Assembly (NCBI GenBank): GCA_002839315.1
Contig: PGXV01000014.1
Location: forward strand, 1-48,205
DNA: 48,205 nt
DNA from: Spirochaetae bacterium HGW-Spirochaetae-3
GTDB taxonomy: Bacteria; Spirochaetota; Spirochaetia; Treponematales; UBA12059
Reading direction: 5' to 3'
The notes under the pieces are model-generated. The model was not told where the DNA came from. It ran no database searches and worked only from the letters and a program-made list of their open reading frames with translations. Shown piece after piece: positions 1-48,205 of this stretch. The first letter of the stretch is position 1, and every line of letters starts with the position of its first letter. A program made the position numbers and the translations under genes.

Positions 1-422
1 TGGTAGGAGCAGGTTGCATTGATTATCGCAACTCTCCCGCTTTTTGGCTACATCGTTGCACTTACTACTTGAATGCAGGATTTTTCCGTTTAACCAAGAG
101 ATTACTGGCTCGGCAAAATAGCTGAAGCCAAGCGCAGTATCACAGCGGCCTTCCTGAGCTCGCGGTTCTCCCGCGCGCGCTCCCTTCTCCGCGATCGTTC
201 ATCGCCGCCAAGCCTTCTGAATAAGCTATTGGTCTTTGGCCGGAGAGAACCTGTTATTACGATGAAACGTTCTGATGAATTTCCGCATATTCCTTATCGT
301 TCAAGAAAATCAGGAATTTTACTTGACACGGAATGTGGTGGAAAGTTGCATGAAAACGTAGCCTGGAGCGGCTAGAATTCGCATATGCTGACGTTCTTTG
401 CGCTGAAGACCCGTTGACACTA
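1..422. other. Upstream region without a recognisable gene
   Basis: No convincing coding region is seen. The only open frame of note is a 61-codon minus-strand stretch (257-442) with low-complexity Ser/Arg/His composition, no ribosome-binding site and no recognisable domain. The stretch is more AT-rich than the genes that follow. TTGACA occurs at 323-328 and 414-419, but neither is followed by a good -10 box at 16-18 bases. Confidence 0.5.
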
Positions 423-450
423 TTGAAATGCTTGTCGCTCAAGGTATATT
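423..450 (+). promoter_or_regulatory. Sigma70-type promoter of the CoA-dehydratase-activator gene
   Basis: TTGAAA (423-428) is followed after 16 bases by TATATT (445-450). Transcription would begin near 457, which leaves a leader of about 70 bases before the ATG at 529. This argues against translation starting at the ATG at 451, which would lie before the transcription start. Confidence 0.5.
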
Positions 451-528
451 ATGGCGTACTCCGGTGGCGACTTAGCGTCGAATTCCCCGGAAATCTTAGA
501 CCATCGGTCCGCGGTGAGGTTTCTTCCT

Positions 529-3500
529 ATGATATCCCTTGGAATCAATATCGGCTCATCAAGCTTAAAGCTCGTTTTAGCAGATGACGAGAAGGTCGTC
601 TGGTCGGCTCTGACCCCCCATGAAGGCGATTTTCACGCTGCCGTGCGCAAGCTCATGTCGGAGCGAGAAATACCTGCCGGAACGAAGGTGCTGGTTACGG
701 GCAACGAAGGTCGCTACTTGTTCAATGCGGCCGGAACCCTCGAACCGCTCTGCGTAGAGGCGGCTCTCAAGGCTTCCGGGCTCAAGGCCGACGCGGTAGC
801 GAGCATGGGCGGCGAGGATCTCGTAGTCTACTCGCTGGATGAGAACAGCAAGATCGTAAATAATTTTTCTGGGAATAAATGCGCTTCTGGTACCGGCGAG
901 TTTCTTAAGCAGCAGTTGGCGCGTATGGATATGACGCTTGCTGATATTGCCGCCGTGCCGGAATCAGCCAAGGTCCTGGCTCTTTCGACGCGATGCTCGG
1001 TATTCATGAAGAGCGACTGTACCCATCGCCTTAATAAGAGCGAGGCTACCAAGGACGATATCGTGCTGTCGCTGTCAAACGTGATGGCCGGCAAGGTAGT
1101 CGATTTCCTCAAGCGGGCGAAGATTACCAGGGGCCGCGTGATCCTGACCGGAGGCTTGACGCTCAATAAGCATATGGTCCGCTTCATCCGCGAGAGGGCG
1201 CCCGATATCGAGTTCATCGTGCCGGATACCGCCGCGGTCTTCGAGGCCTATGGCGCCGCGGTCCTAGCGACCGGCGCCGGTTCCCCGTTGCCTCCTCCCG
1301 AGACGCTGCTCAAGCCGAACGTAGTCCGCTTCGATACGTTGCCTGACCTGAAGAAGTGGCGCGACAAGGTGCGCTTCTTCGAGTCGAGCGAGGGCAAGGT
1401 CGTCGCCGGCAAGAAGTACATCCTGGGCGTGGACGGAGGCTCTACGACTACCAAGGCGTGCCTCGTCGATTCCGAGACCGACGAGGTCGTGGCGAGCCAA
1501 TACGGCCGTACGCACGGCGACCCGGTCAAGGCGCTTAAGGAATGCCTCGCGGTTATCCGCGACAAGATCTCCGCGGATACGAACGGCGGCAAGATCGAGA
1601 TAGAGCTGACCGCGACGACGGGATCGTCCCGCGAGATACTCGGCGTGTTCCTCGAGACGCCGGGCGTTTACAACGAGATCATAGCCCATGCCGTCGGAAC
1701 CGCGTACTTCGATTCCGGCGTCGAGACTATCTTCGAGATAGGCGGCCAGGACGCGAAGTACGTACTACTCAAGAACGGTGTACCGATCGACTACGCCATG
1801 AACGAGGCTTGCTCCGCGGGCACGGGTAGCTTCCTCGAGGAATCGTCGTCCGGCGACTTGTCGATACACAGCGCCAAGGACATCGCTCCGATAGCGCTTG
1901 CCGCCGACGCCCCGCTCAAGTTCGGCGAGCACTGCTCGGCGTTCATCAACTCAGATATCCGCAAGGCGGTCCAGCAAGGCGCCACGCGCGAGAACATCAC
2001 CGCCGGCATCGTCGTTTCGATCGTCGCCAACTACCTCAACCGCGTGGTCGGCAATCGTACGATAGGCGGCAAGGTATTCCTGCAGGGGGGCGTCGCGAAG
2101 AACGAGGCAGTGCCGCTGGCGTTCGCGATGATGCTGGACAAGGAGATACTCGTACCGCCTTCGCCCGAGCTTATGGGCTGCTTCGGCGTGGCGCTACTCG
2201 CTAAGCGCAAGCGTGCGGAGGGACTCCTCGATAATACGGCCATCGATCTCGAGGCGGCCATCACCCGCGAGATAGTCTACGAGCGCGTATTCACCTGCAA
2301 GGCTTGCGAGAACAATTGCCCGATCCAAGTCCTCAAGGTTAACGGACATCCGTACATGTTCGGCGGCCGATGTAACAAGTATACGAATACGCGCAAGGCC
2401 GTGAAGGACGTACCGATCTTCGATTACGTCGAGAAGCGGCAGCGCCTGATGTTCGAGGAATTCGCCGCCCCCGCCGACGCGTTCGTCGCGAAGCGTGACT
2501 ATACCGTTGGTATTCCTCGTGCATTCTCGACTCACAGCCTGTACCCGCTGTATTCGTGGTTCTTCCACGAGCTCGGCATCAAGACCGTGCTGTCTACCGA
2601 AGTCGCTGCCGAAGGCATCGTCCGCGTGGAGAGCGCGTACTGCTTCCCCGCGGAGATAGCCCACGGCGCCGTCCAGGATTGCCTTGATAAGGGCGTCGAC
2701 TACGTGCTCCTACCGCATTTCCGCGACATGGCCTCCTATGAGGAAGACGTGCACGCCAATACGTGCCCGATCACCCAGAGCCTTCCTTACTACATCACTA
2801 AAGCCTTCCCAGAGGTGGATAATAAGAAATTCCTGCCCCTCGTCGTCAGCTTCAAGTTCGGCGAGAAGAAGGCTCTTGAGCTCTTCTCGACGATGACCTC
2901 GCTCCTCGGTATCGGCGAGTCCGAGACCAGGGCCGCGTTCGACAAGGCCGTGGCCAAGCAGCGCGAGTACTTCGCCGCGGCGCAGGCCATGGGCCGGGAA
3001 GCCCTCGAGGAGGCCAAGAAGGCCGACAGGCCCGTCATCGCGGTGCTCGGCCGCCCCTACAACGCCTTTACTCCTGAAGCCAACATGGGTATCCCGCGGA
3101 AATTCACGACCCGCGGCTATTCGGTCATCCCCTTCGACATACTGCCTCTCGAAGAAACGGATAACAAGTTCCCCAATATGTACTGGTACTATGGCCAGCA
3201 AGACCTTCGCGCGGCTCAGATCCTCAAGGACCATCCAAACATCTACGTCACCTGGATAACCAACTTCTCCTGCGCTCCCGACTCCTTCATGCTCCACTAC
3301 CTCAAGTGGATCATGGGACAGAAGCCGTTCCTCGTGCTGGAGTTGGACTCCCATTCCGCCGACGCCGGCATCGATACGCGCGTCGAGGCATTCCTGGATA
3401 TCCTTGACGGATACCGGGCCAAGAAAGCCGAGCTCGAGGCGGAGCGCTACGATAATGGCTGGAAGTTCCGGTACGGCGACGGCGAGGACCTTCGAGTGGT

Positions 3501-4908
3501 CAACGAGAAGACCGGCGAGAAGGTGATGCTGCGGAACAACAAGCGGGCCAAGATCCTGCTCTCCAACATGGGTAACGTATCCACGGAGTTCATGGCGGCG
3601 ACGATACGCGGCCTTGGACTCAACGCGGAGGCCCTGCCAGTATCGACGAACAAGACTATCCAGGTCGCCCGCGCTCACGCGTCCGGCAAGGAATGCGTAC
3701 CGAGCCACCTGCTACTCGGTAGCGTGCTCCAGTTCATCGCGTCCAAGAAATACCGCAAGGACGAGCTATACCTAGTCTTCGTACCGATCACGACCGGGCC
3801 TTGCCGCACGGGCCAGTACTTCGTCTTCTACCAGAACCTGTTCCGCGACCTGCACCTGGAGAACGTCCTCGTCTTCACGCTGTCCGCCGACAATTCCTAT
3901 ACCGAGCTCGGGCCGAGCTTCGCGAAGGAGATGTGGAAAGGGCTCGTGGTCACCGACTACATGAAGGACATCCAGACCTCGCTCAAGGCTACCGCTGTCG
4001 ATCCTAGAACGGCGCTCTCGGCTTTCGAGGCGTCGTGGCAGGGCATGATGGAGACCGTGGAGAAGCGGCCCGAGAACCTCTGGGTCGAGCTCAAGCGGGT
4101 CGCCGAGGACGTCAAGCGCATCCCGCTCAAGCGCAGGCTTGAGGATTGTCCCAAGGTGCTCGTCGTCGGCGAGATATACGTACGTCGCGACGATTTCGCC
4201 GTAGGAGAGCTGACCAACCTCATGAGCGAGCGCGGCATCGCGGTAAAGGTTTCCGGGATAAGCGAGTGGATCCATTACCTCGACTTCGTTCGCGAGTATG
4301 CGCTCAAGAAGCTGATACGCCTACAGCCGGTCGGCGCCCGATGGGCGTCGAAGCCGGCTCGCGACCTCCTAAAGCTCCGCGCCGAAGAATGGTGGAAGCA
4401 TTCGGTCGAGAAGAAAGTGCTGTCGATACTGGAGCCGACAGGTCTTATTCCAAAGACTCCGCATGACATGCGGGAGATCATGAAGAATACCCAGGAGCAC
4501 TTCGTCAACCTGGAACTGAACTCCGAGATCGCCGTCTCTTCCGGCGTCGCGGCTACGGCGATGATGGAAGGCGGATATTCCGGTATCGTCAATATCTCGC
4601 CGTTCGCCTGCCTGATAGGCCGCGTCATCGAGGGCCTGTTCTCGCCGTGGGCGCGCGACCGCAATTACCCGACTATCTCCGTAGAGGTCGACGGCAACCA
4701 GCTACCGCCAAATATCGTCAACAAGCTCAATATCTTCATGGTCAACGTACTTCGATTCAAGGGCGATCGCGAGCTGTCCAGCCTGATCGAGCCCGTGGGC
4801 GGTACGATGGATTCGCAACTCAGCCTCGAGCGGGGAGCCGCATGCGCATCCTGCGCCTCGTGCGGAGACTCTTCCGGCGACGATTGTCTGGGATCCTGCG
4901 GTAAATAG
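529..4908 (+). CDS. 2-hydroxyacyl-CoA dehydratase activator fusion protein (BcrAD/BadFG type)
   Basis: A 1459-residue protein that joins two ASKHA-type activator ATPase domains to a dehydratase-like region. The first ATPase begins at LGINIGSSS (residues 3-11) and the second at YILGVDGGSTT (about 297). Each carries the family's Cys motif (KCASGTGEFL and ACSAGTGSFL) and a later CSVF/CSAF motif, which in known activators hold a [4Fe-4S] cluster between subunits. A Cys cluster follows (CKACENNC, about 590), then a DUF2229-like region (from about 657) and an HgdB-like C-terminal region. The protein ends in a Cys-rich tail (CASCASCGDSSGDDC). Known activators use ATP to drive an electron into a dehydratase or reductase; the substrate here cannot be told. 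The start at 529 was preferred over an in-frame ATG at 451 because GGTGAGG sits just upstream and the promoter lies at 423-450. It is followed by its own terminator, so it is probably monocistronic. Confidence 0.88.
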   Translation: MISLGINIGSSSLKLVLADDEKVVWSALTPHEGDFHAAVRKLMSEREIPAGTKVLVTGNEGRYLFNAAGTLEPLCVEAALKASGLKADAVASMGGEDLVVYSLDENSKIVNNFSGNKCASGTGEFLKQQLARMDMTLADIAAVPESAKVLALSTRCSVFMKSDCTHRLNKSEATKDDIVLSLSNVMAGKVVDFLKRAKITRGRVILTGGLTLNKHMVRFIRERAPDIEFIVPDTAAVFEAYGAAVLATGAGSPLPPPETLLKPNVVRFDTLPDLKKWRDKVRFFESSEGKVVAGKKYILGVDGGSTTTKACLVDSETDEVVASQYGRTHGDPVKALKECLAVIRDKISADTNGGKIEIELTATTGSSREILGVFLETPGVYNEIIAHAVGTAYFDSGVETIFEIGGQDAKYVLLKNGVPIDYAMNEACSAGTGSFLEESSSGDLSIHSAKDIAPIALAADAPLKFGEHCSAFINSDIRKAVQQGATRENITAGIVVSIVANYLNRVVGNRTIGGKVFLQGGVAKNEAVPLAFAMMLDKEILVPPSPELMGCFGVALLAKRKRAEGLLDNTAIDLEAAITREIVYERVFTCKACENNCPIQVLKVNGHPYMFGGRCNKYTNTRKAVKDVPIFDYVEKRQRLMFEEFAAPADAFVAKRDYTVGIPRAFSTHSLYPLYSWFFHELGIKTVLSTEVAAEGIVRVESAYCFPAEIAHGAVQDCLDKGVDYVLLPHFRDMASYEEDVHANTCPITQSLPYYITKAFPEVDNKKFLPLVVSFKFGEKKALELFSTMTSLLGIGESETRAAFDKAVAKQREYFAAAQAMGREALEEAKKADRPVIAVLGRPYNAFTPEANMGIPRKFTTRGYSVIPFDILPLEETDNKFPNMYWYYGQQDLRAAQILKDHPNIYVTWITNFSCAPDSFMLHYLKWIMGQKPFLVLELDSHSADAGIDTRVEAFLDILDGYRAKKAELEAERYDNGWKFRYGDGEDLRVVNEKTGEKVMLRNNKRAKILLSNMGNVSTEFMAATIRGLGLNAEALPVSTNKTIQVARAHASGKECVPSHLLLGSVLQFIASKKYRKDELYLVFVPITTGPCRTGQYFVFYQNLFRDLHLENVLVFTLSADNSYTELGPSFAKEMWKGLVVTDYMKDIQTSLKATAVDPRTALSAFEASWQGMMETVEKRPENLWVELKRVAEDVKRIPLKRRLEDCPKVLVVGEIYVRRDDFAVGELTNLMSERGIAVKVSGISEWIHYLDFVREYALKKLIRLQPVGARWASKPARDLLKLRAEEWWKHSVEKKVLSILEPTGLIPKTPHDMREIMKNTQEHFVNLELNSEIAVSSGVAATAMMEGGYSGIVNISPFACLIGRVIEGLFSPWARDRNYPTISVEVDGNQLPPNIVNKLNIFMVNVLRFKGDRELSSLIEPVGGTMDSQLSLERGAACASCASCGDSSGDDCLGSCGK

Positions 4909-4926
4909 TAGTCGCTCTAGATAGAT

Positions 4927-4969
4927 AAGCCTCTCCTCGAGCCGTAAGGTTAGGGGAGGGGCTTTTTTT
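4927..4969 (+). terminator. Intrinsic terminator
   Basis: A 12-bp stem (AAGCCTCTCCTC pairing with GGGGAGGGGCTT, including G-T pairs) is followed by a run of seven T. It lies 18 bases after the stop codon of the activator fusion gene. Confidence 0.85.
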
Positions 4970-5071
4970 ATTCGAATTCCAGCCCGAATCGGTACCATGT
5001 AACGTTCGCGCGTAGGATGCGTTACAATACAGAGAACAAACGAAGTCAGAGTTAGAATCCTCGGAGGTTAA

Positions 5072-6733
5072 ATGATGAATATACGAAAGTCGCTTTTGCT
5101 GGTGACAATACTGACGGCCGTAGCTATCGGCGCCTTCGCTCAGTCGCCCGTCCAATCGAAGATCGTCGAGGTGACGGTATTCGCCGACCGCGCCCTCGTG
5201 ACGAGACGCGCGGACACCGAGGTCCTCGCCGGAGAGACGACCCTGGTCTTCACGGGACTCCCGTCAGCGATCGATCCGGGTAGCCTCCAGGTAAGCGGGA
5301 AGGGCGCCTTTACGCTTCGTGACGTAAGGCTGACTGAACGGCAACTCGCTCGGGACGTCTCGGCGGAGCAGAAGGCCTTGGAAGACGAGAAGCGCGGCTA
5401 CGAGGACGCGCTCGCCGTGGAGAACGACCGGATTCGCGTAGCGGAAGCCGAGCGCCTTTTCTTGTCCGAGATGGTGAAGCGCGTAACGTCGGACGCCGGC
5501 GATTCCGAGGCTCCGCCCATGGACCCCGCCGCGTGGTCCAAGATGCTTGATTTCCATAGGGCGCGCTCCGAGACGGTCAATGAAACGCTTAGATTATCCC
5601 GAAAGGCAGGGCAGAAGCTTCAAATCGAGATCGACAGGGTAGGCCGTGAGATACGTTCGCTGGGTACCGGTGCCAGGCTTTCAGTCGTCGAGGCGGAGGT
5701 CGTTATAGAAGCGAAGTCCGGGACGCGGGCGCGCGTCGACGTCTCGTACGTCGTCGCCGGCCCGTCATGGCGGCCCGATTACGTGCTCCGCGCCGATTCC
5801 GAAGGCGCCAAGCTGTCGCTCCACTACAGGGCGATGGTTAGGCAGCGTACCGGCGAGGATTGGACCGATGCCACGCTCAGGTTGTCCACGGCGAGGCCGC
5901 AGGCCGGAGGGGCGCTGCCGACGCTGTCGCCTTGGCGTATCGACGTCTATAAGCCAGCGCCTGTCTATAAGGAATCGGCGAAGTCCAGCCGCGCGATGGC
6001 CGCGCCTATGGCTTCGGCCGCCGGCAACGAGTCAGACTACATGATGGAGTCGTTGGCCGAGGAGCCGGCGATGGAATACGCCGTTTCGGCGCCCGAGTCC
6101 GGCGCTACGGCCGTGCTTTTCGCTATTCCCGGATCGACGACGGTGGCCTCGGACAATCGCGACCGTACCGTCACCGTCGCCGTCCTCGACCTACCGGTAG
6201 CCTATTCGTACGCAGCCGTGCCTAAACTGTCTCCGTACGCGTATTTCCGAGCCGAGGCCACGAACGAATCGGATTTTCCGTTGTTGCCGGGCGTTTCTCA
6301 CGTCTATGTTGACGGCGGTTACGTAGCCGACGCGGCTATGGGCGCCGTACCTCCGGGAGGCGTATTCCGCGCCGACCTGGGCGTGGACGAGTCGGTATCG
6401 GTGGAGCGCAAGCTCAAGCGTAAGTTCGACGAGACTTCAGGCCTGGTTTCCAAGAAGCAGAAGACCACGTGGGAATACGCCATTACGGTTAAGAACGGCA
6501 AGCGGGGATCCGTGCTCCTGACGGTGTCGGACCAGCTACCGATCTCGTCCAACGAGCAGATCGTCGTTAAGCCGCTGGAACCGGCCTGGGTCAAGGATAC
6601 CGACGCCCTCAAGAAGTCCGATCTCGACGTCTACGAATGGACGCTTCGGTTGGCTCCGGGCAAGGAGACGGTCTTGACCCTGGCGTTTAGCGTGGAGTAT
6701 CCCAAGGGAACGCCCGTCGTCGGCCTCGAGTAG
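5072..6733 (+). CDS. Exported DUF4139 domain protein (mucoidy inhibitor MuiA-like)
   Basis: A 553-residue protein with a signal peptide (basic MMNIRKS, hydrophobic core, probable cleavage after AFA near residue 24). The N-terminal part (about 30-130) fits the DUF4140 domain, with ITLYADRALV-like wording (VTVFADRALVTR). A charged helical stretch, probably coiled coil, follows (about 100-200). The C-terminal part from about 215 is the DUF4139 beta-rich domain, with the typical VSYVVAGPSWRPDYVLR segment. An Ala/Met/Glu-rich low-complexity insert lies at about 305-350. The family is periplasmic or surface located, and its molecular role is not established. The start is supported by CGGAGG 6 bases upstream. 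It converges on the sensor kinase gene. Confidence 0.85.
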   Translation: MMNIRKSLLLVTILTAVAIGAFAQSPVQSKIVEVTVFADRALVTRRADTEVLAGETTLVFTGLPSAIDPGSLQVSGKGAFTLRDVRLTERQLARDVSAEQKALEDEKRGYEDALAVENDRIRVAEAERLFLSEMVKRVTSDAGDSEAPPMDPAAWSKMLDFHRARSETVNETLRLSRKAGQKLQIEIDRVGREIRSLGTGARLSVVEAEVVIEAKSGTRARVDVSYVVAGPSWRPDYVLRADSEGAKLSLHYRAMVRQRTGEDWTDATLRLSTARPQAGGALPTLSPWRIDVYKPAPVYKESAKSSRAMAAPMASAAGNESDYMMESLAEEPAMEYAVSAPESGATAVLFAIPGSTTVASDNRDRTVTVAVLDLPVAYSYAAVPKLSPYAYFRAEATNESDFPLLPGVSHVYVDGGYVADAAMGAVPPGGVFRADLGVDESVSVERKLKRKFDETSGLVSKKQKTTWEYAITVKNGKRGSVLLTVSDQLPISSNEQIVVKPLEPAWVKDTDALKKSDLDVYEWTLRLAPGKETVLTLAFSVEYPKGTPVVGLE

Positions 6734-6775
6734 GCGTCGGGCGGACGCGACCTCGTCGCGGGTCGAGGCGCGGCC

Positions 6776-9700
6776 TTACGACCGCCGCCGGCCAGGGTCG
6801 ACGAGCGGCTCGATCGCGTCCAGGAGCGAATCCAGCTCCCTTCCGAAGGCCTCGGCCAGGATGCCGAGGCGTTCGGTCGGCGCCCCTCCCTCTCGATCGT
6901 CCGGGTCTCGTCCGTGGTACAGCTCGAGTATCGCGTCGGCCGCCTCCACGAGGCGGTTCCCTCCGAGCGCCCCGGCCCCTCCCTTGATGCGATGGATGCG
7001 GGCGGCGAACGTTTCGAGGTCCCCGTCGGCCAGGGCGGCCCGGCCCTCGTCGTAGAGCGCGGGCGACTGGTTCAGGAATAGCTCGAGTATTTCCTGTACG
7101 ACGTCTTCGCTGCCGGAAAACCGCGCCCGTAGCTCATCGAAGTCGAAAGGAGCCTCGTCGGAGGCGGATTCCCCGGGCGTGGCGGCCGCCGTTCCGATAA
7201 GGCCGATAGGCGTCGAGTCCTTCCTTCCGCATAGCCTCGCAATGACCCGCTTTAGCGCCTCGGAGCTCACCGGCTTGGATAAGTAATCGTTCATGCCGGA
7301 GGCAAGGCACCGATCGCGGTCTTCTGATCGCGTATGAGCGGTCATCGCGACGATAGGCGTGCGTGGATCGAGTACGCGGGAGGCTCTGTCGCGAATCCGC
7401 TTGGTCGTCTCGAAACCGTCCATCCCGGGCATAGAGCAATCCATGAGCACGATGTCGAATCTACTCTTCATCAGTAGCGCTATCGCCTCGTGCCCAGAGC
7501 CCGCGCCGGTAGCGACGATGCCTAGCTCCTCGAGGAAACGTTCGGCCACCCTGAGATTTATCTCGTCGTCGTCGACGACGAGCGCCTCGAGACCTTTTCC
7601 GCTGAACTCGACGTCTTTCGAGCTCGATGGTTTCTCGACGTCCCGGGCAACGTCGAATTCGAGCTCGAACGAGAAAGTGGAACCGATTCCATACTCGCTC
7701 TCTACTGTGAGATCGCCGCCCATAAGCCCGATAAGCCGCTTGGATATGGATAGGCCGAGGCCGGTGCCGCCATAGAGCCTGGTCGTCGATTGGTCCTCTT
7801 GCATGAACGGCGTAAAGAGCGACCCGAGGCTCTCTTTACGGATGCCTATACCCGTATCGCTTACCCTGAACCGTATCCGCGTAGCACCTACGTCGCCTAT
7901 GCCTCCCGGAGGGCCTTCGCTTGGTACTCGGTCGGCGATCAGTCTGACCTCGCCTCGTTCGGTAAACTTGATGCTGTTCGATACCAGGTTGGAGAGTACC
8001 TGCCCCAACCTCAGCGGGTCGCCGAACAAATTGGCCGGAAGATCATCCTCCACCGATGTCACTATGGTGAGGCCTTTCTCGGCCGCCTGGAATGAGAAGG
8101 ACAGTCGTGTCCGTTCTATTGCTTCGCGTAGGTTGAAGGGCAATATCTCCAGGCTCATGCGTTCGGCGTCTATCTTCGAGAAATCCAATACGCGGTTGAT
8201 GATGCCGAGGAGCGCGTCTCCGCTTTCTCGTATAGTCGATACGTATTCGTTCTGCCGCTCGTCCAAGCTGGTGCGCGAAAGGAGCTCGGCCATGCCGATG
8301 ATACCGTTCATGGGCGTGCGTATCTCATGGCTGACCGTGGCGACGAATTCGCCTTTCGCCTTGTTCGCGCGGCCGGCCTCTACGGCGAGCCGCTCGGCCT
8401 CAGAACGGGAGGACTCGAGGGCCGCCTTGGCGGACGTGAGCTCCTTGACCTTGGCGGAGAGCGCTCGGCTCGAGCGCAGCATCGCCATGCCGTATCCCGA
8501 CATGGCGATTGCGATCAGGTATAGGGCGATGGCCGGGGCGCTAAAGAGCGGCGAGGTCGCTATCGTGATAGGGATGGCCGCGCCTCGCTCGTTCCAGTTC
8601 CCGTCGTTGTTGGCGGCCTTGACGCGGAAGGTGTAGGCGCCGCCCGGCAGGTTGGTATAAGTAGCGAAGTTCCTCGATGAGGAGAAGGTCCATTCCTTGT
8701 CGAAGCCCTCAAGCATATACGCGAACTCGTTAGATGCCGGATCGCGGAAATCTAGGGCGGCGAAACGGAATTCAAGGGAATTCTCGAAGTAGGCGAGCCG
8801 TATAGGCTTCCCGCCCGGGGCCTTGTCGGTAGGCTCGACGAGCTTGGGGCGATTGGCCGCCCAGAGCCCGGTTACATAGACGGGCGGAATGTGGTCGTTT
8901 ACCTCGTATAGCGCCGGATCGAATTTGGCTAGTATGCCCATGGAGCCGAAATAGAGCTCTCCGTCGGGGCCTTCGCACGAGCCGGCGTTGTACGAGGCGT
9001 TCTCGAGCTCCTTATAGAGCGATACCCGCTTGATGGCGCCTGTCTCTCTGTCGTACAAGGCGATACCCGTCTGCGTTACGAACCAGAGGTCTCCCGAGCG
9101 GTCTTCCAGCACGTCATAGCAGATGTTGCTGGGAAGGCCGTCGCGTTTCATGAAATGCGCAAAACCGTCGGTATCGGGATCGTAGCGGTTGACGCCGCCT
9201 CCCCTCGTCGTGATCCATAGCGAGCCCTTGGAGTCGAGCTTTAACCGTTGTATGGAATTGCTCGAGATGCCGGCGGGTTTCGCGGCGTCGTAACGGTAGC
9301 GGATGAACGCGCCGTCTTCGAAGCGGTTCAGGCCGTTATTGGTCCCTATCCATAGCCGACCACCCTCGTCGTATACGAGGGTGTTTATCAGATTGTCGGA
9401 GATGGACGAGGGATCGTCCTGGTCGAAGGTGTAGGATCGTATAGTTCCCGTCCTCGGGTTCCAATAGTCGAGGCCGGCGGTATAGGTTCCTACCCAGAAG
9501 TTGCCCCGGGCGTCTTCCAGCATAGAGTTGATAATACTGTCGGAGAAGCCGCCTTCCTGTTGCTTCGCCGATCGGTAGGTCGTAAATGAGTCGCTATCCC
9601 TGTCCAGGAGGGAGAGCCCGGAATTAGTGCAAACCCAGAGCCTGCCAGAGCTGTCCTCGTAGAAGGCGTTGCAGGTATTGTCGCCGATGCTCGCCGGATC

Positions 9701-10990
9701 GTCGTCCGAATGCAGGAAGTGTTTCCAGGCCTGCTCCTCGGGGTCGTAGCGGTGGATCCCCTTGCTGTACACGGAGGTCCAGAGGGCGCCCTGGGAATCG
9801 ACGAAGGTCGCGATTACCTTACCGTTAGGGATGGCTGCGGGATTGCCGGCATCGGCCACGAAGGCGCTGAAGCTGGATCGCGTCCTGTCCATCCTGGCGA
9901 CGCCGCCTCCGTTCGTTCCTATCCATAGCTCGCCGGAAGCGTCCTCGAGCAGCGAGTATATAACGTCGTTGGGAAGGACTCCGATGGCCTTGGACGAGGC
10001 GAACGACTCGACGGAGCCGCTCCGCACGTCCAGTATATGGAATCCTCCTCCCCAGGTGCCCGCGCGTATCCTCCCCGGGGCCTTGGCGTCTATGACGTAG
10101 ATGCGGTTGTCGGGCAGGGGAAATACCGTGGCCGCTCCCGAGTCGGGTCGGTACCTGACGAGTCCGATTCCCCAGGCCGAGAGCCATAGATCGCCTTCCG
10201 CGTCTTCCGTAATATCCTGGAGCGAGAGGCTAGGCGGCGGCCCCGGGTCTCCCCGCTCGGCTGCGGTGCGGTTGTCGAAGCGGTCCTTCTCGTAGTCGAA
10301 GGAACATAGGCCGCCGCCGCTCGTGCCTATCCATAGCCGTCCCTTGGAGTCGCGGAAAATCGAGCGGACCGTGTTGTTCGGAATGGAAAAGGGATCGTCC
10401 GGATCGTTGAAGTAGCGTTTGAACGTGCCTTTCTCCCGGTCCAGGCGATTCAGGCCGTTGAGCGTGCCGACCCACAGCGCGCCTCTCGCATCCTCGGCTA
10501 TAGCGATTACGAGGTCGTTGGACAGCGACTCGGAGTCGCCGTCGACGAAGCGGTAATGGGAAAAAGAATCCGTCGCGGGCTCGAAACGGTTCAGCCCCGA
10601 GTAGGTACCGAGCCACAACCGGTCCTCGTCGTCCAGGTAGAGCGTCTGGACGAGGTCTCCCGAGATGCTGGCCTCGTTGAACGGCTCGTTCTCGTATGAC
10701 TTGAACTCGGAACCATCATAGCGGCACAGGCCACCTTGCGTAGCGAACCAGATGAATCCTTGCCTGTCCTGTACGATGCCCGATACCGAGGCGTTGGGTA
10801 GGCCCTCTTTAAGGGAGAGTACCGTGAAGGCGGCCTTGTCGTTTAGTTGCGGAGAAGGCGACTGGGCCGGAAGCGCGCGAACTACGCCGAGCAGCAGTAT
10901 TAACGCTCCGAGGACCGTCGACTGAGTATCGGTTTTCCGGCCGACCCGACCCCGATCGTGCAGGCTATATCCACCCATCGTTGCCATCAT
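6776..10990 (-). CDS. Hybrid sensor histidine kinase with beta-propeller sensor, receiver and HPt domains
   Basis: A 1404-residue one-protein phosphorelay. After a hydrophobic export segment (about 25-42) come about 13 propeller repeats of the [10 protein letters not shown] type (45-680), then a Y_Y_Y domain (about 720-800) and a transmembrane helix (about 810-835). These form an external sensor. Inside follow a coiled coil, a HisKA domain with VSHEIRTPM (His near 888), and an ATPase domain with NLVSNSIKF and [10 protein letters not shown]. Next are a receiver with acidic pocket VDDDE, phospho-acceptor in [11 protein letters not shown] (near 1183) and LSKPVS, and a C-terminal HPt with [13 protein letters not shown] (near 1335). 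All catalytic residues are visible. This architecture is typical of sensors for sugars or polymers, but the ligand is unknown. The first 26 bases overlap the end of ndk, and no good ribosome-binding site precedes the ATG, which suggests coupling. There is no DNA-binding domain, so the partner regulator lies elsewhere. Confidence 0.92.
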
Positions 10991-11414
10991 GCCAGTCTAC
11001 TATCTCCTCCGCCCGGAAGAAAAGGTCTATCTCGCGGGCGGCGCTCTCTTCTGAATCCGAAGCGTGAATGATGTTCAGCCCCGTGTGCATGGCGTAGTCG
11101 CCCCGTATGGTGCCTGGGGCGGCTTCTTCCGCCCTGGTCGAACCGCAGAGTTTCCTGAGCATCGATATAGCCGCGTCGCCTTCGAGTACCATGGCGACGA
11201 CGGGTCCGCTCGTGATGTACGCGACGAGCCCCTCGAAGAACGGTTTGCCGCGGTGTTCCGCGTAATGCGCCTCCGCGATGGCCCGCGGTACGCGCATCAG
11301 CTTAGCCGCGACGATATCGAAGCCCTTGCGCTCTATGCGCGAGACTATCTCGCCGGTTATCCTCCGTGACAGCACTCCCGGCTTAAGCATAGTGAACGTC
11401 CGTTCCGTTGCCAT
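10965..11414 (-). CDS. ndk: Nucleoside diphosphate kinase
   Basis: A 149-residue protein that matches the normal family size. It transfers the gamma phosphate of ATP to nucleoside diphosphates through a phosphohistidine. The N-terminus [11 protein letters not shown] is characteristic. The catalytic His is in NIIHASDS. The start at 11414 was chosen over an in-frame ATG at 11588 because GGGAGG lies 5 bases upstream and the family begins at this point; the longer version would add 58 residues of non-family sequence. It lies downstream of aspS on the same strand, and its end overlaps the sensor kinase gene by 26 bases. Confidence 0.95.
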
Positions 11415-11493
11415 GATGGCCTCCCGCAAGGAGAATTGTAGCGTTTTGGTTCCCGCGGCGCCAGCGGCCTCCGCGACTTCGTGCGGGTAATCG

Positions 11494-11517
11494 CGAGGGC
11501 CCCTCGCGGGGCCCTCG
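11494..11517. other. Perfect GC-rich hairpin between aspS and ndk
   Basis: A 10-bp perfect stem (CGAGGGCCCC and GGGGCCCTCG) closes a four-base loop TCGC. Neither side has a T run, so it is not a standard intrinsic terminator. On the minus strand it would lie in the RNA between aspS and ndk, about 80 bases ahead of the ndk start, where it could slow polymerase, protect an RNA end or allow processing. Confidence 0.5.
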
Positions 11518-11627
11518 TCGGTATTGAAAACATCGTAGTACGCGGCTGAGAGCCGTACGGCGCCGCGAGAACCCTCGCGATCAGCCATCGGGGAACGTCG
11601 ATCGCCCCCCCCGCTCGGTCAATTCAG

Positions 11628-13484
11628 TTATTTCTCCGGATACCGGATGGACAAGTGAAGTTCATCAAGTTGCTTCTGGTCGACCTCGTTCGGGCAATCA
11701 TCCATCGGAGAGACCGCGAAGGAGTTCTTCGGGAAGGCTATGACTTCCTTGATGCTCGTCTCGCCGGCCATAAGCATCACGAGGCGATCGAGTCCCGGCG
11801 CTATGCCGCCGTGGGGCGGGGCGCCGTACTTGAACGCCTCGGTGAGGAATCCGAACTTCTTGTCGCCCTCGGCCTCGTCGAAGCCGACGATCTTGAAGAT
11901 GCGCTTCTGGAGCACGGGGTCGTGGATCCGGATAGAGCCCGAGGCAAGCTCGAAGCCGTTGAGCACGAGGTCGTAGAGATCGCCCTTGACCGAGCCCGGG
12001 TCGCTCTCGAGGGTAGGGTGGTACTTTTCCTGCGGCCACGTGAACATATGGTGCGCGGTGTCCCACTTGGATTCTTCCTCGTTGTACTCGAACATTGGGA
12101 AGTCGATTATCCACGCGAACTCGAACCGCTTGGGATCGCAGAACCCCATGTCCTTGCCGAGCCTGGAGCGCACGGCGCCGAGGGATATATTGGCGACCCG
12201 GCGCTTGGAGTCGGCCACGAGGAGAATCAGGTCTCCGGCCTTGGCGCCGAGCCCGGAGATGACTTCGGCGGCGTTGTCGGCGAAGAATTTCGACGCTCCG
12301 CCTTCGAGGGTCGGCTTGCCGTCGGTACCGGCCGAGTCGCCGCTCGCAGCGACGACCTTCATCCAGGCCATCCCCTTGGCGCGGTAGATCCGGGCCGCGG
12401 CCTCGAGCTCCTCTATCTGCTTGCGCGAGTAGTCGGCCTTGCCCGGTACGACGAGAGCCTTGACGCCGCCGCCCTGGACGGTGATCCCCTTGGCCGCGCT
12501 GGCCGCCTGTTCCGCGGCGCCGGTCGCGAGCGCGTCCTTGAAGGCCTGGAACGTCGAGCGCTCGACGTACGGGGCGAAGTCCTGCATCTCCATGTCGAAG
12601 CGTAGATCGGGCTTGTCTGTGCCGTACAGCTCGAGCGCGTCGTCGTAGGCGATGCGCCTGAAGGTAACGGGTAGTTCGACGCCGAGGGTCTTCCGGAAGA
12701 CGTGGCCCATCAGGGCCTCGACCATCGTAAGTACGTCCTCGCGGGATACGAACGACATCTCGATATCGATCTGCGTAAATTCAGGCTGGCGGTCGCCGCG
12801 AGCGTCCTCGTCGCGGTAGCAACGCGCGATCTGGAAGTACTTGTCGAAGCCGGAGACCATCAGGATCTGCTTATAGAGCTGCGGGCTCTGCGGCAACGCG
12901 TAGAACTTGCCCGGGTAGAGGCGGCTGGGAACCAGGTAGTCGCGGGCGCCTTCGGGGGTGCTCTTTATGAAGGTCGGGGTCTCTATCTCGTAGAATCCCT
13001 GGCTTATCATGTGCTCGCGTACGGCGAACGCGACGTCGTTGCGCAGCTTTATGCGCCTCTGCATGCCACCCGACCGAAGGTCGAGGTAGCGGTACTTCAG
13101 TCGCAGCTCTTCCTTGGCGTCCGACTCGTCGTCGATCTGGAAGGGTAGGACGTCGCACTTGCTCAGTATGACGATCTTTGACGCGACGACCTCGATCTGG
13201 CCCGTAGCCATATCGGGGTTGACCATGCTGTCCGGCCTGGCGCGCACCGTGCCCTCGATAGCCACGCAATACTCGCTCTTAAGCTCGTTCGCGATAGACT
13301 TGAGGGAATCGGGCGCGTCGGCGTCCACTACCACCTGGGTGGTGCCATAGCGGTCGCGGAGATTCACGAAGGATATGCCGCCGTGATCACGTTTGCGATT
13401 GACCCACCCGTTCAGTGTTACCGTCTTTCCCGCTTCGGCCTTGCTCAGGGCTCCGCAGGTTACGGTGCGCTTCATTGTTTCCAT
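11628..13484 (-). CDS. aspS: Aspartyl-tRNA synthetase
   Basis: A class II synthetase that charges tRNA-Asp (or tRNA-Asp and tRNA-Asn). The OB-fold anticodon domain is at the N-terminus (LNGWVNRKRDHGG, followed by FVNLRDRYGTTQVV). Motif 2 is visible as RCYRDEDARGDRQPEFTQ, and motif 3 as GIAPGLDRLVMLMAG near the C-terminus. Between them lies the GAD insertion of bacterial-type enzymes. About 618 residues is slightly longer than the usual 590-600. The start is uncertain: ATGs at 13484 and 13475 fit the family N-terminus (KRTVTCG) but have no clear ribosome-binding site, while one at 13523 has AGAGGA upstream but would add an atypical N-terminal tail. It is the first gene of a likely aspS-ndk-sensor kinase unit. 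Confidence 0.93.
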   Translation of the reverse strand: METMKRTVTCGALSKAEAGKTVTLNGWVNRKRDHGGISFVNLRDRYGTTQVVVDADAPDSLKSIANELKSEYCVAIEGTVRARPDSMVNPDMATGQIEVVASKIVILSKCDVLPFQIDDESDAKEELRLKYRYLDLRSGGMQRRIKLRNDVAFAVREHMISQGFYEIETPTFIKSTPEGARDYLVPSRLYPGKFYALPQSPQLYKQILMVSGFDKYFQIARCYRDEDARGDRQPEFTQIDIEMSFVSREDVLTMVEALMGHVFRKTLGVELPVTFRRIAYDDALELYGTDKPDLRFDMEMQDFAPYVERSTFQAFKDALATGAAEQAASAAKGITVQGGGVKALVVPGKADYSRKQIEELEAAARIYRAKGMAWMKVVAASGDSAGTDGKPTLEGGASKFFADNAAEVISGLGAKAGDLILLVADSKRRVANISLGAVRSRLGKDMGFCDPKRFEFAWIIDFPMFEYNEEESKWDTAHHMFTWPQEKYHPTLESDPGSVKGDLYDLVLNGFELASGSIRIHDPVLQKRIFKIVGFDEAEGDKKFGFLTEAFKYGAPPHGGIAPGLDRLVMLMAGETSIKEVIAFPKNSFAVSPMDDCPNEVDQKQLDELHLSIRYPEK

Positions 13485-13575
13485 AGTAGAGCGACTATAT
13501 CGCGCCGCGGGAGAATCGTCCATACTGCGGCGTCCTCTCCCGGCAGGCCGGATAGATTCCGGCGCGGGAACGGCG

Positions 13576-14031
13576 TCATGTAACGGGGGCGAGATTCCCG
13601 AGGATACGGGCCAGGGTCGCCTCGAAGGCGTCTATCTCAGCGTCGGATATCCCGCGGTAGAAGAGATCGGTCATGGCGGCGGAGACGCCCTCGAAAGCCT
13701 CGGCCCTGGCCGCCGCGGCGGGCGCCAGGGATACGACGACGCCCCTGCCGTCGTCGCCGTCCGAGTCGCGACGGACCATTCCCTTGCGTTCCATGCGCGC
13801 GACGGTAAGCGCGAGGGTGGACTTGTCTATGCCGGCCTTCGCGGCGAGCTCGCCCTGCCTGCAGGGGCCGCCGCGCCATAGCAGGTAGACGAGGCGGCCC
13901 TCTCCCGGTCCTATATCGCCGAGGCCACGCTCTCTCATCAGGTCGGAGAAGGATCGTGCCATCGACCGCGATACGCGCTCGACGAGGAAACCGCCGCGCC
14001 GGGTATGGCCGGCTTCCGACGGCTCGCTCAA
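13576..14031 (-). CDS. MarR family transcriptional regulator
   Basis: A 151-residue winged-helix regulator. The helix-turn-helix and wing are visible in the middle (CRQGELAAKAGIDKSTLALT, then MERKGMVRRDSDGDDGRG). Helices at both ends would form the dimer interface. The start is a TTG at 14031 that overlaps the TGA of the upstream gene (TTGA), with GGAG upstream, so the two genes are translationally coupled. MarR proteins usually repress their own operon and release DNA on binding small phenolic or oxidising compounds. The perfect palindrome in the operon promoter (14514-14537) is the obvious candidate operator. Confidence 0.88.
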   Translation of the reverse strand: MSEPSEAGHTRRGGFLVERVSRSMARSFSDLMRERGLGDIGPGEGRLVYLLWRGGPCRQGELAAKAGIDKSTLALTVARMERKGMVRRDSDGDDGRGVVVSLAPAAAARAEAFEGVSAAMTDLFYRGISDAEIDAFEATLARILGNLAPVT

Positions 14032-14483
14032 GCCTCAAGCTCCGCGGTCGCGAGCCCGTGGTAATAGCGGGCGCGTTCCGGCACGAAACGGAATACCTGG
14101 AAGTCGCCTCCGTCGAGGCCGCCGGCATAGTACATTTCCCAGCCTTTCTTCCATAGGGCGGACTTGACGGCTCGATCCTCGACGGACTCCAGGCGTCCGT
14201 AGACGGTTAAGCCCTGGAACGACCGCGTGTTCTCGTAGTAGAGCGCGCACCGGGGATCGGCCAAGGCCTGGGCCGTCTTGCGAGATGACGCGTTCGTACC
14301 GATATAGGTCGTGAAGCCGTCTTCCAGCGTAGCGAAGGCCTTGGGAAGAGCGCCCGTCCTGGTTCTCCTCTTCAGGTTGAAGACGACGCGTATATCCGGC
14401 GTTCCGTCTCCTCCGTTGGTGCTGATATGAACGAATTTCGCTGTAACGGATAGCGCTAGAGCCGCTTCCCTCGCTGTATCCAT
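14028..14483 (-). CDS. Pyridoxamine 5'-phosphate oxidase-fold (FMN-binding split barrel) protein
   Basis: A 151-residue protein with the split-barrel pattern of small flavin-binding proteins. Its features are an N-terminal strand KFVHISTNGGDGTPDIRVVF, then TTYIGTNASSRKTAQALADP, RCALYYE, and a strand LTVYGRLESVED. Relatives bind FMN or F420, or act as general stress proteins (general stress protein 26 type); the substrate cannot be told. It is the first gene of a two-gene operon with marR, which suggests it acts on, or protects against, the compound sensed by that regulator. GGGGGG lies 8 bases ahead of the ATG. Confidence 0.78.
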   Translation of the reverse strand: MDTAREAALALSVTAKFVHISTNGGDGTPDIRVVFNLKRRTRTGALPKAFATLEDGFTTYIGTNASSRKTAQALADPRCALYYENTRSFQGLTVYGRLESVEDRAVKSALWKKGWEMYYAGGLDGGDFQVFRFVPERARYYHGLATAELEA

Positions 14484-14512
14484 CTTATGCCCCCCGTGAT
14501 CGATAATGGTAT

Positions 14513-14542
14513 ATTATAGTTTTATGTAAAACTATAAGTCAA
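14513..14542 (-). promoter_or_regulatory. Promoter with embedded palindromic operator for the split-barrel/marR operon
   Basis: On the minus strand, TTGACT (14542-14537) is followed after 18 bases by TATAAT (14518-14513). The spacer is almost filled by a perfect inverted repeat: arms TTATAGTTTTA and TAAAACTATAA (14514-14524 and 14527-14537) around two central bases. A dimeric repressor here would block polymerase. The spacing and the adjacent marR gene point to autoregulation. The gene start is about 30 bases downstream. Confidence 0.82.
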
Positions 14543-14569
14543 GAGAAAAGCCCGCGTAATCGCGGGCTT
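14540..14569 (-). terminator. Intrinsic terminator of the SH3-like exported protein gene
   Basis: A 9-bp stem AAGCCCGCG/CGCGGGCTT with a four-base loop. On the minus strand it is followed by TTTTCTCTT. It lies about 50 bases after the stop of the gene at 14621-15895, and its T run overlaps the -35 box of the next promoter. Confidence 0.82.
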
Positions 14570-14620
14570 CCGGACGAGCGCGAACGGCGAGGCCCTCCGA
14601 GAGGGCGCCGCCGACTACGC

Positions 14621-15895
14621 TTACTTCGCGGGGGTCATCGTCTCGACGCGCCAGTACCAGTCGCCGTCGTCGATGTCGACGTGTACGAGGTAGCTTTCGG
14701 AGGCGTCGGTGCCTTCCAGCGTCGTAATCGTGGCCGTCTGACCGACGTAGTCGCCCATGTCATCCGCCCAGTTGTTATCCTTGTCGATATAGCGGTGGGC
14801 TCCGATGACGACGAGATCGCCGACCTGGTAACCGTAGCTGCCGGCTTCTCCCCGTCCTTTGAGCGCCAGGTTGCGGACGCGCCAGGCGTAGCCGTTACCC
14901 TTGACCCGAACGACGAGGAAGCCCTGCGTGTCAGAACCGGGCAATTCGGTGACCGTCGCCTCCTGGCCGACATATGAATCCATCGCGTCGGCCCAATTCG
15001 CTCCGCCGTTGACGTCGTCGTGCTTGCCGAGGATCACGGTGCTACCGACCTTGATGAAGCCGTAGGATTCGACGCCTTCGACGTAGTCCTCGTCGATGTC
15101 GCCGCTATAATCCTCGTCGCCGTACTCGTCGTAATATCCGTCGCCGTATTCATCGCCGTAATCGCCGTCGTCGGATGAACCGTACGAGGTTTCGGGCGGC
15201 ATGTACCACGCTATATCCTCGTCTATCCCTCCGGCGTAGAAACCGTCCTCGTCAGGGTACTTTTCAGGCAGGGCCTTGGCGAGCGCCTTGAGAGGCGTGG
15301 CGTCCTTGTCGCCGACGAGCTCGATGATAGGCCATTCGACGTAGTAGACGAAGGGCTGTAGCGCCTCGGGGAAACCTTCGGGCAGGTAATCTACCGAGGG
15401 CGTCGCCGCCAGGTTGCGTTCCCAGACCACGGCGGCAGGAAGCCCGCCTTCGTGGGACGAGACGTAATATCCGATATCGCCCTTGGAAACCTTCTCGTAG
15501 CTCCGCGTAGCCACGACCTTGTCGCCTTGACGGGCCGCCATGGCGAAGTACGCGGCGTACTGCGCCTCGGTCCGGAAGGCTGAGCGCTTGAATGCGGTAG
15601 CCGTGAAGGACAGTCTAGAGCCGGGAACCCAGCCGGTAGAGCCATCGGCGGACTTAACCTGGTACCAGATCGTCGGTACGCCGTCGAGCACGATCTTCTT
15701 GTCCTGAGAGCCGACGATAAGAAGAGGATCGCCTGCGGCCAGCCTGACCCCGACCTTCGATTCGCTTATGACCGCGGAACTGTATACCGGGCTGTTCTCG
15801 GACAGCACCGCTACGACGGGTTTAGCCTGCGCCCATGCGCCAGCGACGCCGAGGGCCATGACGACTACTGACGCCATGATTCTTTTCTTGATCAT
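14621..15895 (-). CDS. Exported SH3-like protein with acidic linker and duplicated C-terminal domain
   Basis: A 424-residue protein with a signal peptide (MIKKRIMA, hydrophobic core, cleavage near AWA-Q at about 23). The N-terminal part looks like a bacterial SH3 domain (about 30-105: GDPLLIVGSQDKK, then GSTGWVPGSRLSF). A middle region without recognised motif follows. Then comes a very acidic Gly/Asp/Tyr linker (about 235-275, with DEYGDGYYDEYGDED). The C-terminus holds two copies of a roughly 65-residue unit built on VG..V..G.H......NWAD.M..YVGQ.A..T.L and ending in W.WRV. GGAAAGGA upstream supports the start at 15895; an in-frame ATG at 15910 lacks one. Its function is unknown; it is probably periplasmic or surface bound. 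A terminator follows it. Confidence 0.75.
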   Translation of the reverse strand: MIKKRIMASVVVMALGVAGAWAQAKPVVAVLSENSPVYSSAVISESKVGVRLAAGDPLLIVGSQDKKIVLDGVPTIWYQVKSADGSTGWVPGSRLSFTATAFKRSAFRTEAQYAAYFAMAARQGDKVVATRSYEKVSKGDIGYYVSSHEGGLPAAVVWERNLAATPSVDYLPEGFPEALQPFVYYVEWPIIELVGDKDATPLKALAKALPEKYPDEDGFYAGGIDEDIAWYMPPETSYGSSDDGDYGDEYGDGYYDEYGDEDYSGDIDEDYVEGVESYGFIKVGSTVILGKHDDVNGGANWADAMDSYVGQEATVTELPGSDTQGFLVVRVKGNGYAWRVRNLALKGRGEAGSYGYQVGDLVVIGAHRYIDKDNNWADDMGDYVGQTATITTLEGTDASESYLVHVDIDDGDWYWRVETMTPAK

Positions 15896-15948
15896 AATAG
15901 TCCTTTCCATTACGTTGGCCTTGCGGCGGTTCCGTTAGCTGTGACCCG

Positions 15949-17028
15949 TTACGCTCGCGCCAAGTGACGAATCAACGGAGCGGTCTTCTCGATGCGCAGG
16001 GGGAAATCCTCCGCGACGAGAAGCTCCGCCTCGCCATCCATCTGAACTAATATACGGTCAGCATACGCGATTTCAAGTGTTTCCGCTGAAAATAGGTCGG
16101 CTTCTGGGAAATCCCTGATCCGGCCCGATGATATCGGGTCTTTCAAGGCGATTTTCCTCAGTAACGGCATCTGGTCGACCACGCATACGTTGTCAGAGTC
16201 CGGAAGGATCGGCTTGTTCGACCCGTAGGTCCTCTTGCCCGAGACTCCCATCGCGATCAGCAGGAACCGGCCATCGCGCCGCGACAGTTCGGCGCCGGCG
16301 GCGTCGCGCGTTATCACCGACATCGCCTTGGGCGGGTATATCTTGTCATAGAACACCGACGCCAGGTCGACCATCAGCTTATATGAATCGCCAGGCAGGT
16401 TCGCCTTGAGCTTGTTGGTCATATGCGTGACGAACGCGTCGAGCCCGATGCTCGCGATATTGAACGCGCGCCATTCGCCGCCCGGCGCTCTCGTAGACGC
16501 GGGCCCTCCCGGCGCCGGTATAACGCGCAGTACCGGTTGGATCGCGATCGCTCCGCGCCCGATGAGTCGGGAAAGCGAATCGTTCAGTTCCCTGCCGTCC
16601 GACCCGTCGTTGCCGGTGCCCATCGGTAGGCGTAGCACGGTAAAACGGTTGCGGAGCTCGTCCGGCGCGCGCGATAGCTCGTCCAGGAATTCGAGGCTCG
16701 TACCGTCGCCGCACGCGAGGATGATGAGCCAAGCGCTCCTGGGCTTCATGGCTGATTCTTCGATGCACTCGGCCGCGATCCTGGTCGCGTGCCTCGGCCC
16801 GACGGTCTGGACCGTCCGCCACGATAGTCTGCCTTTTCTCCGGGCCAGCGAAGCCGCCTCTTCGGCGATGAAGGCTATATCTCGCGTGGCGGCGATCGCC
16901 CTCGCGGGTCTCGTGAAGCCGCCGGCGCGGGGATTGGCGACAAGGACGACCTCGAGGTCATCCGATCCGAATAGCGGAGTCTTCTCGACCAACGCGCGCA
17001 AAGCATCTGAAAAGCGGCTCAAATCCAT
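15949..17028 (-). CDS. Diacylglycerol kinase-fold protein
   Basis: A 359-residue protein with the catalytic pattern of the DAGK/sphingosine kinase/NAD kinase-like fold: VLVANPRAGG-type N-terminus (VVLVANPRAGGFTRPAR), the nucleotide loop ACGDGTSLEFLDE, and LRLPMGTGND (normally GTxND). The C-terminal part contains the second beta-sandwich lobe. Enzymes of this class phosphorylate lipids such as diacylglycerol and feed phosphatidic acid synthesis; the substrate here is not certain. No strong ribosome-binding site precedes the ATG. It stands between the SH3-like gene and the divergent gltS gene. Confidence 0.78.
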   Translation of the reverse strand: MDLSRFSDALRALVEKTPLFGSDDLEVVLVANPRAGGFTRPARAIAATRDIAFIAEEAASLARRKGRLSWRTVQTVGPRHATRIAAECIEESAMKPRSAWLIILACGDGTSLEFLDELSRAPDELRNRFTVLRLPMGTGNDGSDGRELNDSLSRLIGRGAIAIQPVLRVIPAPGGPASTRAPGGEWRAFNIASIGLDAFVTHMTNKLKANLPGDSYKLMVDLASVFYDKIYPPKAMSVITRDAAGAELSRRDGRFLLIAMGVSGKRTYGSNKPILPDSDNVCVVDQMPLLRKIALKDPISSGRIRDFPEADLFSAETLEIAYADRILVQMDGEAELLVAEDFPLRIEKTAPLIRHLARA

Positions 17029-17205
17029 GATGGCTCAGTCTACTACGATAGCTACCGGAAGGAAAGAGGAGAAATAGTCGCGGCTACATCGCGACAACGT
17101 GCGCATTTATATGGCGCCAGCCATGAATCATGATAGACTGACGGGGATTCGCTGTCGGTAGTGCGCCTAGAACCCGTTTCATCCGGCAGCGGGAAAGGTC
17201 GTGCC

Positions 17206-18624
17206 ATGGATTTCTCGTGGAAGATCGTGATAGACGCCGGCATTATCTCATCCGCCTTGCTCCTCGCTACGTTCCTCCGCACTAAGATCAAGTTACTACA
17301 ACGCTTCATGGTACCGAATTCGCTGACAGCGGGCTTCCTGCTGTTGCCGATTTACAATTATCTGATGCCCGCGATCGGTTATTCCAATCACCGGCTCGGC
17401 GACTTGGTATACCATCTCCTTAGTATCTCCTTCATCGCGATGACGCTTAGGTCCCGGCCCAAGAAGGTCAGGGGAGAGAATCGCGGCTCTGTGTGGGCGA
17501 TGTCGACGGCTATCATATCGCAATATGCAATTCAGGCGTTCATAGGGCTCGTCCTGACATGGGTACTATTCTCCACCGTATCGCCGGGGCTTAATCCGGC
17601 CTTCGGCCTGACGTTGCCGTTGGGCTTCTCGATGGGGCCGGGGCAGGCGTACGCGATAGGTAGGGGCTGGGAATCGATGGGCTTCGAGGGAGCCGGTACC
17701 GTCGGCCTGACTATGGCCGCGCTCGGATATCTCTGGGCCTGCCTGGTAGGCGTGGCCCTCGTGAATATCGGCGTGCGGAAGGGCTTCCTACCCAAGGCGA
17801 CGATGGCTACCCTCCAGGACCGCGCGATGCTCTCAGGCGTTCTGCCTCGTGACGTCGAGCGCCCCGTCGGTTCGAGGAGCACGACGGACCTGGAGGCTAT
17901 CGACCCGATGAGCTTCCATGCGGCCGCGGTAGCCTGTACCTATATCCTGTCGTTCATTCTACTTAAGGGACTGAGCTGGCTACTGGGTTTCGCTGGACCG
18001 GCGGGCGCCGACCTCGCGACCAACCTATGGGGCATCAACTTCATATTCGCGGCGCTGACCGCGATGCTGGTACGCGCGCTCATGGATAAGCTGAAGATAG
18101 GCTACGTGCTGGACAACGGCGGGCTGTCCCGTATCTCGGGGATGGCCGTCGACTATATGGTAACCGGCGCTCTCGCGGCTATATCGCTCGTGTTCGTAGG
18201 GCGCTATTGGCTGCCGTTGCTCGTCGTCTCGACGTGCGGGGGCGTCGTTACGACGCTGACCGTTCCGTGGCTGTGCTCGCGCCTGTTCAAGGACAACCGA
18301 TACGAGCGCATGATAATGATCTTCGGCGTATCCACGGGTACCCTGTCTACCGGCCTCGCTCTGCTACGCATACTCGACCCCGAGTTCAAGACCAGGGTCT
18401 CGGGCGACTATATGCTTTCTGCCGGAATGACCTTCGCGTTGATGATCCCCTTTATACTCGCTATCAACCTGCCGGCCAAGGCGGGTAGCAAGGGATCGCT
18501 CGGCCCGTTCTGGATGATGGTCCTGATAGCGCTGGGCTATCTCGCGTACGCGCTCATAGCCTACGCGATCGTGGCCAAGGCCAAGGCGTTCCGACGGCCG
18601 ATGGTCAGTTGGCTGGAGGAGTAG
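17206..18624 (+). CDS. gltS: Sodium/glutamate symporter family (GltS) carrier
   Basis: A 472-residue inner-membrane protein with about ten to twelve hydrophobic segments. Recognisable family sections are VPNSLTAGFLLLP near the N-terminus and LGFSMGPGQAYAIG, followed by GFEGAGTVGLTMAALG, in the first half, with an inverted repeat of similar type in the second. The family couples Na+ entry to glutamate uptake, but these divergent members have not all been tested, so the substrate is an inference. The start at 17206 follows GGGAAAGG; a GTG at 17161 would add 15 polar residues ahead of the first membrane helix. The last 20 bases overlap the acyltransferase gene tail to tail. Confidence 0.8.
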   Translation: MDFSWKIVIDAGIISSALLLATFLRTKIKLLQRFMVPNSLTAGFLLLPIYNYLMPAIGYSNHRLGDLVYHLLSISFIAMTLRSRPKKVRGENRGSVWAMSTAIISQYAIQAFIGLVLTWVLFSTVSPGLNPAFGLTLPLGFSMGPGQAYAIGRGWESMGFEGAGTVGLTMAALGYLWACLVGVALVNIGVRKGFLPKATMATLQDRAMLSGVLPRDVERPVGSRSTTDLEAIDPMSFHAAAVACTYILSFILLKGLSWLLGFAGPAGADLATNLWGINFIFAALTAMLVRALMDKLKIGYVLDNGGLSRISGMAVDYMVTGALAAISLVFVGRYWLPLLVVSTCGGVVTTLTVPWLCSRLFKDNRYERMIMIFGVSTGTLSTGLALLRILDPEFKTRVSGDYMLSAGMTFALMIPFILAINLPAKAGSKGSLGPFWMMVLIALGYLAYALIAYAIVAKAKAFRRPMVSWLEE

Positions 18625-19846
18625 CCGCCGCCGCCTCCTCGATGCGCTTGAGCAGCGAGACGGCGTCGAGCCATTTGCGGGCGGATTGGAATCGTCGCGG
18701 GAACCGGAACTGGTAGAGCGTCTTACCGACGTAAAACTCGAATAGCTGCTGCTTAAGCACCCCCGCCCCCTCGATTCTCGCGATAGGGAAGGAGAGCCGC
18801 TCGCCGAGTAGCGTGGCGATCTCTATCCGGTCGTGGTAGAGGACCATCGTCCCGCTCCGGACCCGGCGCAACGGATTGGCCCGGTAGCCGCGCAGGAGTA
18901 GCACGCCCCCGTCGGCGAAGATAGGAACCAGCGGCTTTGCCGTAGCCGCCGCCACCTTCTCGGCGAACGCGCCCCGTTGCCAGGCGTCCCATTCGCGGAT
19001 CGACCCGAACCGGGGTTCGCTCATGCCTACGGCGGAGAAGGAATAGCTACGCGATAGCCTGACTACGTGCCCGCACGCTCTGCAATACAGGCGATTGATG
19101 TAGCTACGCATCGACCCGACCTGCCTGCAGACCGGGCACATGAATAATGCCAATTCCAGGTGCTTGGCCCTGCCTGATCCGCGATGACGCGCCGGGTGGT
19201 TGGCCCGCCACTCTTCCTCGTCGTATTCCATGGCCGATTCCAGCGAAGCGAGTATTTCCTCGGGAGAGAGCGCCTTCGCCCGGGCCCCGTCCATCACGAG
19301 CTTGAACTCTATTTCCATATCGCCGGGTCGTTTGTTCCACGCCCACCTAGGCTGGGTGTAGTACGCTCCCTTGAGGACGGCGACGATTACCGGGACCTTG
19401 AGCAGTTTGATCAACTTGGCCGTCGACGGTATTATCTCCTGGGTGTGGCCGTCCCAGCTGGCCTGGCCTTCTGCGAAGATTCCCACGACGCCGCCCCGTT
19501 TGCGTATGACCTCGACGATCCAGCCTATCGTCTCCATATCCGGGATAGACTTAGACTTGGGGATGGAGCCGACGAGCCCCAAAAGGAATTTCATCGTCGA
19601 CGAGCGCATGTTGCCGTCGCTCGTAACCCAGTACACCGGATCCCGTACGAAGTAGCTGACCATGAAGGGATCGAGCGTGCCGTGGTGGGTGGGGATGAGC
19701 ACGTACGGCGGTTTGACCCTGGAAAAAACACCCGCGCTGGCGGAACGTATCCTGAACCATCGCTTGAGAAACGCCGAAAACGTATGTCGGAGGAGGAAGT
19801 TGAACCAACGCGGCGCGCGGGGTTTATATCGAGCCTTTTCTATCAT
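18605..19846 (-). CDS. PlsC-type 1-acylglycerol-3-phosphate acyltransferase with zinc-ribbon-like insert
   Basis: A 413-residue protein. The N-terminal half (about 45-210) has the acyltransferase motifs HHGTLD (H-x4-D catalytic pair) and FAEGQASWDG, as in lysophosphatidic acid acyltransferases of phospholipid synthesis. The second half is unusual: CPVCRQVGSMRS and then YCRACGHVV give two CxxC pairs about 17 residues apart, a probable zinc ribbon, followed by a basic beta-rich region (to the C-terminus). The family is normally 200-250 residues, so the C-terminal extension is extra. GGTGA lies close to the start. Confidence 0.82.
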   Translation of the reverse strand: MIEKARYKPRAPRWFNFLLRHTFSAFLKRWFRIRSASAGVFSRVKPPYVLIPTHHGTLDPFMVSYFVRDPVYWVTSDGNMRSSTMKFLLGLVGSIPKSKSIPDMETIGWIVEVIRKRGGVVGIFAEGQASWDGHTQEIIPSTAKLIKLLKVPVIVAVLKGAYYTQPRWAWNKRPGDMEIEFKLVMDGARAKALSPEEILASLESAMEYDEEEWRANHPARHRGSGRAKHLELALFMCPVCRQVGSMRSYINRLYCRACGHVVRLSRSYSFSAVGMSEPRFGSIREWDAWQRGAFAEKVAAATAKPLVPIFADGGVLLLRGYRANPLRRVRSGTMVLYHDRIEIATLLGERLSFPIARIEGAGVLKQQLFEFYVGKTLYQFRFPRRFQSARKWLDAVSLLKRIEEAAAATPPAN

Positions 19847-19972
19847 TTCGTCACCGTATCTACTATGAATCGGGTTCGCGGATAGCGCAACGCCGTTTCT
19901 TGAATATTCGGACGCTTCATCGATATTTAACCGGCGGGCCGCTTCCCGGAGTCGGATCCCGTCAGACGTAGC

Positions 19973-20386
19973 CTATAGATAGGCTATCTCGTATTCCAGC
20001 GGAATAGCCATCCTGAGCAAGGCCGCAACGCCGCAGTAGCGGTCTTGCGATAGATCAACCGCCTTGCGCACGCTCTCGTCCTTGAGTCCGTCCGACGCCT
20101 TGAATTCATATATGATCTTGATACTGGTATAGATCTTCGGGTGATCCTCGGCAAGTTCCCCCTGTACCCGCATGTTGAACCAGCTGACCGGTTCGCGCAT
20201 TTTCTTGAGTACGGATACCACGTCCATGCCTGAACAGCCGGCGAGAGCCGCGAGCACGAGCGGTTTGGGCCTGGGACCTTCGTCCTTGCCTCCGAACGCA
20301 TCATCGGCGTCGACTACTATCTTGTGGCCGTTGACATCGGCGATAAACGCCATGTCGCCTTTCCATACGCAGGATATCTCGTTCAT
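19973..20386 (-). CDS. OsmC family protein
   Basis: A 137-residue protein of normal family size. The first conserved Cys is in ALAGCSGMDVVSVLKKM and the second in DRYCGVAALL. In OsmC/Ohr proteins this pair reduces organic peroxides, although many YhfA-like members have no known substrate. The start at 20386 has GGAGG 5 bases upstream. An in-frame ATG at 20398 lies inside the ribosome-binding site and was not used. Confidence 0.88.
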   Translation of the reverse strand: MNEISCVWKGDMAFIADVNGHKIVVDADDAFGGKDEGPRPKPLVLAALAGCSGMDVVSVLKKMREPVSWFNMRVQGELAEDHPKIYTSIKIIYEFKASDGLKDESVRKAVDLSQDRYCGVAALLRMAIPLEYEIAYL

Positions 20387-20403
20387 AGGAACCTCCATAT
20401 ATA

Positions 20404-20431
20404 ATTATAGTTTATAGACGGTCAGGACAAA
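20404..20431 (-). promoter_or_regulatory. Promoter of the osmC-like gene
   Basis: TATAAT on the minus strand (20409-20404) with a weak -35 (TTTGTC, 20431-20426) at 16 bases. Transcription would begin near 20397, about 10 bases ahead of the start codon region and just before the GGAGG. Confidence 0.5.
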
Positions 20432-20443
20432 GGTCCAGAAGCG

Positions 20444-20965
20444 TTACTCTTTTGCGAGCGCCACGATTATGGTGAATCGCCCCGCCTCGTCATAGGCGGA
20501 CGATATGATCCATGCCCTCCCGGACCTGTAAGGCGAGCCTTCGATAGCCTTCCTCAATGCGAACATCAAGGGCGAACCAGCGTATGGCCCCCCCTTCTTT
20601 ACGATATCGGACAGACTGAATCGTATCGTCGAGCGTTTGGTGGCCTTGGGAAGCATCGGGTCGCCTTTGAAGAGTACTTCATGACGCACGAGGGTCCTGG
20701 TATCCGATCGCTCGATATCCGCGCTCCTGGTCAGCGAGAACGATAGCGTCGTATCGAGGGCTATCGAAACGCGCCTTCCTGATTTGGAGAAGGATACGGG
20801 GCTATAAAGCCTGGCCGCTTCGGCGACGATGCCCATGTTCATCGACCACGGGTCGTCTTTCGTTGCCGCTGACTCCCGAATTTCATAGACGTATCGGGGA
20901 CCGTCGGCGCCTGCGGCCGCGATGCACAGGAAGAGCATGATAGGAACCGTCGCTAGTCTTCTCAT
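20444..20965 (-). CDS. Small exported protein of unknown function
   Basis: A 173-residue protein with a clear signal peptide (MRRLATVPIMLFLCIAAAGA, cleavage near residue 20). The mature part is beta-rich and basic, without Cys and without a recognised motif. GAGGAG lies 5 bases ahead of the ATG. It is read in the same direction as the OsmC gene, but that gene has its own promoter in between. No function can be assigned. Confidence 0.7.
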   Translation of the reverse strand: MRRLATVPIMLFLCIAAAGADGPRYVYEIRESAATKDDPWSMNMGIVAEAARLYSPVSFSKSGRRVSIALDTTLSFSLTRSADIERSDTRTLVRHEVLFKGDPMLPKATKRSTIRFSLSDIVKKGGPYAGSPLMFALRKAIEGSPYRSGRAWIISSAYDEAGRFTIIVALAKE

Positions 20966-21065
20966 ATCGACTCCTCACGGAGAGTACGATCCCCGCTTCA
21001 TAGCACAGACAATACCGCGGATATCCCTAATTCACAGGGGCGTACCTATCCTGGCGTCTTGGTGC

Positions 21066-21094
21066 TTGATTAAAATACGTCTGTTATGTATATT
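21066..21094 (+). promoter_or_regulatory. Promoter of tRNA-Ala
   Basis: TTGATT (21066-21071), a 17-base spacer and TATATT (21089-21094). Transcription would begin near 21101, ten bases before the mature tRNA. Confidence 0.8.
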
Positions 21095-21110
21095 CCTCTT
21101 CGCTGAAACC

Positions 21111-21183
21111 GGGGAATTAGCTCAGTTGGTAGAGCGATAGGTTCGCAATCTATAGGTCAGGGGTTCGAATCCCCTATTCTCCA
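21111..21183 (+). tRNA. tRNA-Ala (anticodon CGC)
   Basis: A 73-base cloverleaf: acceptor GGGGAAT/ATTCTCC, D arm GCTC/GAGC, anticodon stem ATAGG/TCTAT with loop TTCGCAA, and T arm AGGGG/CCCCT with TTCGAAT. The third acceptor pair is G-T, the G3-U70 alanine identity pair, which confirms the assignment. The discriminator is A and CCA is not encoded. The recombinase gene 148 bases downstream suggests that the 3' end served as an integration site; the tRNA remains whole. Confidence 0.96.
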
Positions 21184-21189
21184 TTAACT

Positions 21190-21220
21190 ACTACCACCTA
21201 CTAGGGTGGTAGTTCCTTTT
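21190..21220 (+). terminator. Intrinsic terminator of tRNA-Ala
   Basis: A 9-bp perfect stem ACTACCACC/GGTGGTAGT with loop TACTAG, followed by TCCTTTT, starting 7 bases after the tRNA. Confidence 0.85.
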
Positions 21221-21330
21221 GATAACGAGAGTTATCACGCCTAGCCAAAAAGGGCCGCAAGGTCGCTTCAGGCTTCCAACCTCAACTCTGAGATTATCTC
21301 TGAGATTCAGAGATGGTCGGGTAGGAAGCT

Positions 21331-22587
21331 ATGGAGCGAGCGAAGCGGCCCTATTCCATTCAAAAGCGCGCGTGCACCAAGAAGAACCGTCACATCTACT
21401 ACGTCCAGTTCAGGCACCCGGAGACTGGCGCGTACATGACCGCCGTATCATCCGGCAAGAGCTCGAAGAGCGAGGCGCTGAACTGGGCCGATGAGCAGCT
21501 CTCCTCCGGCAAGGTCATCGCCGCCGAGAAGAAGGGTATCCTCCTTGAGACCTATGCCCGCGAGTTCTGGGACTGGGACAAGAGCACCTACGTAAAGGGC
21601 AAGCTCCTCCGCAAGCAACGAATCCACCGTACACATGTCGAGAAGAGCGCAGGCTATCTAGAACGCCACGTCCTTCCTTACTTCAAGGGGCGCACCCTTG
21701 CCTCTATAACACCGGGAGAAATCGAGTCCTGGCTTCTTGGCCTTGGGGAGAAGACCGGGCTCAAGGCGCGCTCAGTGAACCTGATCTACACCGCCTTCCG
21801 GACCCTCCTCAAGGAGGCGCACCAACAGGGGATCACCCCCACCGATCCGACCCTCCGCGTCCGTACCCTCGCCGAAGAAAAGAGTTCACGCGGCGTCCTC
21901 TCCATCGCCGAGGCCCAGAAGCTCTTAACCGCCGAGGCGATACCGACTCTCTGGAGGGGGAACTTGCGGCTCTTCGCCGCCAACCTCCTCGCCGCGAGCA
22001 CCGGCATGCGTGAGGGGGAGATCCGGGGACTCCAGATCAGTCAGGTCTTCGCCACCCATATTCATGTGAAGTTCGCCTGGGAGCAAGGGCACGGATTGAA
22101 GGAAGCGAAGTGGGGCTCGATGAGGAACGTCTCCCTGCCCACCTCGGTCGCCGAGGTTCTAAAGAAGCTCATCGAGGCCAGCCCCTACGAAGACCCCACC
22201 GACCTGGTCTTTTATGGCGAGAAGCGTGGCGAGCCACTCCATGCGCGGCTGTTTATCGACTCGCTGTACACTGCGCTCGCGGGCATTGGTATCGACGAGG
22301 AGGCACGCAAGGCGCGCAAGATCGACTTCCATTCATGGCGCCATTTCCTAAACTCGATCAGCCGGGGCCGTGTACCCGACGAGAAGCTCCGTCTGATGAC
22401 CGGGCATCGGAGCGTCGAGATGACCGATCGGTACACGCACTTGCTCGAGGAGGACTACATCGAGATCCGCAAGGTCCAGGACGAGGTCTTCGGCGCGAAA
22501 ACCAGCCAAGCTGGCGGCAATGCGATCGCAACGGAGCCGTCCTCCGCAGGCATATCGACGGAGGACGAGACTGCGGATAGGGAATAA
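21331..22587 (+). CDS. Tyrosine recombinase (phage-type integrase)
   Basis: A 418-residue site-specific recombinase. The N-terminal part has a short DNA-binding domain (IYYVQFRHPETGAYM) and a SAM-like core-binding domain (about 70-165). The catalytic domain holds the full set of active residues: Arg in STGMREGEIRGL, His and Arg in FHSWRHF, His in LMTGHRSVEMT and the nucleophile Tyr in DRYTHL. The gene points away from the tRNA, as in tRNA-integrated islands. TAGGAAGCT precedes the ATG. It converges on the helicase gene with a 28-base gap. It is probably able to act, because no catalytic residue is missing. Confidence 0.92.
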   Translation: MERAKRPYSIQKRACTKKNRHIYYVQFRHPETGAYMTAVSSGKSSKSEALNWADEQLSSGKVIAAEKKGILLETYAREFWDWDKSTYVKGKLLRKQRIHRTHVEKSAGYLERHVLPYFKGRTLASITPGEIESWLLGLGEKTGLKARSVNLIYTAFRTLLKEAHQQGITPTDPTLRVRTLAEEKSSRGVLSIAEAQKLLTAEAIPTLWRGNLRLFAANLLAASTGMREGEIRGLQISQVFATHIHVKFAWEQGHGLKEAKWGSMRNVSLPTSVAEVLKKLIEASPYEDPTDLVFYGEKRGEPLHARLFIDSLYTALAGIGIDEEARKARKIDFHSWRHFLNSISRGRVPDEKLRLMTGHRSVEMTDRYTHLLEEDYIEIRKVQDEVFGAKTSQAGGNAIATEPSSAGISTEDETADRE

Positions 22588-22615
22588 GCAGGGCTCTCGG
22601 CTCATATGTCCACGC

Positions 22616-25468
22616 TTAGCCAACGGGCGCTTTCTCAAGGGAGAATCGCACGACGAAAAGTCGCCGCGCAGTCTCGGTGATGCTGAGGGCGTCTTCCATA
22701 GCCGCGATGAGTTGGTCCCGCTTTGCGTCTATCTCGTCCTTGCCCTCCCAGACTTTCTTCCGCTTCTCATCCCGCTGCCGTTCGAGGGAGCGAACTGCTT
22801 TCTGATACGCGAGACGATCTTCGAGGCGTTCAGATAGTGCGGAAGCCCGCTTGGCGTCATCGATCTTCCGGTCGACCTCCGACAGGTCGTGCTCGAGGAC
22901 GTTCTTCAAGTCCAGGGCCCAGAGATCGACCTTATCGATTTCCTCCGCGAAATAGCCGTGATTCCTCACCTTCATATCGCGGAGGGCTGACTGGATGGAA
23001 TCCTCGTGATTCTCCAGCACCGCGACCGGACACGTAACAATGCCCTTTCCCAAGAAAGCCTCGCATGAGAGCAGCTTGGTGGCTTCTTCCTCCGACAAGG
23101 TCTCTCCTTCGTCGGTCACCGCGGTGAGCACCAGCACTTCCTCGGATTGTGCCTTCGCCGCCGCGCTCAACAGGGATACGACGAGCCAGCCCTTGCTACC
23201 AATGCGAGCCTCGACCTGGGTAACCTTGGGGTGGCCGGAGTAAAGGAAGTGTAGGGTAGCGCCATCCGCGACCTTAAGCGCTCTGCCTTTGAACAGGCAA
23301 TGCTGTGCGAGTGGATGATGGAGATCGTAACGGTGCTCTGAGTGTACACTAGGACCGCCAATCCGGTAGAGCCCAGCCTCCACATCGAGACCGTCGGGTG
23401 GATAATCGAGCTGGAAGGACTGTTCGTCAACCACGTGTATCGCATGGTCCCCCAAGATATGCTCGGTGAGTAATAGGAGTTCACGCTCTCGTCTGGTCAG
23501 GATAGCAGTGACCTCTTTCTCGCGGAGCTTTAGCCGTTCATGAACCTCGGCATCGAGCCTGTCCATGACTTTAGTCCTAGCTGTGGCAAGTGCTGCAGTG
23601 ATCTGCGGCTCAAGCTCCCGTTTCAGGGTATCGAAGGCTTCGTCGATGGCTTCGCTCGTGCGGCAGGATTGATAGATGCCCAGGATACGCCGCTCAAAGT
23701 CCACCCCCGACTGCACGTTTCCGAGCACTTCATCCGACGCCCCGAATACGCCGTCGAAGAGGTGGAACTTCTGGGCGAGTAGCTCGTAGACCCTCTGGTC
23801 CGCCCGGTTCAGGGAGTTGACGAAGTTAAGCACAGTGACATCGTATCGCTGCCCATATCGGTGGCATCTCCCGATCCGCTGTTCGATTCGCTGAGGATTC
23901 CAGGGAAGATCATAGTTGACGACGAGCGAGCAGAATTGCAGGTTAACCCCTTCGGCGGCGGCCTCGGTGGCTATCATGATCGTAGCGCTGTCACGGAAGT
24001 GGTCGATGATCGCGGCTCGCGTGTCAGCCGATCGGTTGCCGGTAATGCATCCCACTTCCTTGTTGCGTTCGAGCCAGCGTCGGTATATCTCCACTGACAT
24101 CGGATCATCATTCTGGCCGTTGAAGAGCACTACGGAGCCTCGGTAGAGCGAGTTCTCCAAAACATCGTAGAGATAGCGCTGGGTTCTCCGGCTCTCTGTG
24201 AAGATGAGGGCCTTTCGTGGGGCCCCCAGCTTCTCGATCTCCATAAAACCTTTCGACAGGGCCGAGGCAAGGCGATCACCCTTGGCGTTGCGTGTGATCG
24301 CCAGCGCCCGGGCCCGAAGGTCTTTGAGTATCTCTATTTCTTCCTCAAGGCTCGGGCCATCTTCGTCGGATTCGAAGACCTTCTCGTCCCAATCCTCGTA
24401 GTCTGAGCGTAGCTCATCGAGGTCATCCTCGAGGTCTGTCATCAAGTCATCCTCGGAGAGCCCGCGACGCTTCCGCACCTCCAGTCTTCTGAGCAGGCGA
24501 TCGAAGGTCCCCGAAAGGGCGAACGAGGACGAGGCCATGACCTTCCGAATGATGAGACTTACGAGGCCCTTGTGCCCCTTGGGAAATGAGTTGAGGCGTT
24601 TCTCACTCAGCCAGGCTGAGACCATTTCGTATAGAATCGCCTCGTCTTCGTAGGGCTCGAAGAACTCGGTCAGGCATCCCCGCTTCGTATACCGGATGTA
24701 CTCCGAAACCTGGCGGCGAAGGGTCCGAAAGCAATGAGGCTGGATACGGCGTTTCAGTTCTTCGAAGCGGGCTGGGTCGTTACTGTTAACGAAATGTTCG
24801 CGGAAAGACTTCTCGCTACCGAAGACCATCGGATCGACGAAGGTCATGAGCCCATAGAGTTCGAGGAGCGAGTTCTGTAGCGGGGTTGCCGTCAGGAGGA
24901 GCTTGTTGGTCCCGGACAGAACCGACCTGAGCCGCTGCGAAATCTTGTTCTTGCGCTTGAAGACATTCCTCAGCCGATGAGCCTCATCGAAGAGGACAAG
25001 ATCGAAGGAAGCCTCCGTCAGCTCCGCGCCTTTCCCCGCCGCGAACTGGTAGCTGACCACCAGGATCGTCTCGTCGGCGATGAAGGGATTGTCGCAGCCG
25101 TTCTCCCGGTGAGCCTTGAAGGAAAGAGAGTCGAGGATCGCCGCCCTTAAGCCAAACTTCTCCTGAAGCTCAGCGACCCACTGTTTCCTGATGCTTGCTG
25201 GGACAATCAGCAATATCTTCCGCTTGCCCTCGGCCCAGAGCTGCGCGATCACGATCCCTGCTTCTATCGTCTTACCGAGGCCGACCTCATCGGCTAGCAG
25301 CGCTCCCCGGGCCAGCGGTGATTGGAGGGCAAAGAGAGCAGCCTCGATTTGGTGAGGATTCAGATCGACCGAAGCGCTGCCAAGACTACCGGCAATCCTG
25401 TCGAAGCTGGCGCCAGCGGCGCGCGCCGAGAGCTTCCATGAAAGGAATAATGCTTGATGATCGGTCAT
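22616..25468 (-). CDS. SNF2-family DEAH helicase/translocase
   Basis: A 950-residue protein. Walker A is DEVGLGKTIEAG (about 60-71), followed by IVPASIRKQW, the DEAH box in LFDEAHRLRN (about 160) and LLTATPLQNS. The second motor domain (about 430-560) has ATEAAAEGVNLQFC and the arginine-finger region QRIEQRIGRCHRYGQ. An acidic insert (about 345-375) and a long C-terminal region ending in predicted coiled coil (about 840-930) are additional. The type resembles RapA/HepA and the SNF2 helicases of phage-defence islands (for instance DrmD of DISARM), but no methyltransferase or nuclease partner is present, so the role is unproved. The ATG overlaps the stop of the upstream broken gene (ATGA), which indicates a coupled pair. 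Confidence 0.9.
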   Translation of the reverse strand: MTDHQALFLSWKLSARAAGASFDRIAGSLGSASVDLNPHQIEAALFALQSPLARGALLADEVGLGKTIEAGIVIAQLWAEGKRKILLIVPASIRKQWVAELQEKFGLRAAILDSLSFKAHRENGCDNPFIADETILVVSYQFAAGKGAELTEASFDLVLFDEAHRLRNVFKRKNKISQRLRSVLSGTNKLLLTATPLQNSLLELYGLMTFVDPMVFGSEKSFREHFVNSNDPARFEELKRRIQPHCFRTLRRQVSEYIRYTKRGCLTEFFEPYEDEAILYEMVSAWLSEKRLNSFPKGHKGLVSLIIRKVMASSSFALSGTFDRLLRRLEVRKRRGLSEDDLMTDLEDDLDELRSDYEDWDEKVFESDEDGPSLEEEIEILKDLRARALAITRNAKGDRLASALSKGFMEIEKLGAPRKALIFTESRRTQRYLYDVLENSLYRGSVVLFNGQNDDPMSVEIYRRWLERNKEVGCITGNRSADTRAAIIDHFRDSATIMIATEAAAEGVNLQFCSLVVNYDLPWNPQRIEQRIGRCHRYGQRYDVTVLNFVNSLNRADQRVYELLAQKFHLFDGVFGASDEVLGNVQSGVDFERRILGIYQSCRTSEAIDEAFDTLKRELEPQITAALATARTKVMDRLDAEVHERLKLREKEVTAILTRRERELLLLTEHILGDHAIHVVDEQSFQLDYPPDGLDVEAGLYRIGGPSVHSEHRYDLHHPLAQHCLFKGRALKVADGATLHFLYSGHPKVTQVEARIGSKGWLVVSLLSAAAKAQSEEVLVLTAVTDEGETLSEEEATKLLSCEAFLGKGIVTCPVAVLENHEDSIQSALRDMKVRNHGYFAEEIDKVDLWALDLKNVLEHDLSEVDRKIDDAKRASALSERLEDRLAYQKAVRSLERQRDEKRKKVWEGKDEIDAKRDQLIAAMEDALSITETARRLFVVRFSLEKAPVG

Positions 25469-25874
25469 GGCTTGAGGGTAAGGAGAGGCCGCGGCCTTCG
25501 CGATAGTCGAGACCGCCCGAGGATTGGCAGGAGTTGGTTAGCCTTATCAGTTATGAGAAGAAAAGTGCTACCAACCTGAGCTGTGAAGTCTGGCCATGCC
25601 ACAAAGGACTTCCATTCTCCCTGCTCATCGAAGATTAAGGGGCCGTACCAAACGAGTGACTTGGGCAGCCCCAGCTTCGTCACCACTGGTCGCCAGGCCT
25701 TTCGCACTTGTCGCCGTAATACATGCGCCCCAGCGGGGTAAGCTCGTCATGATGGTAAAGCTCGAGCTTCCCTTCCTCTGCGGCCGAGAATAGGGCCTCG
25801 AGCGAGAGGTCGTTGGGATGAGGACCGCCGTTGGCTTTGGGAATGTCATAACTATCCGGGAAATTGGGATGCAT
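25465..25874 (-). pseudogene. Frameshifted small gene translationally coupled to the SNF2 helicase
   Basis: Two open pieces overlap in different frames. The first (25874-25680) begins MHPNFPDSYDIPK with GGAG upstream and ends YYGDKCERPGDQW. The second (from 25707) continues RKAWRPVVTKLGLPKSL and ends LLTLKP, with its stop overlapping the helicase ATG. Adding one base after the YYGDK codons joins them into a single protein of about 137 residues, so a one-base deletion or sequencing error is likely. The first frame also stays open upstream to about 25959 with protein-like sequence (GSVRRTISFANEFSLEHA) but no ATG, GTG or TTG start, so the original gene may have been longer. The family was not recognised. 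Confidence 0.6.
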
Positions 25875-26038
25875 CGCATGCTCCAGTGAGAACTCGTTGG
25901 CGAACGAGATGGTTCGCCTAACTGATCCGAGTTGACTCAGCCTGGGTTGGCTATGCGTTGCCTATGCGGCCTGCTGCGCCTTCCACTTTGCCCTTGCTAT
26001 TCTGGGGCACCGCTACCAACGGCAACGGTGACAGTATA

Positions 26039-26067
26039 ATACTAACAGCTGATGAAGCTGGAGGCAA
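26039..26067 (-). promoter_or_regulatory. Possible promoter of the helicase unit
   Basis: On the minus strand, TTGCCT (26067-26062), 17 bases, then TAGTAT (26044-26039). It is about 165 bases upstream of the first start codon of the small broken gene. The intervening region (25875-26038) has no other recognisable feature apart from the open frame described for that gene. Confidence 0.4.
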
Positions 26068-26135
26068 GCGGTAAGCCAGAAATTCGGGCAGGGTTGTAAG
26101 CAGGCGAATGGAGCGCCCTCCCGGACCTCGCTGGC

Positions 26136-26558
26136 TTAGGGATGCTCCTTGATGAAGGTCATGACAGCAGCTTCGATCTCATCCCGCACCGATCTCACCC
26201 GCGCCATGATCGCTTCGTCCGTTCCCTTGAATGAAGAGGGGTCGTCGAAGGGCCAATGGTGGCGCTCCGCGAGGCCGGGGAAGATAGGACAGCGCTCGGC
26301 GGCTTCCTTGGAGCAGACGGTGACTACGACCTGGAACACCTTCTTGGCATTGAACAGGTCGAATACGCTCTTGGTCGGATTCCCTGAGATGTCGATGCCG
26401 ACTTCGGCCATGGCGCGGACCACGTAGGAATTGAGCTTCCCCGGCTCGAGACCCGCGCTCTCGACTTCGAAGCGGCCGGCTCCGTGCCTCTTGAGAAAGG
26501 CTTCCGCCATCTGGCTGCGTGCCGAGTTGTGGACGCAAAGGAACAAGACATTAGTCAT
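26136..26558 (-). CDS. arsC: Arsenate reductase, thioredoxin-coupled type
   Basis: A 140-residue enzyme of the low-molecular-weight phosphatase fold that reduces arsenate to arsenite. The catalytic loop is CVHNSARS (Cys-x5-Arg) near the N-terminus. The relay cysteines are in [10 protein letters not shown], matching the three-Cys mechanism of the plasmid pI258 type. HHWPFDDPS near the C-terminus is also typical. GGGGGT lies 7 bases ahead of the ATG. It is the last gene of the acr3-rhodanese-arsC run; the 82-base gap before it holds a small hairpin (AACACG/CGTGTT) that overlaps the rhodanese stop. The arsenite formed is exported by the Acr3 protein encoded two genes upstream. Confidence 0.95.
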
Positions 26559-26640
26559 AAAAATACCCCCAATGGTACGACACTAGTCGCCTAGAGTTAT
26601 CTCTTCGATAGAGTTCAGTGAGAAACACGCTAATCTCGTG

Positions 26641-27120
26641 TTAAGAATCACTCTCAGGAATGACATCACCTCTCTGCTTCGCGATGAGGGGATTCTTACC
26701 GACCCTCGTCTTCAGCTTGCAAGCGCATTGGCCGGACAGCTCATAGGAAGCGTCCTTCCGCACAGGCAAGCCTGCGGCGTCCCAATCGATCATGCCTCCG
26801 GAAAGCTTCGCGATGTTGGAGTACCCAGCCTTCACGAGGATTCTAGCGGCCTCGCGACAGTATATACCCGCGGCGTCGGCGAGGATCAAAGGTCTGTCGT
26901 GTGGGAGGATGTGGAAGGACGACGCGAATCGCGTCCAAGGGATGTACAGGGCCTCCTCGACGTCAAAGACACGGAAGTTGGTCTCGTAGGCCTCTCGAAG
27001 ATCGACGATGATCGCCCCCTGTGACAGATACTCAAAGGCCTCAGCTGGAGAGAGATTGAAAATCCCCTCGACACGAGGGAGCGAGCCATGGCAACAGGCA
27101 AAATCCAAACCCGGAGCCAT
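26641..27120 (-). CDS. Rhodanese-like domain protein
   Basis: A 159-residue protein with one rhodanese domain: FNLSPAEAFEYLSQGAIIVDLREAYE, then LILADAAGIYCREAARILVKAGY with the active-site Cys, and LSGGMIDWDAAGLPV. The family carries sulfur as a persulfide. It lies between acr3 and arsC, 24 bases after acr3, so it is probably part of arsenic or thiol handling. There is an extra CACK near the C-terminus and CCHG near the N-terminus, which could bind a thiophilic metal. Its exact role is not known. Confidence 0.85.
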   Translation of the reverse strand: MAPGLDFACCHGSLPRVEGIFNLSPAEAFEYLSQGAIIVDLREAYETNFRVFDVEEALYIPWTRFASSFHILPHDRPLILADAAGIYCREAARILVKAGYSNIAKLSGGMIDWDAAGLPVRKDASYELSGQCACKLKTRVGKNPLIAKQRGDVIPESDS

Positions 27121-27144
27121 CGCCTCGCCCCCTTTCGAGACTGC

Positions 27145-28236
27145 TTAGCCTTTGATCCGGGAGACTGCTGGCTCGGCTGAAAGCTCGATCGCAGCTGGGA
27201 ACTTCGACCTGGTCGCCTTCGCGATCTTGACGAGGCTCAGCATCACGGGAACCTCGGTGAGAACACCGACCACGGTCGCCAACGCGGCACCGGACGATAG
27301 CCCGAAGAGGCTGATCGCCACGGCCACGGAGAGCTCGAAGAAGTTCGAGGCGCCGATCATGCCGGCGGGAGCGGCCACTTCATAGGGGACCTTCCAGGCT
27401 TTAGCCCAGCCGTAGCCGATGAAGAAGATCAGGTAGGTCTGGATGACCAAGGGCACCGCGATTAGGACGATGGCGAGAGGGTTGGCGAGGATCACGCGGC
27501 CCTGGAAGGCGAAGAGGATGACGAGGGTGAGAAGAAGCCCTGCCTCGGTAATACCGTCGAACTTCTTGAGGAAGACACCCTCGAACCACTCCTTGCCGCG
27601 ACGCTTGATGAGGCGCGAGCGCGTGATCGCCCCGAAGCCGAGGGGAATGACGACGAAGAGCACGACGGACAGGAGGAGGGTATCCCAAGGAACATGCACG
27701 TCGCTGACGCCGAGGAGAAAGGCGACTATGGGCGTGAAGGCGAAGAGTATGACGAGGTCGTTTACCGCCACCTGGACCACCGTATAGCCCGCGTCGCCGT
27801 CGGATAGGTAGGACCACACGAAGACCATCGCGGTGCAGGGCGCGGCCCCGAGGAGGACGGCTCCGGCGAGGTATTCGGTGGAAAGATCCAACGGTATGAG
27901 CGTCTTAAAGACGACCTTCAGGAAGAACCAGGCGATGAGGTACATGGTGAAGGGCTTGATGAGCCAGTTCACCACGAGGGTGATGATGAGGCCCTTGGGC
28001 TTCTTGCCCGCGTTCTTAATGCTCGTGAAGTCGACCTTGAGCATCATGGGGTAGATCATGAGCCAGATGAGGAGGGCTACAGGGATCGAAACCTTGGCAT
28101 ATTCGAATCGACCGAGGAAGGCGGGGACGCCAGGCAGGAAGTAGCCTATGGCCACGCCGAGGGCGATACACAGGGCGACCCACAAAGAAAGGTACTTGGC
28201 GAAGAAACCTATGCCGGGCTTTTGGCTTTCACTCAT
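27145..28236 (-). CDS. acr3: Arsenite efflux transporter, ACR3 family
   Basis: A 363-residue membrane protein with about ten membrane helices. Family marks are [16 protein letters not shown] in the second helix, [15 protein letters not shown] with the essential Cys of helix 4, and [19 protein letters not shown] near the C-terminus. Acr3 exports arsenite using the proton gradient, or together with an ArsA ATPase in some organisms; arsA lies on the same strand further upstream (28775-30490) but behind a separate arsR. AGGAG precedes the start by 5 bases. A good promoter with an internal operator lies at 28284-28312, so expression should respond to the divergent ArsR. Confidence 0.95.
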
Positions 28237-28283
28237 GGAGACTCCTTTACTACTCGTTGACAGGAAGGCGATCAGCCACTACT

Positions 28284-28312
28284 ATTATTGGCGTGATGAC
28301 CAAGTATGTCAA
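28284..28312 (-). promoter_or_regulatory. Promoter of the acr3-rhodanese-arsC operon
   Basis: On the minus strand, consensus TTGACA (28312-28307), 17 bases and AATAAT (28289-28284). The spacer contains most of an inverted repeat (28288-28303), as expected for an ArsR-controlled promoter. The acr3 start is about 48 bases downstream of the -10 box. Confidence 0.8.
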
Positions 28313-28335
28313 GAGATTATTGGCGGATGCGCCAA
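28288..28335. promoter_or_regulatory. Two spaced ArsR-type operators between acr3 and arsR
   Basis: Site 1 is TTGGCGTGATGACCAA (28288-28303), with matching ends TTGG and CCAA. Site 2 is TTGGCGGATGCGCCAA (28320-28335), a perfect inverted repeat with 6-bp arms TTGGCG/CGCCAA. Both are preceded by ATTA, giving a direct repeat ATTATTGGCG 32 bases apart, about three helical turns. Site 1 lies in the acr3 promoter. Site 2 lies just ahead of the arsR start. Confidence 0.7.
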
Positions 28336-28356
28336 CAAGCCGCTCTGGTGAGACGC

Positions 28357-28713
28357 ATGACCGAACTCGATAGGCAGAGACTGGCACGACGGGCGGCTAT
28401 TCTCAAGTCGCTGGCCCACCCATCGCGCCTTCTCATCATCGAGATGCTTGAAAAGTCCCCGCGTTGCGTCGGCGAGCTGACCGAGGCCATCGGGGCGGAC
28501 ATCACCACGGTCTCCAAGCACCTCTCGGTAATGAAGCGCGCCGGACTGGTCCGCGACGAGAAGCATGGCACCTACAGTGAATACTCCCTCGTCTGCAACT
28601 GTGTCTCGCACCTCGTCGATTGCATAGAGGAAGGCATGGACGCGCGATCGGGAAAATCAGCAACCTGCACAGCAAAACCGAGGCGACAAACGACCGGCAA
28701 AGTTGCCCAATAG
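28357..28713 (+). CDS. arsR: ArsR family arsenic-responsive repressor (acr3-linked)
   Basis: A 118-residue winged-helix repressor divergent to acr3. The helix-turn-helix is visible as CVGELTEAIGADITTVSKHL (Cys at 37), followed by MKRAGLVRDEKHGTY. Cysteines at 80, 82 and 89 (LVCNCVSHLVDC) could form the arsenite site near the C-terminus, unlike the classical CxC of helix 3. The start was placed at 28357 because GGTGAG precedes it and the operator pair ends at 28335; an in-frame ATG at 28306 would put operator site 2 inside the coding region. It converges on arsA. Confidence 0.88.
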   Translation: MTELDRQRLARRAAILKSLAHPSRLLIIEMLEKSPRCVGELTEAIGADITTVSKHLSVMKRAGLVRDEKHGTYSEYSLVCNCVSHLVDCIEEGMDARSGKSATCTAKPRRQTTGKVAQ

Positions 28714-28774
28714 CTTCCATCCCAAATGCCGTCAGAAAGCAACGATAGGCCGGATCTTGCCAGTAGGCATTCGT

Positions 28775-30490
28775 CTATAAGGTTTCTGCGCTCCATGGCA
28801 TCACAACGATGCGTTCGGCATGCTCGCCGACCTCCCGCAGGTGCGTGGCTTCCTGCGCCTTTCGTGAACGCAGTAGCGGATCGCTCAGGGCGAGGGGTGT
28901 CAGGCTCTGGTTGATGATCCACGCGAAGGGCCTGATGTCCGCCCGCGCGAGATCGCGTTCGAGTTGCATGGCTTCATGGATCGGCGTAGCCTCGGGAATC
29001 GTGACGAGGAGGATGCGCGTATAGGAGGCATCGCGAAGGCGCGGCGTGAGGCGCTGGACGGCATCGGGGCTTCCGCTCGGCTTGCGGAGCACCTCGCGGT
29101 GGTAGGACTCGGCCGCGTCGAGGAGGAGGAGGGTATGTCCCGTCGGCGCGGTGTCGATGACGACAAAGCGCTCCTGTCCCTGCGCGACCGTCTCGGCGAA
29201 GGCGCGGAACACGGCGATCTCCTCGGTGCAGGGGCTTCGCAGGTCTTCCTTGAGCAGGGCCAGTCCCTGCTGGTCGAGATCCTTGCCCGCCTCGGCGATG
29301 ACCTCTTCGGCATAGCGTCTTGTCTCCACGAGGGGATCGATGCGCGCCACGCGGAGCGTCGGGGGGCGATCGCGGGCGGCCGCGTCAACATGGGCCGCTG
29401 GATCGGTCGTGGTCAGCGTGACCTCGTGCCCCCGCTTGGCCAGTGCCACGGCGATCCGCGCGGCGACGATTGTCTTCCCCACGCCGCCCTTGCCCATGGT
29501 CATGACGACGCCCTTGCCGGCCCTGGCGATTTCCTCCACGAGGGAGTCGAGCTCCTCGACTTTGAATGCCAGCGGGAGCCGCTCCGCCTCAGGAGGAGGC
29601 GCCACGTCGGTTCTGCCGAGCTTTCGCAAGGCCTCGATGCCGATGAGGCCGAAGGGCAAGAGAGCCACTTCGATCCTCGGTATGGCGAGGAGGCCTGGGG
29701 GAAGCGCCTTGACCGCCTCTTGTCCTTGCGCCTCAAGGGCGAGTGCGATGGGGTCATTGGCGTCGCGCGCCGTGAATATGCCGTTGATGATCAGCCTGAG
29801 ATTCCGGACGCCGAGGCGGGAAAGCTCGTCGCGGGTCCGTTCCGCCTCCGTGAGCGAAGCCTTGTCCGGACGCGCGACGAGGACGAGGGTGGTCGTAGCC
29901 GAATCGCGCAAGGCGGCGTTCGAGGCGGCATACAGCGCCTTCTGCGCGGCCAGCCCCGAAAGCGGCCCAAGGCAGGACGTACCACCCACGTTGGTCTCGA
30001 TGAAGCCGGTCCAGGCTGCGGGCAGCTCGAGAAGGCGGAGCGTATGGCCGGTCGGGGCGGTATCGAAGATGACATGGTCGAATTCCGCGGTGAAGGATTC
30101 GTCGCCGAGAAGCTTGGAGAATTCGTCGAAGGCCGCAATCTCCATGGTGCAGGCCCCGGACAGCTGTTCCTCCATGCTCTGTAGCGCCGCCGCGGGCAGG
30201 AGTCCCCGGTAGGGGCCCACGACGCGTTCGCGATACGCGCGCGCGGCTTCCTCGGGATCGATGTTAAGGGCCGACAACAGAGGCACCGAAGGAACCGGGG
30301 TCGGCTTCGCGCCCAGCCCTGTGCCGAGCATCTCGTCGAGATTCGAGGCGGGATCGGTGCTCACGAGGAGCACCCGCTTGCCCGAGTCCGAAAGGCCTAT
30401 CGCGGTGGCGCAGGCTGACGAGGTCTTTCCGACTCCGCCCTTTCCGGTGAAGAAGAGTATACGTGTAGGATCATTGATGAGGACTGACAT
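28775..30490 (-). CDS. arsA: Arsenical pump ATPase ArsA (two-domain)
   Basis: A 571-residue protein with two homologous ATPase halves. P-loops are FFTGKGGVGKTS (about 14-25) and TMGKGGVGKTIV (about 333-344), and DTAPTGHTL occurs in both halves. The three cysteines that bind arsenite in known ArsA are present: SGACTMEIAAF, GTSCLGPLSG and RSPCTEEIAVF. ArsA supplies energy to an arsenite channel such as ArsB or Acr3, and takes arsenite from ArsD. AAGGAG lies 5 bases upstream of the ATG, 15 bases after the ArsD gene. It is the third gene of the arsR-arsD-arsA operon. Confidence 0.96.
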   Translation of the reverse strand: MSVLINDPTRILFFTGKGGVGKTSSACATAIGLSDSGKRVLLVSTDPASNLDEMLGTGLGAKPTPVPSVPLLSALNIDPEEAARAYRERVVGPYRGLLPAAALQSMEEQLSGACTMEIAAFDEFSKLLGDESFTAEFDHVIFDTAPTGHTLRLLELPAAWTGFIETNVGGTSCLGPLSGLAAQKALYAASNAALRDSATTTLVLVARPDKASLTEAERTRDELSRLGVRNLRLIINGIFTARDANDPIALALEAQGQEAVKALPPGLLAIPRIEVALLPFGLIGIEALRKLGRTDVAPPPEAERLPLAFKVEELDSLVEEIARAGKGVVMTMGKGGVGKTIVAARIAVALAKRGHEVTLTTTDPAAHVDAAARDRPPTLRVARIDPLVETRRYAEEVIAEAGKDLDQQGLALLKEDLRSPCTEEIAVFRAFAETVAQGQERFVVIDTAPTGHTLLLLDAAESYHREVLRKPSGSPDAVQRLTPRLRDASYTRILLVTIPEATPIHEAMQLERDLARADIRPFAWIINQSLTPLALSDPLLRSRKAQEATHLREVGEHAERIVVMPWSAETL

Positions 30491-30505
30491 CGCCGCTCCT
30501 TCCGC

Positions 30506-31129
30506 TCAACAACAAGCGCCGCCCTTGGTGACACCGTCCACGCCGCGGCAGGGCTCGCCCTTGACTGGAGTGAATCGAGGCGCGGCGGCCTGGCCGCTTG
30601 CCCCGGCGGAAAGAAAGCGTTCAGCGAGGGCGAGCACGGCCTTCGAGGGAGTTTCCTTGACCGCCTGGGCTGTCCTTACGGCGCTCAGCATGTCTTCCTC
30701 CGAGACCCCGAGTTTCCTCGCCTTGTCGAAATGGAACTTGAAACAGGCTTCGCAGTTGGAGGCTATCGCCGCGCCTATGGCCACAAGCTCGGCGGCTGCG
30801 TCGGTATAGAGACTGGGCTCGGGTGCCGCGATGCCTGCCCACTCGGCTAGTTCCGCCCTTGAAGGATAGCGGCCGGTACTCTTGACCAGGTCATCGACCT
30901 TGATGAGGGGAAGGGCTTCCTCGACCGAAGCTTCCAGCGCGGCCCTGACCTGGGCGTCCGCGGCGAAGGTGGCCGGTTGCTGGGCCAGATTGTAGCGCTC
31001 CACCCCCGCCCCCCTGCTCCTGAGCCAATCAAGGTCCGCCGCAAAACGGACAAGCTTTGGGTCCACGGAAGGGCCGCAGACACCGGTAGAGCAACACATC
31101 GCGGGATCGAATACTTTCACGCTGGCCAT
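30506..31129 (-). CDS. arsD: ArsD metallochaperone fused to an AhpD-like (carboxymuconolactone decarboxylase) domain
   Basis: A 207-residue two-domain protein. Residues 1-95 are ArsD: VKVFDPAMCCSTGVCG holds C12, C13 and C18, the positions that carry arsenite in ArsD before handing it to ArsA. Residues about 105-180 are an AhpD/CMD domain with the redox motif CEACFKFH (C126, C129, H133; CxxCxxxH). The tail has C194 and a terminal CC (206-207). The start at 31129 has GGAGG upstream, inside the end of the preceding arsR, with one base between the genes. The CMD half may reduce or regenerate the chaperone or act as a thiol peroxidase; this is inference. Related fusions may exist, but the domain combination is not the standard ArsD. 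Confidence 0.88.
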   Translation of the reverse strand: MASVKVFDPAMCCSTGVCGPSVDPKLVRFAADLDWLRSRGAGVERYNLAQQPATFAADAQVRAALEASVEEALPLIKVDDLVKSTGRYPSRAELAEWAGIAAPEPSLYTDAAAELVAIGAAIASNCEACFKFHFDKARKLGVSEEDMLSAVRTAQAVKETPSKAVLALAERFLSAGASGQAAAPRFTPVKGEPCRGVDGVTKGGACC

Positions 31130-31130
31130 A

Positions 31131-31520
31131 TCAGTCCTCCTGGCATTTCTCGGGCGAATAGGTAGTGTCGGGACAGGGCAGGTCGCGAACGAGTGTCTTG
31201 AGCTGACCGAGCGTGTCCACATTGATGCAGTAGCATACTCGGGGGCCATCGACTTCACCGATAACCAAACCGACCGTCTTCAGGATCCGCAGATGCTCGG
31301 AGACCGTCGACTGGGCCAAGAGCAGTTCGCTGACAATGTCGCCGCATATGCAGGCTTTTCGACTCGCAAGAAGTCGGAGTATCAGGATACGCGCGGGATG
31401 GGCGATTGCCTTGGCGAGGGACGCCAAATCCTCGTCTCCCGCGACAAGCATTGGGGCTGTAGGCAGTTGGTCAGTGGGGGGCTTCAAGGCGACCGACTCG
31501 CAAGAGGTCTTATCGTTCAT
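31131..31520 (-). CDS. arsR: ArsR family repressor heading the arsD-arsA operon
   Basis: A 129-residue winged-helix regulator. The metal site looks like CICGD (C57, C59) at the start of the recognition region, followed by LLLAQSTVSEHLRILKTVGLV. CYCIN and a terminal CPDTTYSPEKC give more cysteines. The promoter -10 box ends 7 bases before the ATG, so transcription probably begins at or next to the start codon, which makes the mRNA leaderless; no ribosome-binding site is seen. A later ATG (residue 24) has none either. One base separates it from arsD. Confidence 0.88.
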   Translation of the reverse strand: MNDKTSCESVALKPPTDQLPTAPMLVAGDEDLASLAKAIAHPARILILRLLASRKACICGDIVSELLLAQSTVSEHLRILKTVGLVIGEVDGPRVCYCINVDTLGQLKTLVRDLPCPDTTYSPEKCQED

Positions 31521-31527
31521 CGACGAT

Positions 31528-31556
31528 ATACTATTTTACTAGAGTGGGAAAGTCAA
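31528..31556 (-). promoter_or_regulatory. Promoter of arsR-arsD-arsA
   Basis: On the minus strand, TTGACT (31556-31551), 17 bases, TAGTAT (31533-31528). The start codon is at 31520, so the transcript should begin at about the first base of the ATG. The region from here to the next promoter (31557-31757) holds no gene I can recognise. Confidence 0.75.
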
Positions 31557-31757
31557 TACTGATGAAACGGCTTGAAAGAATCACCGCTGGAAATGGGGGC
31601 TCATGGCTAGTGGGCGATTCCAGGAATTAGGTCAACTGCAGCACAGCGTGGACGGATATCCCTGTCCATAGCCGGTAAGTTCCATCGTGGATCGCATTGC
31701 CTCTGTGAGTAAGCGCGTCGAAATGAAGACGGCGAGTTTAGAGTCCCTTTGCGGGTA

Positions 31758-31812
31758 TTGACGACAATTGATATTCACGATATCATATGCACATATTCGC
31801 ATGCGTGTATGT
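31758..31812 (+). promoter_or_regulatory. Promoter and operator of the first ArsR/P1B-ATPase operon
   Basis: TTGACG (31758-31763), 17 bases, TATCAT (31781-31786). It is followed by an imperfect 22-bp palindrome at 31791-31812: outer arms ACATA/TATGT, a two-base mismatch on each side, and a central palindrome CGCATGCG. It covers the expected transcription start, as SmtB/CadC-type operators do. The ATG follows at 31831 after GGGAGGA. Confidence 0.8.
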
Positions 31813-31830
31813 TACAACGAGGGAGGATAT

Positions 31831-32199
31831 ATGGATTTCGAGACCGAGGATGAATGCAGGGTCCTAATAATCCATGAAGATCGCGTTATCAAGGCACGAC
31901 AGGATATGCCAAGTGAGGAGCTGGTCCGAAAGGCAGGGGCTTTCTACAAAGCCCTGTGCGACCCGGTCCGAATCAGGATAGTAAGTGCGCTTTCGAGTTC
32001 GGAAATGTGCGTCTGCGATCTGACAGCAGTATTGGGTATGAATCAACCGGCCGTATCCCAGCACCTCAGGACCCTGAAGCAGGCTGGAATTGTCTCGTTC
32101 CGGAAGGATGGGAAGGTGGTCTACTACTCGCTACGCGATGAAGAGACCAAGTCAATCTATATGAAGGTGATACGGCATATAAAGACCGCAAAGGAGTGA
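31831..32199 (+). CDS. ArsR/SmtB family metal-responsive repressor (CadC-like)
   Basis: A 122-residue winged-helix repressor. The metal-site motif MCVCDL (C60, C62) begins the DNA-binding region, followed by LGMNQPAVSQHLRTLKQAG. C9 in the N-terminal arm and C43 could complete a CadC-type site for Cd, Pb or Zn. The start at 31831 has GGGAGGA 4 bases ahead; an in-frame ATG at 31768 lies upstream of the operator and inside the promoter, so it was rejected. The gene ends 4 bases before the P-type ATPase, so the two form an operon. Confidence 0.9.
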   Translation: MDFETEDECRVLIIHEDRVIKARQDMPSEELVRKAGAFYKALCDPVRIRIVSALSSSEMCVCDLTAVLGMNQPAVSQHLRTLKQAGIVSFRKDGKVVYYSLRDEETKSIYMKVIRHIKTAKE

Positions 32200-32203
32200 G
32201 TAT

Positions 32204-34570
32204 ATGAGAAGGGGAGACGGAGCCACCATGAAGGTAAGTCCGGGATCAAGGCAACAGGTCCTGCGAGTGGAAGGCATTACCTGCCTTGATTGCGCGCAGA
32301 AATTCGAAAAATCGGTAGCCGCCCTTCCAGGCGTGAAGGCGGCGACCCTCAATACCATGTCGGGGAAGCTTACCGTGGAAGGTTCGTGCGACCTGGAGGC
32401 GATTCGCAAGCTGGGACGTGAAGAGGACTACACGATCACTCCAATCACTGAGGCGCCGCCGGAGAATGAAACCCTTCTGCAGGTTGACGGCATCTCCTGC
32501 CTCGACTGTGCGGGGAAATTCGAGAAGGCAGTGAACGAACTTCCGGGAGTCGCTTCCGCGACGCTCAACACCATGACGGGAAGGCTGGCGATATCGGGCA
32601 GCGTCGACCTTGCGGCGATCCGTAGGCTCGGCAGCGAGGAGAATTATTCTGTCACCCCCGTTGTCCATGGGACGAAAGCCGAGCCGCAGGCGAAGGATAT
32701 CGACTGGGACAAGCGCAGGGCGATCCTCTCCGGCATCGCCTTGGCAGGCGGATATGCGACTGAGAAACTCGGCGGGCCGATCTTCGCTTTCCTCCCGCTC
32801 TATCTCACCGCCATCTTGCTCGGTGGGTGGAGCAATTTTAAGAAGGCTTCCCGTGCCCTTCCCCGCCTCAACTTCAACATGAGTGTTCTGATGAGCACCG
32901 CCGTCATCGGCGCCGTCGCCATACGCCAGTTCGAGGAAGGCGCCGTGGTCGCTTTCCTCTACGCAATTTCCGAGATGCTCGAGAAATGGACGATGGACAA
33001 GGCTCGTCGTTCCATCCGACAGCTCATGGACATCGCCCCCAAGATGGCGAGAGTCCGGAGAAGCGGCGGCGAGGCGATGATCCCGGTCGAGGAGATACTC
33101 GTCGGCGATGTGATGATCGTGAGTCCCGGCGAGAAGATCGCTATGGACGGGATCATCCTTAGTGGTGAATCCGCGATCAACCAAGCCGCGATCACCGGAG
33201 AGTCGATTCCGGTGGAGAAGGGGCCAGGAGCCGAGGTTTATGCCGGCTCGCTCAATGCCCAGGGTGCGCTCGAAGTCAGGGTGACCAAGTTGGTTCAGGA
33301 CACGACCATCGCGAAGATCATCCACATGGTCGAGGAAGCGCAAGGGAAACGCGCGCCGACCCAGGCCTTTGTCGACAAGTTCGCCGCGGTCTATACCCCC
33401 ATCGTAATGGCGCTCGCCGTCGGAATTGTCTTCATTCCACCCCTTTTCATGGGCGCGGCCTGGGCGCCATGGATCTATCGCGGGCTTGCCCTCCTGGTTG
33501 TCGCCTGCCCCTGCGCCTTGGTTGTATCCACCCCGGTGGCGATAGTTAGCGCCATCTCGAACGCCGCAAGACACGGTGTCCTCATCAAAGGCGGCATCCA
33601 TCTCGAGGAAGCCGGTTCCCTCAGCGCCATCGCCTTCGACAAGACCGGAACGCTCACGAAGGGCGAGCCGGTGGTGACGGACGCGCTGCCACTGGCGGGA
33701 CAGTCCGAATACGAGCTTGTGCGGATGGCCTCCAACCTTGAGGCCCGATCTGAGCATCCATTGGCCGCGGCCATCGTCAAGTTCGCCATGGCTCACGGGC
33801 ACACTGTCGAGCCGGTCTCCGATTTTACCGCCATATCCGGCCGCGGCGCGAAAGGCACGATTGCCGGCGAGCCTGTCTACATCGGCAATCCTCGCCTCTT
33901 CGCCGATCTCGGGATAGCTCTGTCAGCGCCGGTCGCGCAGGAAGTGGGCCGTCTGCAGGGCGAGGGAAAGACGGTCATGGTCGTCGGAAGCGAATCCAAG
34001 TTTTATGGAATCATCGCCATGGCTGATGAAGTCCGCGCTTCCAGCGCCACGGCGATTGAAGCCCTCAAGCAAGCCGGCGTCCGGCACACGATCATGCTGA
34101 CTGGCGACAATGGCGCGACCGCCAAAGCGATGGCCTCTCAGGTCGGCGTCCACGAATATCGCGCCGAGCTTCTGCCTCAGGACAAGGTTACTGCCATGCA
34201 GGAGCTCATCGGGAAATATGGGAAAGTAGCAATGATCGGGGACGGCATCAACGATGCGCCGGCCCTTGCCCTATCAACGGTGGGCATTGCCATGGGTGGC
34301 ACCGGCACCGACGCCGCCATGGAGACCGCCGACATCGTGCTGATGTCGGATGATCTTGTGAAACTTCCCTTCACCATCAAGTTGAGCAGGAAGTCGCTCG
34401 CCATCATTCGCCAGAACATTTCCTTCTCTCTGGCAATCAAGGCTCTGGCTGTGCTCGCCGTCTTCCCCGGATGGCTGACCCTATGGCTGGCAATCCTCGC
34501 AGACATGGGGGCTTCTATCGTGGTGACCTTGAACAGCCTACGGCTATTGAGGGTCAAGGACCAAGATTGA
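32204..34570 (+). CDS. P1B-type heavy-metal ATPase with two N-terminal metal-binding domains
   Basis: A 788-residue membrane ATPase. Two HMA-type domains with CLDC motifs (GITCLDCAQKF and GISCLDCAGKF) lie in the first 145 residues, and are near repeats of each other. The core has TGES (AITGESIPVEKG), the CPC ion site in VVACPCALVVSTP, phosphorylation site DKTGTLTKG, the HP motif in SEHPLAAAI, and GDGINDAPALAL. The last membrane helix contains ADMGAS, as in Zn/Cd/Pb exporters (ZntA/CadA group), not the Cu group. AAGGAG lies 8 bases before the ATG. Pairing with the CadC-like repressor supports divalent-metal export. Confidence 0.95.
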   Translation: MRRGDGATMKVSPGSRQQVLRVEGITCLDCAQKFEKSVAALPGVKAATLNTMSGKLTVEGSCDLEAIRKLGREEDYTITPITEAPPENETLLQVDGISCLDCAGKFEKAVNELPGVASATLNTMTGRLAISGSVDLAAIRRLGSEENYSVTPVVHGTKAEPQAKDIDWDKRRAILSGIALAGGYATEKLGGPIFAFLPLYLTAILLGGWSNFKKASRALPRLNFNMSVLMSTAVIGAVAIRQFEEGAVVAFLYAISEMLEKWTMDKARRSIRQLMDIAPKMARVRRSGGEAMIPVEEILVGDVMIVSPGEKIAMDGIILSGESAINQAAITGESIPVEKGPGAEVYAGSLNAQGALEVRVTKLVQDTTIAKIIHMVEEAQGKRAPTQAFVDKFAAVYTPIVMALAVGIVFIPPLFMGAAWAPWIYRGLALLVVACPCALVVSTPVAIVSAISNAARHGVLIKGGIHLEEAGSLSAIAFDKTGTLTKGEPVVTDALPLAGQSEYELVRMASNLEARSEHPLAAAIVKFAMAHGHTVEPVSDFTAISGRGAKGTIAGEPVYIGNPRLFADLGIALSAPVAQEVGRLQGEGKTVMVVGSESKFYGIIAMADEVRASSATAIEALKQAGVRHTIMLTGDNGATAKAMASQVGVHEYRAELLPQDKVTAMQELIGKYGKVAMIGDGINDAPALALSTVGIAMGGTGTDAAMETADIVLMSDDLVKLPFTIKLSRKSLAIIRQNISFSLAIKALAVLAVFPGWLTLWLAILADMGASIVVTLNSLRLLRVKDQD

Positions 34571-34611
34571 AAAAAGGCGCGGAGGGGCATGTAACAGCCT
34601 CTTCGCGCCTT
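34570..34611 (-). terminator. Strong hairpin terminator between the ATPase and the convergent membrane-protein remnant
   Basis: A 15-bp stem AAGGCGCGGAGGGGC/GCCTCTTCGCGCCTT (some G-T pairs) with an 8-base loop. A run of six A precedes it, so on the minus strand it is followed by six T. It suits the genes arriving from 36.3 kb, and the stem could also stop transcripts of the plus-strand ATPase. Confidence 0.7.
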
Positions 34612-34678
34612 AGTAATGCCTCGCAGTATTATCCTGCGCTTTCTTGAGAGACCCAACGGGCATCTATGCGCAAGATCG

Positions 34679-35056
34679 TCAATACTTGCCAGCCACGGTG
34701 GTTAGTATTCCGGCCGTGGCGAAGGCGACGAGCTCCATGTTGAGCCAGGGAGGCAGCGAAGAGGGGCTCGCGGCTTTATGTCCGACAAGTAGCAGGGCGG
34801 GTCCAGTAACGCCTCCCGCGATGATCGAACCGACAACGTAACGCCGATTGCAGCTGTTGAGCGTCTGGATCCTAGCCTTGAATCCACGCGAAGCCTATGG
34901 GGGCTAGGGCGATCCCCGCGCCGAGCAGAGCCGTCCCGCCAGGCACAAGGTGCCCAGCGAGCCGATGAGGGACTCGCCGAGCGGCGTCATTGCACCGAAC
35001 AGGGCTGCGGCCAATATCGCAAGCGGCATCGAGACATGCGTGGTCCCCAACCACAT
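34679..35056 (-). pseudogene. Membrane protein gene broken by frameshifts
   Basis: Hydrophobic protein-like sequence continues across three frames. Frame one from an ATG at 35056 gives MWLGTTHVSMPLAILAAAL and onward to SLGTLCLAG. Frame two gives GTALLGAGIALAPIGFAWIQ. Frame three gives ARIQTLNSC, then VVGSIIAGGVTGPALLLVGH, ending at a TGA (34679-34681). Joined, this would be a protein of about 125 residues with four membrane helices. It begins 4 bases after the stop of the DUF4105 gene, so it was probably its operon partner. The family was not recognised. Sequencing errors are an alternative to true decay. Confidence 0.5.
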
Positions 35057-35060
35057 CCCA

Positions 35061-36320
35061 TCAAGGCCGAATGGCAACTTTCCGCAAGGCAGGAAGGAAG
35101 CGAGACCTCGACAGGCACCGTAGCGCGATGATGGCGGATAGGATGCGGGCTTCGAGGCCAATCTCTTGTATTCCCAGTCCCCCGCCGACGACTACCACAA
35201 GGCTCAAGATCCCGGCGATGAGGAAGACGCAGGAAGTCGGCATGGCGCGCTTTCGTCCGGCAAGGATAAGTGCAACTAGGGCGAGCGGATTCATCCAAAA
35301 CAGGTTCAGGTTCCACGCCGTCTCCGCGTACCCGGCTAGAAGCCAGAAGGCGACGATGACCAAGGCTCCGAGGAAGCTAGCCGAGAACAATCCAGCATCG
35401 AGTATTCGCGCCAACCAGCTCGAGGGTCGGAAGGATGCGACGATGGCGAGCGCACCCAAGATGAGGATGATGATCCAAGGCGCGCGTGTGTCCTGTAGCT
35501 CCGCACCGTTCCGGGAAGTATGTACGGTGATCGCCTCGATTACCGCTGGACGGCTTCCCGCCGCGTCAACAACTACGCTCATCGCGACCAGGTTCCGAAG
35601 CTGGTCGGGCAGGAATGGCCCCATTTCTAAAGCACTCTTCTCTGCGCTCGGACCCAGCATGAGATCGACCCAGAGTGATAACCATGGGTTGTGTTGGAGA
35701 GCGCGGCGGAGGTGGTCCCGCGTCGTGCCTTCCAAGACGCCTGCTTCTCGCTGAGAAGTCAAGGTGAGCTGAGTTCCGAGCCGCAGCCAAGGCCGAGTCG
35801 CGCAGTTATCGGTGAAGTAACGATAGTTGTAGGTATTCCTTTCGGGCCGAACATCCTCCTCGAGCACTGCGATGATCGCGGCGGCTTCCTCTTTCCCAAA
35901 GGAGAGTACTTGTTCGACTATTGTTCTGTCCTCCACCTGGCTGTAGAACTCATAGGCGTCCGCAGTACGCAGGCGCGCGGCCATGAAAGGCATCTTCCCG
36001 ACCAGCATTCCAAGCGCGAATCTCAGGTCGAAGGGCTCTGCGGAAAGACCGTAGTTATAAAGCAGGTCGGGGCCGCCATTGGGATAGCTGACCCTGATGG
36101 CGGAATGCCCAAACGCGGAGTAGAGGGATCGACCGGGCAGAATGGTGGTAAGCGCGATTCTTGGCCCCCCTTCCGATACATCGCGTTGAGCCGCCAAGGG
36201 ATTCGCGGTTGCGTTCCCGAGATGGGCGCACATGAATAGCATAAACAAAAGACTCCTGTGCCACGAACCTGCCTTCCACGCCCCCTTCTGTGCTCTGGCG
36301 CTTTTTATCCTTCTGCTCAA
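35061..36320 (-). CDS. DUF4105 (Lnb N-terminal periplasmic-type) membrane protein
   Basis: A 419-residue protein. An N-terminal hydrophobic segment (about 23-42) acts as a signal or anchor. The DUF4105 region (about 50-225) has the family pattern LPGRSLYSAFGHSAIRV, LLYNYG, and NTYNYRYFTDNCATRPWLRL, whose His and Cys resemble a papain-like site. Four hydrophobic helices follow at the C-terminus (about 280-410). In relatives this region is linked to surface glycosidase or lipoprotein processing, with little direct evidence. The start is a TTG at 36320 with GGAGG 4 bases ahead. Its promoter overlaps that of the neighbouring metal operon, which suggests shared control. Confidence 0.78.
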   Translation of the reverse strand: MSRRIKSARAQKGAWKAGSWHRSLLFMLFMCAHLGNATANPLAAQRDVSEGGPRIALTTILPGRSLYSAFGHSAIRVSYPNGGPDLLYNYGLSAEPFDLRFALGMLVGKMPFMAARLRTADAYEFYSQVEDRTIVEQVLSFGKEEAAAIIAVLEEDVRPERNTYNYRYFTDNCATRPWLRLGTQLTLTSQREAGVLEGTTRDHLRRALQHNPWLSLWVDLMLGPSAEKSALEMGPFLPDQLRNLVAMSVVVDAAGSRPAVIEAITVHTSRNGAELQDTRAPWIIILILGALAIVASFRPSSWLARILDAGLFSASFLGALVIVAFWLLAGYAETAWNLNLFWMNPLALVALILAGRKRAMPTSCVFLIAGILSLVVVVGGGLGIQEIGLEARILSAIIALRCLSRSRFLPALRKVAIRP

Positions 36321-36344
36321 CTGGCCTCCCTTCCGCTTGCGTGC

Positions 36345-36397
36345 TTGACAAAGGAGCGGATTGGAGGCATATTACACTTAAACGCTTACTTAATCAA
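36345..36397. promoter_or_regulatory. Divergent overlapping promoters of the second ATPase operon and the DUF4105 gene
   Basis: Plus strand: TTGACA (36345-36350), 17 bases, CATATT (36368-36373). Minus strand: TTGATT (36397-36392), 17 bases, TAATAT (36374-36369). The two -10 boxes share five bases, so polymerase can occupy only one at a time. An inverted repeat GCTT-N8-AAGC (36384-36399) lies downstream of the plus promoter and covers the minus -35, a likely site for the ArsR-type repressor encoded next to it. Confidence 0.7.
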
Positions 36398-36425
36398 GCA
36401 ATCGTTAAAGAGAAGGAGTTCTGAC

Positions 36426-36776
36426 ATGAGCGAGGATCTGTGTAGTCAGCATGGAGTTACCTGCGCAGGGGATGCGGAGAAGCTGCGGTCTTCGCTCCTC
36501 GATATCGCGGGCATATCCGAACTCTTCAAGGCGCTAGCAGACGAGACCCGAACGAGGATCCTGCACCTGCTTGGGCAGCGTGAACTCTGCGTTTGCGACC
36601 TAGCGTTCCTCTTGGAGATGACCCTACCGGCGATATCGCACCACTTGCGATTCCTCAGGGCGCTTCGCCTAGTAAAAAGCAGGAAAGAGGGGAAGATGGT
36701 CTTCTACAGCCTCGAAGATGCCCACGTTCTCGCGCTCATCGAGCAAGCGCGGGAACACTACATCGAACGCGTGTAA
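36426..36776 (+). CDS. ArsR/SmtB family metal-responsive repressor (CadC-like), second copy
   Basis: A 116-residue winged-helix repressor. ELCVCDL (C55, C57) plus N-terminal C6 and C13 match the four-Cys site of CadC for Cd and Pb. The recognition part is LLEMTLPAISHHLRFLRALRLV. The start at 36426 has AAGGAG 7 bases upstream; an in-frame upstream ATG at 36258 lies beyond the promoter and inside the divergent gene. The gene ends 18 bases before the P-type ATPase. Confidence 0.9.
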   Translation: MSEDLCSQHGVTCAGDAEKLRSSLLDIAGISELFKALADETRTRILHLLGQRELCVCDLAFLLEMTLPAISHHLRFLRALRLVKSRKEGKMVFYSLEDAHVLALIEQAREHYIERV

Positions 36777-36794
36777 CGGAAAGGAAGGATAGAC

Positions 36795-38957
36795 ATGGCC
36801 AAATACACCATTCAAGGACTCGATTGCGCATCATGCGCGAACGAGATCGAATGCGAACTGAAGAAAACGCCCGGACTTGAGGACGCCCGTCTGAGCTTCG
36901 CCGCCGGTGTCTTGTACATCGACGAGTCCCAGGAAACACGGGCACGGGAAATCATCGAGCGAATGGAACCGGGGGTCACCATCAGCTCGTCACGCTCGTC
37001 GCCTAAACGTGGAAACGGACACGAGCATGCCGACGAAAACGGACATGAACACGGTCACGACCACGGTGGCGAGACCTTCGGGAAGGGCACGCTGATCCGC
37101 ATCGGCATCGCCGCAGCGCTATTCGGTATCGGTACCTTATTCAACGAGGCGTTGCATGTGACGCCCTTCTCGATCGCCGAGTACGCTGTCCTGATCGCGG
37201 CCTACATGCTTGTTGGAGCACCGGTACTCTGGTCAGCAGCGAGAAGCATCGCGCGCGGGCAGGTCTTCAACGAGATGTTCCTCATGAGCGTGGCGACCAT
37301 CGGGGCGATCTTGATCCACCAGCTCCCGGAAGCCGTTGGCGTCATGCTCTTTTACTCCGTCGGGGAATACCTTCAGGACAGGGCGGTCGACAAGTCCCGC
37401 CGTTCGATCTCCGCCCTCATGGATCTGCGTCCCGATTTCGCGAGAGTGGTTGTCGGCTCCGAACGCCGCGAGGTGAGCCCCGAGGAAATCAAGGTCGGGG
37501 ACCTCATCGAAGTACTCCCCGGCGAACGCATCCCGCTCGATGGCTCGGTGGTCGAAGGCTCATCCTTCGTCAACACGGCCTCGCTCACCGGCGAATCGGT
37601 GCCGCGCAAGGTCGAGTCAGGCGACAGCGTCCTGGGTGGATTCGTGAACGACGAGGGAAGAATCGTCGTCCAGGTCGAAAAGGAATTCAGTCAAGGCGCG
37701 GCGGCCAGGATCCTCGAACTCGTGGAAAACGCCTCTGCGCAAAAGGCACCCACGGAGAGATTCATCACGCGCTTCGCCGCGATCTACACTCCGGCGGTCG
37801 TCGTCGTGGCCGCGCTCATCGCCTTCGTCCCGCCGCTCCTGGTTCCCGGCGCAAGGCTCGAGGATTGGGTGTACCGGGCTCTCGTCATGCTGGTGATTTC
37901 CTGCCCCTGCGCTTTGGTCATCTCGATCCCGCTCGGGTACTTCGGAGGAATCGGCGGGGCCTCCAAGAACAAGCTCCTCATCAAGGGCGGCAACTACATA
38001 GATGCCCTCACAAAGGTCGACACGGTGGTCTTCGACAAGACCGGGACCCTCACCGAAGGCGTCTTCACTGTGGTAAAGGTCGAGACTCGCAATGGCTTCA
38101 CGAAGGAAGAACTCCTCGAATGGGCGGCCGCGGCGGAATCGAGTTCCTCGCACCCCATCGCACGCTCGATCAAGGACGCCGCGGGCGGCGTGAAGGACAA
38201 GGCGAGCGATATAATCGAGGTGAAGGGGCATGGAGTACTTGCGAAGGTCGAGGGGCGCAATATCGCGATAGGCAACGACCGACTGATGCACCGCGAGAAT
38301 ATCGTCCATGCGGATTGCGATACTGAGGGAACGGTCGCCTTCGTCGCGGTCGACGGCGTATACGCGGGTCACATCGTCATCTCTGACAAGGTCAAGCCTA
38401 ATGCGGCCGACACCGTCGCGGAGCTGAAGGCCCTCGGGGTACGCAAGGTCGTGATGCTCACCGGCGACGACAAGACTGTCGCCAGAAAAGTCGCGAACGA
38501 AGTCGGACTCGACGCCTTCTACGCCGAGCTCCTCCCGGACGGCAAGGTGGCGAAACTCGAAGCGCTGGAAAAGGATCCGGCCAGGCGGGGCGCCGTGGTA
38601 TTCGTCGGTGACGGCATGAACGACGCCCCCGTGCTCGTGAGGTCGGACGTCGGCTTCGCGATGGGAGGACTCGGGTCCGACGCGGCTATCGAAGCGGCGG
38701 ACGTCGTGGTCATGGACGACCATATCGCGCGCATCCCCCTCGCCATCAGGATCTCGAGATTCACCCGCCGTGTCGTCGTCCAGAACATCGCCATGGCCTT
38801 GGTGGTCAAGGCGGTCTTCCTGAGCCTCGGCGCCCTTGGTGTGGCGAACATGTGGGAAGCCGTCATCGGCGACGTAGGCGTCTCCATCCTGGCGGTCCTC
38901 AACTCGGTGAGGACTTCGGGATATGCCCGTAGGCAGCGCGATGGCGCGGGAAGCTAG
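36795..38957 (+). CDS. zntA: P1B-type Zn/Cd/Pb-translocating ATPase with His-rich linker
   Basis: A 720-residue exporter. One N-terminal metal-binding domain (LDCASCANEIECEL) is followed by a His-rich stretch GHEHADENGHEHGHDHGG (about 76-93), which would bind Zn or Ni. The core has TGESVPRKV, the ion site ISCPCALVISIP, DKTGTLTEG, SSHPIARSI and GDGMNDAPVLV; the last helix has GDVGVS. GGAAGGA precedes the start. It differs from the ATPase at 32204 in the N-terminus and through most of the sequence, so it is not a recent duplicate. It is followed after 4 bases by the transglutaminase-like gene. Confidence 0.94.
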   Translation: MAKYTIQGLDCASCANEIECELKKTPGLEDARLSFAAGVLYIDESQETRAREIIERMEPGVTISSSRSSPKRGNGHEHADENGHEHGHDHGGETFGKGTLIRIGIAAALFGIGTLFNEALHVTPFSIAEYAVLIAAYMLVGAPVLWSAARSIARGQVFNEMFLMSVATIGAILIHQLPEAVGVMLFYSVGEYLQDRAVDKSRRSISALMDLRPDFARVVVGSERREVSPEEIKVGDLIEVLPGERIPLDGSVVEGSSFVNTASLTGESVPRKVESGDSVLGGFVNDEGRIVVQVEKEFSQGAAARILELVENASAQKAPTERFITRFAAIYTPAVVVVAALIAFVPPLLVPGARLEDWVYRALVMLVISCPCALVISIPLGYFGGIGGASKNKLLIKGGNYIDALTKVDTVVFDKTGTLTEGVFTVVKVETRNGFTKEELLEWAAAAESSSSHPIARSIKDAAGGVKDKASDIIEVKGHGVLAKVEGRNIAIGNDRLMHRENIVHADCDTEGTVAFVAVDGVYAGHIVISDKVKPNAADTVAELKALGVRKVVMLTGDDKTVARKVANEVGLDAFYAELLPDGKVAKLEALEKDPARRGAVVFVGDGMNDAPVLVRSDVGFAMGGLGSDAAIEAADVVVMDDHIARIPLAIRISRFTRRVVVQNIAMALVVKAVFLSLGALGVANMWEAVIGDVGVSILAVLNSVRTSGYARRQRDGAGS

Positions 38958-38961
38958 TGCC

Positions 38962-39573
38962 ATGGACGAGCTGCTCGAGAATACCGCTCTCGTGGATTAC
39001 GATCATCCATCGATCCGCGACCTCGTCGCAGGCCGTGGCTGGGTCGCGCTCGACGAAGAAGCGAAGATTCGGAACGCCTACGACTTCGTCCGCGATGAAA
39101 TACCCTTCGGCTACAACAAGGACGACGCGATCCCGGCCTCCCGGGTCCTGGCGCGCCTCCAGAAGGGAGCTCTGAGTGGCATCTGGTATCTCCTCGCCCC
39201 ACGGGAGATCGTTCATAGCTGGGTAGAGGTATCCATTTCGGGGCGATGGATCAATATCGAAGGCTTCATACTCGATATGCCCTACCTCCGTTCGGTTCAA
39301 CGAAAATTCCCCGAAGCCCGAGGGTCCTTCTGCGGCTTTGGCATAGCTACCGATTGCTTCGAATCACCGATGGTCGAATGGACCGGCGGCGATACGTATA
39401 TCCAGAAAGAGGGGATCGTCCGGGATTTCGGAGTATTCGATACGCCCGATGCCTTTTTTAAGGAACACGCGCAAAACCTTAGCTTCCTAAAGAAGCTGGT
39501 ATACAAGTCGATCACCAGGCATGCGATGAATGCCCGAGTCTTCCGGATACGCAGCGGGATGGCGACGAAGTGA
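38962..39573 (+). CDS. Transglutaminase-like protein missing its catalytic segment
   Basis: A 203-residue protein of the transglutaminase-like group with DEIPFGYNKDDAIPASRVLA (about 46-65), HSWVEVSISGRWINIEGF and GGDTYIQKEGI. In full-length relatives, as I know the family, a stretch with the catalytic Cys (GQCNTKG type) and about 30-35 residues lies between SRVLA and LQKGA. Here VLA is joined directly to RLQKGALSG in frame, so the Cys is absent and only His (HSW) and Asp remain. The enzyme is probably inactive, or the gene is the product of a deletion or a mis-assembly. A second partial copy lies at the window end. The next gene starts inside its stop codon (GTGA). Confidence 0.75.
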   Translation: MDELLENTALVDYDHPSIRDLVAGRGWVALDEEAKIRNAYDFVRDEIPFGYNKDDAIPASRVLARLQKGALSGIWYLLAPREIVHSWVEVSISGRWINIEGFILDMPYLRSVQRKFPEARGSFCGFGIATDCFESPMVEWTGGDTYIQKEGIVRDFGVFDTPDAFFKEHAQNLSFLKKLVYKSITRHAMNARVFRIRSGMATK

Positions 39574-40304
39574 CCGGGGAGATATTCGATCCGACGAAGG
39601 AAGCGGAGCGGATACTCATCGTGGAGGACGATACTGCAATCGCGCAGGGTCTCGAATATCAATTGCGAAATGAGCGATATAGGGTTTTCCTTGCGAAGAA
39701 CGGCAAGGAAGCGCTGCAATCCATCCAAAGGGACGATCCGCAGCTGATATTGCTCGATATCAGGCTTCCTGACATGAGCGGTTTCGATATCTGCAAGATT
39801 ATCAGGGCCGAAGGCCGCACAATTCCCATATTGATCCTGTCGGCCCTCGACGGAGAATCCGATCGCGTATTAGGCCTCGAGCTAGGGGCGGACGATTACG
39901 TCTCCAAGCCATACAAACTGAGAGAGGTGATAGCCAGGATCAGGAGCGCGCTGCGGCGCAGCCAATGCTACCTCGGTACGCAATACGCGTCGAGCTCGTT
40001 CGCGTTCGGAGATATTCGCATCGATTTCGCGAAGCTGCGGATAATGAGGGGCGACCGCCCTGTTTCCATGACTCCGGCGGAATTTCACCTGGTTCGGATG
40101 CTGACTTCGACCCCAGGCATGGTTTATTCAAGAGAGATGCTCATCCAAGCAATATACGGGGAATCCCGCTTTCAGGAGGCGCGTTCCATCGACGTCCACA
40201 TGCATCATATTCGCAACAAGCTCGAAGCCGATCCGAAGCATCCCCAATGGTTCCTGACCGTCTATGGATTCGGCTACCGTTTCGCCGACAAAGCGGAGCG
40301 ATGA
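39570..40304 (+). CDS. OmpR-family response regulator
   Basis: A 244-residue regulator with a receiver domain and a winged-helix DNA-binding domain. The receiver shows the acidic pair in ILIVEDDTAIAQ, the phosphorylated Asp in LILLDIRLPDMSG and Lys in YVSKPYK. The effector domain ends with the typical IRNKLEADP and VYGFGYRF. The start is a GTG overlapping the stop of the upstream gene by GTGA, and the end overlaps the kinase gene by ATGA. It probably controls local metal or envelope genes together with the following kinase. Confidence 0.93.
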   Translation: MTGEIFDPTKEAERILIVEDDTAIAQGLEYQLRNERYRVFLAKNGKEALQSIQRDDPQLILLDIRLPDMSGFDICKIIRAEGRTIPILILSALDGESDRVLGLELGADDYVSKPYKLREVIARIRSALRRSQCYLGTQYASSSFAFGDIRIDFAKLRIMRGDRPVSMTPAEFHLVRMLTSTPGMVYSREMLIQAIYGESRFQEARSIDVHMHHIRNKLEADPKHPQWFLTVYGFGYRFADKAER

Positions 40305-41944
40305 GGACGATGCGGATCGGGCGGAAACTGCTGATCGGCTATTTTATCATGGCATTGGTCACGCTCGCGGCGAGCAGCGGAGTTTCCTTCATATTGATTG
40401 AAAGGTACCTGAATGAGCATGAGCGCGAACAGCTCGATTTCAACGTAAAGAATCTCGCCGGACAGATCGCGCCCCTGATGATTCCCACGATGCAGGTCGA
40501 GCGCTTGAAGGACATGGTCGGGATATTGTCGCTATTCGGGGATTTCCGTACGGTAGTGCTCGACAAAAACAGGAACATGGTCATCCAATCCGCTGGCGCT
40601 GATAATGCCATGGCATTCGGCGCTCCGAGCGGAGCCGAGCAGCGTTTCCAGGATACGATCTTCGCGGGGCTTCCCCTCAAGAATACCGAGAAAGTGCTCA
40701 TCGGGCAGGAACCGTCGGGAATTATATGGCATATATCTAGGACTTCCGCGGGCGCGGGAAGTGTAATCGACCTCCGCTACCTTTGTACCTTGGGTACTGG
40801 GAATCAATTCGCTGAGCCTGCGAATGACTTGGCTCTCCGCAACGAGGCGATCGGCGTCAAGACCATCGATAGCTACAATGGCTCTGTTGTTGCCGAAATC
40901 GACGGACCAGCCGCGGTGGCAGGCTATTTGGTGCTATGGCACGTGAACGATCATGTCTCGTCCACGCTACAGTATTTCGGGGCTACGATGCTCGCGACCG
41001 CTGCCGCGGCGGTCTTCCTCGCGACCCTGCTCGGATTCTCGATGAGTAGGGGAATAGTAAAGTCGCTGAAAACCTTCGGTCGGCAAGCGGAAAAGATCGA
41101 AGCAGGCGATTTCAAGGCAAGGGCTACTGTGCCATCCGAGAGTATCCTCGAGATTCGGGAGCTCGCCTCCGGCTTCGATAGGATGGTTTCGACGATCGAG
41201 ATTATGATCCAAGAGAGGGATGCCGACCGAACCGCGCTTCGTAGGTTCGTCGCGGATGCGTCCCACGAGATAAGGACTCCGCTCAGCGCCATATCGAATT
41301 TCGTCGAATTGCTGCAGGGCGCGGCGGCGGAGGATCAAGGCGCTCGTAAGCGATTCCTGTCGGAATGCGAACGACAGGTCGACAGGCTGAACTGGATCAA
41401 CAAGAACCTTCTCGATCTCGCAAGACTCGACTCCGGGATTCAAGTTCTCAACCTGCGCGATTATGGCGTTTCTGACCTTATCCGGGAGGCGATATCGCTA
41501 TCCGCGGCTCGTTTTCCATCGAGAGTGATCGAGGAGAAAATCCCCGATGGAGGCTTGGTCGCGCATTGTGATCGAGAATGGATTCTTGTCGCGCTCTGCA
41601 ACCTCATAGACAATGCCCTCAAGTATTCTTCAGAAGATCGCCGGGTCGAAGTAGGCGCGGCTCTTGGGAAGGAAGGTCGAATCCTGGAGTTGTGGATTCG
41701 CGATGACGGCGAGGGGATAGCCGGGGAGGATCTGCCTCACATTTTCAAGCGCTTCTATCGCGGAAAGACGGGAAAATCCGGGAGCGGCCTCGGTCTGGCC
41801 ATGGCGGAGAGCATCGTCGGACTCCATGGGGGGAGCATTGCCGTCGCCACCGAAATAGATATCGGGAGCAGGTTTTCAATCCTCCTTCCGGTCGTAGCTG
41901 TGCCTGCCGGGCATCCCGATTATTTCGAAACGTTAATATTTTGA
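40301..41944 (+). CDS. Membrane sensor histidine kinase
   Basis: A 547-residue kinase and partner of the regulator just upstream. TM1 lies at about 10-32 and TM2 at about 222-246, enclosing an external sensor of about 190 residues. A HAMP domain follows, with VKSLKTFGRQAEKIEAGDF. The HisKA motif is DASHEIRTPLSAI (His near 325). The ATPase domain has the N box LIDNALKYSS, then DDGEGIAGEDLPHIF, FKRFYRGKTGKSG and GSGLGLAMAESIV. All catalytic motifs are intact. The start at 40301 overlaps the regulator's stop (ATGA). The signal is unknown; metal or envelope stress is suggested only by context. Confidence 0.93.
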   Translation: MRTMRIGRKLLIGYFIMALVTLAASSGVSFILIERYLNEHEREQLDFNVKNLAGQIAPLMIPTMQVERLKDMVGILSLFGDFRTVVLDKNRNMVIQSAGADNAMAFGAPSGAEQRFQDTIFAGLPLKNTEKVLIGQEPSGIIWHISRTSAGAGSVIDLRYLCTLGTGNQFAEPANDLALRNEAIGVKTIDSYNGSVVAEIDGPAAVAGYLVLWHVNDHVSSTLQYFGATMLATAAAAVFLATLLGFSMSRGIVKSLKTFGRQAEKIEAGDFKARATVPSESILEIRELASGFDRMVSTIEIMIQERDADRTALRRFVADASHEIRTPLSAISNFVELLQGAAAEDQGARKRFLSECERQVDRLNWINKNLLDLARLDSGIQVLNLRDYGVSDLIREAISLSAARFPSRVIEEKIPDGGLVAHCDREWILVALCNLIDNALKYSSEDRRVEVGAALGKEGRILELWIRDDGEGIAGEDLPHIFKRFYRGKTGKSGSGLGLAMAESIVGLHGGSIAVATEIDIGSRFSILLPVVAVPAGHPDYFETLIF

Positions 41945-42042
41945 AAACAAGTACAAAGTAATCTTAGTCTATTATCCATTCAACCGATATGACGCGCAGG
42001 ATCCGCGAGCGTCTTATACAGTTTTCGTTGAATGGAGAAGCC

Positions 42043-43587
42043 ATGAAGATCGCAATACGTGCAATGGATAGAAAAGAAAAAGCAGTGTTGATCACGAACG
42101 GCGCAAATCTAGCCCTTGTCGGGCTGAAGCTTTTCCTATCCGGGGTTTCAGGTAGCGTAGCCCTCAGGGCCAGCGCTTGGCATTCGATAGGCGACGTGTT
42201 CTCGGCTGGCCTCGTATTCGCGGGATACATCGCGGCGAGAATCCTTTCCGGCAAGAAGGGACGGCTCGTCGCCAGCATCGAGAACGGAATAGCCTTGGCC
42301 ATCTCAGGACTGATATTTTACATGGCTTTCGATATCTACAGGGAGGCAGCCTCGGGCAGTCCTGCCGCCGACCTTCGGAATATCTGGCCAGTTACGATCG
42401 CTTCGCTCGCAACGATCGCGATTACCTACTTCACCGCGAGATACAAGGAGTATGTGGGGCGGGCGACGGATTCGATCAGCCTCGTCGCGAGCGGCTATCA
42501 CTCGCGCCTCGACCTCTACGCATCCATCCTTGTCATTGTCAGCCTCGCGTCGTCAGCCCTCGGGCTCGGAGCCCTCGATCGCTTCGCCGCTTTGGTCGTA
42601 TGCCTCCTCGTCGCGATCTCCGGATGGGAGATAGCCTCGCATGCGATCATGGCGTTGACGAGGGGGAACGATCCCGAAAGAGACGCTTCGAGCACGCTTA
42701 TCCATGCACGGATACAAGGTGCGATAAAGGCCGGAGTTGCCATCTTCGGCGTCTTCACCCTACTGAGCGGCTTCACGACTGTTCAGCCTGGAGAGAGCGG
42801 TATCGTGAGGCGCTTCGGACGAACGGTCCGGGATGTTAAGCCGGGCCTCGCGTACAGGCTGCCTTACATTGAGAGACTTGACAAGGTCGCTACCGGAGAA
42901 CTGAGGCAGGTGCGGATCGGCTCCACGCTGGTGTTGACGGGAGATACCAATATCGTGGACGTGGATATGCGCGTCCAATACCGGGTAAGGGATCCGAGGC
43001 AATTCCTTTTCGGAGTGATCCGGCCCGAGGAGCTCGTGGCTAGGAGCGCGGAGGCCGCCATGAGGGAGGCCGTTGCCACCAGGAAGGTGGATGACCTCCT
43101 GGTAGGAAGCCGCGCCGAGATTATCGATAGTGTCGAACTCGAGACGCAAGCGATCCTAGAAGCGAACGCCGCAGGCATCGCAATCGCCTCGGTGCAACTG
43201 GTATCGGTTGCCCCTCCGGCCGACGTGGCGGAGGCGTTCCGCGATGTCGCTAGCGCCAAGGAAGACAAGAGCACCTATATAAGCGAAGCCATAGCCTACC
43301 GTAACGAGATCCTACCCGCTACTCGCGGGGAATCCGCGAAGACAGTCCTTTCGGCCGAGGCCGAGACGAGGAGGAAAATCGACGCCTCCCGGGGCGAGGC
43401 CGATCGCTTCGCCCTTAGGGTGTCGGCCTATGGCTCATCTCCTGAGGTCGCTCGCACCCGGCTGTACATCGAATCCATGGAGAAGGCTCTTCCGAAAGCG
43501 AGGAAGTACATCGTGGATCCTCGGGTAGCAGGCGCCCCAACACAGCTATGGATCTCGCGGGATGCCGTGAATTCGCAGGCACGCTAG
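42043..43587 (+). CDS. Cation diffusion facilitator fused to an HflK-like SPFH domain
   Basis: A 514-residue chimera. Residues about 10-215 are a CDF metal exporter core with six membrane helices. Its ion site is complete: H47 and D51 (WHSIGD) in helix 2 and H153 and D157 (YHSRLD) in helix 5, the His/Asp pattern of Zn exporters. The usual cytoplasmic CDF domain is absent. From about 225 the chain runs into an HflK-like protein: a membrane helix (AGVAIFGVFTLLSGF), then TVQPGESGIVRRFGR, SPFH core (YRVRDPRQFLF, LLVGSRAEI) and a C-terminal coiled coil (about 420-480). HflK normally surrounds the FtsH protease in the membrane. The start at 42043 follows GGAG; a further ATG at 41989 lacks one. The domain order is visible in one open frame with no sign of frameshift. 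Confidence 0.88.
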   Translation: MKIAIRAMDRKEKAVLITNGANLALVGLKLFLSGVSGSVALRASAWHSIGDVFSAGLVFAGYIAARILSGKKGRLVASIENGIALAISGLIFYMAFDIYREAASGSPAADLRNIWPVTIASLATIAITYFTARYKEYVGRATDSISLVASGYHSRLDLYASILVIVSLASSALGLGALDRFAALVVCLLVAISGWEIASHAIMALTRGNDPERDASSTLIHARIQGAIKAGVAIFGVFTLLSGFTTVQPGESGIVRRFGRTVRDVKPGLAYRLPYIERLDKVATGELRQVRIGSTLVLTGDTNIVDVDMRVQYRVRDPRQFLFGVIRPEELVARSAEAAMREAVATRKVDDLLVGSRAEIIDSVELETQAILEANAAGIAIASVQLVSVAPPADVAEAFRDVASAKEDKSTYISEAIAYRNEILPATRGESAKTVLSAEAETRRKIDASRGEADRFALRVSAYGSSPEVARTRLYIESMEKALPKARKYIVDPRVAGAPTQLWISRDAVNSQAR

Positions 43588-43606
43588 AAGCAAGAACCAG
43601 AAGCTG

Positions 43607-43629
43607 CGGGGAGGGCTTAGCTCTTCCCG
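43607..43629 (+). other. Hairpin between the CDF-HflK and HflC genes
   Basis: A 10-bp stem (CGGGGAGGGC/GCTCTTCCCG, two G-T pairs) with loop TTA and no T run. It would lie in the operon mRNA just upstream of the hflC ribosome-binding site and may adjust relative expression or RNA stability. Confidence 0.35.
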
Positions 43630-43659
43630 GAAAACAGATCCCCTGAACCGGAGGAATAC

Positions 43660-44547
43660 ATGACAATCAAGCGCGGACTATCGATCGGAATCCCGGCGCT
43701 CGCGTTTCTGGCGACGACGCTGATCTTCTTTACAGTCGACGTGACCGAGTACACCATCGTGACGCAATTTGGCGCTCCCGTGAAGGTCATCGAGGAACCA
43801 GGCCTATTCGCCAAGATTCCGGACCCCATTCAAAGTCTCATCAGGCTCGATCGAAGGCTTCAGATCTTCAATGGAGCGGAAACGGAATTCCTCACCAAGG
43901 ACAAGAAGAATATTCTCGTGCAGGCCTACGCGACATGGCGGATCAGCGATCCTCTCCAGTTCTTCAAGAGCGTGAGGAACGGCATCGGCGCCAATCTGAG
44001 GCTGGCCGATATCATGACATCCGACCTGGGAGCGATCATCGGACGATACGAATTGGTCGACATGGTGACGACACAACTAGGGCAGACCAAGCTGCCGGCC
44101 CTGAGCGAGGAGGCTACCAAGCTCATCTCGGGCCGGGTGAAGCCATATGGCTATGAAGTGACGGACGTAAGGCTAAAGATGCTCAATTTCCCGGAGGCGA
44201 ACCGCAAGAGCGTATTCCAGCGGATGCGCGCGGAACGACAGCAGATAGCCAGGCAGCTCAGGTCCGAGGGCACCGAAGAATCCACCAAGATCCGAGCGGC
44301 GGCCGACGCTGAGAGGACCACGCTCCTCTCAGCGGCCGCGCGCGACGCTGAAAAGCTCCGCGGACAGGGCGAGGCCGAGGCCGCGAGGATCTACTCGGCC
44401 GCATACGGCAAAGATCCTCAGTTCTACAAGTTCCTGCGATCGCTGGAATCGTACGACAAGGTGATAACTGAAGGGACGACGCTGATCCTTCCCTCGAATT
44501 CGGAGCTCCTTAAATACTTGAATCCGGATGGCAGCGCACTGCGGTAG
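43660..44547 (+). CDS. hflC: HflC-like SPFH protein
   Basis: A 295-residue protein with an N-terminal membrane helix (about 7-26) followed by the SPFH/band 7 domain. Family sections are VDVTEYTIVTQFGAPVKVI, PGLFAKIPDPIQSLIRLDRR, ILVQAYATWRISDPLQFF, and YGYEVTDVRLKMLNFPEAN. The C-terminal coiled coil and YSAAYGKDPQFYKFLRSLESY match HflC. In E. coli HflC pairs with HflK into a large ring that modulates FtsH. Here it lies between two HflK-like genes. GGAGG is found ahead of the ATG. Confidence 0.9.
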   Translation: MTIKRGLSIGIPALAFLATTLIFFTVDVTEYTIVTQFGAPVKVIEEPGLFAKIPDPIQSLIRLDRRLQIFNGAETEFLTKDKKNILVQAYATWRISDPLQFFKSVRNGIGANLRLADIMTSDLGAIIGRYELVDMVTTQLGQTKLPALSEEATKLISGRVKPYGYEVTDVRLKMLNFPEANRKSVFQRMRAERQQIARQLRSEGTEESTKIRAAADAERTTLLSAAARDAEKLRGQGEAEAARIYSAAYGKDPQFYKFLRSLESYDKVITEGTTLILPSNSELLKYLNPDGSALR

Positions 44548-44591
44548 GCGTGCTGCGCAAAAATGGAAACGAACATCTGGAGGAGCGCTAC

Positions 44592-45758
44592 ATGAGCGAA
44601 GACGGCAAGAGAAACGATATTGAAGAGACGATGACCGAGGATAAAGGCACATCTGCGAACGCGAGGGGAAAGCGGCAAAGTATTCTAGAGCTATTGCGCG
44701 CTCTTTCCGCGACGGTATTCGGATTCTTGAAGAATTTCCTGCTTGATAAGGATAATTCCGCCCGAAGGGATCTCCTCCAGGCATTCAGGCATATAAGGCC
44801 TCGAAAGGTGCTCCTCGGGCTCCTCGGGCTTGCCGTGGCCTTCTATGCCCTCTCGGGAGTCTTCACCGTGCAGCCGGGCGAGATGGGGGTGATACGGACC
44901 TTGGGGCGGATCTCGGATCCCGCGGTACCAGAAGGCCTCCATTACAGGCTGCCCTGGCCCTTCGCCAGGGAGGACGTAGTGAACATCTCCGAGGTGAGGC
45001 GGGAGACGATCGGCCTTGAGAGCGGCGAGCCCGAGCATACCGATCATTCGGAAGGTCCGGGTAAAATCCAGGTATTGAGCGGCGATACGAATATCGTGGA
45101 TTACGTGGTCGTCGTTCAGTACAAGGTCAAGGATCCCGCCGCTTATCTATTCAACGCCAATATCGCCCAATACCAGCTCGTGAGGGATTCACTCCGCGCG
45201 GCGCTGACCAAGCTGAGCGGCTCCATCCCCGTAGACGATATACTCGTCTCGAAACGGCAAGCCATGCTAGCCGACCTCAGGTCGGAGATGCAGCTCCTCC
45301 TCGACGCCTACGGCAGCGGTGTAGGCGTCGTGAGCGTCAACTTCCAAAAGGCCTATCCGCCCGACGAGGTCGCCGACGCATTCCAGGATGTTCAAAGCTC
45401 GAAGGAAGACAAGGAAAAGGCGATCAACCAAGCCATCGGTTACCAGAATAGCCTGTTGCCCGAGGCTAGGGGACAGGCCGCGCGCACGATGGCGGAGGCC
45501 GAGGCCTTCGCGCGGGCCGTCGTGGATAGCTCCAGGGGCGCTGCATCCTCGTTCGAAGGCATCCTCGCGCAATTCAGGAAGGATAAGCAGGTCTATGGCG
45601 AGGATGTGACCCGGTTCAGGCTCTATCTCGAGTCGATGGAAAAAGTCATGAAACGCGTACGAACCTATGTCATCGAGAAAGGCGGTAAATTGGATCTCCG
45701 CATGATCGAATCGGCCGATGGGAAACAGGGGATTCCCATGGCTGGAGGTTTGCGGTGA
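44592..45758 (+). CDS. hflK: HflK-like SPFH protein
   Basis: A 388-residue protein. An acidic N-terminal region (about 1-60) is followed by one membrane helix (LLGLLGLAVAFYALSG, about 75-92). The SPFH domain has TVQPGEMGVIRTLGR, HYRLPWPFAREDVVN, GDTNIVDYVVVVQYKVKDP, and SVNFQKAYPPDEVADAFQDV. The C-terminal coiled coil is normal for HflK. The start at 44592 follows GGAGGAG; an in-frame ATG at 44550 is less well placed. Its end overlaps the isomerase gene by GTGA. It shares the GDTNIVD, QPGE and SSKEDK-type sections with the HflK half of the upstream fusion, so the two are related paralogues. Confidence 0.9.
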   Translation: MSEDGKRNDIEETMTEDKGTSANARGKRQSILELLRALSATVFGFLKNFLLDKDNSARRDLLQAFRHIRPRKVLLGLLGLAVAFYALSGVFTVQPGEMGVIRTLGRISDPAVPEGLHYRLPWPFAREDVVNISEVRRETIGLESGEPEHTDHSEGPGKIQVLSGDTNIVDYVVVVQYKVKDPAAYLFNANIAQYQLVRDSLRAALTKLSGSIPVDDILVSKRQAMLADLRSEMQLLLDAYGSGVGVVSVNFQKAYPPDEVADAFQDVQSSKEDKEKAINQAIGYQNSLLPEARGQAARTMAEAEAFARAVVDSSRGAASSFEGILAQFRKDKQVYGEDVTRFRLYLESMEKVMKRVRTYVIEKGGKLDLRMIESADGKQGIPMAGGLR

Positions 45759-47764
45759 GCTCTGATGGCCCGGATCCCGTAGGTATTTCATCGGATAGCG
45801 TTATCGCCTCTATGGAAGAGGGTATCGCTATCGTCCCTCCGATCTCCGACGAAGACGCGATCCTCCGAAAAAAGCGAAAGTACGCGAGGCGCGTCCGCAC
45901 GATCGCGATCCTAGGATCCCTGTCCGTGCTGATCGTTGTAGTCGTGCAATTCCGAGAGAGCATATTCAGGCCAAGACCGCCCTCGCCCGAAATCGCGGCG
46001 ACCTTCACCGGGGGACAAATTACCGTCGCGGACATCCGCGCCCATTTTGACCTTCTGGCGGGCGGTTCTGGGGCCGACAAGCCGCAATTGACATTCAAGA
46101 CCGCGAAGGCAGTCGCGCAAGAGATGATCACTGACGAGATACTGCGAAAATGGGGAAAGAGCCGCAAGGCCGACAAGGACGAGAATATCGGGCACCTGAT
46201 GTCTCATGTCAACGAGGAGGTGAACCTCAGCGCCTGGCATTCCGGAATGCACGACGGTTCCATGGGCATCAACGAAAGCGATATAGACGCTTATTACCGA
46301 GCGAATCGGCAGGCGTACGGCGAAAAGACTCTCGGCGAGGTGCGCGGCGAGATCGAAAAAATCCTCAAGGCGCAGGGCGAGGACCGCTTCGTCGAGAACT
46401 TCCTGGCCGGCCTCAAGAATACGGCGGACATTCGCCGCAATTACGATGCGCTCAATGTCCCCGACCTCGAGCAATCCGAGATATTGGACTACTACGAGAG
46501 GAATCGCGATCGCTTCACACTGCCGGCCCGATTTACCGCCGATGTGATTAGGATCGACCTGCCTGGGAGCGATGCGGATATCGCGGCCTCTCGGATTATC
46601 GAGAAAGCGCGGTCTGGCATCAAGCTTGTCGAGGCTGCACGGAAAGAAGGGAATTCGTTCTTCATCAGCGAAGGGGAAATATTCGAAAAGGGAACCATGG
46701 AGCAAGCTTTTGAAAAACGCATAATTCCACTCGAAGTCGGTCAGATAAGCGAGCCCTTCCGCCACGCGGGATCGACCTTTATCGTTAGCGTTTCGAATCG
46801 CGATGGGGAGCGGAAGCTCGGATTCGACGAGGCCGAACCGATGGCGAGGCGGGCCGCCGCGCTTGAGAAGCAAAATACATGGTTCACCAGCAACCGCGAC
46901 CTTGCACTCTTCTCCGTCGGCGGGAAGCGGCTGAGTCTCGGCGAATTCTGGACCGAGTACGGGGAGTTGCCCCACGATCTGGCGGCTAAATACGCCGGAA
47001 GCTCGGGGATGGCGAAATTGGCCGAGGCTTTGCTCGATAGATATCTCGTCGCCGAGGAAGCTTCGCGTGGGGGGGCAACTGCGTCGGAGGGCTCTGTTCG
47101 CGCCGAGGAGGCTCGCTTGAAACTGCTCGCCGAGATGATGGAAAAAGAGGAAATCGACGACAAGGTCTCGGTGAGCGAAGAAGAGATAGCCGGCTACTTC
47201 AAGGCAAACAAGAGGAAATACGTGATTCCACCGCAATCGAAGATCCGGCGGATCGCGATTAAGCTTGAGGAATCGGAAGAAGGGAGGCGAGCGGCCTGGC
47301 GCCGGGCCGAGGAAGCGTATACGCGGCTGGCGCCAGGCCTTTTCAGGAAACCAGCGGATTTTGCCGAGATAGCCGGTCAATACGACATGGCCGCGCTCGA
47401 AGGCAGCGGATGGACAGGCGATGCGATCTGGATCGGCGAAGGCAGAGACTTCCTAAGCGAGGTGCGCGACCACGAATTTCATGAGATCGTGAAGAAGATT
47501 CCGCTCGGCGGAATAGGGAAGCCGTTTCTACTAAAAGATCGGATTTATATAGTCCAGGTCGTAGAGCGATCAAAACCCGAGTCCATTGACATCGAGGAAG
47601 CGAAGGGCGCTATTCGGGAGGAATTGACCGCGCGCAAGCATGAGGAACTCGGGAAGGCCTTCTCGAAACGCATGTTGAGAGAAAACAAAGCCATTATATA
47701 CGACCAAGTGCTTCGCACTCTGATAACCGATGATCAAGAAAAGCAGAAGAAAACTGCAGAATAG
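45755..47764 (+). CDS. Membrane-anchored PpiD/SurA-like peptidyl-prolyl isomerase
   Basis: A 669-residue protein with a single membrane helix at about 49-66 (IAILGSLSVLIVVVVQF) and a large external or periplasmic part. After a SurA-type N-terminal helical region (FTGGQITVADIRAHFDLL) come two parvulin-like segments. One lies at about 250-350 (FTADVIRIDLPGSD, ISEPFRHAGSTFIVSVSNR) and one at about 490-620 (RRIAIKLEESEEG, FAEIAGQYD, IGKPFLLKDRIYIVQVVE). A charged C-terminal helix ends it. Such proteins fold or hold outer-membrane and periplasmic proteins. The GTG start overlaps the hflK stop. In this operon it is probably a chaperone partner of the HflK/HflC assembly; this is inference from position. 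Confidence 0.82.
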   Translation: MSSDGPDPVGISSDSVIASMEEGIAIVPPISDEDAILRKKRKYARRVRTIAILGSLSVLIVVVVQFRESIFRPRPPSPEIAATFTGGQITVADIRAHFDLLAGGSGADKPQLTFKTAKAVAQEMITDEILRKWGKSRKADKDENIGHLMSHVNEEVNLSAWHSGMHDGSMGINESDIDAYYRANRQAYGEKTLGEVRGEIEKILKAQGEDRFVENFLAGLKNTADIRRNYDALNVPDLEQSEILDYYERNRDRFTLPARFTADVIRIDLPGSDADIAASRIIEKARSGIKLVEAARKEGNSFFISEGEIFEKGTMEQAFEKRIIPLEVGQISEPFRHAGSTFIVSVSNRDGERKLGFDEAEPMARRAAALEKQNTWFTSNRDLALFSVGGKRLSLGEFWTEYGELPHDLAAKYAGSSGMAKLAEALLDRYLVAEEASRGGATASEGSVRAEEARLKLLAEMMEKEEIDDKVSVSEEEIAGYFKANKRKYVIPPQSKIRRIAIKLEESEEGRRAAWRRAEEAYTRLAPGLFRKPADFAEIAGQYDMAALEGSGWTGDAIWIGEGRDFLSEVRDHEFHEIVKKIPLGGIGKPFLLKDRIYIVQVVERSKPESIDIEEAKGAIREELTARKHEELGKAFSKRMLRENKAIIYDQVLRTLITDDQEKQKKTAE

Positions 47765-48097
47765 CTCTGGGGGAGTGGAAGTTGAAGAGAATGCGCCAGG
47801 CTGAGAGCTTTTCCGTCTCGCGGTTGAGTTGGGCCTCGTAGAAGAGCGCGCCCTTGTAGTCGAACCGACTGAAGGCCACAGGCGCGAAGATAATGTCGGC
47901 GGCGTTGAGGGCGCTCAGGACGATGTTGTCGTACGTCGGGGCAGTATCGATGAAGAGGTAGTCGCAGGGGAGGTCCGAAGACGTGAGGATACGATGAAGG
48001 GTGCTATCGCCGATGGTGTTGCTGTTCGTGTCCACTTCGACGTTGAGGTCCGTGTTGATAATGCGGGCAAGCTCGCGTCGTAGGCCGAGGCTGGGGC
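47765..48097 (-). pseudogene. Truncated ParA-family ATPase fragment
   Basis: An open minus-strand frame with ParA-type sequence: LRRELARIINTDLNVEV, DYLFIDTAPTYDNIVLSA (the Walker B region of ParA), LNAADIIFAPVAFSRFDYKG, and EKLSAWRILFNF. The part with the P-loop (GGVGKTT) is absent at the right side, where the sequence changes near 48080-48097 into transglutaminase coding on the other strand. The C-terminus runs out into the isomerase gene on the left. Both ends are therefore broken. It could be a remnant of a plasmid or island partition gene, or the result of an assembly junction. Confidence 0.6.
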
Positions 48098-48205
48098 GCG
48101 CTCGACGAGGAGGCGAAGATCCGGAGCGCCTACGACTTCGTCCGCGATGAAATACCCTTCGGCTACAACAAGGACGACGCGATCCCGGCCTCCCGGGTCC
48201 TGGCG
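48080..48205 (+). pseudogene. Second transglutaminase-like gene fragment, cut by the window end
   Basis: Forty-two codons of an open frame that match the transglutaminase-like gene at 38962 (copy codons VGRGW, GALDEEAKIRSAYDFV, ending SRVLA). Between 48092 and 48205 the two copies differ at only five bases, all in the first 12 codons, and the final 79 bases are identical. The window ends exactly after the VLA codons, the point where copy one has lost its catalytic segment. No start codon is included. It may be a complete gene that continues outside the window, or an assembly end. Confidence 0.6.

Follow-up and report, generated by a model that had tools for sequence, protein, structure and literature searches.

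A recurrent mobile gene cassette containing a CDF-HflK fusion: a candidate metal-stress system in distant bacteria

Why would a gene for a cation diffusion facilitator (CDF) be joined to a gene for HflK, and why would the fusion be followed by genes for HflC, a second HflK, and a peptidyl-prolyl isomerase (PPIase)? This question is raised by a 48,205-nucleotide stretch of contig PGXV01000014.1 from Spirochaetae bacterium HGW-Spirochaetae-3, the whole of which is referred to here as the window. An earlier note, made from the letters alone, had read the four genes as a possible metal-linked membrane quality-control complex. We asked whether the set is real, whether it recurs, and what it might do.

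RESULTS

The four-gene core is part of a larger set of co-oriented genes

An open reading frame (ORF) check of the window found the four core ORFs consecutive, intact, and on the plus strand, and the domain models agreed with the earlier description of three SPFH proteins and a PPIase (Table 1). All three SPFH proteins fit HflK/HflC models and not flotillin models. The start previously chosen for the fusion, 42043, is plausible because orthologues begin at or near 42043 or 42064. The intergenic gaps had been given as 72, 44, and -4 bases; the first and last stand, but the middle one is 2 or 44 bases depending on the start chosen for HflK. The four-gene unit itself is present, but it is only part of a larger one, with five more genes on the same strand upstream (36258-41944). 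The nine co-oriented genes encode, in order, an ArsR repressor, a ZntA-like ATPase, a transglutaminase-like protein, a response regulator, a sensor kinase, the CDF-HflK fusion, HflC, HflK, and the PPIase.

Table 1. Features of the cassette and of the left end of its island, in window coordinates
Feature	Position	Strand	Basis
Left copy of the 42-bp repeat, at the 3' end of tRNA-Ala	21142-21183	+	Right copy at contig position 101201-101242 (C15)
Island tyrosine integrase	21331-22587	+	PF00589
Lnb-like lipoprotein-modifying enzyme, divergent from arsR	35061-36320	-	PF13387, PF25221; also present in G257 and G583
Promoter TTGACA-17-CATATT with an imperfect inverted repeat (probable operator for ArsR)	36344-36415	+	
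ArsR-family repressor, CadC/SmtB-like motifs	36426-36776 (ORF opens 36258)	+	PF01022; 77% identity to IMG/VR, 76% to G583
Zn/Cd/Pb-type P1B ATPase (ZntA-like)	36795-38957	+	TIGR01512, 504 bits (cutoff 313.5)
Transglutaminase-like protein	38923-39573	+	55% identity to G583 homologue with PF01841; segment likely to hold the Cys is missing
Response regulator, OmpR/PhoB type	39570-40304	+	61% identity to IMG/VR locus, 54% to G583
Sensor histidine kinase	40301-41944	+	HAMP, HisKA, HATPase_c; matches the G583 and IMG/VR kinases over its full length
CDF-HflK fusion	42043-43587 (ORF opens 41989)	+	PF01545 (residues 39-223, 65.2 bits, cutoff 26.6); PF01145 (residues 264-434, 84.9 bits); TIGR01933, 213 bits (cutoff 159); helix scan; six homologues
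HflC	43660-44547	+	TIGR01932, 205 bits (cutoff 134); tree
Second, unfused HflK	44592-45758 (ORF opens GTG 44550)	+	TIGR01933, 198 bits (cutoff 159); tree
Membrane-anchored PPIC-type PPIase, two parvulin-like stretches	45755-47764	+	PF13145, 81.9 bits (cutoff 27), in two stretches; profile match to SurA/PrsA-type structures

The gene set recurs in distant bacteria

The possibility that this gene order is confined to one contig was ruled out by the discovery of the set in four further loci. Complete sets are thus found in the window, in a phage-like IMG/VR contig (UViG_2751185592_000002), in the spirochaete genome G257 (with two further copies), in the spirochaete genome G583, and on an Aquibium plasmid; a sixth locus, in genome G456, carries the three SPFH genes on a contig of 5.3 kb that is cut short. 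Because the full set is present at five independent loci and the trio at a sixth, chance is excluded as its source, and the existence of six independent fusions rules out an artifact joining two genes. Gene order differs among the loci. With RR and HK standing for the two-component genes and TGL for the transglutaminase-like gene, the IMG/VR locus reads RR-HK-CDF-hflK-hflC-hflK-PPIase-arsR-zntA-TGL, with 55% identity to the window in the fusion and 75% in HflC. G257 reads arsR-zntA-CDF-hflK-hflC-hflK-PPIase-RR-HK, G583 reads lnb-RR-HK-PPIase-CDF-hflK-hflC-hflK-arsR-zntA-TGL, and Aquibium reads RR-HK-[IS element]-CDF-hflK-hflC-hflK-PPIase-P1B.

The earlier note had called for a count of how often the fusion occurs with the PPIase and with metal-resistance genes. 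Among the complete loci, the PPIase, a heavy-metal P1B-type ATPase, and a two-component system are each present in 5/5, a CadC-like arsR is present in 4/5, and lnb and the transglutaminase-like gene are each present in 3/5. The P1B ATPase of Aquibium is closer to another ATPase encoded in the window, and the kinases of G257 and Aquibium resemble that of the window in the kinase core only.

The system is rare, since full-length fusions numbered six among the genomes drawn from the phylum, none in 398 Pseudomonadota genomes, and one in 72,556 plasmid records. Six proteins from the 398 Pseudomonadota genomes matched the CDF half, but their C-terminal regions differ and are not HflK, and they were not counted. 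Plasmid-borne hflKC genes of Tistrella, Vibrio, Phaeobacter, Sinorhizobium, and E. coli proved to be ordinary pairs without a CDF fusion or the PPIase, and a contig scan with a single protein returned only an ordinary Idiomarina hflK. A Nitratireductor plasmid carries the PPIase end and the ATPase gene without SPFH genes, apparently following a deletion.

The cassette is mobile

In the window, a tyrosine integrase gene follows a tRNA-Ala gene (21111-21183), the final 42 bases of which are repeated exactly farther along the contig, placing the cassette inside an island of approximately 80 kb. The G257 cassette has a serine integrase gene on one side and portal, terminase, and capsid genes on the other and therefore looks like prophage cargo. 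Across G257, G342, and G207, which represent three spirochaete species in two genera, the cassette DNA is 99.1 to 99.97% identical over 17 to 19 kb, and between G257 and G342 a single base differs in the nine-gene stretch that starts with lnb and ends with the kinase gene. The IMG/VR cassette is flanked by a weak head-tail adaptor match and a weak tail match, and that of Aquibium resides on a conjugative plasmid.

Such mobility raises the question of whether the metal exporter genes and the SPFH and PPIase genes merely travel together. Other metal genes are present at all of the loci examined in their mobile context, and gene order differs among loci, as would be expected of passengers. We nevertheless consider this explanation very improbable: the set has been kept across Spirochaetota and Alphaproteobacteria despite the reshuffled order, the CDF and HflK parts are covalently joined in a fusion of single origin, and the PPIase occurs only alongside that fusion in 395 genomes.

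The cassette is probably switched by metal

The earlier note had remarked on neighboring ars and zntA cargo. An ArsR gene and a P1B ATPase gene lie upstream of the four core genes on the same strand, preceded by a promoter and an operator-like repeat. The ArsR sequence contains CxC and DxH...HxxE motifs, which we take to be sensor motifs of the CadC/SmtB type. The arsR promoter layout of the window is shared by G257 and G583, and a similar arrangement of promoter and repeat can be read 5' of arsR in the IMG/VR locus. When compared with shuffled sequences, the imperfect repeat of the window was equaled in 11/500 cases, a modest result; the perfect repeat of G583 (14+14 bases) was equaled in 0/500 and that of G257 in 99/500, which is not significant. 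Together, these features suggest that the module is probably metal switched.

The fusion retains a CDF metal site and replaces the CDF cytosolic domain with an HflK membrane helix

In a CDF profile alignment, residues H65, D69, H171, and D175 of the fusion match the site A ligands D47, D51, H155, and D159 of FieF/YiiP. An HD-HD metal site is typical of Zn-type CDFs. All four ligands are kept in 5/6 of these divergent fusions, which share 34 to 56% identity with that of the window. The hydrophobic segments match the six-helix Cation_efflux domain. The CDF match stops near residue 233, and the HflK anchor helix begins near residue 244; profiles, alignment, and the helix scan agree that the cytosolic C-terminal domain, which is typical of CDFs though not universal, is absent from the fusion. 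Instead, the helix that follows the CDF part aligns with HflK residues 81 to 125, so that an HflK membrane helix takes the place of the cytosolic domain. Six plus one helices would put the SPFH domain in the periplasm, as in HflK, although in some sequences this simple method runs helices together or overlooks one. The fusion falls below the cutoff of the CDF model TIGR01297 (66.5 versus 82.35), and its monomer model (three rows) has a mean pLDDT of 47.8, too low to interpret.

Does the CDF part still transport metal? Like YiiP/FieF and ZnT exporters, it has a six-helix domain and a site A that matches ligand by ligand, HD-HD. Unlike them, it lacks the cytosolic domain, is joined to HflK, and has lost the site in one lineage. 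It might instead have ceased to export and now serve an SPFH dome either as a sensor, signaling the presence of metal, or as a membrane anchor, fixing the position of the dome. The missing cytosolic domain would fit such a role, as would the dedicated P1B exporter already encoded in the cassette and the persistence of the fusion in G456, the most divergent one, without site A. However, all four ligands are intact in the remaining, widely diverged fusions, and transport persists in some CDFs that lack the C-terminal domain; we judge a sensor or anchor to be fairly improbable. On the evidence of the conserved site, the balance tilts toward metal transport by the CDF part, which cannot be universal because the G456 fusion is without site A.

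The SPFH proteins form lineages separate from the host HflK and HflC

The HflK tree groups all six fused proteins in a single clade (97/98) and their six unfused partners in a second (100/99); the two clades join (91/91 with the IMG/VR rows and 96/95 without them). The six cassette HflC proteins likewise form a single clade (99/98). The host genome contains three matches to FlaA, a family that none of 14 control genomes encodes, which makes a spirochaete the most likely host. The host has its own chromosomal hflK-hflC pair on contig C3, the products of which fall outside the cassette clades; the trees thus rule out the possibility that the trio is a copy of the host hflKC. The simplest reading is that a single duplication of hflK and a single fusion were followed by inheritance of the genes as a set.

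As the earlier note observed, no ftsH gene is present in the window and a chromosomal copy would have to serve; none is found in any cassette. The host genome encodes two FtsH proteins above the cutoff elsewhere, and every other spirochaete genome with the fusion encodes at least one. The second host FtsH is unlinked to the cassette, as close relatives without the cassette mostly have two as well. At the column of E. coli HflK residue 193, an Arg is found in 5/6 fused HflKs and in 0/5 of the unfused HflKs compared. This column carries little weight, because the reported FtsH contact, Arg191, does not match the 419-amino-acid E. coli sequence (Ala191, Arg193) and because the HflC proteins of ordinary pairs also have the Arg.

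These observations bear on whether the SPFH trio acts with FtsH at all. It could be an FtsH-independent scaffold that organizes a patch of membrane and gathers the CDF and P1B exporters in the manner of flotillins, without a role in proteolysis. The absence of ftsH from the cassettes, the divergence of the SPFH set from the host hflKC, the adjoining exporters in every case, and the lack of the Arg near the reported contact in the unfused HflKs would all be in keeping with this. Yet the three proteins match HflK/HflC rather than flotillin models, most fusions keep the Arg, and a chaperone-type PPIase, which fits quality control, is present in every case. We therefore regard a scaffold of this kind as unlikely, if somewhat less so than a sensor or anchor.

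Among genomes of the class, the PPIase occurs only with the fusion

The earlier note had described the isomerase as PpiD/SurA-like. A likeness to SurA/PrsA-type parvulins held up, with profile matches to the structures of Campylobacter cell-binding factor 2, PrsA, and H. pylori HP_0175, but no clear PpiD relationship was seen. As in SurA, PrsA, and PpiD parvulins, there are PPIC-type domains, SurA/PrsA-like flanks, and an N-terminal membrane anchor, the one hydrophobic segment found by the helix scan. Unlike them, the cassette PPIase forms its own family, scoring far below the cutoffs of known PPIase equivalogs. A profile search of 395 genomes of the class recovered it in four genomes, precisely those with the fusion; three of these result from one recent transfer and thus represent only two independent events together with the fourth. 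Its model has a mean pLDDT of 40, too low to interpret.

DISCUSSION

The recurrence of this gene set in distant bacteria suggests a real, undescribed metal-stress machine, and the set very probably constitutes a conserved metal-stress cassette. The reading offered in the earlier note is thereby supported in part. The earlier note knew of no system with this composition, and we found none: the literature searched, from which subscription journals were largely absent, contains no description of such a composition and no paper that joins HflK to a cation diffusion facilitator in a fusion.

The closest precedent is FtsH-HflK/C of E. coli (7VHP and 7WI3; nautilus form, PMC12048511), in which 24 alternating HflK/C subunits surround FtsH (PMC12048511). 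The cassette resembles it in having HflK/HflC-type subunits by equivalog models, adjacent genes, the inferred topology, and a host FtsH, and differs in having two HflK paralogues, one of them fused to a CDF, a PPIase partner, a mobile metal-linked operon, and no linked ftsH. Like the tLST island, the cassette is mobile and would serve protein quality control. As described, however, tLST carries sHsp20, ClpG/ClpK, FtsH, YfdX, KefB, and DegP, and no HflK/HflC (PMC8290217), and the cassette genes scanned include none of clpG/clpK, sHsp20, ftsH, yfdX, kefB, or degP, which rules out tLST/TLQC membership. In Listeria, a mobile Lit is induced by copper (PMC12345273). That element too is a metal-resistance mobile element with a lipoprotein-modifying enzyme, comparable to the Lnb-like gene here, but its enzyme belongs to another family and it has no SPFH genes.

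We propose a mobile, metal-inducible envelope-stress cassette with an accessory HflK/C-type dome, a built-in exporter, a periplasmic chaperone, and possibly a host FtsH, a scheme that we consider evenly balanced as a whole. Its regulation and co-inheritance draw on sequence evidence, its assembly on the HflK/C precedent, and its transport on the conserved site. Zn, Cd, or Pb would free ArsR from the DNA, allowing the P1B ATPase and SPFH proteins to be made. HflC would alternate with both HflK types in an accessory HflK/C-like dome; such a mixed SPFH assembly of cassette proteins is likely by analogy. Some subunits of the dome wall would bear a Zn-type CDF exporter in place of a bare anchor helix, and this exporter would move cytosolic metal out at the membrane patch of the dome, while the PPIase would hold or refold proteins on the periplasmic side. 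A host FtsH may be enclosed and remove damaged membrane proteins; its use by the cassette is the weakest step, to which we give somewhat less than an even chance. A bolder version, in which the dome walls are themselves metal exporters, CDF-HflK pumps Zn or Cd either into a walled chamber in the periplasm or next to it, and the PPIase and host FtsH treat metal-damaged proteins there, is tentative and on the whole unlikely. If it were true, a single machine would combine transport with quality control of membrane proteins, carried by phages, islands, and plasmids.

SPFH rings are widespread, and their contents and purpose are debated. A natural fusion of an ion exporter to a ring subunit, which two phyla have preserved together with its partners, is a case of one membrane client covalently tied to the ring. 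The fusion makes it testable whether rings organize transporters, control FtsH, or both, and the cassette would be an example of metal resistance moving together with the repair of membrane proteins as a single mobile unit.

Island boundaries and relatives of the fusion

The island, approximately 80 kb in length, is flanked by exact 42-bp copies of the 3' end of a tRNA-Ala gene. Additional integrase-like ORFs lie immediately past its right end on the contig (C15). Just past position 48205, a run of Ns apparently closes the window; the sequence that follows the PPIase is therefore apparently not continuous with it. Within the ars cluster, one ORF combines an ArsD domain with a carboxymuconolactone decarboxylase (AhpD-like) domain downstream of it.

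Outside the fusions, the closest matches to the CDF half were CDF proteins of six Pseudomonadota genomes (L039-L044), and these have an unusual C-terminal region. Another ion transporter is linked to an accessory hflKC in Vibrio, where nhaA lies directly 3' of a plasmid-borne hflK-hflC pair.

Features of the island, cassette loci and related loci
Feature	Location	Remark
tRNA-Ala, left island end	window 21111-21183	
Copy of tRNA-Ala 3' end, right	C15:101201-101242	42 bp
ArsD/AhpD-like ORF	window 30506-31258	
Lnb-like gene	window 35061-36320	
Lnb-like gene	L018:5299-6675	
Lnb-like gene	L021:15905-17239	
Transglutaminase-like gene	window 38923-39573	in-frame loss
G456 fusion	L022:213-2633	806 aa
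Chimeric ORF, Nitratireductor plasmid	L036:11707-13263	
hflK-hflC, then nhaA, Vibrio plasmid	L046:7854-11223	

Altered cassettes and accessory genes

The fusion of G456, another spirochaete-phylum genome, has lost the CDF metal ligands and carries an additional N-terminal membrane part of approximately 270 residues with a weak match to DUF7847. SPFH genes are absent from the Nitratireductor plasmid locus, whose chimeric ORF appears to combine the PPIase end with the beginning of a different gene, probably the kinase.

The transglutaminase-like gene in the window lacks approximately 32 residues in-frame, a stretch that includes the likely catalytic Cys; around this Cys, the homologues from G583 (spirochaete phylum) and the phage-like IMG/VR locus read GYGQCNTKG. 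Three cassettes are accompanied by Lnb-like lipoprotein-modifying genes, which recall the copper-induced mobile Lit.
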